A stretch of DNA of 64,000 nt from Mucilaginibacter lappiensis. GTDB taxonomy: Bacteria > Bacteroidota > Bacteroidia > Sphingobacteriales > Sphingobacteriaceae. The stretch spans positions 250,410 to 314,409 of the forward strand of contig NZ_FTMG01000008.1 in the NCBI RefSeq assembly GCF_900155965.1. Direction: 5' to 3'. The notes beneath the pieces were generated by a model that made no database searches, was not told the DNA's origin, and saw only the letters and a program-made list of their open reading frames with translations. Position numbers and translations under genes: made by a program. Shown in pieces: positions 1 to 64,000 of the stretch; within the stretch, counting starts at the first letter, position 1; each line of letters starts with the position of its first letter.

Positions 1-860
1 CGCCGGGTATACCATCCGTGTACCTGGGCGGAGCCGTTACTGCCGGTGTTTACGCCGAGGTGGGTAAACCTATAGGTGTTATCAGAGCGCAGGATCAGGC
101 CTACTCGTCTGATGGTAAAGCTATTATCAATCCCACCACCGGAATACCTTATTTTACTACAGTGAACCCCATTGTTGGTTATGCAAGTCCGCGTGCATTG
201 ATGTCATTTGGGTCAAACTTTAGATATAAGAATTTTTCATTCAACTTCCTGGTATCGAGCCGTATTGGTGGTTCGCTGTTTTCTGGAACAGGCTATCGTT
301 ACTTTATATCGGGTGTAGCCACACAAACGTTGGGCGGCAGGGATGCCTGGTTATTCAGCGATGGTGTACTGGGCGAAAATGCTAATGAGCAAGCTGGCAT
401 AACGAGCATATACAACTTGCCCTATCCGGCGGCCGGACGGGTTAAAGGTTCAATTTATCAAGGTTACTATCCCGTACTCGGCAGTAACGGACAGCCTATT
501 GTAGATGCCAACGGCAATTATGTGGCTAATTTATCTGCACCAAATACCAAATACATTTCGCCACAAACGTATTGGCAACAAACCAACCACATATCGCATC
601 TGTACACCTATAATGCCTCTTATGTGAAACTATCCCAGATAATTGTGAGCTATTCGTTACCCCCAAGATTACTCCGGGGTACGCCGTTTAGGTTGGCTTC
701 GCTATCATTAGTTGGGCGTAATCTGTGGACAATCTTCCAGAAAACGCCGCGTGGTATCGATCCTGAATCTGCCGCCTATTCGGGCAACGCCCAGGGCCTT
801 GAAGTGGGTGGATCGCTTCCTTATGCAACCTATGGTGTCGACTTAAAATTTTCGCTATAA
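1..860 (+). CDS. SusC/RagA-family TonB-dependent outer-membrane receptor, C-terminal part (5' truncated by window)
   Basis: The reading frame is open from the first bases, so the gene starts upstream of the window; about 285 C-terminal codons are visible. They hold alternating aromatic and polar strands typical of the end of a SusC beta-barrel, with sections such as LYTYNASYVKLSQI and SLVGRNLWTIFQKTP that resemble the conserved last strands of the family, and a final aromatic strand ending in FSL. SusC proteins import glycan oligosaccharides across the outer membrane using TonB energy. The SusD-like gene follows after 3 bases, the normal pairing. The plug, STN and carboxypeptidase-like domains cannot be judged because they lie outside. 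Confidence 0.9.
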   Translation, partial: PGIPSVYLGGAVTAGVYAEVGKPIGVIRAQDQAYSSDGKAIINPTTGIPYFTTVNPIVGYASPRALMSFGSNFRYKNFSFNFLVSSRIGGSLFSGTGYRYFISGVATQTLGGRDAWLFSDGVLGENANEQAGITSIYNLPYPAAGRVKGSIYQGYYPVLGSNGQPIVDANGNYVANLSAPNTKYISPQTYWQQTNHISHLYTYNASYVKLSQIIVSYSLPPRLLRGTPFRLASLSLVGRNLWTIFQKTPRGIDPESAAYSGNAQGLEVGGSLPYATYGVDLKFSL

Positions 861-863
861 ATC

Positions 864-2591
864 ATGAAAAAGATCATCATATATTCAACGGTATTGCTTA
901 TTGCCCTTACTGTATCCTGTTCCAAGGACTTTACCAAGATCAATACAAATCCGGCCAGCTTTACATCGGCAGCGCCAGAAGCTGTTTTAACAGGAGCCTT
1001 TGTAAATACCATTAACAAGTTTGAATCCAATAATGTGGTTTACCTTTGGGAATACTCCCATTTGATTGATCCGGTTGGCCGCTATATTGGTGGGGACGAC
1101 GGTGGTGGCGCCACGTGGACTTTGTTTTATGCCAACGTATTAGGTTCCACACGTCAGCTTAAAAAACTATATCAGGGAAATCCGGCCTATACCAACCGGA
1201 TGGCTATCACCGATATATGGGAATGTTATGTATATACCTACCTGGTTGGTTGTTACGGCCCGATACCTTATGATAATGCGGGCAAAACAGATAACACTGA
1301 CGTGGAGTATAACGACGAGAATAGTATTTATACCTCGTTGCTTACCCGTCTTAAGGCCGATGCCGCGGCTATAAACACCTCGGGCGATAAGTTTAGTCCT
1401 GATGTGATATACAATGGCGATATGACCAAATGGATAAAATTTGCTAACACGCTGAGGCTGCGGATAGCTTTAACTGTGCAGAATAACCTCCCTGATGTGG
1501 CTGCCACCAATATACGGGAGCTGATGGGTAACGAAAGTACCCTGATCAGTTCAGATGCAGACGATCCTAAACTAAGCTATGGTACCGCTACGGGTAGCCA
1601 GTCGCCATATAATGTGATGCTGGTACAAGGCACATCTTATCAGGGGACGGCCACGCCGGTTATGAGCGATTATGTGTTCACTTATTTTCGTTCCTATCAT
1701 GATCCGCGTTTGGATACCTACTTTAACAAAGCGGCTACGCCCTTTAATATCCAGGATACGTTGACAAGTAAAAATGATAACCTGCATTATATAGTTATTT
1801 ATCCTATCCCGCATCTGGGGCAACCCAAATCGCCTGCGCTTTTAAGCCAATGGGGGCTTCAAAATCCACCTTTTGCTGGATCTACGGTACCGGTCAACTT
1901 CAGTACACTACCAGCGGCGCTGACGGCTGCCACCCGGCCGTTTTATATGATGACCTACGCCGAAGTTTGCTTTATGAAGGCCGAAGCAGCCCAGCGAGGT
2001 TACGGAGGTTCACAAACAGCCGACCAATATTATTATGCGGGCATTAATGCCAATTTCGCCTTTTGGGGATTAACACCGGCACAGGCTGCTGCATATCAGG
2101 CACAGGACGGCATTAAATGGGGCACCACTGGAAAAGGTTTCAATTATGACCTGGGTTTTATCAATACCAGTATCCCGGCTGATAACCTGACCAAAATATG
2201 GATACAGGAATGGATAAACTTTTTTGATGATGAAGCCTTCGAAGCATGGGTGTTACAGCGTCGTACGCGCAATCTTGTGCTGCCGCCGCATACTAACCCG
2301 GGCAGCGTTAACGTGCTCACTACTTACTCTAACCTCAACGATCGCTGGGCATATCCTATCAAAAACGAGGTGCAGAATAATCCCATAGGTTATGCCAATG
2401 GTATAAAATTGCTGGGCGGTACCGGTGATTATGTATTTACTCCCTTAAAGATAGAACCACAATATACCCCAACTGACTGGACAAAGGCACATGCTTTTAT
2501 AGACATAAGCTTTGTGCAAAAGTGGTATGGCAACAACATAGAAGACCTTACCGCAGCAGGTATCAAGTATACTGTACTATCTACTTACTAA
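864..2591 (+). CDS. SusD/RagB-family outer-membrane lipoprotein (SusD-like_2 type)
   Basis: A 575-residue lipoprotein with a type II signal peptide and lipobox LTVSC (Cys19), followed by KDFTKINTNPASF, the usual start of the SusD-like_2 (RagB/SusD) branch. It carries helical TPR-like repeats and the family phrase YAEVCFMKAEAAQRG near residue 370. SusD proteins sit as a lid on the SusC barrel and bind the glycan at the cell surface. It begins 3 bases after the SusC stop, so the two are co-transcribed. The ATG at 864 directly precedes the signal peptide and is a secure start. The substrate cannot be read from this protein alone. Confidence 0.93.
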   Translation: MKKIIIYSTVLLIALTVSCSKDFTKINTNPASFTSAAPEAVLTGAFVNTINKFESNNVVYLWEYSHLIDPVGRYIGGDDGGGATWTLFYANVLGSTRQLKKLYQGNPAYTNRMAITDIWECYVYTYLVGCYGPIPYDNAGKTDNTDVEYNDENSIYTSLLTRLKADAAAINTSGDKFSPDVIYNGDMTKWIKFANTLRLRIALTVQNNLPDVAATNIRELMGNESTLISSDADDPKLSYGTATGSQSPYNVMLVQGTSYQGTATPVMSDYVFTYFRSYHDPRLDTYFNKAATPFNIQDTLTSKNDNLHYIVIYPIPHLGQPKSPALLSQWGLQNPPFAGSTVPVNFSTLPAALTAATRPFYMMTYAEVCFMKAEAAQRGYGGSQTADQYYYAGINANFAFWGLTPAQAAAYQAQDGIKWGTTGKGFNYDLGFINTSIPADNLTKIWIQEWINFFDDEAFEAWVLQRRTRNLVLPPHTNPGSVNVLTTYSNLNDRWAYPIKNEVQNNPIGYANGIKLLGGTGDYVFTPLKIEPQYTPTDWTKAHAFIDISFVQKWYGNNIEDLTAAGIKYTVLSTY

Positions 2592-2605
2592 TCAATAACA
2601 GCAAC

Positions 2606-3736
2606 ATGAAAAAGAAACATATATATCGCTACAGCCTGTTGGTATTGTTAATGTCGGCAGGGCTTTTATCCTGTAAAAAAAATGACCCAACTGTAAAAGA
2701 TAATTTTCTGAATTATCAGATACCCGATGTTCCTGTAACTTCCAATTATACCGTAGGCGCATTTTATTACACCTTTACAACGCTTAATGCCAATGTTACG
2801 CAAATACCAACGGTGGGTAAATACGGTTATACCAATGGTTTGCCGCCTGCCGGGATAATGCAGCAACACATTGCCGATGCTGGTATCGCTAAAATTGATT
2901 ACTTCATATTTTCGGTACGTTCACCTACGCTGGATAACAAAAACTACCTGGTTGATTCAACCACGGTGAACGCGTTTTTGAATGCGCCAAACAGTGCAGG
3001 CATAAACTTCGCGCTTTCCTATAACCTCAATACGGGTTTGTTGGGCATCACCAACTCGGGTGGAACTACAGGCAATGGCGTAACTGTTGAAACGGATCCG
3101 GTAAAACTGGCGGCATTTTATAACGATTTTAAAAGACTGGCTTTTTTCCTGGGTAAAGCCAATTATCAGAAGGTTAACGGCAAATACCTGCTGATCATTA
3201 ACAACGCGCAGGATCTGAACTCCAAAGATAATGTGGCTCTGTATAAACAGTTGCGGGCTAATTTGTCTGCGATGGGTTTTGACTTGTATATAGTGGGGAT
3301 GCAAAACCGATGGTCGCCGCCAGAGCGTTATTATTATCGTTTCCAAAACTGTACCGATGCCATGTACGAAGCCAACATGGGCGATGTGGCTGGAGATAAC
3401 GACCGTTACTGGAATTTTCCGCAATATACCGATCAGAACTGGGCCTACTGGAAAAAGACCATCGAAGCCTGGAATATGGAGTTTGTACCCTGCGTAATGG
3501 CCGGTTACAATTACCAGATCAATAACCCAACAACCAACCAGCTTAGTGTTCAACGCACTGCCGATGGCAGCTGGTATAAGACGTTTACCAATGTGGCCAA
3601 ACGAAACGCCTCCAAAAGCAGGCTCATCTTTGTCGACTCTTTCAATAATTTCTCGGTCGATTCGCAAATTGAGCCTACGCAGGCCTATGGCAACACCTAT
3701 CTGGATATTACGCGGCAGGCTTTTAAATTGAATTAA
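2606..3736 (+). CDS. GH99/WbsX-like TIM-barrel glycan-active lipoprotein
   Basis: The start is placed at 2606 because a lipoprotein signal (lipobox LLSC) begins there; the frame is open further upstream into susD, but those codons do not look coding. The 376-residue product has features of the GH99-like/WbsX barrel: an early VGAFYYTFTTLN strand and a C-terminal IEPTQAYGNTYLDITRQ, which matches the end of WbsX-type proteins. Members include endo-alpha-mannosidases and related enzymes. The usual WNEW-like motif before that C-terminus reads FNNF here (residues 346-349), so activity may be altered. Position after susD suggests a surface glycan-binding or endo-acting role. Family assignment is by recalled motif only. 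Confidence 0.6.
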   Translation: MKKKHIYRYSLLVLLMSAGLLSCKKNDPTVKDNFLNYQIPDVPVTSNYTVGAFYYTFTTLNANVTQIPTVGKYGYTNGLPPAGIMQQHIADAGIAKIDYFIFSVRSPTLDNKNYLVDSTTVNAFLNAPNSAGINFALSYNLNTGLLGITNSGGTTGNGVTVETDPVKLAAFYNDFKRLAFFLGKANYQKVNGKYLLIINNAQDLNSKDNVALYKQLRANLSAMGFDLYIVGMQNRWSPPERYYYRFQNCTDAMYEANMGDVAGDNDRYWNFPQYTDQNWAYWKKTIEAWNMEFVPCVMAGYNYQINNPTTNQLSVQRTADGSWYKTFTNVAKRNASKSRLIFVDSFNNFSVDSQIEPTQAYGNTYLDITRQAFKLN

Positions 3737-3740
3737 ATAA

Positions 3741-3768
3741 AACAGGAGTAGCGGGGGCTGCTCCTGTT
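3741..3768 (+). terminator. Hairpin between GH99-like gene and GH2 gene
   Basis: Arms AACAGGAGTAGC and GCTGCTCCTGTT (12 bp with one wobble) enclose a GGGG loop and are followed by ATTTA. The stem lies 5 bases after the stop codon. The T-run is weak, so it may act as an attenuator or an mRNA-stabilising stem rather than a full terminator. Confidence 0.55.
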
Positions 3769-3814
3769 ATTTACCGCACCCGAAGTGGTGCAATAACATT
3801 GATATCTCTACCTA

Positions 3815-6800
3815 ATGAATGTACTTACAAAAGCTTTAAGCACACTAATGCTGTTTGGTTTTACCGGCAGCAGTTTATATGCACAGGATAATACCCTAAC
3901 TGAAAGTTTTGAAAACCCTGATCATCAATATCAAAAAACAGGTCGTGGTGAGAGCCGTATTGCGGATGGGGTATTAACTACCAAAGATGCGTACCTGAGT
4001 TTTGGCGATGCTAGTTGGAAGAATTATGAGATCAGTTTCAGGGCCAGGGTGCCTGATACCGCCAAACAAGTTCAGATATGTGCCGGTTTCAGGGCTGGCA
4101 ATCGCGATGACCGCTATATACTGATGCTTAAAGGTGGCATTCAGCAGGATATTTACCTGGCCCGGCTGGGTTTTATGGGCAGTGATGATTTCCTGGCCCT
4201 GCGTCGATTGGATTTTCATCCTGAACCGGGCAAATGGTATAACTTTAGGGTACAAGTAAGCGGCAGCCGCATCAGGGTGTTTTTAAATAATGAAAATTTG
4301 CCGCATATCGATATTACGGATACGCTTGCCTACCTGTCGCCACAAGGCCGGATAACCTTAGGTGGCAGCTGGATCACTAACCAATTTGATGATCTGGTTA
4401 TCAAACCACTGCAAGAAGATCAATTGCAAAATATCCGTATACAGGAATATGCTGTAGCCGTAAAAGATAAACAAGCTTTGCGCAAACAACAGCGAAGCAC
4501 TTATAAGCCGGTTTCTGTTGCGCCGTTGGCAACCGGTCGTATCCTTATTTCCCTGAATGGCCAATGGCTGTTTTCGCCGGGATATGAAATTACCGGGCAG
4601 GCTAAAGCCATAATGCCAGAGGAAAGCGACAAGGATTGGCATGTATTAACCGTGCCCAATTTCTGGAACCCCATACGTGTTTGGCTGCATGGCGAAAAAT
4701 ATAATAATGGCAGCAAGGGTGTAGCCGATAACTACTATCAGAAAGAAACAGCGCGCTGTGAAGCCTATACTTTTGATTATAAAAAAACAAGCGTGGGCTG
4801 GTATCGTCAATGGATCAATCTGCCAAACAATATCGGCGCCAAAAACCTGCAGCTTTCATTTGACGCTGTATCCAAAGTGGCCGAAGTATATATTAATGGT
4901 CATAAGGCGGGAAATCATATCGGCATGTTCGGCAATTTTGAGGTAGATGGTACAGGATTGTTTAAACCTGGCAAAAACCTGTTGGCGGTAAAAGTAGTGC
5001 GGGATTATATAAAAGATATTAAAGATGCCGATAAGGTGATGGATGTTGCCGTTACCGTTCCCGTTACCCAGAAAATGATGAAGGACTTGGCGCATGGCTT
5101 TTTTGACGATGACCCGGCAGGCATCTGGCAGCCGGTATCACTCATTATTACCGACCCCGTACGTATACAGGATGTGTTTATTAAACCCAATCTCACTGGT
5201 GCCGATGTGGATATTACGGTGAAAAATTATACCGATAAGGAGGTGGCGTTTTCAATCTCCGCGGATATAGATGGCGTACGACCAAAAGATGCATTATATA
5301 ACCATACGATACTTGACAAACAGCAGCTTAAACCCGGCGAAGAACGAACGTTCACAGCGGCAATAACAGGCTTGCAGCCCAGGATCTGGTCGCCGGAACA
5401 TCCTGATCTTTATGATTTTAATTTTAAATTGACGACGACTGACGGCGGTGCAACTGATTCCAAAACTATCCGTTCGGGTTTCCGGACGTTTAAGGCCGAG
5501 GGGGATTATTTATACCTTAATGGCAAGTGTTATTGGCTGCGCGGCGCTAATCAAACCCCATTGGGGCTGGCACCTAATGATTCCCTGCTTGCAGATACTT
5601 TTACCAAATTGATGAACAAGGGTAATATGATGGTTACCCGTACGCACACCGTACCCGGTACCGAAACCTGGATGGATGCTTTTGATAAAAACGGCATCGG
5701 TGTAAGTTATGAAGGCACCTGGTCGTGGTTGTTTCTGAGCAGCAGTATGCCTTCACAAAATCTCATCGATCTTTGGAAACAGGAATTTTATGACCTGTTA
5801 AAAAAGTATCGCAACCATCCTTCATTGCTCATCTGGACCGTAAATAATGAGATGAAGTTTTATGATAATGATCCCGATACGGAGCGCGCAAAGGTTAAAA
5901 TGAAGATCATCTCTGATGTGGTTAAACATATGCGGCAGATTGACCCTACACGTCCTATTGTGTTCGACTCAAACTATCGCCGCAATACCAAACGTTTTGG
6001 TGACGATTTTTATAAAGATATTGATGATGGCGATATCGACGATCAGCATGCCTACCTCAATTGGTACGACTACTCTATGTTTGACTACTTTAAAGGAGAG
6101 TGGCAGCAAAAGTATAAAAATAACGGCCGCCCGCTCATCAGCCAAGAAATGTCAACCGGTTATACCGATGAAACAGGCCATGCCACCCGTTTTTATAATT
6201 ACGTTCATCAAAATCCCGAGTCACTGGCTGGTAAATTCACTTATGAATATAGTGATCCTGCTTATTTTATGAAGCCGCAGGCCTTTATCACCAAAGAACT
6301 GGCCGAAGCCTTGCGCCGCAGCGACGACCGCTCTGCCGGAATATTGCATTTTGCACTGATCACCTGGTTTACCAATGTTTATCAGCATGATCATATCAAG
6401 CCCTTCCCGGTATATTACGATATGCAAAAAGCCCTGCAGCCTGTACTGGTATCAGCTGAACTTTGGGGGCGTCACTTTTACGCGGGTACTAAGCTAGCTG
6501 TACGTTTCTGCGTTATCAATGATCAGGAAAACGGTGATGCACTACCTGCATCAATGCTGAAATGGAAGCTCACAGGTGATAAAGATGTTGTGCTGGCAAG
6601 TGGATATATAGCTGTACCACAGGTTGACCATTACGCCCGTCATTGGATAGAGCCACAGATCAATATCCCTGAAAATATACCGCAGCAAAAGCAGAATGCC
6701 CGGTTGCAGCTGCAATTGATAGTCAATGGGAAAGCTGTTTCTGCAAACAGTTATGAAGTGTTACTGGTAGCAACGCCCAGCTTACAAGTAGCTAAGCTGG

Positions 6801-7441
6801 CAAGCAAAAAAATAGCAGTATTTGATGCCGGTAATCAAATAACCACCGCGTTGAACTACCTGGGCATCCAATACACAAAATCGCCCACACTCGCTGAACT
6901 GCTAAAACAAAAAGCAGATGTTTATGTGCTCTCCGGGCTTGATTCACTAAACACAACAACTTCTGATTTTGAACAAATCAGAAATTTGATTCACAGCGCA
7001 GGGAAAGTTTTACTATCCGGCTCTGGCGATGTAGCGCATATTTTATATCCCAAGTATATCCGCAGTGTGCTTAAAGAAAAGGGAGAGATCGCCAATATGG
7101 ATATTCCCGAGTCTCCTGTATTTGATGGTATTGAGCCTTTGGAAATACGTTACTTCAACAATAATCTGCGCGAAAGTCCATCGGTAATATCGGGAGCTTA
7201 TCGCATTAATCGCGACGTGCATGTGGAGGCGCTGGCATCGTTCATCAAAATACACGGCTACCTCTCTGGTGAGGTTAATGAACGGATGAATACGCTTGAT
7301 AAGATCAAAGGTTTCCCTATTGTTAAAATTAGCGATGCTCTGGGAGCGATGTTGCTATCGGAAATCAGACTCGATAAAGCCATTACCGACCCCATTGCCG
7401 GCAAGTTATTGGTCAATATGCTGCTTGATTTGACCCGGTAG
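3815..7441 (+). CDS. Multidomain glycoside hydrolase family 2 enzyme with N-terminal concanavalin-like domain
   Basis: A 1208-residue exported protein with signal peptide ending SLYAQ. Residues ~25-205 form a DUF1080/LamG-like beta-sandwich; residues ~240-450 look like the GH2 sugar-binding domain; an Ig-like domain follows; the TIM barrel starts near YLNGKCYWLRGANQTP. The acid/base is probably E679 in TVNNEMK and the nucleophile E778 in ISQEMSTG, both typical of GH2 beta-galactosidase/glucuronidase/mannosidase enzymes. The C-terminal ~200 residues (from KKIAVFDAG) look like a small Rossmann or amidotransferase-like fold. It is longer than a standard GH2 (~800-1000) because of the extra terminal domains. 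The sugar specificity is not predictable by eye. It sits in the same locus as SusC/SusD and is presumably periplasmic. Confidence 0.85.
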   Translation: MNVLTKALSTLMLFGFTGSSLYAQDNTLTESFENPDHQYQKTGRGESRIADGVLTTKDAYLSFGDASWKNYEISFRARVPDTAKQVQICAGFRAGNRDDRYILMLKGGIQQDIYLARLGFMGSDDFLALRRLDFHPEPGKWYNFRVQVSGSRIRVFLNNENLPHIDITDTLAYLSPQGRITLGGSWITNQFDDLVIKPLQEDQLQNIRIQEYAVAVKDKQALRKQQRSTYKPVSVAPLATGRILISLNGQWLFSPGYEITGQAKAIMPEESDKDWHVLTVPNFWNPIRVWLHGEKYNNGSKGVADNYYQKETARCEAYTFDYKKTSVGWYRQWINLPNNIGAKNLQLSFDAVSKVAEVYINGHKAGNHIGMFGNFEVDGTGLFKPGKNLLAVKVVRDYIKDIKDADKVMDVAVTVPVTQKMMKDLAHGFFDDDPAGIWQPVSLIITDPVRIQDVFIKPNLTGADVDITVKNYTDKEVAFSISADIDGVRPKDALYNHTILDKQQLKPGEERTFTAAITGLQPRIWSPEHPDLYDFNFKLTTTDGGATDSKTIRSGFRTFKAEGDYLYLNGKCYWLRGANQTPLGLAPNDSLLADTFTKLMNKGNMMVTRTHTVPGTETWMDAFDKNGIGVSYEGTWSWLFLSSSMPSQNLIDLWKQEFYDLLKKYRNHPSLLIWTVNNEMKFYDNDPDTERAKVKMKIISDVVKHMRQIDPTRPIVFDSNYRRNTKRFGDDFYKDIDDGDIDDQHAYLNWYDYSMFDYFKGEWQQKYKNNGRPLISQEMSTGYTDETGHATRFYNYVHQNPESLAGKFTYEYSDPAYFMKPQAFITKELAEALRRSDDRSAGILHFALITWFTNVYQHDHIKPFPVYYDMQKALQPVLVSAELWGRHFYAGTKLAVRFCVINDQENGDALPASMLKWKLTGDKDVVLASGYIAVPQVDHYARHWIEPQINIPENIPQQKQNARLQLQLIVNGKAVSANSYEVLLVATPSLQVAKLASKKIAVFDAGNQITTALNYLGIQYTKSPTLAELLKQKADVYVLSGLDSLNTTTSDFEQIRNLIHSAGKVLLSGSGDVAHILYPKYIRSVLKEKGEIANMDIPESPVFDGIEPLEIRYFNNNLRESPSVISGAYRINRDVHVEALASFIKIHGYLSGEVNERMNTLDKIKGFPIVKISDALGAMLLSEIRLDKAITDPIAGKLLVNMLLDLTR

Positions 7442-7764
7442 ATGGATAGTAGCTGTTTGAAATAACTTATATTAATATTATAATATTTATCAAAAAAATA
7501 TGATCTGTTAATCTTTTTTTAAGTATTGATTAATGTTTTAAAAGAAATTAGTGTTTATAACCAATTATTATCGTGCTGTTTATTTAATATATCAATAGCA
7601 TGTGCTAATCTTTATTTAATTAATCGTGTTTGTTCTACTCCCCGTCGTGAGGATGGTGGTTTGCTATGTGCTTGATCGGTAGTGGTTCTGCTATTTAGGC
7701 TGTGCTGTGTTTTCATTGCCAATTGATATTCTTTTGCATTTACTAACCTATAAATACAAACCAA
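7442..7764. other. AT-rich intergenic gap, no gene seen
   Basis: This 323-base stretch is AT-rich with long T and A runs. I see no coding-like frame and no convincing stem-loop. It precedes a new lipoprotein gene, so it probably contains that gene's promoter, but no clean Bacteroidota -33 TTTG / -7 TAnnTTTG pair is evident. Confidence 0.5.
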
Positions 7765-9498
7765 ATGAGAAAAATGAACATTTTATGCCTCGCGGTCATG
7801 ATGGGAGTGTCCGTTAGTTGTACCAAAAAAAACATGCCTGCCGATACACTCAATGCCGCTGGGAAAGGTAAATTGAATACCCAGGGTTCGCCTCCGGGCG
7901 ATGTTGTAGGTAAACTGGTGGTAGGCTACCAAGGCTGGTTTTCGACCACGGGAGATGGATCGCCTAATAACCATTGGGTACACTGGGCAGGTAATGCCGG
8001 CGGAGCGGCACCCTCGCCCGGGCACCAAACCTTTGAGCTTTGGCCCGATATGCGGGAGTATACCAACTCCTACCAAACCGGATATGCCAGTTTAGGCAAC
8101 GGGCAACCGGCTAAGTTGTTTTCGCCCTGGGATGTGCAAACGGTAAATACACACTTTTCATGGATGCAGCAATATGGTATTGATTGTGCCGCCCTGCAGC
8201 GCTTTGGAAAGGGCAACGCACAATTGGATGGTATTGCCAGCCGGGTCATGAATGCCGCTCAAACTTACGGGCGCAAATTTTATGTGATGTATGATATTTC
8301 TGGCTGGACTAATTTTCAATCTGAAATAAAAACAGACTGGACTAATGACATTGTGGGGTCGCTGCATCTCACCTCATCATCGGCCTATGCCATGCAAAAT
8401 GGTAAGCCCGTTATTTGTATATGGGGTTTTGGCGTATCCGGTCGCCCGGGCGATGTGAATTCTTATACCGACGTGATCAACTACTTTAAAAACCTGGGCT
8501 GTTATGTTATTATCGGCGGTCCGCGCAACTGGCGGTCACAAACTGCCAATCTACCCGCCTTTAACCTGGCCAATATGATCATGCCCTGGGTTACCGGCTC
8601 TTTTGGCGATGTTGCCGGAGCCGATTCCTATGTACCTACGCTTAGTGCAGATTTTGCCTATTGCAACTCGAACGGTATAGATTATCAAGCAGAAGTATTC
8701 CCGGGCTTTTCGTGGTCGAATTGGAACGGCGGTGCACAAAATCAGATCCCCCGCCAGCATGGCGATCTGATGTGGGAGCAGTTTGCCAATATTCGCAACC
8801 AGGGCATAGGCAATGTGTATGTAGGTATGTTTGATGAGTATGATGAGGCCACAGCTATAGCCAAAGCTGCCGAGGATGCCTCGATGATACCTACCAATCA
8901 ATATTTTTTAACGCTTGATGCAGATGGTGTGCATGTATCATCAGACTATTATTTGCGGCTTACCAATGATGGCGGCAAGATGATCAAAGGGCAGATACCG
9001 CTTACTTTTACACATCCTACACCATTTGTAGTCGGCAGTACACCTGTCACCGTATTTCTTGATCATTGTGATACCACTACCGGTTGGACATCCAGTAACA
9101 CGCTTTCGGTAAACACAACAGACAAACAGGAGGGAACCGGAGCTTTACAGTCAGTTGGCAGTGGCACAGATGAGTTTAAGAAGAATTTCACCGCAGTTAA
9201 TACGGGAGCAACCGCGGCTAATGGTTCTATTCAATTCTGGTACTATGTGTCTGATGCCAGCCAGTTTGGTACCAATAACCAGATAGAGCTGGGCAGCGGT
9301 GGTGCGGCAGATGTAAATGAGTACAACTGGAACATCGGTACGCTGGTAAACGGCTGGAATTTGATCACCAAATCGTTCAATACAGCAACTGTAACAGGGG
9401 GGACACCTAATTTGAGCGCTATCAACTGGTTTCGTATTTATCATACCAAAACAGCCAGCATTACTACCCGGGTTGATGCCTTAACAGTTATACATTAA
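7765..9498 (+). CDS. GH71/99-like lipoprotein with C-terminal carbohydrate-binding-like module
   Basis: A 577-residue lipoprotein (lipobox SVSC, Cys19). Residues ~50-400 resemble GH71/GH99-like barrels: LVVGYQGWFSTTGDGS, WMQQYGIDCAALQRF, the PGFSWSNWN strand and VGMFDEYDEATA are characteristic of this Bacteroidota family, whose relatives hydrolyse alpha-linked glycans (alpha-1,3-glucan or alpha-mannan). The last ~147 residues are a separate beta-sandwich-like module beginning FLDHCD, which recurs almost unchanged at the end of the next gene. The signal peptide fixes the start at 7765. It probably acts at the cell surface on the same glycan as its neighbours. Confidence 0.7.
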   Translation: MRKMNILCLAVMMGVSVSCTKKNMPADTLNAAGKGKLNTQGSPPGDVVGKLVVGYQGWFSTTGDGSPNNHWVHWAGNAGGAAPSPGHQTFELWPDMREYTNSYQTGYASLGNGQPAKLFSPWDVQTVNTHFSWMQQYGIDCAALQRFGKGNAQLDGIASRVMNAAQTYGRKFYVMYDISGWTNFQSEIKTDWTNDIVGSLHLTSSSAYAMQNGKPVICIWGFGVSGRPGDVNSYTDVINYFKNLGCYVIIGGPRNWRSQTANLPAFNLANMIMPWVTGSFGDVAGADSYVPTLSADFAYCNSNGIDYQAEVFPGFSWSNWNGGAQNQIPRQHGDLMWEQFANIRNQGIGNVYVGMFDEYDEATAIAKAAEDASMIPTNQYFLTLDADGVHVSSDYYLRLTNDGGKMIKGQIPLTFTHPTPFVVGSTPVTVFLDHCDTTTGWTSSNTLSVNTTDKQEGTGALQSVGSGTDEFKKNFTAVNTGATAANGSIQFWYYVSDASQFGTNNQIELGSGGAADVNEYNWNIGTLVNGWNLITKSFNTATVTGGTPNLSAINWFRIYHTKTASITTRVDALTVIH

Positions 9499-9521
9499 TG
9501 GTTCAGCAATAAAATATAATT

Positions 9522-9549
9522 CAGGAAGAGCTGGGAACGGTTCTTCCTG
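9522..9549 (+). terminator. Hairpin between GH71/99-like and esterase genes
   Basis: Perfect arms CAGGAAGA and TCTTCCTG flank a 12-base loop, 20 bases after the stop codon. No strong T-run follows, so it may be a processing or attenuation stem within the operon. Confidence 0.45.
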
Positions 9550-9569
9550 CTTATGAAACCTATTCAAAA

Positions 9570-11111
9570 ATGAAAAAAATAATACTTACCCTTCTTGTGG
9601 CAATAGGCTACTTGTGCATGAGCTGCGCAAAAAAAGACCTGGCTTTATCACAAGGTGTATCGGCAACAAAAGATTTATCTTTTAATGCAGTGCCCGCTAA
9701 TGGCTCATTAGGTGATACTAATATTAAATATTTTGGTCGTTGGGATTTTAGCAATACCACGCAATATATAAGCTATTGGGGAGGCGCTTATATTAAAGTG
9801 AATTTTACAGGTACTACCGTGAAGGTTAAAGTAGGTAATACTACTAACTATTATGCACGGATTGACAATGGCCCCTGGGTTAGCTATATAGGCGCCAGTG
9901 GAACCATTAACTTAACGCCAACGCCATTGGCAACAGGTACACACACGCTAAGCATAGCGCAGGGTAAAGATTACAGCTATGTATTTAACTTTGAGGGGCT
10001 GATACTGGATGCCGGGGAGGTAACCAGTGCGCCATCAACCGGTACCGATTTAATAGAATATATCGGTGATTCTATTACTGCGGGTTATACCGATCCTCAG
10101 GCAAATGTATCTGATTACGCCTGGGTTTGTGCCGAAGCTTTGGGTGCAGAACATACACAAATAGCCTATCCTGGTATTGCGCTGGTGAATGGTTTTGGTC
10201 TCAATACAGATAAAACGGGCATGGACCTACAGTATTTTAAGGCACGTTCACTGGCCAATGCAAATTCACCCGCATGGGATTTTAGCGTGTACACGCCGAA
10301 GATAATTGTAATTAACCTCGGACAGAATGATAACAGTACCAGTGTGCCAGACGATACCTTTCAAACCGATTACATATCCTTTTTAGCTAATGTGCGCGCA
10401 AAGTTCCCCAACGCCGAAATATTTGTGATGCGTACCCTGATGGGAGTTAAGGCAGCACCAACGCTGGCTGCTGTAAACGCGCGGATAGTGGCGGGCGATG
10501 CCAAGCTGCATTATATTGATACTAATGGCTGGTTAACTCCCAATACTGCCGACTATACCGGAAACTCAGGTGTACATCCCAGTGTAGACGGCCATATTAA
10601 AGTGGCTAATTTGTTGAAGCCTCTTATAGCGCCATATTTAACCGGTGGCACACCACCCGCTCCCGTATATCTTGACCATTGCGATGCCATCAGTGGCTGG
10701 GTATCAGGCAATACTTTGAGTTTAAATATCTCGGATAAAAAAGAAGGCAGCGGTTCATTACAGGCAGCTGGGAATAGCACACTTGATTTTCAAAAAGTAT
10801 TTACCCCGGTAAATACTGGTGCTACAGCAGTTAATGGTTCTATCAGGTTTTGGTATTATGCATCTGACGTAAGCCAGTTAGGTGCTAACAACCAGGTTGA
10901 GCTGGGCAGCGGAGGAACCAATGACGTTAACGAGTATAACTGGGATATCGGCCCACTCAATAACGGCTGGAATCTGATCACCAAAACATTCGCCAGTGCA
11001 GGTACAACGGGTGGAATGCCAGATTTGAATGCCATCAACTGGTTCCGTATTTATCACACCAAAACTGGTAGTATTACCACTAAGATAGGTGCGTTACAAA
11101 TACTGCGCTAA
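9570..11111 (+). CDS. CE2-like SGNH esterase lipoprotein with shared C-terminal module
   Basis: A 513-residue lipoprotein (lipobox MSC, Cys19). Residues ~50-150 form a beta-sandwich like the CE2 N-terminal domain (FGRWDFSNTTQYISYWGGAYI). The SGNH hydrolase domain follows: block I GDSITAGY with catalytic Ser168, block III GQND (251-254) and block V SGVHP with His336. The residue three before the His is Ser333, not Asp; a Ser-His dyad is reported for some CE2 members. Such enzymes deacetylate xylan, mannan or other polysaccharides. Residues ~366-513 repeat the C-terminal module of the preceding gene. The spacing suggests co-transcription, removing acetyl groups so that the glycosidases can act. 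Confidence 0.8.
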   Translation: MKKIILTLLVAIGYLCMSCAKKDLALSQGVSATKDLSFNAVPANGSLGDTNIKYFGRWDFSNTTQYISYWGGAYIKVNFTGTTVKVKVGNTTNYYARIDNGPWVSYIGASGTINLTPTPLATGTHTLSIAQGKDYSYVFNFEGLILDAGEVTSAPSTGTDLIEYIGDSITAGYTDPQANVSDYAWVCAEALGAEHTQIAYPGIALVNGFGLNTDKTGMDLQYFKARSLANANSPAWDFSVYTPKIIVINLGQNDNSTSVPDDTFQTDYISFLANVRAKFPNAEIFVMRTLMGVKAAPTLAAVNARIVAGDAKLHYIDTNGWLTPNTADYTGNSGVHPSVDGHIKVANLLKPLIAPYLTGGTPPAPVYLDHCDAISGWVSGNTLSLNISDKKEGSGSLQAAGNSTLDFQKVFTPVNTGATAVNGSIRFWYYASDVSQLGANNQVELGSGGTNDVNEYNWDIGPLNNGWNLITKTFASAGTTGGMPDLNAINWFRIYHTKTGSITTKIGALQILR

Positions 11112-11146
11112 TTAATATTTGTATATTTTGTTTTTAAGTGTAAAAA

Positions 11147-11177
11147 AAGGAAACGCGTATCAATTGCGTGTTTCCTT
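11147..11177 (-). terminator. Intrinsic terminator, minus-strand orientation, next to dispersed element copy A
   Basis: Arms AAGGAAACGCGT and GCGTGTTTCCTT (12 bp including wobbles) surround a 7-base loop. A run of seven A on the plus-strand left side gives a T7 tail in the minus-strand transcript, so it terminates minus-strand transcription. It may also cap plus-strand readthrough from the esterase gene. Confidence 0.6.
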
Positions 11178-11258
11178 AAGGTGAGTGTTCAACCGCAGTT
11201 TTGAACTTTTTTATGGAGGATTTGAAGAAATTAACTACTATAGATCGTCAATTATAAA
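11174..11258. repeat. Dispersed element, copy A
   Basis: The stretch CCTTAAG...CCGCAGTTTT...TTATGGAGGATTTGAAGAAA...CAATTATAA recurs at 40612-40689, 50194-50283 and 59029-59115. Read on the plus strand it encodes a short C-terminal-like peptide ending MEDLKKLTTIDRQL and a stop; this copy has a one-base deletion upstream of that ATG. On the minus strand it leads into the terminator hairpin at 11147-11177. Confidence 0.75.
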
Positions 11259-11287
11259 AGATCTGATGCTGTCCTCCTGACTTATTA

Positions 11288-11443
11288 TTAGTCATTAAAA
11301 TATAACATTGTACTAGGACTTATTTCATAATGGGCCTTACCTTGTTCAAATATTCGGGAATCAAACAGGTCTTCTGTTGTTATAACATCGCCTTTTACCC
11401 TGATCCAGCTGCCTTCACGCAGACTCACCACAGCTCTAAATAA
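11288..11443 (-). pseudogene. C-terminal gene fragment (unknown, possibly peptidase S51-like)
   Basis: On the minus strand about 51 codons read FRAVVSLREGSWIRVKG then DVITTEDLFDSRIFEQGKAH and end at a TAA (11288-11290), with a stop just upstream of the fragment and no start. The composition is protein-like and resembles the ends of class I amidotransferase-like/peptidase E proteins, but this is a weak recollection. It is a 3' remnant of a lost gene, followed on the same strand by dispersed element copy A and a terminator. Confidence 0.4.
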
Positions 11444-11720
11444 TCAAATTTAACATAAAGTATCTGAATGTAATTGATCTGTTTTTTGTCTAAGAATCGT
11501 AGTTGTGATAGGGGAAAATTATAAGTTTTTTCACATATTTTTTTCGCTCATATTAAGATTGTTCGAAAGCAACGTTTAGCATTCCTTAAGTAACAAGAGC
11601 GGAAAAGTATTTGAACATATTTATGGCTTCCCGATGGTTGTAGAGCGGATTTTGGGGGAATATGTTGAGGGGGATTTGGGTGATAAAAGTAAATAATAAG
11701 TGTGTTTTTTCTTTTGAAAA

Positions 11721-11868
11721 GTGTTCAAATAAATTGACACGGCGGATTTTTTGAACACGTTATCATTGATGTTTTGAACAACATCAGGATACAGAGTGAG
11801 CGTTATATTTGTTTTTAGCTTAAATCTGCTCTTTACATTTTACCCGGCTTGTGCAGTTCGTTGTTCAA
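11721..11868. promoter_or_regulatory. Cluster of TTGAAC/GTTCAA boxes upstream of kdp
   Basis: GTTCAA at 11723, TTGAAC at 11751 and 11774 and GTTCAA at 11863 lie within 150 bases. The first two form the 9-bp inverted repeat GTGTTCAAA/TTTGAACAC, and the third sits in the loop of TGATGTT/AACATCA. Four more boxes occur between 11187 and 11616. This may be an operator region for the kdp operon; no regulator is known to me for this box. Confidence 0.4.
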
Positions 11869-12116
11869 ACGATAAATATGGTGTGTTTATACTTATTGGT
11901 AAAAAAGAATATTTCAAAGTGACCTAACCACCTTTAACTGTTTAATTTTGATGTACTCTCTCAAAATGATGGACTTTTAGAAATTCTATCTCTTCATCGG
12001 GTTCGTGATGTTTTATTGTAAATATCTGCATATTAACTATTTAAGATAGATAGTTGTTGCCCGCTTGTTTTTGGCTCTTGTTTTGGCTTTCTGGCACGAA
12101 TCAGAAAATATCAAAC

Positions 12117-12281
12117 ATGCAAAAACAAATATACCACCCTGAGAAACAAACCACCGAAGGCCCTGCAGAAAAAGTCAAATTCAACTTTAAAGATATCGTG
12201 ATCATCGTTTTCGCCTGGCTGGTGACCCTCTCCCTGGTCTATATCTGCTACCTGAAATTCAAATTTTTCCTGCACCACTAA
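12117..12281 (+). CDS. Small single-pass membrane protein at head of kdp operon
   Basis: A 54-residue ORF starting at ATG 12117. It has a polar N-terminus (residues 1-26), one strongly hydrophobic segment (IVIIVFAWLVTLSLVYICYL) and a basic, aromatic tail. The frame is open further upstream, but those codons do not look coding. It is 15 bases upstream of the next tiny ORF and in the same direction as kdpA, so it is probably part of the Kdp operon. I do not recognise the family. It might be a small accessory subunit like KdpF. Confidence 0.6.
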   Translation: MQKQIYHPEKQTTEGPAEKVKFNFKDIVIIVFAWLVTLSLVYICYLKFKFFLHH

Positions 12282-12296
12282 ATAAATAATAAAATA

Positions 12297-12380
12297 ATGA
12301 TACCCGTAATCTATGTGCTGCTTGGCCTGGCATTTTTCTGGCTGTTTTTCAAATCTATTAATTACTTCGAAAAAATCTAA
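12297..12380 (+). CDS. Tiny membrane protein (27 aa) in kdp operon
   Basis: ATG at 12297 opens a 27-residue ORF consisting of one hydrophobic helix (IPVIYVLLGLAFFWLFF) and the tail KSINYFEKI. It lies 15 bases after the previous small ORF and 5 bases before the kdpF-like ORF. The compact spacing and transmembrane composition support a real micro-protein, but there is no family assignment. Confidence 0.55.
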   Translation: MIPVIYVLLGLAFFWLFFKSINYFEKI

Positions 12381-12385
12381 TCTCT

Positions 12386-12463
12386 ATGACTGCATTATTC
12401 ATCGTCGCCATAGCCGTGTTTGTCTACATGATCTATGTGCTACTTAAACCCGAAAAATTCTAA
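12386..12463 (+). CDS. kdpF: KdpF-like small subunit of K+-transporting ATPase
   Basis: A 25-residue ORF with one transmembrane helix ending YVLLKPEKF, which matches the hallmark C-terminus of KdpF (LL-R/K-PEKF). KdpF stabilises the KdpABC complex in the inner membrane. It lies 12 bases before kdpA, its usual place. A close paralogue occurs alone at 26535-26612. Confidence 0.8.
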   Translation: MTALFIVAIAVFVYMIYVLLKPEKF

Positions 12464-12475
12464 TTACTAAAAACT

Positions 12476-14191
12476 ATGAACACTGAACTTACAGGAGTAA
12501 TATTTACTTACCTGCTTACTCTTGCCATAGCCATTCCGCTTGGAGTTTACATAGCCCGGATGTTCCGTGGCGATAAAACCTGGCTGGATTTCATGGCTCC
12601 CCTTGAACGTTTCATTTTTCGTTTCAGCGGTATTGATACTAAAAAAGAAATGAACTGGAAGCAGCATATGTTTGCTTTACTAACCATTAACAGCGTATGG
12701 CTATTCTATGCTTTTTTCTGCCTTTTGTTCCAGGCACATTTACCTTTAAACCCTGATGGAAATCCCAATCAAACGCCAGATCTAGCGTTTAATACCGCGA
12801 TCAGCTTTTTAGTAAACTGTAACCTACAGGATTATTCGGGCGAAAGTGGGGCTACTTATTTTACGCAGCACTTTGTGATCATGTTCCTGCAATTCGTTTC
12901 TGCTGCTACAGGCATTGCTGCGCTGTTTGTTTTATTCAAGGCATTCCGGGATAAGGTAACCGACAAACTAGGTAATTTCTGGGACTTTTTTGTTAAATCT
13001 ATCACCCGCATATTACTACCATTATCGGTTGTAACGGCCATCATACTGGCTTTTAACGGTACACCTACCAGTTACAAGGGTAAAGATTCCTTTATAACGC
13101 TTCAGGGTGATACTGCGCATGTATCAAGAGGTCCGGCAGCAGCCATGATCGCTATTAAACATATTGGCACCAATGGTGGTGGATGGTTCGGGGCAAACTC
13201 AGCTCATCCACTCGAAAACCCTAATTACCTAACCAACACAACTGAACTGGTTGCACAGGTTATTATTCCAATAGCCCTGGTATTTGCTTTAGGTTTCTAT
13301 CTGAACAAGAAGAAATTCGCCTATGTAATGTTTGGGGTGATGACACTGGGTATGCTCATGTTGCTTATTCCTACAATGAATGCGGAGATTAGCGGCAGCC
13401 CGGCTATAGCTAAGATGGGGATAAGCCAGCCGACCGGGGCTATGGAAGGTAAGGAAGTGCGGTTCGGCCCTGCTAATACGGCCTACTGGAACATCGTAAC
13501 CACGATTATATCTACCGGGTCAGTTAACTCGATGCATGATAGCGCCATGCCGGTATCCGGGTTTATGATGATGATGGCGATGATGACCAATTGTTTCTAT
13601 GGAGGCTGCGGTGTGGGCATACTGAACTTTTACATCTTTATAGTTATTGCGGTATTCATATCCGGGTTGATGGTTGGGCGAACCCCTGAGTTTTTTGGGC
13701 GAAAGATTGAAGCCCGTGAAATGAAGATCGCATCTATCATCGCCTTGCTGCATCCTTTTATTATCCTGGTTGGTACAGCGGTATCATCCTATGTACTGGT
13801 GCACATGCCCAATGCCGATTGGGCGGTTAAACCATCTTCCTGGCTAAATAATCCTGGTTATCATGGCTTTTCAGAAATGCTTTATCAGTATACTTCTTCC
13901 GCCGCTAATAACGGTTCGGGTTTTGAGGGTTTAGGCGATAATAATGTATTCTGGAATGTCAGTGCAGGTTTTGTGCTTCTGCTTGGCCGTTTTTTACCGA
14001 TCATCGGTCCGGTTGCTATTGCAGGTATCCTGGCCAATAAAAAGTTTATACCAGAATCTGCCGGAACGCTTAAAAGCGACACATCCACCTTTGGTATCAT
14101 GGTATTTGCGGTGATCCTGATTGTAGCTGCATTATCATTTTTCCCGGCCTTGGCATTAGGCCCTATTGCTGAACATTTTTCTTTAAAATAA
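12476..14191 (+). CDS. kdpA: Potassium-transporting ATPase subunit KdpA
   Basis: 571 residues with about ten membrane segments; this is the channel-like K+-binding subunit of the KdpFABC complex. The four selectivity-filter signatures are recognisable: [49 protein letters not shown] and [12 protein letters not shown]. Length and ending ([12 protein letters not shown]) agree with the family. The start at 12476 directly follows kdpF. A second, more diverged kdpA is at 22561-24264. Co-transcription with kdpB is likely despite an inverted repeat in the 98-base gap. Confidence 0.97.
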
Positions 14192-14197
14192 ACAGAC

Positions 14198-14270
14198 AGC
14201 CCCCTCTAAATCTCCCCCGGAAGGGGAGACTTTTAAAGCCCTCCCTTCCGGGGAGGGTTTGGGTGGGGCT
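14198..14270. repeat. Imperfect inverted repeat between kdpA and kdpB
   Basis: Two ~33-base arms (AGCCCCCTCTAAATCTCCCC on the left, the near-complement ending GGGTGGGGCT on the right) form a long GC-rich hairpin in otherwise AT-richer DNA. Such CT-rich palindromes are common intergenic repeats in Bacteroidota (from memory). It interrupts the operon and could modulate kdpB expression or act as a REP/MITE-like element. Confidence 0.75.
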
Positions 14271-14289
14271 GGCCTATAAAAATATAATC

Positions 14290-16317
14290 ATGAGAACTCA
14301 AAATACATTATTCCAGGGCGACCAGATGACGGAGGCTTTAAAGCAATCATTTATCAAACTTGATCCCCGCCAATTGATCCGTAATCCGGTTATGTTTACT
14401 GTGGAGATTGGCACCTTTGTAATGCTTATCGTTAGCATCTATTCTTTTACCAATAAAGGCCAGGGTAGTTTTGGCTATAACTTCACTGTTTTTATTATCC
14501 TGTTGCTCACCGTGCTATTTGCCAATTTTGCCGAGGCCATTGCCGAGGCCCGAGGTAAGGCTCAGGCAGAAAGTTTGCGCAAAACCCGCGAGGAAACACC
14601 TGCACGTTTGTTGGTTAACGGGAAGGAGCAAAAAGTGATGTCGTCCCAATTAAAAAAAGGGGATGTATTTGTCTGTGAAACGGGTGATAATATCCCGACC
14701 GATGGCGAGATCATAGAAGGTATTGCCACCATCGATGAATCGGCTATTACAGGTGAATCAGCCCCGGTGATCCGTGAATCAGGTGGTGATAAATCATCAG
14801 TAACCGGCGGCACCAAAGTGTTATCTGACCGGATCAAGGTAATGGTAACCACCCAACCCGGCGAAAGCTTCTTAGATAAGATGATTGCGCTAGTTGAAGG
14901 GGCCTCACGTCAGAAAACACCCAACGAGATAGCCTTAACCATTTTGCTGGCAGGGTTTACATTGATCTTTGTGATCGTATGTGTTACGCTTAAACCTTTT
15001 GCAGACTATGCCAATACGCCAATCACCATTGCCGCATTTATCTCCCTGTTTGTTTGCCTAATCCCGACTACTATCGGTGGCCTTTTATCAGCCATTGGTA
15101 TTGCCGGTATGGACAGGGCTTTGCGTGCCAACGTAATCACCAAATCGGGTAAGGCTGTTGAAACTGCTGGTGACCTTGATACCTTGTTATTGGATAAAAC
15201 AGGTACCATCACCATCGGTAACCGTAAAGCAACCAACTTTTATCCCGCTACCGGAGTAACACGTGAAAATTTTATCGCTGCCTGTACTTTAAGTTCACTG
15301 GCTGATGAAACCCCCGAAGGTAAATCAATTGTTGAACTGGCAGGGGAGGACAAAAGTATGCCTAAAGTGGTTGCTCCCAATGGTGCCACATTTATCAAGT
15401 TCACTGCCGAAACCCGTTCAAGCGGTTTAGATACACCCGAAGGTTTACGGATCCGTAAAGGCGCATTTGATTCTATCCGTAACATGGCGCTTAAAGCTGG
15501 TCATCCGTTCCCTGCCGAGGTAGAGGATAACGTTAAAAAGATCTCTTCAAATGGTGGTACACCGCTGGTGGTATCGCAAAATGAAAAGATCATGGGCGTG
15601 ATTGAACTACAGGATATTATTAAACCGGGTATAGCCGAACGCTTTGAACGCCTGCGCAAAATGGGTGTTAAAACCGTAATGGTTACTGGAGACAATCCAC
15701 TCACCGCCAAATTTATAGCTGAAAAGGCCGGCGTCGATGATTTTATTGCCGAGGCTAAGCCCGAAGATAAAATGAACTACATCAAAGCAGAACAGCAAGG
15801 CGGTAAACTGGTTGCCATGATGGGCGACGGCACCAATGATGCTCCTGCACTGGCCCAGGCGGATGTAGGCGTGGCCATGAACAGCGGAACGCAGGCGGCC
15901 AAGGAGGCAGGCAATATGGTTGATTTGGATAATGACCCGACCAAACTGATCGAGATTGTGGAGATAGGTAAGCAATTATTGATGACCCGCGGTACGCTAA
16001 CCACTTTTAGTATAGCTAATGATGTAGCTAAATACTTCGCTATTGTTCCGGCTTTATTCATGGTATCGATACCAGCTTTAAAAGCATTGAACATCATGGA
16101 CCTGCACAGCCCGCAGTCGGCTATACTATCAGCTGTGATCTTTAACGCGATTATTATTCCGTTGCTGATCCCATTGGCTTTGCGTGGTGTGGAATACAAG
16201 CCTATTGGTGCCAGCGCCTTATTACGCCGCAATCTGCTGATTTATGGCCTGGGCGGTATTCTAATCCCGTTTATTGGTATTAAACTGATTGACCTGGCGG
16301 TAGGAATATTTTTATAA
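14290..16317 (+). CDS. kdpB: Potassium-transporting ATPase ATP-binding subunit KdpB
   Basis: 675 residues counted from ATG 14290. The frame is open 27 bases further upstream, but those codons run into the inverted repeat, so 14290 is preferred ([20 protein letters not shown]). P-type ATPase motifs are clear: TGES in the actuator domain, DKTGTIT with phosphorylated Asp302, [11 protein letters not shown], and [13 protein letters not shown] in the hinge. It is the catalytic subunit that energises K+ uptake through KdpA. Only one kdpB exists in the window although kdpA occurs twice plus a fragment. Confidence 0.97.
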
Positions 16318-16327
16318 ATGGAGGTGC

Positions 16328-16390
16328 GGGTGTGAGTGCGGGACAATTGACAAAAAACTGTCTCATAACCTGCTCCGGCACTCACACTCA
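16328..16390. repeat. Inverted repeat between kdpB and kdpC
   Basis: Arms GGTGTGAGTGCGGGA and TCCGGCACTCACACT (near complementary over ~14 bp) are separated by ~30 bases in the 105-base gap. It resembles a degenerate intergenic palindrome rather than a terminator, since no T-run follows. Confidence 0.6.
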
Positions 16391-16422
16391 AATCTCGATC
16401 TCAAACATTAATAATTAAAAAG

Positions 16423-16995
16423 ATGAAAACATATTTATTGCCCTCATTAAAGCTGACCGTTATCCTGCTGGTTATTCTGGCAGGTATCTACCCACTGGCA
16501 ATTGCAGCAGTAGGAAAACTAACCCCTGGGCATGGTGATGGCCAAACTATCCAATATAAAGGCCGTACGGTTGGTTATGCCAATATTGGCCAAAAATTCA
16601 CCAAAGACGAATACTTCTGGTCGCGTCCTTCAGCCGTTGATTATCACGCCGACGGCTCAGGCGGTTCTAACAAAGGGCCATCAAATCCCGACTATTTAAA
16701 AGACGTGGAAAAACGCATCCAGGATTTTATGAAGCATAATCCCGGTGTTAGCCGTGCAGAAATCCCTGCCGAACTGGTTACCGCTTCGGGTAGCGGGCTT
16801 GATCCCGACTTGTCACCTGCCGGTGCGAAGGTACAGGTTGCCCGTATAGCCCATATACGCGGTATTTCGGCCGAGAGGATCAACAATATTGTTGATGCCG
16901 CTACCGAAAAGCCATTGCTGGGCCTGTTTGGCCCGGCCAAAGTGAATGTATTAAAATTAAACCTGGCATTAGACCAGTTGAAAGCAAAGAACTAA
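16423..16995 (+). CDS. kdpC: Potassium-transporting ATPase subunit KdpC
   Basis: 190 residues with one N-terminal membrane helix (LTVILLVILAGIYPLAIAAVG) and the conserved periplasmic features YFWSRPSAVDY, SGLDPDLSPAGAKVQ and LGLFGPAKVNVLKLNLALD. KdpC is the single-span chaperone-like subunit that supports ATP binding by KdpB. Normal length. It completes a full kdpFABC set and is followed 14 bases later by the porin-like gene, so both are probably on one mRNA. Confidence 0.96.
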   Translation: MKTYLLPSLKLTVILLVILAGIYPLAIAAVGKLTPGHGDGQTIQYKGRTVGYANIGQKFTKDEYFWSRPSAVDYHADGSGGSNKGPSNPDYLKDVEKRIQDFMKHNPGVSRAEIPAELVTASGSGLDPDLSPAGAKVQVARIAHIRGISAERINNIVDAATEKPLLGLFGPAKVNVLKLNLALDQLKAKN

Positions 16996-17009
16996 GACAA
17001 AAAAAACGA

Positions 17010-18086
17010 ATGAAAAAACTTATAACAGGAATAATATTATTAATAGGTACAGGCGCAATGGCACAGGAAACAAAAACTTCTCCTATCTCCATAAGCGGTT
17101 ACGTGGAAACGTATTACAATTATGACTTTAACAGGCCGCTCAATAATACCATGCCGCCATTTCTATACAATTTTACCAGGAACAACGAGGTTAATTTAAA
17201 CCTGGGTTACATTAAGGCTGCTTACAGTTCGGATAAAGTGCGGGGGAATTTTACGTTTGCCACCGGTACGTATATGAATGCTAACTACTCAGCAGAGCCT
17301 GGTTTGCTTAAAAATATCTATGAGGCCAATATTGGTGTCAGGCTGTCTTCTAAAAATAATCTTTGGATAGACGCCGGTGTATTGCCCTCGCATATTGGAT
17401 GGGAAAGCGCTAAAGGAATTGACAATCCTACGCTTAGTCGCAGTTTGGCTGCCGAGAACTCCCCATATTTTGAAACTGGGGCAAGATTGAGCTATACCTC
17501 TAAAAGCGAAAAATGGTATTTAAGCGCAATGATACTGAATGGCTGGCAGCGCATTCAAAGAGTTGATGGTAATACCACCCCAGCCTTTGGCACACAGGTT
17601 ACTTTTAAACCATCATCAAAAATAACACTGAACAGCAGCACCTTTATTGGGAATGACAAACCGGACAGTGTAAGGAAAATGCGTTACTTCCATGATTTTT
17701 ACGGCATTTTTCAATTAAGCGACAAATGGGCCGCTACATTGGGTTTTGATATAGGGGCTGAGCAAAAAACCAAAGGATCATCAAATTTTAATACCTGGTA
17801 TACGTCTGCTTTGATCTTAAAATATGCGGCTACGTCCAAAACCAGTATAGGTGTGAGGGCCGAGTATTATGATGATAAAAATGGCGTCATCATCGCTACA
17901 AATACACCCAATGGTTTTAAAACGTGGGGATTCTCGGCAAATGTGGATTATAATATTTTAAGCAATTTAATGTGGCGTGCGGAAATCAGGAGCCTAAATA
18001 GAAAGGACGATATTTTTGTCAACAATGACAACAAAGCATTGGGGCATAATATCGCCTTAACTACTTCGCTGGCATTCAGCTTTTAA
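17010..18086 (+). CDS. Outer-membrane beta-barrel porin (BBP2-like) of the kdp operon
   Basis: 358 residues with a signal peptide ending AMAQ and repeated amphipathic strands (ISGYVETYYNYDFNRPLNN, FTRNNEVNLNLGYIKAAY, GVLPSHIGWESAKGIDNPT) typical of BBP2-type porins that often accompany kdp in Bacteroidota (from memory). It ends in an aromatic strand (TTSLAFSF), as outer-membrane proteins do. Probable role: passage of K+ or small solutes across the outer membrane. A strong hairpin after the stop marks the end of the structural operon. Confidence 0.75.
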   Translation: MKKLITGIILLIGTGAMAQETKTSPISISGYVETYYNYDFNRPLNNTMPPFLYNFTRNNEVNLNLGYIKAAYSSDKVRGNFTFATGTYMNANYSAEPGLLKNIYEANIGVRLSSKNNLWIDAGVLPSHIGWESAKGIDNPTLSRSLAAENSPYFETGARLSYTSKSEKWYLSAMILNGWQRIQRVDGNTTPAFGTQVTFKPSSKITLNSSTFIGNDKPDSVRKMRYFHDFYGIFQLSDKWAATLGFDIGAEQKTKGSSNFNTWYTSALILKYAATSKTSIGVRAEYYDDKNGVIIATNTPNGFKTWGFSANVDYNILSNLMWRAEIRSLNRKDDIFVNNDNKALGHNIALTTSLAFSF

Positions 18087-18127
18087 TTGGCTGGGATACC
18101 GGTTTAAAATTACGAGAGAACAAAAAT

Positions 18128-18162
18128 AATTGTATCCATGAAAATGCTTCATGGATACAATT
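18128..18162 (+). terminator. Intrinsic terminator after kdp structural operon
   Basis: A perfect 13-bp inverted repeat, AATTGTATCCATG and CATGGATACAATT, encloses a 9-base loop and is followed by CCTTTTTAT. It lies 42 bases after the porin stop and 16 bases before the kdpD start, so it separates structural and regulatory genes or attenuates the latter. Confidence 0.8.
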
Positions 18163-18178
18163 CCTTTTTATAAGAAAA

Positions 18179-19306
18179 ATGGAAGAAACCAAAGAACAAT
18201 CTGTTGAGCATTTTCTGGATCTGATCAAGCGTTCCAGGCGCGGCAAGTTTAAGATATATATCGGCATGAGCGCCGGTGTTGGGAAAACTTTTCGGATGCT
18301 GCAGGAGGCGCATGCCTTGCTGCGTAATGGAATCGATGTGAAGATCGGTTATATTGAAACTCATATGCGGAAGGAAACCCAGGACCTGCTTGCAGGGCTC
18401 CCGGTTATACCGCGCCGAGATTTATTTTATAAAGGAAAACAATTACAGGAAATGGATCTGCAAGCTATTTTATCTTTGCGGCCTGAAATCGTTATTGTAG
18501 ATGAGCTGGCGCATACCAATATTGAGGGGAGCAAAAATGAAAAACGCTGGCAGGATGTAGCAGAAATACTGGATGCCGGGATCAATGTGATAAGCGCCAT
18601 GAACATCCAACATATGGAGAGTTTGTATGAAGATGTAAAAAGTATTACAGGTGTGGAGGTTAGCGAACGGGTACCGGATAATGTATTACTACAGGCAGAC
18701 GAAGTGGTCAACATCGATCTGACTGCTGATGAACTGGTCACCCGTTTAAAGGAAGGTAAAATTTACACCAGCGACAAGATAGAATTTGCGCTTAAAAATT
18801 TTTTTCAGAGCGAAAAGATCCTGCAATTACGGGAGCTGGCGTTAAAAGAGGTGGCAACGCAAGTAGAAAGAAAGATTCAGACGGAAGTGCTTGGCTCGTT
18901 GCAGATCAGGCGTGAACGGTTGATGTGTAGTATTAGTACCAACAACAAAACGGCAAAATTGATCATACGGAAAACAGCCCGATTGGCTACTTATTACAAT
19001 GCCAAATGGTTTGTTCTTTATATTCAGACTCCTAAAGAAAGTGCTGACCGGATAGGGTTGGCCGACCAACGGCATCTCATCAACAATTTCAAGTTGGCCA
19101 CCCAAATGGGAGCCGAAGTTGTGCGCGTTAAAAGCAAAGTAGTTGCAACCGGGATGATCAAAGCTGTTGAAGATAAAAAAATCACTACCCTTTGTATGGG
19201 CAAGCCCCACTTATCTTTGTTCGGTATTATTTTAAAAACAACTACGTTTAACGGACTGTTGAAAACACTCAATAAATTAGATGTAGATTTAGTGATATTA
19301 TCATGA
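18179..19306 (+). CDS. kdpD: KdpD N-terminal sensor/USP protein (no kinase domain)
   Basis: 375 residues with the KdpD domain (KFKIYIGMSAGVGKTFRM, Walker A at 29-37; VIVDELAHTN, Walker B at 104-112) and a universal-stress-protein-like domain at ~245-375. The transmembrane, GAF and histidine-kinase parts of E. coli KdpD (894 aa) are absent; the kinase is encoded by the next gene, whose ATG overlaps this stop by 4 bases. This split arrangement suggests a soluble K+/c-di-AMP/ATP sensing subunit working with a separate membrane kinase (inference). Confidence 0.88.
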   Translation: MEETKEQSVEHFLDLIKRSRRGKFKIYIGMSAGVGKTFRMLQEAHALLRNGIDVKIGYIETHMRKETQDLLAGLPVIPRRDLFYKGKQLQEMDLQAILSLRPEIVIVDELAHTNIEGSKNEKRWQDVAEILDAGINVISAMNIQHMESLYEDVKSITGVEVSERVPDNVLLQADEVVNIDLTADELVTRLKEGKIYTSDKIEFALKNFFQSEKILQLRELALKEVATQVERKIQTEVLGSLQIRRERLMCSISTNNKTAKLIIRKTARLATYYNAKWFVLYIQTPKESADRIGLADQRHLINNFKLATQMGAEVVRVKSKVVATGMIKAVEDKKITTLCMGKPHLSLFGIILKTTTFNGLLKTLNKLDVDLVILS

Positions 19307-21003
19307 TGAGAATGAACATTAAAGCCAAACTGACGTTTGGCCTGCTTTTCCTGTTTGTTGTTATTATCTGCTTTGGCGTGTTGGGTATTTATTATGTGAA
19401 CCGCCTGAGTAATGATGCCAGCAAGATTTTGAAAGATAATCAGATCAGCGTGGAGTATTGCAGTCAAATGCTCAAAGCTCTTGATGAAATACCGGGAGAC
19501 CCATCTCAGATTGCTGTTTTCGAAAAGAACTTAAAACTTGAAGAAAATAACATTACAGAACCCGGTGAGTTTCAGGCCACCGCAGAGGTGCGTTATTTAT
19601 TTGAGCAATTGAAAAAAGACCCAATAAGGTTTCCGGAGATCAGAAAAATGCACAAGGCCATTTTTAAAATTGCAGACGTTAATGAAATTGCCATTATTCA
19701 TAAAAACACTAAAGCCTCTCATTATGCAGCCCAAGCTACACTTTGGCTCACGATTATCGTAACTATTTTAAGTCTTGCCGCTTTTACCTTTGTGATCAAT
19801 TTTCCTTCCATCATTGCAAAGCCTATTCGCGAACTGACAGAGGGGATCAAAGAAATAGCCAATAAAAATTATAGCAAGCGCATACACCTGGATCAAAAGG
19901 ATGAGTTTGGCACACTTGCAGACACTTTTAACGCGATGGCAGCAAAGCTTGACGAGTACGAGCATAGCAACCTGGCCGAGATCAAAGCGGAAAAAGGCAG
20001 AATCGAGGCCATTATTAACAAGATGAATGACGGGATCATCGGGCTTAACGACAAGAATGAGATCCTGTTTTTCAATTCTGCGGCGGAGGGATTGTTTGGG
20101 CTGAAAGAAAAGGACATCATAGGTAGTTATGCCGCCGATATTGCCATTCAAAATGATCTGCTCCGTACGGTTTTGCAAAACGAAACCAGTAAGCAACTGA
20201 AAATATTTTTAGATAATAAAGAAAGTTTTTTCGTGCAGGAGTCTATCCTCATCCAGGCTGATCATGTGGTGGGTGGCCGGGTGATCATACTACGAAATAT
20301 CACACCGTTTAAAGAACTGGACGCTGCCAAAACCAATTTTATCGCAACCATATCACACGAACTTAAAATTCCTTTATTTGCTATTAATATGAGTACCCAA
20401 TTACTTGAAGACAAGCGGATGGGTGAAATGAATAAGGATCAGACAGAAATACTGGGTACTATTAAAGCTAATGCGGAACGATTATTAAAAATTACTGGCG
20501 AGCTCCTAAACATGTCCCAGATAGAAACGGGTAGGATACAGCTAAAAAAAGAACCGGCAAAGCCGGAAGTAATTGTGCTAAGAGCAATGCAGGCGGTTCA
20601 GCAACAAGCTACTCAATTTGATGTAATGCTTAAAGAAAACGTAGAAAGTAATTTACCCCACATTAACATAGATGAAGAAAAGACGGTTTGGGTACTTATT
20701 AATTTTTTAAACAATGCTATCAAATATTCTTCAGAGGGAGGAACTGTAGAAGTACATGTGAAGAGAGAAAATGAAATTATTCAATTTTGGGTAGCCGATT
20801 ACGGTAAAGGAATTGAAGAACAGTACGTGGATAGGGTATTTGATAAATACTTCCAGGTTCCCGGCACAACTGAAAGATCGGGCACTGGATTAGGCTTATC
20901 CATCTCCAAAGAATTTATTGAAGCACAGGGTGGAAAGATATGGGTGAATAGCAAATATGGAGAGGGTAGTACCTTTGGCTTTAATATTTTAATTAATGCC
21001 TGA
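19303..21003 (+). CDS. Membrane sensor histidine kinase (HAMP-PAS-HisKA-HATPase) of the kdp regulatory set
   Basis: 566 residues with TM helices at ~8-32 and ~146-172, a periplasmic region containing NNITEPGE, HAMP at ~172-225, PAS at ~235-335, HisKA with His352 in TISHELKIPLF, N-box NFLNNAIKYS, G1 DYGKGIEE and G2 GTGLGLSISKEF. It overlaps kdpD by ATGA, indicating translational coupling. It presumably supplies the kinase half missing from the short KdpD and phosphorylates the NtrC-type regulator encoded 14 bases downstream. A kinase-less paralogue sharing the NNITEPGE motif is at 24361-25416. Confidence 0.93.
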   Translation: MMRMNIKAKLTFGLLFLFVVIICFGVLGIYYVNRLSNDASKILKDNQISVEYCSQMLKALDEIPGDPSQIAVFEKNLKLEENNITEPGEFQATAEVRYLFEQLKKDPIRFPEIRKMHKAIFKIADVNEIAIIHKNTKASHYAAQATLWLTIIVTILSLAAFTFVINFPSIIAKPIRELTEGIKEIANKNYSKRIHLDQKDEFGTLADTFNAMAAKLDEYEHSNLAEIKAEKGRIEAIINKMNDGIIGLNDKNEILFFNSAAEGLFGLKEKDIIGSYAADIAIQNDLLRTVLQNETSKQLKIFLDNKESFFVQESILIQADHVVGGRVIILRNITPFKELDAAKTNFIATISHELKIPLFAINMSTQLLEDKRMGEMNKDQTEILGTIKANAERLLKITGELLNMSQIETGRIQLKKEPAKPEVIVLRAMQAVQQQATQFDVMLKENVESNLPHINIDEEKTVWVLINFLNNAIKYSSEGGTVEVHVKRENEIIQFWVADYGKGIEEQYVDRVFDKYFQVPGTTERSGTGLGLSISKEFIEAQGGKIWVNSKYGEGSTFGFNILINA

Positions 21004-21017
21004 ACATTAAATGACGG

Positions 21018-22385
21018 ATGAGTATGACAATTGCAAATGTGTTACTGGTTGAGGACGAGAACGATGTTCGCCTGCTTTTAAAGCGGGTACTCTCTTTAGA
21101 AGGTTTTGTGGTTTACGAAGCGGAAAATATCAAAACAGCATCAAAGTTGCTGGCAAATGAAAACATAGACCTGGTATTATGTGATGTTAAATTGCCTGAT
21201 GGTAATGGCGTGGAATTTATAAGCAAGATAAAGGCGGCTTTCCCTTACGTAGAGATTATAGTACTTACTGCTTATGGAAACATTCCGGATAGCGTACAAG
21301 CTATTAAGAATGGCGCCTTTGATTACATAACCAAAGCCAATGACAATCAGCGCATCTTGCCCCTGCTTTACCGGGCTTTGGAAAAAGTAAAACTGGAGAA
21401 AAGAGTCGCCCAGTTAGAGAAGCAAGCTGCAGATCGCTATGCAAATTTTGATTCCATCATTGGTAAGTCGCTTTCCATTACACAAGCTAAAACGCTTGCA
21501 CAAATGGCAGCGCCAACGGATGCACCGGTATTACTTTTAGGAGAAACCGGCGCCGGAAAAGAAGTTTTCGCGCAAGCGATCCATTCAGCCAGTAAAAGAA
21601 ATATGAAAACCTTTTTGGGCTTGAATTGCAGCGCGTTTGGTAAGGATATTTTGGAAAGTGAACTTTTTGGCCATAAAGCAGGAGCTTTTACCGGGGCAAA
21701 CAAGGACAAAAAGGGATTGATTGAGGAAGCCAATGAGGGTACTTTATTTTTGGATGAAATTGGTGAGATGCCCTTGGATTTACAGGCGAAGCTGTTGCGG
21801 GTATTGGAAACCAGTGAATTTATAAAAGTTGGAGATACCAAACAGCTTAAAGTCAATATCAGGGTTATCGCCGCAACTAACCGGGACATTCAGCAGGATA
21901 TCAGCAATGGGAAATTTAGGGAAGACTTATTTTACCGGCTTAACCTAGTCACCATTAACTTGCCGTCATTAAGGGAAAGGCAGGATGATATTCCTCTGTT
22001 AGCCGAGTACTTCGTAAAGAAATTGACCAGGGACGCTTATCAGCAGGTGAAGGGCATGACAAATGCATTTGTTGATCGGTTGCAGAAAAATGAATGGCGG
22101 GGCAATATCAGGGAATTAAGAAATGTGATTGAAAGATCGCTGATAGTTTGCAGAGGAACTGAATTGAGTATAGATAACTTACCTGTTGAGTTACAGTACC
22201 ATACTACATTGAAATCAAACACACTTTCTGCCTTTGACCTTTCAAGTGTTGAACGCTTACATATTCACCGTGTACTACAATATACTAAAGGGAATAAAAC
22301 GCAGGCCGCTAAATTATTGAATATTAGTTCCGCTACTTTATACAGAAAAATTGACGAGTATAAAATTGAGGAATCCCAATCCTGA
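21018..22385 (+). CDS. Sigma-54-dependent NtrC-type response regulator
   Basis: 455 residues: receiver domain with phosphoacceptor Asp56 (LCDVKLPDG), AAA+ domain with Walker A GETGAGKE (175-182) and the sigma-54 contact loop GAFTGA (222-227), arginine finger region REDLFYRLN, and a Fis-type HTH at the C-terminus (KGNKTQAAKLLNISSATLY). It therefore activates RNA polymerase with sigma-54, unlike the OmpR-type KdpE of enterobacteria. The gene order implies control of kdp transcription. I did not find a clean -24/-12 element upstream of either kdpA copy. Confidence 0.95.
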   Translation: MSMTIANVLLVEDENDVRLLLKRVLSLEGFVVYEAENIKTASKLLANENIDLVLCDVKLPDGNGVEFISKIKAAFPYVEIIVLTAYGNIPDSVQAIKNGAFDYITKANDNQRILPLLYRALEKVKLEKRVAQLEKQAADRYANFDSIIGKSLSITQAKTLAQMAAPTDAPVLLLGETGAGKEVFAQAIHSASKRNMKTFLGLNCSAFGKDILESELFGHKAGAFTGANKDKKGLIEEANEGTLFLDEIGEMPLDLQAKLLRVLETSEFIKVGDTKQLKVNIRVIAATNRDIQQDISNGKFREDLFYRLNLVTINLPSLRERQDDIPLLAEYFVKKLTRDAYQQVKGMTNAFVDRLQKNEWRGNIRELRNVIERSLIVCRGTELSIDNLPVELQYHTTLKSNTLSAFDLSSVERLHIHRVLQYTKGNKTQAAKLLNISSATLYRKIDEYKIEESQS

Positions 22386-22560
22386 TAACCAACCGTATTT
22401 TATCAAAATGAAAAGAAACAACTCAAAAAGATAGTTGCATTGTAGGGATTAAAGCTGGGATATAATCCTTAATTTGCTTTAAATAAGTTAATTATACTAA
22501 GTTAACAAGCGGGGTGCTATTTTGGTATAGATATAAATAGAAACACCATAAATTTATAAA

Positions 22561-24264
22561 ATGCTTATTGATAGTTTCGGTTTTGGTTTAATTTTCATAG
22601 TGACACTCTGCCTGGCAGTGCCTTTGGGGGCATACATGAAACGTGTTTATCATAACGATAGTAGTTTTCTTGATTTTATACTTCCGCTTGAAAAGTGGAT
22701 ATTTAAAATATGTAGGATCGACCCTAAAAAGTCCATGAACTGGAAGCAATACCTGTTAGCCTTGTTATTCATTCAGGTAGTATGGGTAATTCCGGCGTTT
22801 ATTGTCTTAATGCTCCAGGGTAAGCTTTTTCTCAATCCGGCCCATATAACGGGAATGGATTGGTCACTGGCTTTAAACTCCGCTATTAGCTTTTTAACAA
22901 GTACCAATCTACAGCATTACGTAGGCGAAACTGGGGCCAGCTATCTTTCACAAATAGGCGTATTTACCTATTTGCAATTTGTTAGTGCTGCCACCAGCCT
23001 TGCGGCGGGTGTCGCCATTGTAAGAGGTTTAACTGCCGATCCAGGTACTGGGGTCGGCAATTTTTTTTCTGACCTGTTAAGGTCCTGTACGCGTATACTA
23101 TTACCATTGTCAATTATAGTAGCTTTTATTTTCATGATAGGTGGTATGCCTATGACCTTTAATGGCCCTCATCAAATAACCACCTTACAGGGCGATACGG
23201 TTCAGGTAGCCACAGGCCCTGTCGCTGCTATGGTCCCCATCAAGGAACTCGGTTCAAACGGCGGTGGTTTTTTCGGCGCAAATGATGCCCATCCTTTCGA
23301 AAACCCAACATTTATAACATTTATAGTTCATTTTATTATTGTGCTATTACTCCCCATGGCTTTCGTGTTTTTTATAGGTTATTACCTTAATCAGAAAAAA
23401 TTTGCATGGATGCTTTTTGGCGTCATGACAGCCGGCTTGTTGTTGCTTATTATCCCCATAGTAAAAGGAGAAGCGGGTGGTAACCTAAAAATAACAGCCA
23501 TGGGAATAGATCGGTCGGCAGGAAATATGGAAGGCAAAGAGGTTCGCTTTGGGGCCATTTATTCAGCGTACTATTGCGCAGAGAATATTGTTATACCTGC
23601 CGGTACTGCTGTATCAGTACATGATAGCTATATGCCATTGTCTGCAACGGCTATGCTTATCGGTATGCAAATCGATGCTTTTTTTGGCGGCCTGGGCACC
23701 GGCTGGATCAATATGTTCATGTACCTGGTTATTGCAGTTTTCATAGGGACATTAATGATCGGACGTTCACCGGAGTTGTTTGGGAAAAAAATAAGCACAA
23801 AAGAAATGCAGGTGGCTGTAATGGTTAATGTGTTCCAGATATTTGTTCCACTTGTTTTAGCCGCTATAGCCTGTTTCGTCTATGTAAATAAAAATGGTGG
23901 CGGCGATACGTTGTCCTGGCTTAGTAATAAAGGGCCGCATGGCTTTACTACCATGTTGTATGAGTATGTATCTTCTGTTGCTGGTAATGGATCTAATTTT
24001 GGTGGCTTGGGTAACAATACTCCATTCTGGAATCTTACTACAGCAGTTGCTATGCTATCGGGGCGCTTTGTCCCTATCATAGGAGGTTTGATGATCGTAG
24101 GGTTAATGAAAGCAAAGAAATTCATACCAGCGTCCTCAGGAACGTTACAAACCGATTCGGCAACATTCGGTGTCTTTCTTTTATCCATTATTCTTGTTCT
24201 GAGCGCATTATCGTTATTCGTGATCCTTATGGCCGGACCTATAACCGAGCATTTCTCCTTGTAA
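22561..24264 (+). CDS. Second, solitary KdpA paralogue with altered filter signatures
   Basis: 567 residues, full length and uninterrupted, clearly KdpA by topology and by ENPTFIT, GKEVRFG and GRFVPIIGG. Compared with the first kdpA the four filter signatures differ: TSTNLQHYVGE for [23 protein letters not shown] for [22 protein letters not shown] for [10 protein letters not shown], and AGNGSNFGGLG for [11 protein letters not shown]. No kdpB or kdpC follows. It may work with KdpB/KdpC from the main operon, act alone as a channel-like carrier, or be a paralogue under decay; lack of stops argues it is still selected. Confidence 0.9.
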   Translation: MLIDSFGFGLIFIVTLCLAVPLGAYMKRVYHNDSSFLDFILPLEKWIFKICRIDPKKSMNWKQYLLALLFIQVVWVIPAFIVLMLQGKLFLNPAHITGMDWSLALNSAISFLTSTNLQHYVGETGASYLSQIGVFTYLQFVSAATSLAAGVAIVRGLTADPGTGVGNFFSDLLRSCTRILLPLSIIVAFIFMIGGMPMTFNGPHQITTLQGDTVQVATGPVAAMVPIKELGSNGGGFFGANDAHPFENPTFITFIVHFIIVLLLPMAFVFFIGYYLNQKKFAWMLFGVMTAGLLLLIIPIVKGEAGGNLKITAMGIDRSAGNMEGKEVRFGAIYSAYYCAENIVIPAGTAVSVHDSYMPLSATAMLIGMQIDAFFGGLGTGWINMFMYLVIAVFIGTLMIGRSPELFGKKISTKEMQVAVMVNVFQIFVPLVLAAIACFVYVNKNGGGDTLSWLSNKGPHGFTTMLYEYVSSVAGNGSNFGGLGNNTPFWNLTTAVAMLSGRFVPIIGGLMIVGLMKAKKFIPASSGTLQTDSATFGVFLLSIILVLSALSLFVILMAGPITEHFSL

Positions 24265-24360
24265 TTTAATAAGTGATGAAAAGCATTCTTTATTAAACTA
24301 TTATTTAATCCCATAAATAACTAGCAGGATACTTTAAATTAGAAATGCTTCTGATTATGA

Positions 24361-25416
24361 TTAACCTTTTGTTTGTTTTAAGACCCGGATTGTTCCGGCA
24401 GGATAGCTCGCAACTTGTAGTGTATCAAGGTCTGTTTTTAAATTTGGCACCACAATTTCAAGGCTCTTTTGTTGAAAATATAACACATTGCCATCCTGAT
24501 CGATTTTTAAAGGATTTTCGACATCCTTACTCTCCAGCATCATTTTTAGCAAATGGCTGTTTTTGCTTAATTCCAAAACAGATTGACCAATGACCGACTT
24601 TCCACTCAGGTTTAAGATTTTCTTAGCTTGATGATTAATAAATAGAACCTCCTGTTTTTCATTTACTCCCAGCACCGCGTCCTGCATTTCCTCAATCAGC
24701 ATATTTATCCGTAATTCTGCTGCAAATATTTTAGTAAGATCAGCGTTTTCCTGCTCGCCAAGACTTACTGCCATGGTATTAAATGCCTCCGCTAATTGAG
24801 TAAACTCATCGCTTGTATTAAATTTAAGGCGGGTATCATAATATTTTTTACTAACCTGATCAAGACCGTCTGTCAATTCATGAAGCGGGTTCAGTATAAA
24901 CCCGGGGAAATTGACAATTAAAATAAAAAGGATTAAAAAGGTAATAAAAACCATGGCCCCAAGATATAAGGTCGCCTTGCTTACCGTTGAATGGGTGTAA
25001 CCATTTTTAAGCTCAATTGCATGCATGTTTAACTCCTCAATCTTTTTCAACTGTAAGCGCGCATTTCGCTCAGCTTGTTGCTTTTGATTTAAAATTGATG
25101 AGGGAGCAATAAGCAAAGTGAAAGCCTGTCGTAAGCTGTCGGTTGCTGCCTTTTCACCAGGTTCTGTAATATTATTTTCCTGTTTTTGAAGGGCCTGATC
25201 AAATGTTCTTGACGCACCTGACGTTAATGGCAAATCATTTTCATCTAAAACCGAGCGCATGTCACGTGTAAATGTTAATGTTTTATAATTGTTTTTTAGA
25301 GTAATATTTGAAGTCTCAGATATTACTTTGATATAGTAAACAGATATAGTACCAAAAATCAGCACGACGATAAACAAAAGGCCGAATCCGAAAAGAAGCT
25401 TTTTTTTGATTTTCAT
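24361..25416 (-). CDS. Truncated HAMP-PAS sensor paralogue lacking kinase domains
   Basis: 351 residues, paralogous to the histidine kinase at 19303-21003: two TM helices (~7-30 and ~150-175), the shared periplasmic motif NNITEPGE, HAMP (LNPLHELTDGL) and PAS (VLGVNEKQEVLFINHQAKKIL). The protein stops after the PAS domain (GTIRVLKQTKG), so HisKA and HATPase are missing and it cannot autophosphorylate. It could modulate the full kinase by heterodimerising, or be a relic of the same duplication that left kdpA2, the receiver-only protein and the orphan kdpF around it. The frame itself is intact. Confidence 0.8.
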   Translation of the reverse strand: MKIKKKLLFGFGLLFIVVLIFGTISVYYIKVISETSNITLKNNYKTLTFTRDMRSVLDENDLPLTSGASRTFDQALQKQENNITEPGEKAATDSLRQAFTLLIAPSSILNQKQQAERNARLQLKKIEELNMHAIELKNGYTHSTVSKATLYLGAMVFITFLILFILIVNFPGFILNPLHELTDGLDQVSKKYYDTRLKFNTSDEFTQLAEAFNTMAVSLGEQENADLTKIFAAELRINMLIEEMQDAVLGVNEKQEVLFINHQAKKILNLSGKSVIGQSVLELSKNSHLLKMMLESKDVENPLKIDQDGNVLYFQQKSLEIVVPNLKTDLDTLQVASYPAGTIRVLKQTKG

Positions 25417-25507
25417 GACTGTACAATGAGTTGGTTAAAACGGTATCATAATTAAATTATGATAAGGATTGCATAGTAAAGATAATTAAAATATCTTCCT
25501 TTGTTCT

Positions 25508-25750
25508 GCCTTTGGAACTTATAGCCACATGGCTTTCCAGTCCTTTGCGGTGCTGTCCGGTCGTTTTGTAACCAGCCTTGGAAGTTTGATAATTGAGGAC
25601 CTGATGAAAAGAAGAAATTTATACCTGCATTTGCGGGGGAGAGCAAACGAATTCAGCGATGTTTGGTGTTTTCCTTTTGGCCTTCTCATCGTACTGTTAT
25701 CATTTGTAATCTTGGCTGGACCTGTGGCAGAATATTTTTCTTTAAAATGA
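25508..25750 (+). pseudogene. 3' fragment of a third kdpA copy
   Basis: The plus strand encodes AVLSGRFVTSLGSLIIEDLM, a frame disruption where the parent reads KKFIPA (that sequence persists in the next frame), and then LLSFVILAGPVAEYFSLK, the KdpA C-terminus. No upstream portion of the gene is present. This is a frameshifted remnant of a kdpA gene distinct from the two intact copies. Confidence 0.85.
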
Positions 25751-26052
25751 TATTTTGAGTTTCTCATTTTGAAATGGGCTGAATTGCTTTTACAGGATTT
25801 AATTTCTTTAAAAAGGTTGTTTTTGAGGTTTAAACCAGGCTTTTTCCATGGGCGAGGATGTTTGGCATCAGAATAGCTCATTGCTCAATACCCCGGGAGT
25901 GTAAAGCCTCCGTATGGTTGGTCATATCAGGTATTCATCTATATCTAGATGCCGATACTGTGAAATATTTATTATTCCAGGGGCTTAATAAAGTCATTTA
26001 CCGCTGGTATTAATCTGTTATACAGAAAATAGCAGTCTTAATTTTATAGAAC
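25751..26052. other. Intergenic gap in the reduced kdp region
   Basis: I see no convincing frame in these ~300 bases between the kdpA fragment and the receiver gene. It is moderately AT-rich and probably contains degraded sequence from the lost part of the second kdp locus plus the receiver gene's promoter. Confidence 0.4.
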
Positions 26053-26529
26053 ATGAATATGCAACCCATTGTTTTGCTTATAGACGATGAAAGAAGGTCT
26101 GGAGGTTGGTTAGGAAGGATTGTGCGCCTGGCAGGTTATATTTGTTATCAGGTTGAAAGCGGATTAGAAGCACTTAACCTATTAGAAAAAAAAGAGATTC
26201 ATGTAGTAATGAGTGATGTTGATCTCCCGGATATGGACTTCGCTGATTTTGTCAGGGCGGTTAAAATTAAGAGAAACTATGTGGAGGTGATCATGCTGAC
26301 TACGCACGCCAGCGTTCACGAAGCTATCAAAGCAATTAAAAGCGGTGCATTTGAATACCTGATCAAGGGTACAGATAATGACGTACTGTTGCCGCTTCTT
26401 GCCAAAGCCAATGAAAACGTTTGTTCACATTTTGAATCTTTTCAGTGCGACAGTCATGATGACGTGCTTTGGTCGGGTTTTAATAATAAGTGTGAGCATG
26501 AAGAATCCCGATTACCCCGAAAAAATTAA
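26053..26529 (+). CDS. Receiver-only response regulator, paralogue of the NtrC-type regulator
   Basis: 158 residues with an intact receiver: acidic pair IDDE (10-13), phosphoacceptor Asp55 (MSDVDLPDMD), Thr in IMLTTH and conserved Lys105 (EYLIKG). The wording EAIKAIKSGAFEYLIKGTDND closely parallels SVQAIKNGAFDYITKANDNQ in the sigma-54 regulator at 21018. The AAA+ and HTH domains are missing; ~40 unrelated residues follow the receiver. It could be a phosphate sink competing with the full regulator, or a relic. It lies 5 bases before the orphan kdpF, suggesting joint transcription. Confidence 0.8.
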   Translation: MNMQPIVLLIDDERRSGGWLGRIVRLAGYICYQVESGLEALNLLEKKEIHVVMSDVDLPDMDFADFVRAVKIKRNYVEVIMLTTHASVHEAIKAIKSGAFEYLIKGTDNDVLLPLLAKANENVCSHFESFQCDSHDDVLWSGFNNKCEHEESRLPRKN

Positions 26530-26534
26530 CTATC

Positions 26535-26612
26535 ATGGTAGTATTATTTATTACAGGCATAGCAGTTTTTATATACATGATATTTATATTACTCAAGCCC
26601 GAAAAAAAATAA
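26535..26612 (+). CDS. Orphan KdpF-like small protein
   Basis: A 25-residue ORF with one transmembrane helix (LFITGIAVFIYMIFILL) and the KdpF-type ending KPEKK. It closely matches the kdpF at 12386-12463. It starts 5 bases after the receiver gene and has no kdpA, kdpB or kdpC downstream. Probably the surviving head of a second kdp operon whose structural genes were lost or moved. Confidence 0.7.
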   Translation: MVVLFITGIAVFIYMIFILLKPEKK

Positions 26613-27117
26613 TATCTGCCTCAAACACAATAAAAGAAGAGTTTTCTGGATCACGCACCGTTTTGCTATAGCTTGGCAGGTAGTGATCCAAATTAATGCC
26701 GCGCATACCACATAGATAAGGTAATCCTATCAGGATCCATAATAGGATTACGCTGTTATTTAAGGCGACTGCGCCACTAAGCCTCGTCATTTACAGCCCG
26801 GGATTTTACTTTATGTTGAATTTTAAAAGACAAGTACAAATTGGAATTACTGGAAAAGCAAGTCGATCGGTTGGGTTTTATGGAGAAGGTAGTTCAAAAT
26901 TGATAACGGTTCACTGTGTATCTGATAAACTCTTTTGTTCTGTGTTTCGTTATGAGAATTTTACTCTTTCAATTTGAGGCAAAATCATAACGCTCTTGTG
27001 ATTGGTGTAATTTTAAGTTGTTTATTATCAGTTAATTGTTGGTAAATTATGAAAAAGGCATCTTTTTAGCCTGCAATAATAACAAAGGACATATAATACC
27101 ATTATGCTAATTATATC
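26613..27117. other. Intergenic gap without recognisable gene
   Basis: This ~500-base stretch has a short minus-strand open frame at its left end (26593-26790) with some hydrophobic composition, but it overlaps kdpF and has no family resemblance. I see no terminator with a clear T-run. It separates the reduced kdp region from the aspartokinase operon. Confidence 0.4.
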
Positions 27118-27690
27118 ATGAAAGTATACCGGTTTCAACAACAAAGTCGTACTGCTTTAAACCATCCACCCAGCTTACTCGTCGCTTTAAGACATGGGAA
27201 AATAATGATCAATACTTTGTTGCGATGGTGTAGCGCCGGTTTGATATCTTCCTATATCCTGACGGTTATAACGGGTATCCATTTTTATAACCAGCTTGTG
27301 TTAACATCCGGATGGATGTCCAACCTGATCCTTGTCCTATTCGTATTACTTTTTACCTGGTTGCTCTATATCCAGTATAAATATTCCGAAAAGAGGACAG
27401 AATGCCTTCCGCTTAGCAATAATGACATCAAATTGAATTCATTTTATATTAAGGATCACTATAAGACCAGTCAAAGACTAATCAGTATTTACGTGATCGC
27501 CACCTTTGTTGCATGGTTAATAATGACGGGGCTTTCTGTCTCCAATCAGCATTCGGTTATGGGGTTTCTCATGTTATCAGGTTTGACCCTTTACGGTTTT
27601 GGCCTATTCATGATCAGGGGGCTGTTAAAGGAGAAATGTGCCGTCAGGCAAATGATCAACAAGTTCGGGCTATTCCAAAATGAACTTTGA
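27118..27690 (+). CDS. Four-helix membrane protein of unknown function, coupled to aspartokinase
   Basis: 190 residues with hydrophobic segments at about 40-60, 66-85, 122-142 and 147-165, and basic loops (RFQQQSR, KYSEKRTE). No family recognised. Its 3' end overlaps the longest possible aspartokinase start by 11 bases, so the two are likely translationally coupled. A regulatory or transport partner of the kinase is possible, but nothing in the sequence shows it. Confidence 0.65.
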   Translation: MKVYRFQQQSRTALNHPPSLLVALRHGKIMINTLLRWCSAGLISSYILTVITGIHFYNQLVLTSGWMSNLILVLFVLLFTWLLYIQYKYSEKRTECLPLSNNDIKLNSFYIKDHYKTSQRLISIYVIATFVAWLIMTGLSVSNQHSVMGFLMLSGLTLYGFGLFMIRGLLKEKCAVRQMINKFGLFQNEL

Positions 27691-27709
27691 TACCAGTATT
27701 AAACTCAAC

Positions 27710-29122
27710 ATGCTTACTGTAGAAAAAATTGGGGGCACTTCCATGAGTGCTCTTCGGGACGTTATTGACAATATTATTTTTCATCAAGTTCCTGCAAAAA
27801 ATATTTATAACCGTGTTTTTGTTGTTTCTGCTTTTGCCGGGGTCACAGACATGTTATTAGAAAATAAAAAAACGGGTAGCCCGGGTGTATATCATCGCCT
27901 TGCCCGGTACCAGGATTTCAGTAAGCCGCTCAAATCTGTTATTATCAGGTTAAAAGCCATAAACAGAGATTATGCCGAATTAGGCCTTGATCTTGATGCA
28001 GCTGATCAGTTTATTGAAGAACATATCAGGAAGGCGCAAAAATTTCTTTCAAACCTGGCCAACATACTAGCTTCCGGTTATGTTAGTAAGGAAAGTATTT
28101 TGCAGGCTGCGCGTGAAATTCTAGCCTCTATTGGGGAAAGCCACTCCGCATTCATTTTGACAAATATATTGCTGAACCGGGGTGTTCATGTACGGCTTAT
28201 AGATTTGAGTGGTTTCGATGATCATCGAGCATTTACCATAGACCAACGCATTAGGCATGCTTTCAAAGGAATTGCCCTAAAGGATAATATCTGCATCGTA
28301 ACCGGTTATGCCAAAGGCACCGAAGGGATCATGCGCGAATTTGACAGAGGATATTCAGAAGTGACATTCAGTAAAATAGCTACACTGTTAAAGCCACATG
28401 AAGCTATAATTCATAAAGAATATCACCTTTCTACGGCCGATCCTGCTATTGTTGGTGTTGATAATTGCTCGCCGGTAGGATTCACCAATTATGACATCAC
28501 TGATCAGTTGGCTGATGTGGGTATGGAGGCAATCCATCCCAAGGCCTCCAAGCCCCTGGAAATAAACGGGATAAATCTGCGCATAAAAAATACGTTTCAG
28601 CCTTCCCATCCGGGAACATTGATCACTCGGGAGTTTATTTGTGAGCACAAACGTGTTGAGGTTATTACCGGTACCGATAAATTACTGATGATCGATGTTT
28701 ATGATCCCTTAATGGTTGGTGCGGTAGGAAGCGACTTGAAGATCATGCAGATACTTAGCCATCACCACATCAGTTACACCTTTAAAACAACCAGCGCCAA
28801 CAGTATTTCTGTAGTGATATGGGAGCGGGACTTCAGCAGGAAACTAATTAATAACTTGGAAGATGATTTTGAAAAGGTTACCATTGACAAGGTGGCCCTG
28901 GTATGTTTGTTGGGCACCAATATGGATCAGCCAGGGTTACTGGCCAAAAGCGCGCTCGCGCTGACAGAGCATGGAATAAATATCAAAAGCGCTGGCTTTG
29001 GGATCAGAAAAGTTAATATCCAATTCATTGTGGCCCGGGAAGATTTTAAAATGGCTATCGTAGCACTGAACAGCAAGATGTCGTTGGATTTTCAGAATAG
29101 ATGTGCATCAGGCATGAGTTAA
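27710..29122 (+). CDS. Aspartate kinase, resembling the Ask_Ect type
   Basis: From ATG 27710 the product starts MLTVEKIGGTSMSALRDV, the N-terminal ATP-binding signature of aspartokinases in the variant form (VEKIGGTSM) that I recall from the Ask_Ect/PRK09181 group. An alternative start at 27680 adds 10 residues. Central features are FDRGYSEVTFSKIATLL and HPKASKPLEI; the C-terminus holds two ACT-like regulatory segments (RVEVITGTDKLLMIDV and LGTNMDQPGLLAKSALAL). It phosphorylates aspartate, the first step to Lys/Thr/Met or to ectoine. No ectoine or lysine genes are adjacent, which makes the context unusual. Confidence 0.82.
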   Translation: MLTVEKIGGTSMSALRDVIDNIIFHQVPAKNIYNRVFVVSAFAGVTDMLLENKKTGSPGVYHRLARYQDFSKPLKSVIIRLKAINRDYAELGLDLDAADQFIEEHIRKAQKFLSNLANILASGYVSKESILQAAREILASIGESHSAFILTNILLNRGVHVRLIDLSGFDDHRAFTIDQRIRHAFKGIALKDNICIVTGYAKGTEGIMREFDRGYSEVTFSKIATLLKPHEAIIHKEYHLSTADPAIVGVDNCSPVGFTNYDITDQLADVGMEAIHPKASKPLEINGINLRIKNTFQPSHPGTLITREFICEHKRVEVITGTDKLLMIDVYDPLMVGAVGSDLKIMQILSHHHISYTFKTTSANSISVVIWERDFSRKLINNLEDDFEKVTIDKVALVCLLGTNMDQPGLLAKSALALTEHGINIKSAGFGIRKVNIQFIVAREDFKMAIVALNSKMSLDFQNRCASGMS

Positions 29123-29213
29123 TCATCAGACCTATTTAAGGATCATCTGTAATATTCATATCGAAAAAAATACTTATCAAAACAATGCATTTATGGATTT
29201 ATTGACCATTCTG

Positions 29214-29600
29214 TTATCCACGTTTTTTATACACCCTCATTGCAAAGATATAAGTTACAAACATAATTCCGAACCACCATGCAAGGGCAACCCATACTGT
29301 ATTGCCTACCGGCTGGTTTGAAAGCAACGCGCGGATGGTTTCCACGATCGGGGGCACCGCCTGATTTTCGGCAAAGGCACGAACACCTGGCGGCATTGAT
29401 CTGGTAGGCACAAATGCTGAGCTAATTAACGGCAGGAAGTGGATCGGGTAGGCAATCACACCTGCGCCATCTACCGAATTTGCAGACAATCCAGCAATCG
29501 CTGAGATCCGTGTCAGGGCCAGTGTAAACAGCGCGAGTAGACAAGCCAGGATAGTACGCCTGCAATTGATCGGAAGCCCATCATAGATAGAAAAGGACTG
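29214..29600 (-). pseudogene. ABC-2 type (DrrB-like) exporter permease, C-terminal remnant with frameshift
   Basis: The minus strand reads ALTRISAIAGLS, then FLPLISSAFVPTRSMPPGVR, AFAENQ and QPVGNTVWVALAWWFGIMFV, the C-terminal membrane part of DrrB-type drug exporter permeases. Upstream, IAGVLSWLVYS is in another frame, joining ALFTLALTR through a frameshift near 29545. The N-terminal half and the ATPase gene are absent. This is a decayed gene. Confidence 0.75.
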
Positions 29601-29619
29601 CTAAGCATAGTCATAAATA

Positions 29620-29913
29620 ATGGGTTGAATATACGCGCCTCGCGTAAACCAGCAAAAAACAATTCGATGATTGCATCATGCTTATACTTACCAGCATTTG
29701 GCACGAAACAGTATTTTTTGTGATTTCTATATCAACCAGTTCTTCTACCAGGGCCTCCTTATTCCAAAGAACTTATAAATTGTTTTTTACTCATTCTTAA
29801 GCTGTGAGCAATGTCATCCATCGTAACGCCCCGAATACCATAGCGAAAGAAAAGATCATGCGCTTTCTCTGTGATTTTTTTAAGGTTTCCATACACTCAG
29901 AACCGGTCTCCAT
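29620..29913 (-). pseudogene. TetR-family regulator, frameshifted
   Basis: From ATG at 29913 the minus strand encodes METLKKITEKAHDLFFRYG and RGVTMDDIAHSLRMSKK, a TetR HTH, then KTIYKFF in a second frame and NKEALVEELVDIEI in a third, showing two frameshifts at 29760-29795. It runs into the ABC permease remnant and was probably its local repressor. Confidence 0.75.
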
Positions 29914-29919
29914 TGTTAA

Positions 29920-30378
29920 TTAACTTAGCGAATCCGTTAATCCGGTGTTATTAATTGGTTGCCACTTTGTTTCAGCCAAAATTTCGAGTAGCTCTCTAAT
30001 CAGAAATTTGCAAAAAACAACGTTTACGCAGTAGGCGGTTGTAACTTTATAATCGGGTATTACGCTGTAATAACACGTCCTGAATTTGTTTATCACAGAT
30101 AGCCTATCGTCATAATACATGTTGAACCAGATTTTTATACCTTGCAGTAATTTATCCGTCAGGGTGTAATTATTACGCCATTCCCCGAGGATATACGTGC
30201 ATAAAAGATCAATTTCTGTGTCATTATTAAGGCGAGTTAAATTAGTGCCAGCATAGTAACTAAAGCGATTTTGCGCATACACGCTGTCAATTTTCGATTC
30301 CAGCTCCTCCCGCAAGTGCTCAGAAAGAGCAATATAGAGGGGGTTTTGTAAAACCATTACTCTTGAATTTTTTTTCAT
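29920..30378 (-). CDS. Hypothetical protein, 152 aa
   Basis: A complete frame with start MKKNSRVMVLQNPLYIAL. It is mainly alpha-helical by composition, rich in Tyr, Asn and Leu, and has no signal peptide or evident motif. Its stop lies 7 bases before the start of the TetR remnant on the same strand, so it may have been part of that decayed unit or a survivor of it. No function assigned; moderate confidence that it is real because the frame is long and composition is protein-like. Confidence 0.5.
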   Translation of the reverse strand: MKKNSRVMVLQNPLYIALSEHLREELESKIDSVYAQNRFSYYAGTNLTRLNNDTEIDLLCTYILGEWRNNYTLTDKLLQGIKIWFNMYYDDRLSVINKFRTCYYSVIPDYKVTTAYCVNVVFCKFLIRELLEILAETKWQPINNTGLTDSLS

Positions 30379-30434
30379 GTTATTAGAGTCTTGAAGTTTA
30401 TAAACAATGGCCCCCCATAGATTTAATGGATAAC

Positions 30435-30462
30435 TCCCGGAGCGCTTTTATCGCTCCCGGGA
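30435..30462. terminator. Hairpin downstream of the RND efflux operon
   Basis: TCCCGGAGCG and CGCTCCCGGGA (one bulged base) form a strong GC stem just beyond the outer-membrane factor stop on the minus strand. Plus-strand sequence after it reads AATTTTAAA, so it may serve both directions. Confidence 0.6.
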
Positions 30463-30471
30463 ATTTTAAAC

Positions 30472-31875
30472 CTATTTCCATCCGCCCCCCAAGCTTTGAT
30501 AAAGAGTTACTATGGCTGTTAACTGTTGTAACCTGTCATTTACGCTGCTTAACTGTGCCGATAAATAACCCTGCTCGGAGGTTAGCACATCTGTATAAGT
30601 TACGTACCCCCCTTTCAATAGTAAGCGGTTATAATCAACAGACCTTTTCCAGGCATCCATTTGCAGGGTGCGGGTTGTGATCTTATTTTTAGCAGATTGA
30701 TAGCTGTAAAGTGCATTTGAAACTTCCTGCCCTGCACTTAATACGGTTTGCTGAAAGGTTAATACATATTCGTCATACTGCGCTTTTGCTACCCGAAGCC
30801 TTTGGTTATTAAGGCCATGGTTAAGAATAGGTTGTGTTAAACCAGCTACAACATTGCCAAATATAGAAGCCGTATTAAACAAGGTGCCAACCGTAGCCGA
30901 CTGCCAGCCGCCTTGCGCAGTAATGGTAAGCGAAGGATAGAAATAAGCCCTTGCTACATTAATTTGTTCAAAATAGTAGCGTACATTATACTCCGCCTCC
31001 TGAACATCAGGCCGATTACTTAATAGTTGCGCCGGTAAACCTGTTTGCAATAACGTATCTACTTTTTGAACATCGAGTGAGTCGCGTTCAATTGTTCCCG
31101 GCTGCCGGCCAGTCAAAACGCATATGGCATTTTCTGTCTGATTTATAGTGTTCTGCAAATCGGGAATGGTTACCTCAACCGCGTATCTGTTGGCTTCACT
31201 TTGTGCTACTGAGGCTTCATTTACACGATTGGCCTTTTTTAGTGCCTGATTGGTTTCTACGTCATTTTTGTAGCTTTCAACTGTTTGCCTGGTTATGGCC
31301 AACTGTTTATCATAAGCCAGTAAATTATAGTAATCAGTAGCAATATTAGCGATCATCTGTGTTTGCACCGATCTTCTATAGGCATAACTTTGCAGGAGGG
31401 AAGCAAGTGCTGCCTTGTTTGCACCCTTTAACTTACCCCACAGATCAATCTCCCAACTGGCAGTTCCGGAGAGTTCATAAAGATTGTTGGGAAATATCCC
31501 TAATGAGCCACCCTGGGCACCGGATGTTTTTTGTTTTGTATATTGTGGTTCAACACTAACAGTTGGCAAAAAAGCAGCTTTACTTTGCCGCAAATTAGCT
31601 TCGGCCTGTTTAATACGGGTAACCGCTATTTTCAGGTCGTAATTGTTAGCTATGCCTTGCTGCAGCAAAGCTTGCAGTTTTTCATCCTTGAACATCTGCT
31701 TCCATGGAATATTGGCCATAGAAGTAGTATCAATATTGTTTACACCACGGTACAAGCTATCAGTTTTAACCACGGGTGGCACATAGGCCTGCCTCAATTT
31801 ACAGGATGGCAGTATTATTATAACTGTTGCAGCTATAGCAACAAGTTTATTCAAAATTTTTAAGTTCATAAACAC
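30472..31875 (-). CDS. TolC/NodT-family outer-membrane factor lipoprotein of RND efflux system
   Basis: 467 residues with lipobox ILPSC (Cys25), followed by the paired OEP (outer membrane efflux protein) repeats: YRGVNNIDTTSMANIPWKQMF, ATASWEIDLWGKLKGANKAA-like strand, LSNRPDVQEAEYNVR and QGGWQSATVG. These are landmarks of NodT-type lipoproteins that form the trimeric outer-membrane exit duct. It is the last gene of the minus-strand tetR-adaptor-permease-OMF operon, 17 bases after the permease, and is followed by a GC-rich hairpin. Confidence 0.93.
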   Translation of the reverse strand: MFMNLKILNKLVAIAATVIIILPSCKLRQAYVPPVVKTDSLYRGVNNIDTTSMANIPWKQMFKDEKLQALLQQGIANNYDLKIAVTRIKQAEANLRQSKAAFLPTVSVEPQYTKQKTSGAQGGSLGIFPNNLYELSGTASWEIDLWGKLKGANKAALASLLQSYAYRRSVQTQMIANIATDYYNLLAYDKQLAITRQTVESYKNDVETNQALKKANRVNEASVAQSEANRYAVEVTIPDLQNTINQTENAICVLTGRQPGTIERDSLDVQKVDTLLQTGLPAQLLSNRPDVQEAEYNVRYYFEQINVARAYFYPSLTITAQGGWQSATVGTLFNTASIFGNVVAGLTQPILNHGLNNQRLRVAKAQYDEYVLTFQQTVLSAGQEVSNALYSYQSAKNKITTRTLQMDAWKRSVDYNRLLLKGGYVTYTDVLTSEQGYLSAQLSSVNDRLQQLTAIVTLYQSLGGGWK

Positions 31876-31892
31876 ATTTATTTATCGTTTAA

Positions 31893-34800
31893 TTAATGTG
31901 CGGTTGCAGCTCCGCCTTTTGATGCCTTAAGCTTTTTTTTACTGCTGAATTTCTCCTGTACCGTTTCAAAAATGATATACAAAACCGGGATGACGAATAT
32001 GCCGAATACGGTTCCGACAAGCATCCCGCCAACAGCACCAGTACCTATTGAACGGTTACCCATAGCGCCAACGCCCGAAGCAAACATCAGCGGCATTAAA
32101 CCGAAGATAAAGGCCAATGAGGTCATTAATATAGGGCGTAAACGGGCTGTAGCGGCTTCAATTGCGGCTTCCATTATCGGCATTCCTTTTTCTCGCCTTG
32201 CTACCGCATATTGTACAATCAAAATAGCATTTTTGGACAATAACCCGATAAGCATCACCACCGAGATCTGCATATAGATATTATTGTCTATCCCCATAAT
32301 TTTGGCAAATAAATAAACACCTGATAAACCAACCGGCAATGAACAAAGTACGGCAAGTGGGATAATATAGCTTTCGTATAAGGCACTCAACAAGAAAAAT
32401 ACAAAAACAATACACAGCACATAAATGAAGACAGTTTGACTGCCGGCGCTTATTTCTTCCCTGGTTAAACCCGAATAATCAAAAGTATAGCCCGTTGGGA
32501 GGGTTTTAGCTGCGGTCTCCTGCACCGCTTTAAGTGCATCACCGCTGCTGAAACCCGGTTTGGGAGCCCCTATTACCGAGATATTGTTAAATAAATTAAA
32601 ACGGGACAAACTTTGCGGTCCGTTGATAGCTGTTAACGTAACAAATTCCGAAACCGGTGCCATGGTACCGGCAACATTTCTCACATAAATATTGTCCAGA
32701 CTTTTTGAATTGCTGCGGTATTGCGTATCTGCCTGTACCATAACCCGGTATTGTTTACCAAACTGGTTAAACGTAGACGCATAATAGCCACCATAATAAC
32801 CCTGCATGGCATTGGTTATATCACTGATCAGTAAACCCGCCTGTTTTGCCCTGGGTACATTTATTGACATGAGGTATTGAGGATAATTAGGGTTAAAACC
32901 GGTTGCCCCGTATAATATTTCAGGACGTTGATTCAGGGCCCCCAAAAAGCCACCTGAAACTTTATAAAAATCGCCAATACTACCGCCAGTTTTATCCTGT
33001 AATTCAATGCTAAAGCCGGCGGAGTTACCAAAACCCGGAACCGTTGGCAGTCCAAAAAACAAGATCCTTGCATCTTTTATTCCCGCAACCATTCCAAATA
33101 GCTTTCCTGTTACTTCATCAATCTTTATTCCTTTTCTTTCGTCCCAGGGTTTCAGTTTAAGAAACAGGATCGCAAAGTTGCTGCCCACACCATTAATGAT
33201 GCTTTGCCCTGTAACTTCGCCCCGGTTGATAATTGTTGGGATGCTGGCAGCCATTTTATCAACCCTGTTAGCTATTTCTGTTGTTTTTTCAAGTGACGTA
33301 CCCGGTGGCAAGCTAATGTCACATAATATAAAGCCCTGGTCTTCGTCAGGTACAAAACCACTTGGGGTGGTTTTCATACAAAATACCAGCAAGGCGCTAA
33401 AGCAAACTATCATTACAGGTACTATCCATTTTCTGCGGGTTAAAAACATTATAGAACCCTGGTACTTATTTTTTAAAGCATCAAATGCTGTATTAAAGGC
33501 GCCATAAAAGCGTTGCAAAAGGTTTTTCTTTTTTGTTTCATCCTCTTCATGCGGCTGCAGAAATAAGGCACACAAAGCCGGGCTTAAAGTAAGTGCGTTT
33601 ATAGCCGATATAATAATTGCTGAAGCTAATGTTAATCCGAATTGCTTAAAAAATACACCCGTACTGCCCCCTATAAATGATACCGGGATAAATACAGCTG
33701 CCATAACCAGAGTAATGGCTACAATGGTTCGGCCCAATTCATTCATGGCATCTACAGACGCGTCATGTGCTGATTTATAGCCTTCATCCAGCTTGGCATG
33801 CACAGCTTCAACCACCACTATGGCATCATCTACCACAATACCTATGGCCAGTACAAGTGCAAATAAAGTAAGCAGGTTAATTGAAAAGCCAAACAGGCTC
33901 AGGCAGGCAAAAGTACCGATCAGGGAAACAAGCACCGATATACCGGGAATAATGGTTGAACGAAAATCCTGTAGAAATATAAACACTACAATAAATACCA
34001 GGATGTAGGCTTCCAATAAAGTTTCAGCTACTTTATCAATAGAAGCACCTAAAAAATCGTTTGCACTATACAGCGAAACATATTTTATCCCTTTAGGAAA
34101 TGAAGGAGCGTCTTTATCAAGCGTTTCTATGACTTGTTTAATAATTGTTTGTGCGTTTGAGCCTGCCACCTGGCTCACCGCAATAATCGTTGACGGTTTA
34201 CCATCGGTATTTAATCCCGATGAGTAGGTAAGTGAACCTAATTCAAGCCTTGCTATATCCTTTAAAAGCAACTGTGAACCATCGGAATTTGAGTGCACAA
34301 CAATATTCCCAAACTGCGTAGTATCAATTAATTTGCCAGTGTATTGTATGCTGTATTGAAAAACCTGGTTGCTGTTTTCACCAAACTTACCAGGGGCAAC
34401 ATCAATATTCTGTTCGGCCAGTGCATTGTTAACATCACTTGGTGTTAAGCCATAATTGGCCATTACATCCGGCTTCAGCCAAATCCGCATGGCGTAATCC
34501 TTTGCGCCAAATACAGTGGCGCTGCCAACACCGCTTACCCGCTTAATTTCGGGGATAAGGTTAATGTTGGCGTAATTATTTAAAAAAGTTTGGTCATAAG
34601 CAGGGTTATCACTTTGCAGCGAAAGAAACAGCAGGTTGCTGCTCTGTTGTTTTTGAACGGTTACACCGGCCTTCGTTACTTCGGCAGGCAGTACGTTGCT
34701 CGCAACAGATACCCGGTTCTGTACGTTTACCGCGTCAATATCGGGGTTGGTACCTAATTTGAAATATACGGTTATGGTAGCGCTCCCATCATTTGAAGCG

Positions 34801-35042
34801 GTTGAGGTCATATAGGTCATCCCTTCCACGCCGTTGATCTGCTCTTCAAGCGGAACGACAACGTTTCTCTGAACTACACCTGCACTCGCTCCTGTATAAG
34901 CAGCTGATACAACTACGGTAGGCGGCGCTATTTCTGGGTATTGCGAAACCGGCAGGCCAAGATAGGCTAAGGCTCCCAGTATCACGATCATAACCGATAT
35001 CACTGTTGATAGAACCGGCCTTTCTATGAATATTTTAAGCAT
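31893..35042 (-). CDS. HAE1-type RND multidrug efflux permease (AcrB/MexB-like)
   Basis: With start at 35042 (MLKIFIERPVLSTVISV) the protein has 1049 residues, the AcrB length; an upstream ATG at 35069 would add nine untypical residues. Features: first TM, LPVSQYPEIAPPTVVVSA, TM4 proton-relay aspartates in VLAIGIVVDDAIVVVEA, FFLSALYESY and the C-terminal GAMGNRSIGTGAVGGM signature. It pumps hydrophobic compounds from the inner membrane/periplasm using the proton gradient, with the adjacent adaptor and OMF. Confidence 0.96.
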   Translation of the reverse strand: MLKIFIERPVLSTVISVMIVILGALAYLGLPVSQYPEIAPPTVVVSAAYTGASAGVVQRNVVVPLEEQINGVEGMTYMTSTASNDGSATITVYFKLGTNPDIDAVNVQNRVSVASNVLPAEVTKAGVTVQKQQSSNLLFLSLQSDNPAYDQTFLNNYANINLIPEIKRVSGVGSATVFGAKDYAMRIWLKPDVMANYGLTPSDVNNALAEQNIDVAPGKFGENSNQVFQYSIQYTGKLIDTTQFGNIVVHSNSDGSQLLLKDIARLELGSLTYSSGLNTDGKPSTIIAVSQVAGSNAQTIIKQVIETLDKDAPSFPKGIKYVSLYSANDFLGASIDKVAETLLEAYILVFIVVFIFLQDFRSTIIPGISVLVSLIGTFACLSLFGFSINLLTLFALVLAIGIVVDDAIVVVEAVHAKLDEGYKSAHDASVDAMNELGRTIVAITLVMAAVFIPVSFIGGSTGVFFKQFGLTLASAIIISAINALTLSPALCALFLQPHEEDETKKKNLLQRFYGAFNTAFDALKNKYQGSIMFLTRRKWIVPVMIVCFSALLVFCMKTTPSGFVPDEDQGFILCDISLPPGTSLEKTTEIANRVDKMAASIPTIINRGEVTGQSIINGVGSNFAILFLKLKPWDERKGIKIDEVTGKLFGMVAGIKDARILFFGLPTVPGFGNSAGFSIELQDKTGGSIGDFYKVSGGFLGALNQRPEILYGATGFNPNYPQYLMSINVPRAKQAGLLISDITNAMQGYYGGYYASTFNQFGKQYRVMVQADTQYRSNSKSLDNIYVRNVAGTMAPVSEFVTLTAINGPQSLSRFNLFNNISVIGAPKPGFSSGDALKAVQETAAKTLPTGYTFDYSGLTREEISAGSQTVFIYVLCIVFVFFLLSALYESYIIPLAVLCSLPVGLSGVYLFAKIMGIDNNIYMQISVVMLIGLLSKNAILIVQYAVARREKGMPIMEAAIEAATARLRPILMTSLAFIFGLMPLMFASGVGAMGNRSIGTGAVGGMLVGTVFGIFVIPVLYIIFETVQEKFSSKKKLKASKGGAATAH

Positions 35043-35082
35043 GATAATTTTTTTAAAGTTTCCAGGCAATCTGCCCTATTGC

Positions 35083-36306
35083 TTATTTATGTTTTAAACT
35101 TTTAACACTGTCGGCGGCTGGCGTTTTGGCGGCGGCGTATAAACTGTCGGCATTAACCGGCATTGGTTTTATGGCCATTCCGGGCTTTAAGTTGGCAATA
35201 CCTTCAATTACCAGTTTATCCCCCTGTTTTAAGCCGCTTCGTACTACATATAAATTCCCTATCGGGTTATCAGATAACTGTACTCCAGTATTCAATGTGC
35301 TATCTTTATCGCTTAATGTATACACAAACTTTTTACCCTGCATATCATAAGTAGCGTTTTGAGGAATCAAAATAGCGTTGTCTATATTAACCGGAATTTT
35401 GATGGTTGCGCTGCTTCCGCTCCTGATTAGGCCTTGTGGGTTGGGAAAATTGGCCCTCAGGCTAACCGAGCCTGTTGCTGTGGCAATTAAACCGCTTGCC
35501 ATTACTATCCGTCCTTTTAGTGGATACGTTGTACCATCAGCCAACAAAAGTGATACATCAGCCATAGTGGCCAACTTATCCTTTAGTGTTTTACCTTTTG
35601 TGTCTCGTAAAAATTCAAGTAATTGCTTTTCATTCAATGAAAAGTACACGTAAATATTTTTGGTGTTGTAAACAGTGGTAAGCGGATTAGTGGATGTGCT
35701 GGTAATCAGGCTGCCTACCTTATAAGGGATGGTACTTATCACACCATCTGCAGGGCTTGTGAGATAGGTATAACCTACATTCACACGGGCATTCACCAGG
35801 TCTGCCTGGGCAGAAGCTAAGGAAGCTTTTTTTGACTGTAATGTAAATTCATCTGATTTTAACTCGTAATCACTGATAATATTCTTGTCTACCAGTGGCC
35901 TTACTTTCTCTACATTCATTTCAGCTGTATTTACGTCTGCTTCTGCTATTTTAACAGAAGCCATAGCGCTTCTTACGGCCGCATCATACTGGGGGTTTCT
36001 TAGCTGAAATAATGGCTGACCCTTATGTACAACAGCGCCCTCTTCAACAAAAATCTTTTCTATAAAGCCATCCACCTTAGGTCGGATATCTATATCCTGC
36101 TCACCCTGGATAGTTGCAGGATAGCTATAATACATAGTTGCCGGGCCAGCGTAAACAATTGCCGTTCTATAAGGCGCGGGTCCGGTTGGACCACCTGGGC
36201 CTCCGGCACCTGGTTTTGCTCCGCTATGGCAGGCGGTGAATAATATGGGTAGTAGTAACAGCATAGTAAATGCTGTATTCTTTTTGAGCATTGCGATGTT
36301 TTCCAT
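35083..36306 (-). CDS. RND efflux periplasmic adaptor (AcrA/MexA-like lipoprotein)
   Basis: 407 residues with a lipobox LFTAC after MLKKNTAFTMLLLLPI; the start may be the second ATG at 36291. The body shows the biotinyl-lipoyl half-motifs (IDIRPKVDGFIEKIFVEEGA and YLTSPADGVISTIPYKVGS), an alpha-hairpin between them and the MP domain near FVYTLSDKDS. The protein links the permease to the outer-membrane factor. It lies between tetR and the permease gene in the same direction; the TetR protein presumably controls all. Confidence 0.93.
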   Translation of the reverse strand: MENIAMLKKNTAFTMLLLLPILFTACHSGAKPGAGGPGGPTGPAPYRTAIVYAGPATMYYSYPATIQGEQDIDIRPKVDGFIEKIFVEEGAVVHKGQPLFQLRNPQYDAAVRSAMASVKIAEADVNTAEMNVEKVRPLVDKNIISDYELKSDEFTLQSKKASLASAQADLVNARVNVGYTYLTSPADGVISTIPYKVGSLITSTSTNPLTTVYNTKNIYVYFSLNEKQLLEFLRDTKGKTLKDKLATMADVSLLLADGTTYPLKGRIVMASGLIATATGSVSLRANFPNPQGLIRSGSSATIKIPVNIDNAILIPQNATYDMQGKKFVYTLSDKDSTLNTGVQLSDNPIGNLYVVRSGLKQGDKLVIEGIANLKPGMAIKPMPVNADSLYAAAKTPAADSVKSLKHK

Positions 36307-36391
36307 GGTTATTTAAACTATTTTATTATACTCTATTGTTTTGTTAATTTGTTTGGCGTTATTATTAAATTGAGATTAAAAGAATGTTGTT

Positions 36392-36997
36392 TCAAGCATC
36401 TAAAAAGAGTAATTGCATGATGACACCCTTGCGTTCTGCAATCAATTTTTGATATTCCTCTTCATTAATTGAAAAAGCATTTTTAATAATATCTCTGCCC
36501 AAAAATGGAAAGGAACATAATGACATTAAGGTAAGAATAAAATTGTGAGATGTAATAGGTTTCATACGACCTTCTGCAACTTCGTTCTCAATATCAATTT
36601 CCAATTGCTTTAGTTTCTCTTTCTCATTATCAGGCCTTAACGTATGTAATTGAATTTTTGGATTGGTATTAAATTCCGTTACAATAAACATTTCCAGGTA
36701 AGGGTGCTTTAAAGACTTTTCAATAAAAACTTCGATGAATTTTCCAATTCTGTCTTTAAAAGATAATGCCTCTTCAAAAACAGAGTGCACTTTGTTTCTC
36801 ATTTCTGTGCTTGCCTCGATAAAAACGGTGTCAAACAATTTTTGCCTGCTGCGGAAATAATAGTGGATAGAAGCACGATTTACTCCTGCAGCATCAGCTA
36901 TCTCTTGAGTAGTAGCATGTAACCTTCCTTCTGCAAAAAAAACTTTTTTAGCTGTATCTTTTATTAGTTGTTCTGTATCTGTTGCTAAAACTTCCAT
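36392..36997 (-). CDS. TetR/AcrR-family repressor of the RND operon
   Basis: 201 residues from ATG 36997 (MEVLATDTEQLIKDTAKKVF); the HTH reads TTQEIADAAGVNRASIHYYF. A longer frame to 37039 would place coding over a perfect palindrome that looks like the operator, so the shorter start is preferred. It is the first gene of the adaptor-permease-OMF operon, 85 bases upstream of the adaptor, and probably represses its own promoter until a drug-like ligand binds the C-terminal domain. Confidence 0.9.
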   Translation of the reverse strand: MEVLATDTEQLIKDTAKKVFFAEGRLHATTQEIADAAGVNRASIHYYFRSRQKLFDTVFIEASTEMRNKVHSVFEEALSFKDRIGKFIEVFIEKSLKHPYLEMFIVTEFNTNPKIQLHTLRPDNEKEKLKQLEIDIENEVAEGRMKPITSHNFILTLMSLCSFPFLGRDIIKNAFSINEEEYQKLIAERKGVIMQLLFLDA

Positions 36998-37006
36998 TAT
37001 TAAATA

Positions 37007-37024
37007 GTTGATAAATTTATCAAC
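37007..37024. promoter_or_regulatory. Perfect 18-bp palindrome, likely TetR operator
   Basis: GTTGATAAATTTATCAAC is its own reverse complement and lies 9 bases upstream of the preferred tetR start and just downstream of a promoter-like pair. Size and symmetry fit TetR-family operators. Confidence 0.75.
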
Positions 37025-37055
37025 AAATATGTTTAACATTTTTGTTTAATACAAA
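37024..37055 (-). promoter_or_regulatory. Promoter of the tetR-RND operon
   Basis: On the minus strand TTTG, 20 bases, then CATATTTG match the Bacteroidota -33 TTTG / -7 TAnnTTTG pattern with one mismatch. The predicted transcription start falls inside the palindrome at 37007-37024. Confidence 0.55.
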
Positions 37056-37169
37056 TTGATTTTGTTTAACAATTGTAAAATTGAATAACCCGGGCGCCTT
37101 GCCCTTCATTGTAGATATTGGTTCTAAATATTTCAACCTGTTTCATTGGGTATCTGTTAATAAGTGACT

Positions 37170-38228
37170 TTATCTGTTAATAATGGTCTTTAAAAAAGGA
37201 AGGAACGAAATCGAAAAATTGACATAAGGAACTGTACCACCACTGCCCTTTATAAAATAATCAGATTGTTTGTCACCTTGTTTAAATACCCTGGAGGACA
37301 ATGTTGAAGACATCCCCCCGTTTATCCCCAGAAGAATCTTTTTGGATACCAGGTATTCAAAGCCTGCTCTTGTTTTAATTTCCATTGTTGAACTGACCGC
37401 ATTATGTGGAAAAGGCTGATTTAAGGCTAAAAAACTCTGGCTTCCACCCAGTTCGCTTCCGAACGATACCCAGCTTTTAGGAGATAACTGCTTTTTTAAT
37501 ATAACACGAGATGGGAAATCAGCAAACAACTGAATGTTCCCGGTTTCAAATTGATGCCAGTATGCAATAACGGGAATGACGTGAGTAGGGGCCGTTGGAT
37601 TATTGATATAATACAACCCCACTGAAAATGAAGTAGTCGCTGTCCGCGTGAACGGAACACTTATCCCGAGCATTTCACTAGCAATTCTGACCCTGGATAA
37701 CTCATCGGTTAACCCGGTGAAACTGGCAGAATAGAAGACTTGGTGATTAAACAATGTATCTATCCTCATATAACTGGCCGTAAATCCTATTGTTGTGGTA
37801 TTAATAACTGAATTGCGTACCGGTATTTGCGGGTTATAACTTTCCACCTGGCTCAGATCAGTACGCTCATGCAAGTAGCTGATACTTGCGGTGACGCTGT
37901 TTTTACCCCATTGTGCAATAGGCAAATTAAAGTTTGCCCCGATACGGGTAAGCTGGGTCTTTGCTTTAAATAAAGGGTTGCCATTGAACTTAGCAGTGAT
38001 ATTTCTCCCACTCATGATATCCGTGGAAATAGCGGCCTGCCTCAACATCGGGTAATTGATTGCGGCAGCGCTGAGATTGGCCATTTTACTGGAATCGGTC
38101 ATTGTTCCGTTGACCGTTTGTGCAAATGATCCACCAATGGTCAATAAAAACAGTAGGGGTGTTATGAATACTGTTTTGAAGTAGTTTGATCCGGAAATTA
38201 CCGGAAATTTTGATGAGGATATCAGCAT
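37170..38228 (-). CDS. Outer-membrane beta-barrel protein (DUF6268-like)
   Basis: 352 residues with a signal-anchor region ending GGSFAQ, followed by many alternating strands (ITAKFNGNPLFKAKTQLTRIG, NSVTASISYLHERTDL, FEYLVSKKILLGINGG) and a C-terminal FSISFLPFLKTI. The overall pattern fits the DUF6268 family of outer-membrane proteins, recalled by appearance only. It shares the strand of the LytTR regulator gene downstream (38407 end) and may be its target (inference). Function unknown. Confidence 0.6.
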   Translation of the reverse strand: MLISSSKFPVISGSNYFKTVFITPLLFLLTIGGSFAQTVNGTMTDSSKMANLSAAAINYPMLRQAAISTDIMSGRNITAKFNGNPLFKAKTQLTRIGANFNLPIAQWGKNSVTASISYLHERTDLSQVESYNPQIPVRNSVINTTTIGFTASYMRIDTLFNHQVFYSASFTGLTDELSRVRIASEMLGISVPFTRTATTSFSVGLYYINNPTAPTHVIPVIAYWHQFETGNIQLFADFPSRVILKKQLSPKSWVSFGSELGGSQSFLALNQPFPHNAVSSTMEIKTRAGFEYLVSKKILLGINGGMSSTLSSRVFKQGDKQSDYFIKGSGGTVPYVNFSISFLPFLKTIINR

Positions 38229-38406
38229 GTTCTGTTTTTAACTGACCGAAATTACTTCTGTAATAAGGGGTTAATCAGAATTTTAGAGTGAACGTGACAA
38301 AAGGGGAATCGAAACTGACGGAAACGGCAATGAATGGCCACGCCGGTCTGCTGGAAATTAAAGGATTGGTAAATGTGTTATCAGGAGAGGAAATAATAAA
38401 GCTAAT

Positions 38407-39168
38407 TCAATCTTCCATCCATTGCAGGAAATCATTTGCTTTTATCTTACTGACGATGATCTTCTCAGGAGTTTCACAATTCAGTTTAACAAATAACCTG
38501 CGATTAAAATAATGCTCTACATTTTGTATGTTGTCCCTATTGATAATAAATTGCCGGTTAGCTTTAAAAAATAGCTGTGGATTTAGCATTGCCTCCAGCT
38601 GTTCTACTGTATGCTGGGTAATGAACCGATCAAAGTTGCTATGAATATAAACTAAACCATGTTCGGCATAGATAAAGCGGATCTCACTGGTTTTTATTGG
38701 AATTATCTTCTCTTTAAAATATACAAGGATAGATTGTTTATATTTAGTATCCATCTGGCCAACCAGCTTTATTAACTTTTGCTGGTATAGATCCTGGCGG
38801 TTATTAAACAGATTTTTAAAGTGCTGGTATTTCCTCAGGCTTTGTTCAAGCATTCCCTCATCTATGGGTTTTAGCAGATAGTCAATACCGTTGGCCTCAA
38901 AAGCCCGAATAGCATATTCATCAAATGCGGTGCAGAAAATTACAGGAGTATTTACCTGTACATTGCGGTAGATATCAAAACTAAGCCCGTCACCAAGCTG
39001 TATGTCAGAGAAAATCAAATCAGGTGATGGATGTTCCTTAAACCATTGGATAGCCGAATTAACAGAATGTAAAATATCAACAATTTTGATATCACTATCA
39101 ATTGCTTCGATAAGGCCTTTTAGCTCTTTGGCCGTTTTAATCTCATCTTCAATGATTAATACATTCAT
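38407..39168 (-). CDS. LytTR-family response regulator
   Basis: 253 residues: receiver domain (LIIEDE at 4-9, phosphoacceptor in LIFSDIQLGDG, Lys in YLLKPID) and a C-terminal LytTR DNA-binding domain (IRFIYAEHGLVYIHS, FFKANRQFIINRDNIQNVE). It overlaps the upstream kinase gene by 4 bases (ATGA), giving a classic LytS/LytR-type pair. Target genes are not apparent; the adjacent outer-membrane protein gene is a candidate. Confidence 0.94.
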   Translation of the reverse strand: MNVLIIEDEIKTAKELKGLIEAIDSDIKIVDILHSVNSAIQWFKEHPSPDLIFSDIQLGDGLSFDIYRNVQVNTPVIFCTAFDEYAIRAFEANGIDYLLKPIDEGMLEQSLRKYQHFKNLFNNRQDLYQQKLIKLVGQMDTKYKQSILVYFKEKIIPIKTSEIRFIYAEHGLVYIHSNFDRFITQHTVEQLEAMLNPQLFFKANRQFIINRDNIQNVEHYFNRRLFVKLNCETPEKIIVSKIKANDFLQWMED

Positions 39169-40163
39169 GACAGCAGCAATGGCAAGGTTACTGTGAATAG
39201 ATCGTCATCATTATAAACTTCAATCTGTTTACCAGACAGTAGCTGATAACGATCCTTTATATTCTGCAGACCCTTTCCGGTACTTTCTTCCACCGATATT
39301 TTGGGCTGATAGCTATTTTCAATAGTTAGTGCAGGTGTTTGATCGGTATAAATACGAATATGTAGTGGTTGTTCAGGGGATATGATGTTATGCTTAATAG
39401 CATTTTCAATAAGCAATTGCAATGAAAGCGGAGGAATATAATAGCTTAAAAACTCATCCGGAACATTAATAGAAATTTGTAACGCATGTTCAAACCGCTC
39501 CTGTAATATATAAAGATAAGATTTCATAAAAGCGATTTCATCTTTTACACTGGCCAGGTGATGTTCATTAAAATTCAACAGATAGCGGTAAACATTAGCC
39601 AATTGTATAACATAAGTTTTAGTCTCATGGTCTGGTGCAATGGTTTTTAATGTACTTAATGAATTAAATAAAAAGTGCGGACTTACCTGTTGTTGTAACG
39701 ATAAAAGCTGTGCCCTTAACTGCGCTTGCTTTAATAAACCATTTTCCAGTCTTGATTTTTGCAAAGTAATATTAATCTGGATGTTGTGAATGATAATGTA
39801 GATAAATACACTGATAAAAGCAGAACCAGTAAGGTTAAAGAATACATCCCGGGTTCTGTCATTACTCAGTGATGGCATTGTATTAAACAGGTTTAGGAGA
39901 TAATCAAAGAATGATACAGTACAAATAGCAATTATATTACTGATTACACCCTTTGTTACGTTACCGAAATTTTTAAAAGAATGAAGAATAAAGTAATGAT
40001 GAATAAACCAACAGGTGAATACATTGATAAAGGAAAAAAAAAGGAAATTTCCTATGAGCTCAAGCTGATTAAATCCGGGATGGCCTAACCTTGGTAAAAT
40101 ACCAATTACGGCAAAAACAAGGGATAAGAAGATACCCAACTTAATCTGATAAGCTTTAAACAT
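39165..40163 (-). CDS. LytS/YehU-type sensor histidine kinase
   Basis: 332 residues with four N-terminal membrane helices (e.g. IKLGIFLSLVFAVIGILP, AFISVFIYIIIHNIQI), then the His_kinase domain with QVSPHFLFNSLSTLK containing the phospho-His, and the ATPase motif LQLLIENAIKHN followed by GKGLQNIKDRYQLL. It partners with the LytTR regulator by gene overlap. The external signal is unknown. Confidence 0.93.
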   Translation of the reverse strand: MFKAYQIKLGIFLSLVFAVIGILPRLGHPGFNQLELIGNFLFFSFINVFTCWFIHHYFILHSFKNFGNVTKGVISNIIAICTVSFFDYLLNLFNTMPSLSNDRTRDVFFNLTGSAFISVFIYIIIHNIQINITLQKSRLENGLLKQAQLRAQLLSLQQQVSPHFLFNSLSTLKTIAPDHETKTYVIQLANVYRYLLNFNEHHLASVKDEIAFMKSYLYILQERFEHALQISINVPDEFLSYYIPPLSLQLLIENAIKHNIISPEQPLHIRIYTDQTPALTIENSYQPKISVEESTGKGLQNIKDRYQLLSGKQIEVYNDDDLFTVTLPLLLS

Positions 40164-40437
40164 GCCTAAATTTCGTTTTAATTCTTAAATAATCTGTCAA
40201 TAATATAATCAAATGGACAATTAAGGGTTTGAAAGGGACAATATTCAATATAGATGATACTCAATTTAGAATAGTCAGTACCTGTCACTATTTGTATAAG
40301 TCTTACAAAATGTGAACATGCCAGACCTTTAGCACAAGCCATTTTCTGACCCTATCGGTCTCATAGAAATTTTTAGCAAGTTGTTGAAATGCACGTTTCA
40401 TTATATCTGAATCAGACTGTTTAAGTGCTTAGAAACT
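40164..40437. other. Intergenic gap upstream of the LytS-type kinase
   Basis: The gap between the kinase start and dispersed element copy B holds no recognisable gene. It presumably contains the promoter of the minus-strand kinase/regulator pair. Confidence 0.4.
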
Positions 40438-40689
40438 CAGGCGCGCTGTAAACCTTAACGAGAAATCGAACTACAAAAAATAGGTTAATTGCACTCCTGA
40501 TACACTTTTTTAACCGTTCAGGAATTTCTCTGCTAAAATCGAACTAAGAAAACCTCATTGTAATTATTTGATTAACAGATTTTTACTAGCGTAAACACCT
40601 ATATGTTGTCTCCTTAAGTCCGACCGCAGTTTTCGAACACATTTATAGAAGCTTTGAAGAAATTGACGTCAATAAATGTTCAATTATAA
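40438..40689. repeat. Dispersed element, copy B (extended form)
   Basis: The 250-base segment from CAGGCG...GTAAACCTTAACGAGAAA to CAATTATAA matches the extended copy D at 58828-59115 over most of its length; the last ~78 bases (40612-40689) match copies A and C. On the plus strand it still reads PQFSNTFIEALKKLTSIN before a stop. The hairpin is degenerate and there is no T-run. It lies ~110 bases beyond the 3' end of the minus-strand sigma-factor gene. Confidence 0.8.
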
Positions 40690-40800
40690 ATGGATAATCT
40701 ACCACTCTTTTATAATTGAATATTAATAGATTGTTAAGCAGTTTATTTCAGAATATTGCCCAAGTAGATCAAAAGTTAAAGGACATAGCTGGTATAAAAT

Positions 40801-41400
40801 TCAGTATACACCGGCCAGAAACAAAGTCATAATCAACACGGAAGAAACGACTGATAATTTAGGGTATGAAATCCGAAGGTACTTTAATGCCTGAGTTATC
40901 TGGTTCTCAACCGTGCGTTTAGAAATATTGAGCCTATCCGCTATCTCGTCATTGCTTAAATTTTGCACGCGACTTAACCAGAATATTTCCTGGCAACGGC
41001 GGGGTAGTTCTTTTAGTATTTGGGCCAGCTCTGTCTCAAATGATTCATAGCTCAGTTTGCTGTCGGCAGTGTTGTACACCATCATGTCTTCAGTTTCGGC
41101 AAACTGTTCTATATATTCCACCCCATTAATGCGCGCTGCTTTCAGGTGCTTAAATACATGGTAACGGGCGGTTACGTGTATATAGTTTTGAAAGCTATTT
41201 ATTTTAAGATGTTTACGCCGTGTCCATAACACCACAAAAACATCATGAGTGATTTCCTCTGCAGCTGATTCATCTTTAAGGTAATAGCAGACAGTTTTGT
41301 ATAGTTTTTTCCAATACCGATTATACAGGACTACAAAAGCCCTGGAACTATCGGCGACAACGGCGTCCCATAATTCGCTATCGGTAAGTAGGGGAGTCAT
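40801..41400 (-). CDS. ECF sigma factor (FecI-like, Bacteroidota RpoE family)
   Basis: 199 residues from ATG 41400 (MTPLLTDSELWDAVVADS); a further upstream ATG at 41442 would overlap the divergent frame. Region 2 (YNRYWKKLYKTVCYYLKDES, AAEEITHDVFVVLWTRR) and region 4 (LPRRCQEIFWLSRVQNLSND, EIADRLNISKRTVENQI) are plain. A hydrophobic C-terminal tail (VLIMTLFLAGVY) is typical of the group. It probably transcribes the divergently oriented fecR-susC-susD unit upon TonB-dependent signalling. Confidence 0.93.
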   Translation of the reverse strand: MTPLLTDSELWDAVVADSSRAFVVLYNRYWKKLYKTVCYYLKDESAAEEITHDVFVVLWTRRKHLKINSFQNYIHVTARYHVFKHLKAARINGVEYIEQFAETEDMMVYNTADSKLSYESFETELAQILKELPRRCQEIFWLSRVQNLSNDEIADRLNISKRTVENQITQALKYLRISYPKLSVVSSVLIMTLFLAGVY

Positions 41401-41547
41401 AAATTGGTTGGCTAAAATTAGCAAATAGTTTATCAAATGCAATTGTCATATGCAGGGATAAAGCAGGTAAAAAAAATATTTTTAAAAGTATGTGTGTTCG
41501 TAAAGCTTTTGAATCTCTTTATGGCATACCACAAAAAAAACAATTTT

Positions 41548-42705
41548 ATGACCCCGGAGTACTACATGCAGCTTTATGAAAAATATCTGTTGGGTTCATG
41601 TACGCCCGAAGAGGAGGAATTGCTGATGCGCTATCAGGATAATTTCAAGCTGCGAAATAATAATGATGAACTGTTATCAGCAGCTGATAAAAAGTTGAGG
41701 GCAGACATATATAGTCGCATTCATACTTCAGCCGAGGAAAATAATAAACCACGTAGTATCAAATTCTGGTGGTGGTTGGCTGCCGCGGCCATACTTTGCG
41801 GTGGATTAATATTTGGAGGTTTGCTCATTAAAAAACAAAGGGAAGCAATTGCCGACCAGACTAACATAGCCCTTATTAAGAAGAATCCTATTAAGCCGGG
41901 TGCCAACACGGCTATACTTACCTTGGCCAACGGCATCAGCATAGCTTTAGATAAAGTAGGCAATGGCGTGGTAGCCAAAGCTGGTAACACAGCCATCAGG
42001 AAAATGAAAAATGGCTTGCTAGCCTATACCACTACCACAGGTGACAATAAAGGGGCTATTGTCACCGATGCGTTGAATACTATTACCATACCACGTGGCG
42101 GGCAATATACCATTACGCTGCCCGATGGCACCAGTGTATGGCTTAACTCGCAGTCGTCCTTAACTTTTCCGGTGGCGTTTAAAGGCTCTGAGCGACGGGT
42201 GAGCCTAACCGGCGAAGCCTATTTTGAAGTAGCCAAGAACAGGCAGATGCCTTTTATTGTGCATACAGGCAATGCCGATGTTAAGGTTTTAGGAACACAT
42301 TTTAATGTAAAAGCTTACCAGGAAGATAACGCTGTAAAAACAACCTTGCTTGAAGGATCGGTAAGCTTGTCCAACAGTTCATCCTCAGCCTTGCTGGTTC
42401 CTGGCGAGCAGGGTATTGCTGAAGCTGCAGGTGGAAAGATCACACAGAAAAAGGTTAATATAAACCAGGTAATGGCCTGGAAATCTGGTTACTTTATTTT
42501 CAGAGAAGACGATATTCATGATATTATGAAGCAAATAAGCCGTTGGTATGATGTGGATGTGGAATACAGGAGCAACGTATCAAACATTAAATTTGGTGGC
42601 ACCTACTCTAAAAACAAGGATATTAATGAACTGCTCAAGGGACTTGAACTAACTGGGCTGGTTCATTTTAAAATTGAAGGAAGGAGGATAATTGTTATGA
42701 CTTGA
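41548..42705 (+). CDS. FecR-family anti-sigma factor
   Basis: 385 residues from ATG 41548 (MTPEYYMQLYEKYLLGSCTP); ATG 41521 is an alternative. A cytoplasmic anti-sigma part is followed by one TM helix (WWWLAAAAILCGGLIFGGLL), the FecR periplasmic domain (TITLPDGTSVWLNSQSSLTF, KVLGTHFNVKAYQED) and a C-terminal DUF4974 domain (IMKQISRWYDVDVEYRS). It relays the state of the adjacent STN-type SusC receptor to the divergently encoded sigma factor. Confidence 0.94.
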   Translation: MTPEYYMQLYEKYLLGSCTPEEEELLMRYQDNFKLRNNNDELLSAADKKLRADIYSRIHTSAEENNKPRSIKFWWWLAAAAILCGGLIFGGLLIKKQREAIADQTNIALIKKNPIKPGANTAILTLANGISIALDKVGNGVVAKAGNTAIRKMKNGLLAYTTTTGDNKGAIVTDALNTITIPRGGQYTITLPDGTSVWLNSQSSLTFPVAFKGSERRVSLTGEAYFEVAKNRQMPFIVHTGNADVKVLGTHFNVKAYQEDNAVKTTLLEGSVSLSNSSSSALLVPGEQGIAEAAGGKITQKKVNINQVMAWKSGYFIFREDDIHDIMKQISRWYDVDVEYRSNVSNIKFGGTYSKNKDINELLKGLELTGLVHFKIEGRRIIVMT

Positions 42706-42737
42706 GAAACGAGTTTAATGATTATCTGACAAAAACA

Positions 42738-42765
42738 GATCAGGAGCGTTAGAGCGCTCCCGATC
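42738..42765 (+). terminator. Hairpin between fecR and susC
   Basis: GATCAGGAGCG and CGCTCCCGATC form an ~10-bp stem with one mismatch and a short loop, 33 bases after the fecR stop. No T-run follows, so partial attenuation is more likely than full termination. Confidence 0.5.
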
Positions 42766-42841
42766 TTCAGTAATAAATACTGAGTTAGATAACCTTACCA
42801 ATTGCGCAAACAATCAATTATAAATTAAACCTAACATTCAA

Positions 42842-45800
42842 ATGTATAAAATATTTACTGAATCAAAGTTCAGGTGGCACAACCATGCCCAGCTTAAATT
42901 TATTCGCATTATGAAATTAACCTGTCTCCTTATTACTATAACCATTTTACAGGTTAGTGCCAGGTCATATGCGCAAAAGATAAACCTGGATGTACAAAAA
43001 GCTCCACTGGAAGATGTGTTGTTTACCCTGCAGCAACAAAGCGGATATGATTTTCTGTACAGCGCCCAGCTAATGAAAACGGCTTCTCCCGTGTCATTGT
43101 CTTTAAAAGGGGCAAGCCTAACACAGGCGCTTGAAAAGATCTTCAATAACCAGCCTTTTATTTATCTTATTAATAAAAAAACCATCACTATAAAACCAAG
43201 ACCACAGCCCGATGCAGAAACTATTGTCCTGCAAACTATTAGGGGTAAGGTAACTGACAATAAAGGTGTGCCCTTGCCCGGGGTAAGCATACAGTTAAAA
43301 GGTACGCAAACTGGTACGGTAACCGATGCCAATGGCGCTTTCTCTCTTAACGTTCCGGATGGTAATGGTACTTTGATATTTAGTTTTATCGGCTTTGTAA
43401 AACAAGAAGTACCTATTGGCGGTAAAAGCATGATCAATATAAGTCTGGCTGAAGATAAACAAGGCCTTAGTGAGGTTGTGGTTACCGGTTATAGTACACA
43501 GAGCCGGCATACACTTACCAGTGCCATAGTATCTGTTAAAGGGGAGGACATGACCAAACGGGTGGCCACAGATGCAACCTCTTTATTGCAAGGGCAACTG
43601 CCGGGCTTATCGGTTGTCCAAAACTCTGCCGAGCCAGGCAACGAGAGTATACAGCTGCGCATACGTGGTTTGGGTACTTTTAGTAGCGCCGGTAATAATC
43701 CGCTGGTTATAGTTGATGGTATTCCGGGAAGCCTTTCGGTAATTAACCCCAATGATATTGAGTCGGTAACGGTTTTAAAAGATGCTTCTGCAGCAGCCAT
43801 TTACGGTTCGCAGGGTGCCAATGGCGTAGTGGTAGTGAAAACCAAAAAGGGTAAAGCCGGTGGTTTTACTTTAACCTATAATTACAACGTTGGCTTTGCC
43901 ACAGCAACCCGTTTGCCTAAGCTAATTACTAACTCTGCCCAGTATATGCAGTTATTGAATGAAGCTGAAGTAAACTCCGGCAATGCCCCGATATACACTC
44001 AGGATCAGATAAATCAGTATGCCACAGCTACCGATCATGTAAAATACCCCAATCATGATTGGATCAAGGATATGTTTTCAACTGCCGTTGTACAAAACCA
44101 TTATCTTAACTTGAGCGGTGGTAATGAAGGCACCACTTATAGTGTTGGTTTAGGTTATACTGATCAGCCGGGTACGATGCGCGGTTTCGACTATAAAAAA
44201 TATACGCTTAACCTGGGGCTTACCTCCAAAGTAAACAAGCGTGTAACACTGGGTACTAATTTCCAGTTTCGTTACGGCGATCGTAATTATCCTTATGATA
44301 ATGCCGCCGATTTGTATATATCTACACTGTCGCAATCTCCGTTATATCCGGCTCAAACAGCCGATGGTTTATGGATAACCAAAGCTTATGATAAAGAATT
44401 GGGCAACAAAAATCCGGTGTTGGCTTCAGAGATATTAACACATAACCCCAATTACTATGGCCAGGGTAATATATCTTTAGATGTGGATGTACTTGATGGC
44501 TTACGTTGGGAAAACCGCGCCGGCCTAAGCTTTAATTATGATAAAAGCAAAACATTCAGACCAATCGTACCAGAATATCTGTACAGCGATCTGTCCTTTA
44601 ATCGTAATGCCGATGTGGGCACGCCCGGTTTATCCGTTAATAATCAGGACGAAACACATTCTACCATTTATAGCCAGTTGAACTTTCATAAACTACTGGG
44701 TAAGCATGACCTGACCATTTTAGGTGGTGTACAACAGGAGGTAGACAACCAGAGTTATGTAGATGCTTACCGTGTAGGTTACCCCACCAATGAGCTGGAA
44801 GAGTTACATGTGGGTTCAGTAAATAACCAAACCAATGATGGTATTTCAACCCAGTGGATCATCCATTCCTTGTATGGTAACATAAACTACAACTTTGAAG
44901 ATAGGTATTTATTGGGCGCCAATGTGCGTTACGATGGTACTTCAAGGCTGCCAAGTAACAGCCGCTGGGGTTTGTATGAATCGTTTTCGGGTGGATGGCG
45001 CATCTCAAAAGAGAATTTCCTGAAGGATGTAAGCTGGATAGATGACCTGAAAATACGTGGGTCATGGGGCCGTTTAGGTAACCAAAATATTACCCTGCCG
45101 GTGGGAGATATCCATACACCATATCCGTATCCATACCAAGCTACCTATAATCAAAACAGCTACGCTTTTGCCGGTCAGGTTGTTTCGGGCTTTATACCCG
45201 GCGCACTGGTTGACCCTAATCTTACCTGGGAAACAACCCGTATGACTGACATTGGGTTTGATCTTACCGCGTTTAAAAATAAGCTAACCTTTACTTTTGA
45301 CTGGTTTAATAAGTATACTTATAATATCCTTCGACAGTCACAAATACCCCAGGCTATCGGTGTTGCAGCACCTATCGTTAACGATGGTGCTGTAAGCAAT
45401 AAGGGCCTGGAGTTTAGTTTGCGTTATCAGGATCGCACATCAGCTAAATTCAGTTATTATGCCCAGGCCAACTTCCAGTTGTACCGCAACAAGCTGGTGT
45501 CATTTGGTGCTGATCAGATCATGGGGCCTGATGGTCAAACCATTATGCGTAACGGCTATCCGATAGGCTCGTTCTACCTGCAAACTATGGATGGTATCTT
45601 CCAAAGCCAGCAGGAGATCAATAACTCGCCAGATCAGTCATCATTAGGTGGTCCGCCAACCCCCGGCGATATTAAATACAAAGATGTTAATGGCGATGGT
45701 AAAGTAGATGCTAACGATCGCAGTATCATCCCTGGTCAATATCCAAAATTCGAATATTCCTATAGTATGGGAGCCACCTGGGGTAATTTTGATGCCAGTT

Positions 45801-46243
45801 TACAACTATATGGTTCGTATGGTAACAAGCTGTATTTGTACAAATGGGGTGTTGACCCGTTTGCCCAGGGCGCCATGCCAACAACCGATTGGCTAAACCG
45901 CTGGACCCCGCAAAATCCATCCACCACCATGCCTAAAATATATATGGGCTTTTACGGATACCCGAAGATCACCAATGTACAGTCGACCTACCATTTGTAT
46001 AATGCCAGCTTTATGCGTATTAAAAATGTGCAGGTAGGTTATACCTTCCCGGCAAATATGATTAGAGGGGTTAAGTCATTAAGAATTTATGGTGCGGTAG
46101 ATAACCTGGCTTTGTTTACGCCACTTAAGCAAGCTACCGACCCCGAAAGGCAGGATATCAATAATAAGCCTGATGCCTGGTACGGCTTTGCCAATTATCC
46201 GCAAAACCGCACTTATACATTTGGTGCATCAGTTCAATTCTAA
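42842..46243 (+). CDS. SusC/RagA-family TonB-dependent receptor with STN signalling domain
   Basis: 1133 residues. The long N-terminus (MYKIFTESKFRWHNHAQLKF before the signal helix) is typical of this subgroup, so 42842 is kept as the start. Order: signal peptide (~24-44), secretin/TonB short N-terminal domain (KINLDVQKAPLEDVLFTLQQ), carboxypeptidase-D-like repeat (IRGKVTDNKGVPLPGVSIQL), plug with the TonB box region (EVVVTGYSTQS) and a beta-barrel ending FGASVQF. The STN domain binds FecR in trans-envelope signalling, linking import to sigma-factor release. Confidence 0.95.
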   Translation: MYKIFTESKFRWHNHAQLKFIRIMKLTCLLITITILQVSARSYAQKINLDVQKAPLEDVLFTLQQQSGYDFLYSAQLMKTASPVSLSLKGASLTQALEKIFNNQPFIYLINKKTITIKPRPQPDAETIVLQTIRGKVTDNKGVPLPGVSIQLKGTQTGTVTDANGAFSLNVPDGNGTLIFSFIGFVKQEVPIGGKSMINISLAEDKQGLSEVVVTGYSTQSRHTLTSAIVSVKGEDMTKRVATDATSLLQGQLPGLSVVQNSAEPGNESIQLRIRGLGTFSSAGNNPLVIVDGIPGSLSVINPNDIESVTVLKDASAAAIYGSQGANGVVVVKTKKGKAGGFTLTYNYNVGFATATRLPKLITNSAQYMQLLNEAEVNSGNAPIYTQDQINQYATATDHVKYPNHDWIKDMFSTAVVQNHYLNLSGGNEGTTYSVGLGYTDQPGTMRGFDYKKYTLNLGLTSKVNKRVTLGTNFQFRYGDRNYPYDNAADLYISTLSQSPLYPAQTADGLWITKAYDKELGNKNPVLASEILTHNPNYYGQGNISLDVDVLDGLRWENRAGLSFNYDKSKTFRPIVPEYLYSDLSFNRNADVGTPGLSVNNQDETHSTIYSQLNFHKLLGKHDLTILGGVQQEVDNQSYVDAYRVGYPTNELEELHVGSVNNQTNDGISTQWIIHSLYGNINYNFEDRYLLGANVRYDGTSRLPSNSRWGLYESFSGGWRISKENFLKDVSWIDDLKIRGSWGRLGNQNITLPVGDIHTPYPYPYQATYNQNSYAFAGQVVSGFIPGALVDPNLTWETTRMTDIGFDLTAFKNKLTFTFDWFNKYTYNILRQSQIPQAIGVAAPIVNDGAVSNKGLEFSLRYQDRTSAKFSYYAQANFQLYRNKLVSFGADQIMGPDGQTIMRNGYPIGSFYLQTMDGIFQSQQEINNSPDQSSLGGPPTPGDIKYKDVNGDGKVDANDRSIIPGQYPKFEYSYSMGATWGNFDASLQLYGSYGNKLYLYKWGVDPFAQGAMPTTDWLNRWTPQNPSTTMPKIYMGFYGYPKITNVQSTYHLYNASFMRIKNVQVGYTFPANMIRGVKSLRIYGAVDNLALFTPLKQATDPERQDINNKPDAWYGFANYPQNRTYTFGASVQF

Positions 46244-46260
46244 CCTCAATATTAAAGTAA

Positions 46261-47745
46261 ATGAAAACACGTATCATTATAATATTCATAGCAATGGTTG
46301 CGGGATTGGCCTCTTGTAAAAAGCTGGATGTTAATCCACCCGATAAGTTATCAACAAATGTATTTTGGAAATCGCCAACTGATGCCGATCTGGCGCTCAA
46401 CGGCCTTTATGGAACCCTATATGCTCAAAGCGGTCAAATAAGCGAATATGCCCCTATGTGGTGGGAAAACTTCAGCGATAATTCTTACAGTCAAAATAAC
46501 CAGGGAGGTGCGCAGCAATCGTTAATTGCGGGGCTTACACCAAATATAGGCGGCTTTGTAACCGATCCTGGCAATAGCCTGTATGTAAATGCTTATATCA
46601 GCATAGCGGCTACCAATAGCTTTCTGGCTAATGTGGGTAAGGTATTATCGGGCGATAAACTTAACCAATATAAAGGCGAGGCGTATTTTATCAGGGCCTT
46701 TAACTACTTTTTGCTGGCCGAAACCTATGGTAATGTACCCATAGTAACCGCTGATCCGGTAACGGTTGATATTAAGGCCCAGGTAAGCAAATCATCACGT
46801 GCAGATGTTCTGAAAATGATTGAAAGCGATCTTGACCAAGCTATAACCTCCCTGCCCGATGCCAAATATGCTGGCCATGCAGTTAAAGCATCGGCCCAAG
46901 GTATTAAGGTAAGGGTGTTGTTATTTGAGAAAAAATATGCTGATGCTGCTGCATTGGCAAAAAACATTATTGATGGTGGCAAATTCTCGTTAAACAGCAA
47001 CTACGCCTCCAACTTTTATAAGCCCGATCAAAGCAGCAGTCCCGAAATCATGTTCTCGGTACAGTTTCAGGCACCCGCGGTTGCGCACCCTTTTGCTATT
47101 ACAATAGCCATTATTGGTTCTGGTTATAAGGATTTGCAGGGTACACAGGATATGATCAATGAGTATGAACCAAATGACCCGCGTAAAACTATGACCTTTT
47201 TTTTTCCCGGCGATACGCCTGCGCAAGGTTGGCCATATCCCAATACCGTGGGTACACCAGGCGTGAACAACTGGACGGTAGGTTTTTACCCTGGAAAAAA
47301 ATGGCTCGATCCTAAGAATGTTAATCCGCAGCCGGGTATGTTGGATGATCAGGATTATGTTTGGCTACGATATGCCGACATCAAACTAATGTATGCCGAA
47401 GCACAAAATGAAGTTGCTGGTCCCGATGCCAGTGTCTATCAACAGGTAAATGAAGTGCGTGCCCGGCCGGGCGTTAATATGCCGGCTTTACCAACCAATC
47501 TGAGTCAGGCAGATATGCGCACTCGCATACAACATGAAAGAAGGATAGAGCTTGCATTGGAGGGCTTCCGTTATTTTGATTTGCGCCGCTGGGGTATTGC
47601 CAAACAAAAATTAAATGGTTTTATTCAGAATCCATTAACACCAAACGTGAAAACTGTTTACAAAGACAATTATGACTTTTGGCCACTACCCCAAACCGAG
47701 ATCGATCGTAATAAACCAGCTTTGGTACAAAATGATGGTTATTAA
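46261..47745 (+). CDS. SusD/RagB-family nutrient-binding lipoprotein
   Basis: 494 residues with lipobox LASC after MKTRIIIIFIAMVAG. Family features: VNPPDKLSTNVFWKSPTDAD, GEAYFIRAFNYFLLAETYGN, VWLRYADIKLMYAEAQNEVA and the C-terminal HERRIELALEGFRYFDLRRW, all strong SusD (RagB) signatures. It starts 17 bases after the SusC stop. No glycosidase, peptidase or other enzyme follows, so the nutrient cannot be inferred from neighbours. Confidence 0.96.
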   Translation: MKTRIIIIFIAMVAGLASCKKLDVNPPDKLSTNVFWKSPTDADLALNGLYGTLYAQSGQISEYAPMWWENFSDNSYSQNNQGGAQQSLIAGLTPNIGGFVTDPGNSLYVNAYISIAATNSFLANVGKVLSGDKLNQYKGEAYFIRAFNYFLLAETYGNVPIVTADPVTVDIKAQVSKSSRADVLKMIESDLDQAITSLPDAKYAGHAVKASAQGIKVRVLLFEKKYADAAALAKNIIDGGKFSLNSNYASNFYKPDQSSSPEIMFSVQFQAPAVAHPFAITIAIIGSGYKDLQGTQDMINEYEPNDPRKTMTFFFPGDTPAQGWPYPNTVGTPGVNNWTVGFYPGKKWLDPKNVNPQPGMLDDQDYVWLRYADIKLMYAEAQNEVAGPDASVYQQVNEVRARPGVNMPALPTNLSQADMRTRIQHERRIELALEGFRYFDLRRWGIAKQKLNGFIQNPLTPNVKTVYKDNYDFWPLPQTEIDRNKPALVQNDGY

Positions 47746-47770
47746 TCATAACACCTAAACTTATATATTG

Positions 47771-47806
47771 CTAATGCGCCCCCAATTGAGGGCGCATTAG
47801 CTTTTT
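47771..47806 (+). terminator. Intrinsic terminator after susD
   Basis: Perfect 11-bp arms CTAATGCGCCC and GGGCGCATTAG with an 8-base loop, followed directly by CTTTTT, 25 bases after the susD stop. Confidence 0.88.
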
Positions 47807-47883
47807 ACCCGGAAAGGGAATTATCAACATTATTTTTAATTTACTTACCTGTCCAACAACAAGCTTTCATATCCCATAAATTT

Positions 47884-48018
47884 TGCCCCACTGTTTTAAT
47901 ATGGAAAGCAAGAAAACTATTTATCATTGGTAAGATACAATTTGATGATTTTAGCAATGTAAAAAAGAAGTATCAAGCAATATCGGATGGTTTGAAAAAT
48001 GAATTAGAAAAGGATTAA
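47884..48018 (+). pseudogene. C-terminal fragment resembling a site-specific serine recombinase
   Basis: A plus-strand frame without start reads WKARKLFIIGKIQFDDF and SNVKKKYQAISDGLKNELE and ends at TAA 48016-48018. The charged coiled-coil pattern and the G-K/E-I-x-x-x-D-F core resemble the C-terminal coiled-coil of Bacteroidota large serine recombinases (EIDxxDYxxIKxE). Only this tail is present, so it would be a relic of a mobile element. Confidence 0.35.
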
Positions 48019-48214
48019 AAAATTGGGAATGATTATTTAGCTGATAAAGCACGATAAACTGTCTCTTTTAACTGTAAAAATTCTGTTCAATAACCAGAAT
48101 CCATTATGAAAAATAATTTAATCGTATAAAAAACGGAGAGACAACTTCTAAAAGTAATTGTTTCGGTTTAGTGTTTACAATTGCTAAAATGTCGAACCAA
48201 TTTTTCTGAAGGGA

Positions 48215-49534
48215 TTATCTTAACTCTACTATAGATCTCATATGACTGAAAGTCTGGAAACTATATTGTCCGTGATACTTACCCATTCCCGAAGTCCCTA
48301 CACCACCAAAGGGTAAAAAATGGATTCCTACATGTATCAATGTACTGTTGATTTCGGCATCACCACTCGTCGTCTTGCTTAAAACATCTTCTGCAAAATC
48401 TTTATCCTCAGAGAATACATATAATGCTAAGGGCTTAGGCCGGGAATTGATCTCATCAAGAACCGTATCAACGTCAGAGTAGGTCAGAATTGGAAGAATT
48501 GGCCCAAATATCTCCTGTTGCATTACTGCGTCCTGCCAAACAATATTATCCATTATTGTCGCCTCAAAATAACGGGTTTCCAGATCATACCTGCCACCAT
48601 AAACTACTTTTTCTTTCACTGCATCCAAATAACCCGCCAGATTCATCACCTGTTGCTGTGAAACAATCTTGCCAATCTTGCCCAATGAATTACCATCGTA
48701 GGTCTTCTGGAGATGAATCTTAAACCTCTGAATCAACTCCTCTTTTACCGATTCGTGTACATAAAGGTAATCAGGGGCTACACAGGTTTGGCCACAGTTC
48801 ATCCATTTACCCCTTGCGATCCTTTCAACTGCCTTGTCAAGGTTGGCATCCTTATGCACAATGGTCGGCGATTTTCCACCCAGTTCCAGTGTCAGTGGAA
48901 TTAACTGCTCGGCGGCAGCCCTCATAACGATCTTTCCCACGTTAGGGCTTCCTGTAAAGAAGATATAGTCAAATTTAAAGCTCAACAAAAGCGTATTTTC
49001 CTCGATTGAGCCCTGTATAACCGATACATAGTTAGGAGGAAATGCATCCTTCACTATCTTTTCGATAACGGCAGCGACGCTTGGCGTATTCTCCGATGGC
49101 TTAATGATGGCGGTATTTCCACCCATTATAGCGCCCAATAAAGGACTAAATGTCAATTGAATAGGATAGTTGAAGGGACCTACAATATAGCTAACTCCAT
49201 ACGGCTGAAAGGTTACCTTACTTACAATTTCAGCACCTGTGGCATGTTGCTTTGAAGGCATTTCAATGGGTTTAGCCCAGCTTTCAAGGTTTTCAAGACA
49301 ATAATCCAGTTCATCCAAAACTAATTTTATTTCAGCATACTCAGTCTCTGGTCTGCTTTTTCCCAAATCTGTAAACATGGCATCGCAAATCGCATCATTA
49401 TGCGCTATAAACGATTTTTTTAAATTCGCCAGCTGCTGAATTCTGAAATCAACTGATTGGGTCTTCCGTGTTGCAAAGAACTTTTTTTGGCTTTGGAATA
49501 CGTCTGTTATATACTCTTTTTGATTTGTATCCAT
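48215..49534 (-). CDS. Aldehyde dehydrogenase family protein (class 3-like)
   Basis: 439 residues from ATG 49534 (MDTNQKEYITDVFQSQKKFF); a longer frame to 49612 adds untypical residues. Key motifs: FTGSPNVGKIV (NAD(P) binding), LTLELGGKSP with the general-base Glu, GQTCVAPDYLY with the catalytic Cys, and EIFGPILPIL. The ~440-residue length and missing N-terminal extension fit class 3 ALDHs, which oxidise fatty or aromatic aldehydes. It stands alone, without obvious operon partners. Confidence 0.93.
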   Translation of the reverse strand: MDTNQKEYITDVFQSQKKFFATRKTQSVDFRIQQLANLKKSFIAHNDAICDAMFTDLGKSRPETEYAEIKLVLDELDYCLENLESWAKPIEMPSKQHATGAEIVSKVTFQPYGVSYIVGPFNYPIQLTFSPLLGAIMGGNTAIIKPSENTPSVAAVIEKIVKDAFPPNYVSVIQGSIEENTLLLSFKFDYIFFTGSPNVGKIVMRAAAEQLIPLTLELGGKSPTIVHKDANLDKAVERIARGKWMNCGQTCVAPDYLYVHESVKEELIQRFKIHLQKTYDGNSLGKIGKIVSQQQVMNLAGYLDAVKEKVVYGGRYDLETRYFEATIMDNIVWQDAVMQQEIFGPILPILTYSDVDTVLDEINSRPKPLALYVFSEDKDFAEDVLSKTTSGDAEINSTLIHVGIHFLPFGGVGTSGMGKYHGQYSFQTFSHMRSIVELR

Positions 49535-49684
49535 TTCTGTTTTCTGGCTTAAACTATTTGATATTTGAGAATACTCAGATAACTCTAAGGTGATAATGAA
49601 CAAGGTCAACAATTAATTACTGCTTTTGTTGCTTGTTAGCATTTTATTTAGTTAAAAGTTTTATCAATTTGTACAGGTCGCCGA

Positions 49685-49835
49685 ATGACTGATCATGAAC
49701 TAATTACTTATTTCGAGAATAAAGAATTACCTGAAACCTACGCCCTGACCGTGCCTGTACACACCCTGTATTAAGAAATATCAAAAGCATTATTGTCAAT
49801 TCGGCACGGGCAAATTTAGGAGCTTCGCTGTTGTG
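49685..49835 (+). pseudogene. Frameshifted small gene resembling DUF6965
   Basis: ATG 49685 begins MTDHELITYFENKELPET, then one frameshift near 49740 continues as LRPDRACTHPVLRNIKSIIV and NSARANLG before a TGA. This matches my recollection of the small DUF6965 family (ELPxxLRxDRxT...V). The break makes it a pseudogene unless it is a sequencing error. Confidence 0.4.
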
Positions 49836-49886
49836 ATAATTGTTCCGGGAAGGGGTGCTGTTTAACCGGTGATTTTTTCTTAATCT

Positions 49887-50042
49887 GAAAGATTTCAGGA
49901 CGCAAGTATTGAAAGTAACTTGATTGATGGCGATATACCTATTGGCGAGATCATGATTGGAAGTTCCGATGGCATCGATCACCTGGTGCCGGAAATGCAG
50001 GATAAACAATTCTGTTACACTTTGATCATGTTAAACAGTTGA
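49887..50042 (+). pseudogene. Coding-like 3' remnant, unknown family
   Basis: A 51-codon plus-strand frame without a start reads SNLIDGDIPIGEIMIGSSDG then IDHLVPEMQDKQFCYTLIML and ends in TGA. The composition is protein-like and there is no overlap with a real gene. It is probably the end of a degraded gene in the same debris field. Confidence 0.35.
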
Positions 50043-50168
50043 GTAATCAGGCGTGCTTTTGTTGAAAATTATAATTATAATAACTTATTTTTAGTAATTC
50101 TCGAACTCTTTTTTTTCTCGAAATTCAATATAATAGCTTGTTAATACGAATGTTATAGGGAAAAATAG

Positions 50169-50196
50169 AGAAGACGTTCTTTGTAGAACGCCTTCT
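50169..50196 (-). terminator. Intrinsic terminator for the minus-strand Cus operon
   Basis: On the minus strand AGAAGGCGTTCT and AGAACGTCTTCT (one mismatch, 4-base loop) are followed by CTATTTTT. It lies ~90 bases beyond the stop of the last adaptor gene, after dispersed element copy C. Confidence 0.75.
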
Positions 50197-50283
50197 TAAG
50201 TGACCTTGCGACCGCAATTTTCGAATACCCTTATGGAGGATTTGAAAAAAATGGCTTCTATAAATGATGTATTGGTGAATTAG
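50194..50283. repeat. Dispersed element, copy C
   Basis: Matches copies A, B and D from TTAAGTGACCTTGCGACCGC through TTATGGAGGATTTGAAAAAA. The plus-strand frame reads VTLRPQFSNTLMEDLKKMAS, then a short tail and stop at 50281-50283, 3 bases from the 3' end of the minus-strand adaptor gene. Together with the hairpin at 50169 it forms the 3' region of the Cus operon transcript. Confidence 0.8.
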
Positions 50284-50286
50284 CGA

Positions 50287-51537
50287 TTACATTTTCATAT
50301 CAGCCATATTGTCTCCACCGTTCTTAAATATCGCCTCACTATTTAACAAATAAGCCCCGTTGGTGACCACTATGTCTCCAGCGTTTAAACCAGAAAGAAC
50401 AGGTACATAGCTCTGATTGCTATTACCTGGTTTTATCATCCTGGATGAAAAGCTGCCGTCGGGATTTTTGACCCATACCTGGCTACCTTTTCCATCGATT
50501 AAAATAGCAGAAACAGGTACAGCTAAAGCACGGCTGCTACCATTGCCAATAGAAATATATGCCAGCATCCCGGGTCTAATCAGGCCTTGTGGATTAGTGA
50601 TACTAATCCTGATTAAATTAACTTTGGAGGCATTCGACAATTCGGGATTGATAAATTCAACTTTGCCATTAATGATTTGTCCGCCTAAATCAGGAAAGGA
50701 TACGCTTACCCGGTCATTTTCTTTATAACTGTTTGTTTCACTGGCATACAGCTGGGCTTCTACCCATAAGCTGTTTAGAGCTTGTGTTTTTAATACAGAC
50801 ATCCCTTCGGTGACGTAATCTCCTTCATGTACCAGTATTTCACTAACGGTTCCAGCGACTTTACTCAATATTGTTGTCGTTGCAGATACTTTTCCGGATG
50901 CTGCGATATTCCTGATCTGTGCCGGAAATAAGCCCCAAAGTTGTAGTTTGTTTTCGGCAGCACTGATAAGCTGCTGGTAATCCACATCCGGGTTATGCAG
51001 TATTTTTTCCTGCTGCCTGGCCAGCAAATATTCTTTTTCAGCTTCCTGCAGATCTTCACTGTAAATGGAATAAACGGGCTGTCCCATGGCTATTTTTTCA
51101 CCCGTAGTTCTGACAAACAATTGCTGCACCCGACCTGGTATCCTTGCGCTCAGCTCTTCCGATTTATTATCGTCGGTGGTTACTGTTCCGGTCAACGTTT
51201 TTTCGCTGCCTACATTTTCTTCCTTAACCGTATCCGTTCGTATGCCTGCCAATTGAATCTGTGTGGCTGTCAGCCTGATCTTATTTTCGGACATATCCAT
51301 ACCATTCCCGCTCATTTCCACTTTGATCAGTTTCATGCCACAGATCGGGCAGTTACCCGGATGATCTTCATGGATCTGGGGATGCATGGAACAGGTATAA
51401 TAAGCTTTGCTTATTGCCTTAGCAGCGGTAGCTTTCGGTTTTTGCGTACATGCTGTAAAAAGTACAGCTGTTAATATCATAAAGGATAGGAGCGCAGCTG
51501 CGCTCAATACCCAGAAACGTTTCTTTATATTAATCAT
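50287..51537 (-). CDS. CusB-like RND metal-efflux adaptor with heavy-metal-binding domain (second adaptor)
   Basis: 416 residues; the ATG at 51537 overlaps the stop of the preceding adaptor gene by 8 bases (ATGATTAA), showing translational coupling. Residues ~45-75 form a heavy-metal-binding domain (YYTCSMHPQIHEDHPG, CPICGMKL) that presents Cys, Met and His ligands. Adaptor features follow: ARIPGRVQQLFVRTTGEKIA (lipoyl half), LHEGDY-like second half (ILVHEGDYVTEGMSVL) and the barrel domain (VSFPDLGGQIINGKVEFINP). N-terminal hydrophobic helix with VLFTAC-type lipobox. Last gene of the operon. Confidence 0.9.
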   Translation of the reverse strand: MINIKKRFWVLSAAALLSFMILTAVLFTACTQKPKATAAKAISKAYYTCSMHPQIHEDHPGNCPICGMKLIKVEMSGNGMDMSENKIRLTATQIQLAGIRTDTVKEENVGSEKTLTGTVTTDDNKSEELSARIPGRVQQLFVRTTGEKIAMGQPVYSIYSEDLQEAEKEYLLARQQEKILHNPDVDYQQLISAAENKLQLWGLFPAQIRNIAASGKVSATTTILSKVAGTVSEILVHEGDYVTEGMSVLKTQALNSLWVEAQLYASETNSYKENDRVSVSFPDLGGQIINGKVEFINPELSNASKVNLIRISITNPQGLIRPGMLAYISIGNGSSRALAVPVSAILIDGKGSQVWVKNPDGSFSSRMIKPGNSNQSYVPVLSGLNAGDIVVTNGAYLLNSEAIFKNGGDNMADMKM

Positions 51538-52786
51538 GACCTTGCGTTTTAATAAAGCTTTCACTATCTGTTAAATATTGGGCATTGGATGCCAGGCTGT
51601 CCGTCACGGATAAACCTTTTGTAATTTGTATTTCGTTATTATAAATAATGCCGGTACTTACCTGATGAGCCTCGTAGGACGCACCGTTTTTTAACCAGGC
51701 AATTTTGGTCTGCCCCAAATCAACCAGCGCAGATCGGGGGACCCATAAACCGCTTGCGCCGCCGGTTTGTATAGTCGCTTTGACAATACTGTTCACTTTT
51801 AGTTCATGATTCATATTATCGATATAAACCCTGATGCTGGTTGTTTTATCGCCTTCCTGTAAAGTCGGCTCTATAAAATTAACCTTACCCGTAATGGTCT
51901 TACCTGGCAGATCCGGCAGCGTGATCGCAACTGTCTGGTTTAATTTTAATCCAAAAATAGCTGAGCGATCAATTTTAATGATAGCCCAAAGCCTATGCGG
52001 GTCTACCACATTAAACAAATTCTGTCCTTTTTCAACATACATGCCTTCTTTGATGGATAGCGGCAGGTTAGTTGCAAAATCGGACTGCGCTGATGTTTGG
52101 GCTGCGCTTGCCATCTGGCTATGCGGCATATCATGTACATGCCCATCATAAGCGCTATATACAGACAGTCTATAAAAAGCTCTCCCAGTTTTAACAACCT
52201 GGTTAACCTGTTCAGATGTCATGCCCAGTAGTAATAATTTCTGTCTTGCTGCATTAATTAACCCGACCTCTTGTACAGAGTTTTTTGTCAGGTAGATCAA
52301 GTCTTGCTGAGCGGTAACCATATCAGGGCTATAGATATCGAAGATACGCTGACCCCGATGGATTTCCTGGAAGGTATATTTGATATACAGTTTTTCGATA
52401 CGACCGGAAAAACGCGAAGCGATATTGTTAAACGTGCGTGTATCAAAGTCAAGGTAACCCTGGGCTGAGACCGCTGTTGGTACTTCCTTTTCTTTGGGTA
52501 CAATAGTTTTGATTGTTGATAGCACCGAAGAATTAACCGATTGCAAAACGGTATTCAAGTTGATACCTGAGCCCTCACTGACCTGACCTGATTTCTTTAC
52601 CAGCGTCATACCGCAAATGGGGCAACTGCCGGGATGGTCTTCCAATATCTGCGGGTGCATCGGGCAGGTATATTTAACATTAGTTTTGACCTGCACTTTA
52701 GCTGCTTTCTGTTTTTGATCAGAACAGGAGGCAAACAGTAACAAGCCCGACAGTAAACTGATCATTATGATTTTAATATTTTTCAT
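51530..52786 (-). CDS. CusB-like RND metal-efflux adaptor with heavy-metal-binding domain (first adaptor)
   Basis: 418 residues, lipoprotein (LFASC). The heavy-metal-binding domain at ~38-66 reads KYTCPMHPQILEDHPG...CPICGMTL. The adaptor core includes ASRFSGRIEKLYIKYTFQEI, KEGMYVEKGQNLFNV and ITLPDLPGKTITGKVNFIEP. CusB-type adaptors take Cu(I)/Ag(I) or related metals and hand them to CusA. It overlaps the upstream TolC gene by 4 bases and the downstream adaptor by 8, so all three are co-translated. Two consecutive adaptors in one system are unusual. Confidence 0.9.
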   Translation of the reverse strand: MKNIKIIMISLLSGLLLFASCSDQKQKAAKVQVKTNVKYTCPMHPQILEDHPGSCPICGMTLVKKSGQVSEGSGINLNTVLQSVNSSVLSTIKTIVPKEKEVPTAVSAQGYLDFDTRTFNNIASRFSGRIEKLYIKYTFQEIHRGQRIFDIYSPDMVTAQQDLIYLTKNSVQEVGLINAARQKLLLLGMTSEQVNQVVKTGRAFYRLSVYSAYDGHVHDMPHSQMASAAQTSAQSDFATNLPLSIKEGMYVEKGQNLFNVVDPHRLWAIIKIDRSAIFGLKLNQTVAITLPDLPGKTITGKVNFIEPTLQEGDKTTSIRVYIDNMNHELKVNSIVKATIQTGGASGLWVPRSALVDLGQTKIAWLKNGASYEAHQVSTGIIYNNEIQITKGLSVTDSLASNAQYLTDSESFIKTQGHD

Positions 52787-54045
52787 TTGTTGTGATTGTT
52801 TAATGTCAGTGCAGTGGTTTCATTTTCACGTTCATAAGCCACCTGTAAGGTTAAAAGCTCCTGCAAACGGTCTAAAGCGCTCATTCTTGACATTTGCAGG
52901 TCTTTAATTACAATTAATACGGATGGCAGGTCGCCTGTATTCTGATCATAGGCCAATAATGCTGTTTTATAACCATTTTGTAAGGCAGGAATGATGTTTT
53001 GCTGATAGTTGCTGATCTGCTTTTTCTTGCTGCCCATATCCGTTCTTATACTGGCCAGTTGCCCCTGGGCCTGGTTAAGCGCATCCATTTTCCGCTGTTG
53101 TAATTCTTCTACTTCGTAGCGAATACCTTTAAGATTAGCCTTATATTCTTTAGATGCCCATGGAACGATAGGTATCGTGACAGATGCCATTAAGATATAT
53201 TGATTGGCATAACCGCCATAGCTGATCATATGTGCAGCTTGAATCCCAAAATCGGGCTTGCGTTTGCTGTATTCAACCTTTGCGTTTAAAGTTTGTAATT
53301 CAATGTTCCTGTTAATGCTTTTAATATCGCTCCGGGTATTTGCTAATGTCGCGGTATTGGTTAGGGTACTTTCATATTCTCTTAACGTAATCGCAGTATC
53401 CACTGTAAAAGTAGTTTGCTTATCCCTGTTCATCAGCGTATTGAGCATGATGTTCTTTTGGGTGATCTCGGTGTTCAATTGATCACGGATATTGTCCAGC
53501 TCGTATAGATCCGCTTTAGCTTTATAAATATTACTTAGCTTTTCTTTGCCATAGGTCAACCGGATGTTGGCGTCTTTGAGCATATACTCCAACAGGCTTT
53601 GCGAATGCTGCAATAGAGCCAACTTTTTCTCCAGTACTACTCGCTCATAATAATATTGCTTAGCCTGCGCTACCAGTTGATTTTTTAGATAGTTCTTATC
53701 TTCTGCGGTTACTTTGGATATTCCTTTCATGTAATCTTCTTTGGCCTTTAACTTTGCTGGATTAATAAACATTTGTTCGGCCTGGATCATAAATGAACCT
53801 CCGTTGGGGCTAAATTGGTAGGGAACCTGGTACTGGCCCGCACTGATCTTCGGTGCATTCAGGTTTTTTGCCCCGGTTGCGTAAGCGTCCTGTGCGCTGG
53901 CTTTTGCAACTAAAGCCTGCAATGCCGGGTTGTCGGCCACACGCGCAACAACACTATCTAAGGGCAGGCGCTGTATTTGCGCTTTTGCTGACAGGTATGT
54001 AAAACAGGCAAACAGCGTGACTATAAATTGATATTTCGTTTTCAT
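52783..54045 (-). CDS. CusC-like TolC-family outer-membrane protein
   Basis: 420 residues with a signal peptide ending LSAKAQ. It carries the long heptad-like helices of outer-membrane efflux proteins (KLALLQHSQSLLEYMLKDAN, YEVEELQQRKMDALNQAQGQ) and strands such as PDFGIQAAHMISYGGYANQY. It is not a lipoprotein, unlike the OMF of the other RND system in this window. The gene is 4 bases after the CusA C-terminal ORF and overlaps the first adaptor by 4 bases. Confidence 0.88.
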   Translation of the reverse strand: MKTKYQFIVTLFACFTYLSAKAQIQRLPLDSVVARVADNPALQALVAKASAQDAYATGAKNLNAPKISAGQYQVPYQFSPNGGSFMIQAEQMFINPAKLKAKEDYMKGISKVTAEDKNYLKNQLVAQAKQYYYERVVLEKKLALLQHSQSLLEYMLKDANIRLTYGKEKLSNIYKAKADLYELDNIRDQLNTEITQKNIMLNTLMNRDKQTTFTVDTAITLREYESTLTNTATLANTRSDIKSINRNIELQTLNAKVEYSKRKPDFGIQAAHMISYGGYANQYILMASVTIPIVPWASKEYKANLKGIRYEVEELQQRKMDALNQAQGQLASIRTDMGSKKKQISNYQQNIIPALQNGYKTALLAYDQNTGDLPSVLIVIKDLQMSRMSALDRLQELLTLQVAYERENETTALTLNNHNK

Positions 54046-54049
54046 GATT

Positions 54050-55942
54050 TTACTCCTTTACTTCTAATACTTCCAGCTTGCCATATTTTTTCAACTCATA
54101 CTCCTTTACCATCAAAAAGATAAGTGGAGTAACCAGTAAAATATGCGTGGAAGAGGTTAAAACGCCACCGATCATAGGCAATACTATAGGCAGCATCACA
54201 TCACTGCCTGTCCCGTTTGCCCAAAGTACCGGCACTAACCCAAATAGGGCTACGCAAACCGTCATGAGTTTTGGACGTAAGCGTTTCACCGCGCCATTCA
54301 TGACGTAAACCTGCAGGTCTTCTTTGGTGATGTTTTCCTTTGAATTACCTTTTAAGGCTATCAATTGCTGCATGGCATCATTCAAATAGATCACCATCAC
54401 GATGCCTGTTTCTACCGCTATCCCAAACAGGGCGATAAACCCTACGGCTACAGCAACAGATAAATGAACGCCAAAGAAATACACCATATAAGCGCCGCCA
54501 ATCAATGCGAAAGGGATGGAGATGAGGCTAAAAAATGCTTCGCGGATAGAATGAAAGGCAAAATACAAACAGGCAAAAATGATGAGCAGTACGATAGGTA
54601 ATACCAGCTTTAAGGTATGCTCGGCACGGATGAGGTTTTCATACTGCCCGCTCCATTCAATAAAATAACCTTTGGGCAACGATTTGACCATGGTGTTTAA
54701 TCTTTCCTGGGCTTCTTTAACTGTACTGCCCAGGTCCCGGTCACGTACATTGAACAATACCGTCCCCCTTAATAATGCATTTTCCGATTGTACCATTGCA
54801 GGGCCATCACTAATTTTTATATCAGCAACAGATGATAAAGGGATTGGGCCATTGTTAGGGGTTTGCACCAGGGTCCTTTTGATCGCGTCGAGGTTATTAC
54901 GGTAATCCTGTGCCAACCGCGCGTTTACACTAAATCGCTGCCTACCTTCAACGGTAGTGGTCAAATTCATACCGCCTAATGCGCTTTCCACCACCTCATT
55001 CACATCATCTACGTTCAGGCCGTATCTGCCAATAGCATCTTTATTGACCTGTATATCCAGGTATTTGCCACCGGTGATAGGGTCAACATACAGATCCTTT
55101 ACCCCGTTAATGCCTTGCAGTGCCTGTTTCATCTGGCCGGATAAAGCATAGATCGTATCCAGGTTCTGTCCGTAAACTTTTAAACCTACATCGGTACGGA
55201 TACCTGTCGAAAGCATGTTAATCCGGTTGATGATCGGTTGGGTCCAGCCGTTCACCACACCGGGTATCTGTAGTTTGGCGTTCAGTTCATTGATAATATC
55301 TTCTTTTTTTATGTCTTTCCGCCACTCGCTTTTGGGCTTTAACAGGATAATCGTTTCGGTCATGCTGATCGGCGAATTATCGGTAGCGGTATTGGCCCGC
55401 CCTGCTTTACCCAAAACATTTTTTACTTCGGGTACACTTTTAATGATCTTATCCTGTACCTGTAAAAGCTGTTTGGCCTGTGAGTTGGATACATCGGGTT
55501 GTGTTACCGGCATAAACAGGATCGTTCCTTCATCCAAAGGCGGCATAAATTCACTACCTAAACTTAGCAGCAGGGGTATGCTGATCAATAAAGCAACCAG
55601 GTTGATACCGATAGTTGTTTTACGCCAGGTAACGCACCAGTTAAGGATCGGCCGGTATAGTTTTTCTAATGTATTGGTTAGCGGGTTTCGATCGTCTGTT
55701 CTCAATTTTCCTTTCAGGAAAAAAGAGATCAGCACCGGGGCCAGTGTTACCGCAAGGATAGCATCGATAGCCAGTATAAATGTTTTTGTCCAGGCCAGCG
55801 GGCCAAACAATTTACCTTCCTGGCCTTCTAGTAAAAATACGGGCAGAAATGAGGCAACAATAATAAGGGTGGAAAAGAATACACCACGGCCCACCTGCTT
55901 GCAGGAAGCTTCTATAATTTTTATTCGTTCTGCTGTGCTCAT
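54050..55942 (-). CDS. cusA: CusA-type heavy-metal RND permease, C-terminal half (separate ORF)
   Basis: 630 residues starting MSTAERIKIIEASCKQVGRG, corresponding to CusA from just before TM5 to the end. Features: FLPVFLLEGQEGKLFGPLAW, EFMPPLDEGTILFMPVT, GIRTDVGLKVYGQNL, GNGTGSDVMLPIVLPMIGG-like C-terminal repeat (WANGTGSDVMLPI). Its ATG lies in the stop codon of the N-terminal ORF (ATGA), in the -1 frame. Together the halves total ~1055-1070 residues, near a full CusA (~1040). It may be a real two-chain permease, a frameshift mutation or programmed frameshifting. Confidence 0.9.
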   Translation of the reverse strand: MSTAERIKIIEASCKQVGRGVFFSTLIIVASFLPVFLLEGQEGKLFGPLAWTKTFILAIDAILAVTLAPVLISFFLKGKLRTDDRNPLTNTLEKLYRPILNWCVTWRKTTIGINLVALLISIPLLLSLGSEFMPPLDEGTILFMPVTQPDVSNSQAKQLLQVQDKIIKSVPEVKNVLGKAGRANTATDNSPISMTETIILLKPKSEWRKDIKKEDIINELNAKLQIPGVVNGWTQPIINRINMLSTGIRTDVGLKVYGQNLDTIYALSGQMKQALQGINGVKDLYVDPITGGKYLDIQVNKDAIGRYGLNVDDVNEVVESALGGMNLTTTVEGRQRFSVNARLAQDYRNNLDAIKRTLVQTPNNGPIPLSSVADIKISDGPAMVQSENALLRGTVLFNVRDRDLGSTVKEAQERLNTMVKSLPKGYFIEWSGQYENLIRAEHTLKLVLPIVLLIIFACLYFAFHSIREAFFSLISIPFALIGGAYMVYFFGVHLSVAVAVGFIALFGIAVETGIVMVIYLNDAMQQLIALKGNSKENITKEDLQVYVMNGAVKRLRPKLMTVCVALFGLVPVLWANGTGSDVMLPIVLPMIGGVLTSSTHILLVTPLIFLMVKEYELKKYGKLEVLEVKE

Positions 55943-57213
55943 GATCTTTCTTTTTGTTGTGCAAGAGATAAGTTCCGGTGCGAGTTTTCAACCATGACAA
56001 TGCCATTATCTACAATCACCCCGATTGCCAGCGCAATTCCTGTTAAGGACATAATATTAGAACTGATGCCAAATGCATTGAGTAGGATAAAGCTTGTTGC
56101 TATGGTGATGGGGATCTGTATGATAATGCTTAAAGCGCTTTTAAAACTCAATAAGAAGAGGATCACAATAATAGATACCGTGATCATTTCTTCGATAAGC
56201 GTATGTTTCACAGAACCTACCGCGCTTTCGATGAGTTCGCTTCGGTCATAGGCGATCTTGAATTTTATACCTGCCGGAAATCCTTTTTGAATGTCGGCCA
56301 TTTTATCTTTCACTGCATGAATAACTTTATCTGCATTCTCGCCGTAGCGCATTACCACAATACCGCCAACCGCTTCACCGTTTCCATTCTGGTCAAAAAT
56401 ACCCAGGCGCTCATCACCGCCCATTTGTACCGTAGCGATGTCTTTGACTTTTACCGGTATGGTATTGATTACGCCAACAGAGATGTTTTCTACATCTGAT
56501 AAGGTCTTGATATAACCGAGGCCACGAACGATATAGCCGGTGCCGTTCATTTCAAACTTGCGGCCACCTACATCATTGTTATTGCTTTTTACCGCTTTCA
56601 AAATCTGTGATAGCGGTATATTATAGTAATTGAGTTTATGCGGGTCGATAGTGATCTGGTATTGTTTTTCGAAGCCGCCAAACGAGGCCACTTCGCTAAC
56701 GCCCGGCACGGTCTGCAGCCCTAGTTTTACATACCAGTCCTGCAAGGCCCTTTGTTCGCCTAGGTCCATCCCCTTAGCGTCCAGCGTATACCATAAAATA
56801 TGGCCAACCCCTGTGCCGTCCGGCCCTAAAGTCGGTGTGATCCCTTGCGGTAATAACCGCTGTGCGTAGTTCAGTCTTTCGAGTACCCGGCTCCGTGCCC
56901 AATATACATCGGTTTTATCGTCAAAAACGATATAGACAAAACTCATCCCGAACATGGAAGTAGCACGAATGGCTTTTACTTTAGGGATCCCCTGCAAATT
57001 GCTCACCAGAGGATAAGTTACCTGATCTTCCATGATCTGCGGGCTGCGGCCCTGCCATTCGGTAAATACGATCACCTGGTTCTCTGAGAGATCTGGTATG
57101 GCATCGATAGGGTTTTCCCTGACCGCGTAAATGCCCCATGCGAAAAGAGCAGCAGCGATCAGTAAAACAATATACCTGTTTTTTAAAGACAGGGAAATGA
57201 GTTGATTAATCAT
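55939..57213 (-). CDS. cusA: CusA-type heavy-metal RND permease, N-terminal half (separate ORF)
   Basis: 424 residues from ATG 57213 (MINQLISLSLKNRYIVLLIA); ATG 57264, directly after the preceding stop, would add 17 residues. It holds TM1, IDAIPDLSENQVIVFTEWQG, LQTVPGVSEVASFGGFEKQY, and TM2-TM4 with the proton-relay Asp in IALAIGVIVDNGIVMVENS. It stops in the cytoplasmic loop after TM4 (LAQQKERS, then TGA). Reading on in the -1 frame continues smoothly into TM5 in the next ORF. Confidence 0.9.
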   Translation of the reverse strand: MINQLISLSLKNRYIVLLIAAALFAWGIYAVRENPIDAIPDLSENQVIVFTEWQGRSPQIMEDQVTYPLVSNLQGIPKVKAIRATSMFGMSFVYIVFDDKTDVYWARSRVLERLNYAQRLLPQGITPTLGPDGTGVGHILWYTLDAKGMDLGEQRALQDWYVKLGLQTVPGVSEVASFGGFEKQYQITIDPHKLNYYNIPLSQILKAVKSNNNDVGGRKFEMNGTGYIVRGLGYIKTLSDVENISVGVINTIPVKVKDIATVQMGGDERLGIFDQNGNGEAVGGIVVMRYGENADKVIHAVKDKMADIQKGFPAGIKFKIAYDRSELIESAVGSVKHTLIEEMITVSIIVILFLLSFKSALSIIIQIPITIATSFILLNAFGISSNIMSLTGIALAIGVIVDNGIVMVENSHRNLSLAQQKERS

Positions 57214-57264
57214 CGTAATAGGTTTAATAAGCCCATTCACCGTCTGGCGGACAGGCTCAATCAT

Positions 57265-57510
57265 TTACATTTTCATTTTGTCAGCTTTCTTTTTTGCCGG
57301 TTCCTTTTTTACCAGTGTCATGCCACATTTGGGGCATTTGCCAGGTTTGTCGCTCAGCACATCCGGATGCATAGTACAGGTGTATTGCACTTTTGCAGGC
57401 TTCACTTTATTCGTTTTAGTAGTATCGGGTACCATGGTGGTGGAATGTGCGGCAAACACGGTTGCGGCAGAGAACAAGATGGCAACAGCCATTAACATTA
57501 CTTTTTTCAT
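57265..57510 (-). CDS. Secreted heavy-metal-binding-domain protein
   Basis: 81 residues: signal peptide (MLMAVAILFSAATVFAAH), a linker, one heavy-metal-binding domain (YTCTMHPDVLSDKPG, CPKCGMTL) and a lysine-rich tail. It is likely a periplasmic metal chaperone, the functional counterpart of CusF, feeding Cu/Ag (or Co/Zn/Cd) to the RND pump. Its stop codon directly touches the alternative cusA start (TAAATG). Confidence 0.85.
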   Translation of the reverse strand: MKKVMLMAVAILFSAATVFAAHSTTMVPDTTKTNKVKPAKVQYTCTMHPDVLSDKPGKCPKCGMTLVKKEPAKKKADKMKM

Positions 57511-57558
57511 GAGTTTTAACTGAATTATGGTTTGATGATTAATTGCACGTTATTATAA

Positions 57559-57981
57559 TTAAGCGGGATCTACTTTTGACAGGTAATAATTGATCCTGTA
57601 CTGTTGATGAATAGCATCGTAAACCAATAGGTCGCTGTCTATTCTAAATCGGGTGTCCAGAACATCAAAATACCGCCCGTCCCTGTAGATCTTTTTTAAG
57701 TTTTCTAAGGTAAATAGATACACCTGATCAGATCCCTTTACGCTGAAGTAATGGGTAACAATGGGTTTAAAAAGATTGAGCTTGTCGCCAGGACGCTGGC
57801 GTTCGTAGATAATAATTGCGCCACGCCCTAGGATTTTGAAATCAGACAGTTTCGGATTCTTAATAGCAATAAGTGAATCTTGAATTGAAGTAGTATTTGG
57901 AGTATTAAAGCTACCTGCTTGCGCCAATGACTTTGAAAAAAGTAGGGCAAGCAAAATGATTGAAAATTTGAAATTTTTCAT
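57559..57981 (-). CDS. Hypothetical secreted protein, 140 aa
   Basis: Signal peptide MKNFKFSIILLALLFSKSLAQ, then a mixed sequence with IKNPKLSDFKILGRGAIIIY, FSVKGSDQVYLFTLENLKKI and a C-terminal FRIDSDLLVYDAIHQQYRI. No metal-ligand cluster and no known family recognised. It is 48 bases upstream of the metal-binding protein gene on the same strand, so it probably belongs to the Cus operon or its leader. Function unknown. Confidence 0.65.
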   Translation of the reverse strand: MKNFKFSIILLALLFSKSLAQAGSFNTPNTTSIQDSLIAIKNPKLSDFKILGRGAIIIYERQRPGDKLNLFKPIVTHYFSVKGSDQVYLFTLENLKKIYRDGRYFDVLDTRFRIDSDLLVYDAIHQQYRINYYLSKVDPA

Positions 57982-58115
57982 TTTTTAAAATATAAGTATG
58001 CAGATGCTGAAATCGTTCAGCAATAAATTGATTGATAGAAATATTGATTAATATATGGAATAGTCTAATTTGCCTGGATGGCAATTAAACAATAGGGGAA
58101 GAGGTCCCGGAGGTA

Positions 58116-58496
58116 TTAAATTCTGTAGTTGGAGTAAAGGATATAAAGCGGATCGCGCTGGACAGGAGGGGCCTGGCTATTGTAGCCGTTTACCTCCTTT
58201 AAAGTTATTCTCTCTGCTAAAGCAGGAATAGAAAATACTGGAATAACTACAGCAAACGAGTTTTTTAGAGTCAGATCGGTTTTGGCCGAAACATGGTTGT
58301 CTTTTACTTTGAAGTTTGCTTTAACAGTTTTGCAGCAATCGGAACCGCTCGTTGCCTTGCAGTCACTTTTTGATGCCGAACTAGCAGACAGAGATACACT
58401 GGCTAATTTACCACAGCAATAAAACTTGTCTATGGTAATTCCATAAACCGATGCCGTGTAGATCAGGAGAAGTAATATGACTGCTATTCTTTTCAC
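58116..58496 (-). CDS. HYC_CC_PP-type Cys-rich small protein
   Basis: 126 residues with a signal peptide (MKRIAVILLLLIYTASVYG), the motif FYCCGKLASVSL, DCKATSGSDCCKTVK and a C-terminal APPVQRDPLYILYSNYRI. The order YC...CC...PP matches the HYC_CC_PP family often seen next to metal-efflux genes in Bacteroidota. Role unknown, but the paired cysteines suggest metal binding. It heads the minus-strand metal-resistance block. Confidence 0.75.
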   Translation of the reverse strand: MKRIAVILLLLIYTASVYGITIDKFYCCGKLASVSLSASSASKSDCKATSGSDCCKTVKANFKVKDNHVSAKTDLTLKNSFAVVIPVFSIPALAERITLKEVNGYNSQAPPVQRDPLYILYSNYRI

Positions 58497-58649
58497 GATG
58501 CTAAATTAAGGCAATTCTTTGATCCATTTTTATATAATTATGGTAAAAGTTTATATTTTATCGATATTTTAATGTGGGCATGTTAGTCGATCATATAAGT
58601 GATGATTAAAAGCAGATCGTTAGTTTGATTTTGCCAACCTGCACAGATT

Positions 58650-58920
58650 TAAAAAACACACGAGATTTCTATAGAAATAGATAATGTGTGTTATGATAAG
58701 AGGATATCCGTTAAGCGAGCAATCAAGCTTTTGGCAAAATAGGGCATTCAGGTTGATGATGATGAAGCTGCAATTATATTGAACTTTCTTTATTTGGTCG
58801 AAAAGACCCATCAATATGATGGCAATTCAGGCGTTGTAAACCTTAACGAGAAATCGAACTGTAAAAAAAATAGGTTGATCGCATTTCTGGTAAACTTTTT
58901 AAACCGTTAACCTTTAACGG
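58650..58920 (+). pseudogene. Decayed small helical protein gene
   Basis: One plus-strand frame reads RISVKRAIKLLAK, an in-frame TAG (58740-58742), then GIQVDDDEAAIILNFLYLVE, KTHQYDGNSGVVNLNEKSN and KKNRLIAFLVNFLNR before TAA. The first part resembles small helical proteins (RAIxxLAKNGIQVxxxEAxxILxFLY) that I associate with Bacteroidota mobile elements. The second part is the conserved beginning of extended copy D. No intact gene remains. Confidence 0.45.
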
Positions 58921-59115
58921 TTCAGGAATTTCTTTGCTAAAATTGAACTACAAAAGCAATTGTTGTAACAATCTGCCTAACAGGTTTTTATTAGTATGAA
59001 AAAAAGATGCAACACGTATGTGTTGTCTCCGTTAGTGACCTTGCGACCGCAGTTCTCGAACTCTTTTATGGAAGATTTAAGGAAACTGGCTTCGATAAAT
59101 AATAATATAGCATAA
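58828..59115. repeat. Dispersed element, copy D (extended form)
   Basis: Best-preserved copy. The 5' part (CAGGCG...GTAAACCTTAACGAGAAA, TTCAGGAATTTCTTTGCTAA) matches 40438-40611. The 3' part (59029-59115) matches copies A, B and C. It contains an intact 39-codon plus-strand ORF at 58996-59115 (MKKRCNTYVLSPLVTLRPQF, then SNSFMEDLRKLASINNNIA) where A, B and C have a stop before VTL. Minus-strand reading gives core, hairpin, T7. Confidence 0.8.
59009..59026 (-). terminator. Hairpin with T-run in copy D, minus-strand orientation
   Basis: CAACAC and GTGTTG enclose a 4-base loop. The plus strand has seven A just to the left (58999-59005), giving a T7 tail on the minus strand. It probably ends transcription from the UpxY-like gene side. 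Confidence 0.55.
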
Positions 59116-59313
59116 AACATCCGAATGTGATTGGCCAGTTTTTATTTAATATCATAGGTGTAATAATATAAAGCACGACATTATTGAATACTTATAATTT
59201 GATAATAATCCAATAAGCAAAACGTTTGCCGCGGAGGGATATATTCATAATTTGCCCATAACATAAGTTTTAACACTTATTAATGGTTGTAAAAAGCATG
59301 CAGTAACTCTTGC

Positions 59314-59838
59314 CTATTGTTTCACCAATTTAATCATTGATACATCAGATGTATCAATATCAACCGAGATTATTTGGTTAATGGCGGAGATTTGAACACA
59401 AAACCTTGACCTGCCATTTTTTCTGTATACAATCCCGGTGAGTCCGTCAAATATGCCTCCCTGGATAAGTACCTTGTCACCAACTATCAAACGTTCTTCC
59501 ACGCTTAAGTTTGAAGTACCCATCATTTTTTTTATTGTTTGTATCACCTCATCCCCGACAACAACGGGGTTGCCATTAAACGCGATAAAGTGCGAAATGC
59601 CATGAAAATCGAGTACTCTAAAACATTTGTTTGTTGTTGTTTGAACAAAGATATAATTGGGGAATAACGGAACTTCCGTTTTTTTCTTTCTGTCGCTCCA
59701 CTGTTTAACAATTGTATGTACCGGGAGAAATGAGTTAAAATTGTTTCGTAATAAATGATTGTGGACTTTTCTTTCATACCTGGGATATGTATAAAGTATG
59801 TGCCAGTTAAGGTTAGGTGCTGAGTCTGGATTAGTCAT
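59314..59838 (-). CDS. UpxY-like NusG paralogue (transcription antiterminator)
   Basis: 174 residues. The NGN domain begins WHILYTYPRYERKVHNHLL and continues with VPLFPNYIFVQ; the KOW domain is at ~115-150 (VGDKVLIQGGIFDGLTGIVY). This is the arrangement of UpxY proteins, which accompany RNA polymerase through long polysaccharide or secondary-metabolite operons and suppress termination. It is divergent from the thioesterase/NRPS genes across an 838-base gap and probably serves that cluster. Confidence 0.88.
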   Translation of the reverse strand: MTNPDSAPNLNWHILYTYPRYERKVHNHLLRNNFNSFLPVHTIVKQWSDRKKKTEVPLFPNYIFVQTTTNKCFRVLDFHGISHFIAFNGNPVVVGDEVIQTIKKMMGTSNLSVEERLIVGDKVLIQGGIFDGLTGIVYRKNGRSRFCVQISAINQIISVDIDTSDVSMIKLVKQ

Positions 59839-60480
59839 AAGTACAGTTCGCTGTCAATTAGGTCAGTAATATGTTTTTACTTTCTGGTAACGTGTTTAGT
59901 AATTAGATTTTAATAATGTAAATTCAATTATATGAAAAAAAAATAATTCATATAACTGGTAATTAGTAATAGTATGAATTTTCGCATAAACGCAATTAAA
60001 TACATACATGACGTAACAGTAAATTTACAAAGAAATGCTTCAAATTACCAATACCATGTATGGCTTGTGTATTTTAGCGATGTTTTTATATATGGAAAAA
60101 TATGTTTGTTAAAAAACGATAGAAATGTATTTTATATTTGTTTTATAAATCTTAACTATTATTTTTAGGAGCTGATAATTAAGAGGAATTAATGTACGAA
60201 TTACTACGCTTCTGAATTCCCTGCTTCAAGACGGTGAGCGTTGATTGTGATTATCTTACAAACTTTTTATAAAAGAGCGATTATTGTGAATGCTCTCAGC
60301 GGAGCTATTTATTAACCCTGTTTTACAAAGCTCTCATATATTTAAGGTTTCCGTTGATAATTTGTACGTTGCAACTCTATGTTAATTCGACTGGCAGCGC
60401 TTTTTTTTTAAAAGAACCTGGCAGGAGTAATCACACTCCGGTGTATTGAATGGCCTTGGTGCTAAAGGCCTATAAAGCAG
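59839..60480. other. Divergent AT-rich gap upstream of the NRPS cluster
   Basis: Very AT-rich, with no supported gene; a 64-codon frame at 59974-60168 looks random. It should contain divergent promoters for the UpxY-like gene and the thioesterase transcript. A small stem GGCCTTGGTGCTAAAGGCC lies at ~60452-60470. Confidence 0.45.
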
Positions 60481-60648
60481 ATGAAAATATGCATCATTGA
60501 TCCGATAAATCTTTTATCAAAAGATTTAGTTAGGAGGGTGATGACTAAATCTTCAGCTAAAATAGGCGACGTAAATAAACAAATAAAGGTCTGGCCTGTC
60601 GTCTCAGCTCCAAAAGAGCACTCCTTCCATATATTCTGGGAGTTGTGA
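60481..60648 (+). CDS. Possible 55-aa small ORF in leader of the thioesterase gene
   Basis: ATG 60481 opens MKICIIDPINLLSKDLVRRV, continues through IKVWPVVSAPKEHSFHIFW and ends at TGA 60648, 28 bases before the thioesterase start. The composition is protein-like, but no family is recognised. It may be a leader peptide, a small gene or a remnant. Confidence 0.3.
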   Translation: MKICIIDPINLLSKDLVRRVMTKSSAKIGDVNKQIKVWPVVSAPKEHSFHIFWEL

Positions 60649-60676
60649 TTTGTACTTAAGCTAAACTTTAAATAAG

Positions 60677-61417
60677 ATGTTAAAATTAAAATTATTCTGT
60701 TTTCCATATGCAGGGGGATCTGCGGCGATATACGCCCGATGGAAGTCATACTTGAATATGGATAGCTGTATAGAGTTAATTCCGATAGAATTGGCGGGCC
60801 GGGGAAAGCGCATATCAGAACCGTTAAATCATGACCTAGAAGAGGTTGTTGAAGATTTGTATCAAAAAATTAAAAGTGGGATAACCAATGGCCCGTATGC
60901 TTTTTTTGGACACAGTTTAGGTGGATTATTAATCTATGAGTTGGCTCAGAAAATAAAAGGGCTTAACATAAGGCAACCGGTTCATCTGTTTTTTTCTGGT
61001 AAATCAGCACCGGATATTGCAGGGCCTGTGAGAAATAAATATCATTTAATGGATGATAATGAGTTTAAACAGGAAGTAATAAAACTTGGAGGAACGCCCC
61101 CGGAGTTTTTTGAGCACCCCGAACTCACAGATCTTTTCCTGCCCATGTTAAGAAATGATTTCAGGTTAGCCGACACTGGTTTTGCCCAAAGAAGAGTAAT
61201 TCCTTTTGATTGCGATATCTCGATATTTTCAGGAAAGGAGGACTACAGGATTTCGAAGGAACAAGTTGAAGCTTGGAAAACACATACACGTGGTCTATGT
61301 GCATTTCACTATTTTAATGGCGGACATTTTTTCCTTCACGATGAAGCGGTCGATATTATCAGAATTATTGATAATACCTTGAAATTTACTCTGCAACAGA
61401 AATGGAGTACTGCTTGA
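60677..61417 (+). CDS. Type II thioesterase of NRPS/PKS cluster
   Basis: 246 residues of the alpha/beta-hydrolase TEII family (GrsT/SrfA-D). Features: LFCFPYAGGSAAIYARW, the VELAGRGKR-like segment (IPIELAGRGKRISEPL), nucleophile Ser80 in FFGHSLGG, Asp189 in FSGKEDYRIS and His217 in FNGGHFFLHD. TEII enzymes clear misprimed acyl groups from carrier domains. It precedes an NRPS on the same strand, though ~1 kb separates the two. Confidence 0.93.
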   Translation: MLKLKLFCFPYAGGSAAIYARWKSYLNMDSCIELIPIELAGRGKRISEPLNHDLEEVVEDLYQKIKSGITNGPYAFFGHSLGGLLIYELAQKIKGLNIRQPVHLFFSGKSAPDIAGPVRNKYHLMDDNEFKQEVIKLGGTPPEFFEHPELTDLFLPMLRNDFRLADTGFAQRRVIPFDCDISIFSGKEDYRISKEQVEAWKTHTRGLCAFHYFNGGHFFLHDEAVDIIRIIDNTLKFTLQQKWSTA

Positions 61418-62428
61418 GTCTGCGAATTTGCTCATACAGGTAGAAAATACATATTAATATATTTTAATCAAGATTAATTACAAGTGTGATTGTTTGCAAA
61501 TAGAGGTAGTATTTACTCGCTATAAATAGGAAAATACTATATAAATTGTAATTTAAAATCCAAAATACTTAATAAAAATTTCCTAAAGTAACTTTTATTT
61601 ACATGATAGGAAATATTAAATAAAAAAAATATTTCTTGGTTTTTATAGAAAAATTCTCATAGATTTATAAGCAAATAATACCCGGTTTCTGATAGTTTAT
61701 AATATAATTAGGGTTAACGATTAAACGCGCCAAAAGATAGCATTAACTGAAGACTGGCTGTAAGATTTAAACGGGTTATTGTTGCCGGAAAAAAGTGCAG
61801 TAATAACAAAGCAGGGCTGGTAAACTTTAAAACAGATAAGCTTGTTGCTAAATAAAAAAAGTTATATCATTTTCTTGATCTTTTAAAAGATGAGATGTGA
61901 TACAGCTTAAGCGAAGCTATGTACTTTTTGTTGACGTATTCGTTTTTTAGCCCCCAGTTTATAGTTTTTGATCGAATAGAGCTAGTTTAATACGATAACA
62001 TTTATTTTATGATCTATTGATTTTATTTAAATTAGTGGTTTAGGATGTTGTTATCTAACCGCTTCGCTGTTTCCATTTTTTATCCACCTGTCTGATTATG
62101 ATGTTGTGCGTTTACTTTAAAATTGCTTTCTGCAATCTGCTTAAATATAAGCCCTAATCTTTAATTAACATCTCAGGATTGACTGTACAAAGAACTTGGG
62201 GTTAATAAATATCACGCCCGCGTTGGTCATATCATATTTACCGGTAACTAACCGTTTCTTATAACCCGTTTTCGATGTGCCGAAGATTGATAAATGGCTA
62301 TCATGCCAATTTGTTAAAGCTATCATGCTTGAGTAAAATCAAGTTTTATTACCCTTGCTCACCGATTTTGATCTGACCAGCTTCTGCTGAAATTTTAGAA
62401 ATAATTTAATTTTAATAAGTACTTCAAG
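61418..62428. other. Kilobase gap between thioesterase and NRPS
   Basis: No coding-like frame longer than noise is seen on either strand. The first 300 bases are extremely AT-rich with A and T runs; the rest is of mixed composition. It may contain the NRPS promoter and a long leader, but no hairpin with T-run stands out. Confidence 0.45.
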
Positions 62429-64000
62429 ATGATCGATAATAACATCGAAAATAGACTACTTTCTGACTATTGGATCAACAAGATAAAAGACAGAAAAACT
62501 ATTCGTAAAGAGCACACATTTTTGTCCCACACATCCACCATCAGCAGTAAAAAGCTGGCCTATTTTAATAGGGTTACCGGAGAACGCGTAATAACAGAGT
62601 ATACTGTGTTGCTGGCTATTTATGCATTGTTGCTCAAAAGATATTTTACTGAATTTGACGGAATGGTTTTTTCTGTAGATCACTATCCTGTCTTATTTTC
62701 TGTATATCCAGAGAAAGACATTACAATAAAGGAATTTCTGTCAGAGATAAAAAGTGAAGTGGAGGACGTATACTTTCATGCTAAATATGATATAGATTCT
62801 TTACAACAGAGAAATATTTCGCTCGCGGAGCTTACTCAGTTTGGATTGTTATACAATGCAGATACGTCAACTCCGCTACCATTTTTGTTGAACGTGTGGA
62901 AGGAAAATGGGGATTTGCATTTGCAGCTGGACTATGCTGAGCGCTTTGTAAATAGTGAACTGGCTAAACATTTTCTGCACAACTATAATTTATGGGTACA
63001 GCAACTGGAAGAATATATAGATATAATTGACATCCCGATTCTACAGGAAGAAGAGAGGCATGTTTTACTCTATGATTTTAATAATACGGTAAGGGTTTAT
63101 CCCGAGGATAAAACAATTGTAGATTTGTTTGAGGCACAGGTACTAAAATCTCCTGATGCAATAGCCGTGAGTTTTGAGGGCAAAGAACTTACTTATGCCG
63201 GGTTAAATGCAAAGGCAAATCAACTTGCACACTATTTGGTCGATCATTATACTATTTCAGCTGACGATGTGATAGGAGTACTGTTGCCAAAATCAGATAA
63301 TGCACTAATTGCCATACTTGCAATATTGAAAACCGGTGCGGCCTATCTGCCAATTGATGTTAATTATCCTGAGGAGAGAATAAACTATATTATAGCCGAT
63401 AGTGGTGTTAAAATCTTAATCAATGATGAGATAGATGTTCAGAAGTACGATATCTCAAATCTATTGAGAGATATATCCCCCGCAGATCTCGCCTATGTAA
63501 TTTATACATCTGGTTCTACGGGCCGACCTAAAGGTGTGATGGTTGAGCACAAAGGCAATGTGAATATGTCGCTGGATCAGATACGGTTATTTGATGTTAC
63601 CCAAAAGGATAAGATCGTATGGTTTGCTTCCATGGCATTTGACGCGTCTATTTCCGAGATTATGATGGCGTTATATAGTGGTGCTACATTGATTATTCCG
63701 GGGGAAGATGTTGTGAAGGAACATACTACATTTGGATCGTTTCTTAAGCAGACTGCTGCAACAGTGGTCACTTTTCCTCCGAGCTATCTTGATTTGTTGT
63801 CTAATGAGGATATCAGCGGATTAAGGTGTGTTATTTCGGCAGGAGAGGCCGCGCATGTGCAGCGGGCCATTACTATTGCAAAAACTATTAATTATTATAA
63901 CGCTTACGGGCCTACAGAGTGTGCTGTTTGTGTTTCAGTGTATAAAGTAAATGCGAACGATAAGGTTATTCCTATAGGGAAGCCAATCGCTAATTTGCGT
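62429..64000 (+). CDS. Nonribosomal peptide synthetase, N-terminal part (3' cut by window)
   Basis: 524 codons from ATG 62429 to the window end, open throughout. Residues ~1-205 correspond only to the C-terminal half of a condensation domain; no HHxxxDG is present. The adenylation domain starts near VDLFEAQVLKSPDAIAV; core A3 YTSGSTGRPKG is at 359-369, A4 FDAS at 404-407 and A5 NAYGPTEC at 491-498. Aligned to GrsA, the specificity residues read D-A-S-T-I-A-A-V-C, close to Tyr (DASTVAAVC) and Phe (DAWTIAAVC) codes, suggesting an aromatic amino acid. The carrier and later modules lie outside. Confidence 0.93.
   Translation, partial: MIDNNIENRLLSDYWINKIKDRKTIRKEHTFLSHTSTISSKKLAYFNRVTGERVITEYTVLLAIYALLLKRYFTEFDGMVFSVDHYPVLFSVYPEKDITIKEFLSEIKSEVEDVYFHAKYDIDSLQQRNISLAELTQFGLLYNADTSTPLPFLLNVWKENGDLHLQLDYAERFVNSELAKHFLHNYNLWVQQLEEYIDIIDIPILQEEERHVLLYDFNNTVRVYPEDKTIVDLFEAQVLKSPDAIAVSFEGKELTYAGLNAKANQLAHYLVDHYTISADDVIGVLLPKSDNALIAILAILKTGAAYLPIDVNYPEERINYIIADSGVKILINDEIDVQKYDISNLLRDISPADLAYVIYTSGSTGRPKGVMVEHKGNVNMSLDQIRLFDVTQKDKIVWFASMAFDASISEIMMALYSGATLIIPGEDVVKEHTTFGSFLKQTAATVVTFPPSYLDLLSNEDISGLRCVISAGEAAHVQRAITIAKTINYYNAYGPTECAVCVSVYKVNANDKVIPIGKPIANLR

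Follow-up and report, generated by a model that had tools for sequence, protein, structure and literature searches.

Repeats in a Mucilaginibacter genome as probable junction scars of large serine recombinase islands inserted serially at tRNA-Lys

In the SCCmec-type elements, Ccr large serine recombinases form composite islands at the 3′ end of a single gene, the protein gene rlmH. Tandem ssrA-specific islands are found in Dehalococcoides, with the serine recombinase DsiB, which is related to CcrB (McMurdie 2011, extracts of PMC3146451); 16 of the 31 islands have an integration module, all repeats lie within 100 kb downstream, and insertion is in the T-loop of the tmRNA target with a 20-bp direct repeat of the RNA gene. 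The tRNA islands of the Islander class use tyrosine integrases and displace a fragment of their target (extracts of PMC4383910). For integrative elements of the IME and ICE kinds with serine recombinases, short identical crossover bases, accretion and cis-mobilizable elements have been described, most serine-recombinase IME sites lying within genes and tyrosine-recombinase ones at 5′ or 3′ gene ends (extracts of PMC5704250, Figure 1 legend for the sites). The main text of a large survey of large serine recombinases (LSRs), as excerpted, does not contain the word "tRNA" (PMC10083194), and the excerpt of Integrase-On-Demand treats tRNA sites of integrases in general (PMC12884075). Among titles and the beginnings of abstracts in one open-access library, no paper was found on serine recombinases reading into an antisense tRNA or on an attachment site within a coding tail, and none there paired Mucilaginibacter with a serine recombinase.

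The window, that is the whole stretch of 64,000 nucleotides analysed here, corresponds to positions 250410–314409 of contig C24 in a 6.79-Mb genome of the genus Mucilaginibacter (39 contigs), and contains an array of repeats that is read below as a series of LSR-island junctions. The SCCmec target is a protein gene, unlike the tRNA genes used here, and matches to the NCBIfam CcrB model were far under its cut-off (114 and 111 versus 900 bits). The Dehalococcoides islands are the closest system in print, sharing with the present case the serine recombinase, the 3′ end of an RNA gene as target and multiple tandem islands (PMC3146451, in extract); unlike there, ten tRNA specificities are used, the repeat is the recombinase's own coding tail, and identity to tRNA-Lys covers 6–7 bases. 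Neither the T-loop target of tmRNA nor a 20-bp ssrA repeat was found, the target being tRNA-Lys. As in the Islander class, the island lies on the 3′ side of an intact tRNA at one end; such a tRNA was seen at the array end in relatives, the window's genome having its tRNA-Lys on a separate contig. Unlike the Islander class (PMC4383910, in extract), the enzyme is a serine recombinase and what is displaced is its tail. The repeats share with antisense tRNA-Lys only GTGACC(T) and have no displaced tRNA 3′ fragment at the far end; a true partial copy of tRNA-Lys occurs at one other junction (G045 C8:25859). The short identical crossover bases, the accretion and the cis-mobilizable elements of serine-recombinase IMEs and ICEs are points of likeness, and unlike most serine IMEs of that account (PMC5704250, in extract) the present family uses tRNA 3′ ends.

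The four dispersed copies in one orientation claimed by the original prediction (A to D) were confirmed. A blastn search of 58700–59250, the region of copy D, against the window gave plus-strand matches at 40443–40677 (copy B, E 5e-37), 50199–50268 (copy C, E 1e-13) and 11192–11230 (copy A, E 5e-6); a degenerate core pattern with up to three mismatches had three matches in the window (B, C and D) against 0.00 expected from 100 dinucleotide shuffles, and a profile search agreed. Copies B and D have about 270 columns in common at 71% identity (blastn). When the search was extended to the whole genome and to relatives, as had been proposed, tails were found in relatives, and in this genome the encoded tail occurred at six places only, all on the same strand within 75 kb (C24 234528–309521). 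The two additional copies, E1 (C24 234528) and E2 (C24 237344), lie about 16 and 13 kb to the left of the window start, and the contig ends 11 kb to the right of copy D. One further DNA match, at C30:541492–541689 (L013), outside the array, corresponds to the upstream part, a small-gene remnant, without the tail. The blocks between copies measure 3–29 kb and contain different genes, several of them with whole operons. A position just beyond the 3′ ends of minus-strand genes is not a general property, because the genes preceding E1 and E2 are on the plus strand and another plus-strand gene ends just before copy A.

Each copy could be divided at a putative junction. In copy A a terminator-like hairpin with a T-run on the minus strand (11142–11178), which would be the former terminator side of the junction, is followed by a degenerate LSR C-terminal tail on the plus strand (11180–11263; nhmmer E 5.5e-16). 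Copy B consists of a pre-junction sequence (40443–40617, plus strand), homologous to the upstream part of copy D by blastn and alignment, in which half of the hairpin is lost, and of the tail VRPQFSNTFIEALKKLTSINVQL with its stop codon (40618–40689, plus strand; profile limits of the core 40618–40696). Copy C has a minus-strand hairpin at 50168–50197 and the tail VTLRPQFSNTLMEDLKKMASINDVLVN with a stop at 50200–50283 (plus strand; core 50198–50279). Copy D begins with a decayed small gene (58695–58874, plus strand) that has one in-frame stop and is 63% identical to an intact 64-aa ORF of G045, continues with a minus-strand hairpin and T-run (58998–59034) and ends in the tail VTLRPQFSNSFMEDLRKLASINNNIA with a stop (59035–59115, plus strand; core profile 59033–59108), which is like that of the intact LSR of G438. 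The minus-strand hairpins of A, C and D folded better than shuffles (z −4.1, −5.0 and −2.8, respectively; copy B, z −0.1), in agreement with the predicted stem-loops and T-runs, and the predicted difference between stems also held, no hairpin sequence being common to all copies. The Rfam search of the window gave no match at gathering score, so that assignment to a known RNA family was not borne out, and no tRNA was found in the window by scanning. The stretch 58892–58918, around AAACCGTTAACC and part of a palindrome, had dozens of further matches among those listed for this genome and relatives, each of about 26 bases with about 89% identity (E about 0.3), and is perhaps a separate genome-wide short repeat.

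The suggestion that differences between copies fall in third codon positions was borne out in the 27 ungapped of 34 copies, which are related to one another and thus not independent. In codons 6–20 the minor-base frequency was 0.119 at position 1, 0.049 at position 2 and 0.294 at position 3 (permutation p 0.00025). Single changes in the tail frame were synonymous in 83 and non-synonymous in 44 cases, the ratio being reversed in the other two frames (33:111 and 10:121). The tail frame thus shows protein-level constraint. Many copies have a stop codon immediately 5′ of GTG (TTAAGTGACC), so that in those copies translation from the hairpin side does not reach the tail, which need not be translated in all LSR types; no intact LSR gene with a hairpin of this stop-before-GTG type was found. 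Of the 149 genomes of the genus, 20 contained the tail (36 matches, with open frames of at most 72 codons), and a consensus query run on a sample of 399 family genomes found it in 51. The DNA pattern matched 16 stretches of named genomes in Mucilaginibacter, Pedobacter, Parapedobacter, Sinomicrobium, Flavobacterium and unclassified Bacteroidetes. Clusters in one orientation also occur in G124 (contig C11), G030, G014 and G007. In viral contigs the tail pattern had 0 matches and the LSR search found no relative; phage and plasmid records gave only recombinases of less than 60% identity, those listed being at 23–30%.

A single LSR with an intact tail, that of G438, was found in the two tail searches (149 genus and 399 family genomes). 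Counted from the first ATG, its 549-codon open frame encodes 533 aa; the protein ends in REVVYPDQMSNSFIEDLKKLASLFK before the stop codon, has Resolvase and Recombinase domains above the cut-off and a zinc-ribbon below it, and contains an inverted repeat in its coding end. It is about 45% identical to the Lys-type LSR, a 515-aa protein encoded directly behind tRNA-Lys and convergent with the tRNA in G004, G018 and G126 (PF00239, PF07508 and PF13408 all above cut-off in G004 and G126). In these three genomes the LSR frame passes through a hairpin (...KKDRKTGVKTDLRSK in G004) into GTGACC and then into antisense tRNA-Lys, which provides the C-terminus VTWEGFEPSTH or VTWERIELSTH. The repeats have the same frame (GTG ACC) and the same GTGACC, followed by VT(L/V/F)RPQFSNSFMEDLKKLASIN, and two types of junction sharing GTGACC can thus be distinguished: LSR–GTGACC–tRNA-Lys in G004, G018 and G126, and hairpin–GTGACC–tail in the repeats. 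The hairpin of copy E1 is identical to the G004 LSR end in 40 of 48 bases (stems GACCAC/GTGGTC in E1 and GACCGC/GCGGTC in G004) and in the LSR frame encodes KDHKPGVKSDLWSFVT versus KDRKTGVKTDLRSKVT, as read by eye. G007 has a decayed LSR immediately upstream of one of its repeats, and a fragment of an LSR separates its last repeat from tRNA-Lys.

LSR relatives were present in at least 98 of the 149 genus genomes (E ≤ 1e-15). At 70 loci, made up of 30 and a further 40 chosen among the next best relatives listed, the LSR 3′ end overlapped or abutted an antisense tRNA in 50 cases (22 of 30, counted by hand from a table, and 28 of 40, counted by script). A frame running right through the tRNA was taken as overlap, and the tRNA-His cases overlap by 2–3 bases only. 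Ten specificities were represented, namely Lys, Met, Arg, Leu, His, Asn, Val, Pro, Phe and Glu. The next closest LSRs among the matches listed, those of G048 and G029 at tRNA-Met, had no tail match. The Lys-type LSR itself is absent from the window's genome, where its best relative among the matches listed is 41% identical and lies on contig C27. The domains of an LSR element, present in the relatives' LSRs, were found in no gene or remnant around the C24 copies: tblastn over C24:215000–320897 (E ≤ 0.01) detected no LSR body remnant near the six copies, and in a profile search of the 1.5 kb upstream of each copy the 30 best matches listed were all control stretches.

A small gene, mostly of about 50–60 aa, precedes 27 of 30 LSR genes and overlaps the LSR start by 4 bases in 18 (distinct loci, E ≤ 0.01, with a profile built from a single sequence; two matches at L069, none at L091, L093 and L094). 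Its pattern is EKRNITPEKAVEILKKNG..EAEKILDFMYFLAKL (loci L065–L094 and L053:5509–5703), and neither Pfam nor NCBIfam gave a match to the G045 form. What precedes the hairpin in copy D matches this small gene and not the LSR body, and is a remnant of the small gene. The gene may be regarded as a candidate for a directionality factor or a regulator.

The clusters of different genomes have as common neighbours a tRNA-Lys(CTT) and a gene for an ABC-F ATPase (ABC-F named by eye), and all 10 genomes in which that neighbourhood was scanned have a tRNA-Lys(ctt) near the ABC-F gene. In the stretches fetched from eight relatives, which had been chosen for holding repeat matches or the tRNA, all 21 repeats on tRNA-Lys contigs lie on the 3′ side of tRNA-Lys and on the opposite strand (seven in G124, four in G030, three in G014, two each in G007 and G147, and one each in G053, G004 and G126). 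The count covers matches with E ≤ 1e-4 on a contig holding tRNA-Lys, plus one from the genus-wide tail search; it omits L043:18845 (weak, E 0.009, other orientation) and two weak matches of L052, and it does not extend to contigs without tRNA-Lys (G045 C8, G124 C8, G147 C74 and the window's C24) or to G076, in which the tRNA was unscanned. Exceptions lying far from tRNA-Lys on tRNA-Lys or ABC-F contigs are G030 C1:879292, G076 C1:749131 and G004 C1:237692, and further copies are on contigs without a scanned tRNA-Lys (G124 C8, G147 C74 and C191, G018, G078, G127, G065 and others). Since tRNA-Lys of the window's genome is on another contig, C38, the link between array and tRNA-Lys in this genome would hold by analogy.

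Further elements at this tRNA-Lys were noted at L054 and L064 (G045 and G147) and at L053 near 5860: a tyrosine recombinase is present in them, as judged by Pfam for L054 and by a Phage_integrase match at G147 C80:192887, and G045 has a partial copy of tRNA-Lys at a far junction. In G124 contig C8 (L041:4362–4746) two tails about 300 bp apart stand directly behind a 596-aa tyrosine integrase near tRNA-Pro, together with a convergent ORF that is helix-turn-helix-like by eye, two integrase types thus occurring at one place.

Each copy is most probably the reciprocal junction (attR) of an LSR island inserted at the 3′ end of tRNA-Lys(CTT), a reading to which a probability of roughly nine in ten is given. 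The repeats are so interpreted because they have the same frame and GTGACC as the Lys-type LSR, and because the G438 LSR ends in such a tail; together with the anchoring at tRNA-Lys in relatives, these junctions make it most likely that the array was built by LSR islands inserting one after another, and that their recombinase genes have since been lost. The LSR gene would carry the attachment site in its own 3′ end, as codons of the terminator-like hairpin, GTGACC and the tail (VTLRPQFSNSFMEDLKKLASINVQL). The antisense 3′ end of tRNA-Lys likewise reads GTGACC, and we infer that recombination takes place there, probably within these few bases. The LSR body would be set against the tRNA and end in the antisense-tRNA peptide VTWERIELSTH, the island's hairpin would then stand behind the tRNA, presumably as its terminator, and the tail would remain at the island's far end, fused to the hairpin that formerly stood behind the tRNA. 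The next island would enter between the tRNA and the previous island, so that junctions would accumulate on the 3′ side of tRNA-Lys, all pointing the same way. Their hairpins would differ, since each derives from an earlier LSR end, and their tails would be alike in kind, each being supplied by the island that came next. At the six copies of this genome the LSR bodies would have been lost by deletion, with small-gene remnant, hairpin and tail left as scars between cargo blocks, of which the Cus efflux operon is one; any present mobility would be conjectural. Such a mechanism would account for the common orientation, the constant tail, the variable hairpins, the codon-like constraint in sequences that are not genes and the clustering.

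The original prediction had offered either a mobile terminator module or the final part of a multicopy protein gene that had decayed, and had held that no feature type known to it explained the element. The second half came close, in view of the G438 LSR tail and the codon constraint, and the copies do resemble a describable feature, attachment-site junctions of integrative elements at tRNA-Lys. The terminator half was right in that the hairpin is real, but where an intact Lys-type LSR is present the hairpin sits at the junction of recombinase end and tRNA. That the copies are a mobile or duplicated 3′-UTR or terminator RNA module spreading between minus-strand gene ends is very improbable: the minus-strand hairpin and T-run of A, C and D would fit it, but the window has no Rfam match at gathering score, the hairpin sequence is not common to all copies, the conserved part is under plus-strand codon constraint, copies also follow plus-strand genes, clusters are tied to one tRNA locus and the intact LSR of G438 ends in such a tail.

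An integron-like cassette array, in which the repeats would be sites of a tyrosine integrase and the cassettes would move singly, stands little chance of being the explanation. A common orientation and cargo blocks bounded by repeats would be expected from it, and two G124 copies adjoin a tyrosine integrase near tRNA-Pro; against these points, the blocks of 3–29 kb include several with whole operons, the repeat belongs to the same type of sequence as a serine recombinase gene end, and the LSR–tRNA junctions make it unlikely. No Phage_integrase match, and hence no IntI-type integrase beside the array, was found on C24, which ends 11 kb past copy D, and tyrosine integrases were rejected as the cause, the seven matches of the genome all being on other contigs. 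It is scarcely credible that integration did not recur and that the copies are remnants of one ancestral recombinase gene, spread through tandem duplication or homologous recombination. The loss of LSR bodies beside the copies of this genome would agree with such multiplication; it is opposed by hairpins that differ between copies, by intervening blocks with different genes and by two blocks that occur in other genomes beside repeats with other neighbours. The blastn table points towards several tail lineages per array, with the nearest relatives of each in other genomes.

The cargo of the block between C and D (50280–58561, no strand assigned) comprises CusB-like adaptors, an outer-membrane factor, a split CusA-like pump and two ORFs without a Pfam match. 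It is homologous to a G030 segment over 8.3 kb at 84% identity and lies between repeats in both genomes; the homology stops at the left repeat and on the right falls short by about 0.5 kb in the window's genome and about 0.25 kb in G030. The core flank of this genome pair is 85–92% identical, above the 84% of the Cus block, so recent transfer of the block is not supported by identity, and common descent, with neighbours that changed over time, explains the block no less well than transfer. The block on the E1 side is 92.6% identical to G045 over 1.2 kb and the tRNA-Lys neighbourhood 74–82% (a 0.1-kb tRNA match left out), which favours acquisition of this block by transfer. The CusA-like RND pump at 54050–57264 consists of two ORFs overlapping by 4 bases (ACR_tran profile 2–419 and 420–1020), and the pump ORFs of G030, 95–97% identical, are split likewise, which suggests that it may be a real two-gene pump.

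It is possible, although doubtful, that tRNA-targeting LSRs of the Bacteroidota carry the attachment site in their own frame in such a way that integration rewrites the C-terminus and the exchange of tails acts as a switch. If so, the conserved tail (QFSNHFLQDLKKLA) would be swapped for the antisense-tRNA peptide, the next integration would restore the full tail of the displaced enzyme, an integration-competent free form would alternate with a quiet integrated form, and the same few bases would serve as protein code, attachment site and tRNA terminator. The scars would provide a ready-made marker for mapping the islands of Mucilaginibacter and its relatives; the island cargo in the present case includes a metal-efflux operon as well as genes that, judged by eye, are SusC/SusD-like. 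A serine recombinase family would have switched among many tRNA genes, a habit usually tied to tyrosine integrases, and may thus offer natural sets of recombinase and site pairs with defined targets, together with a testable idea, regulation by exchange of the enzyme tail.
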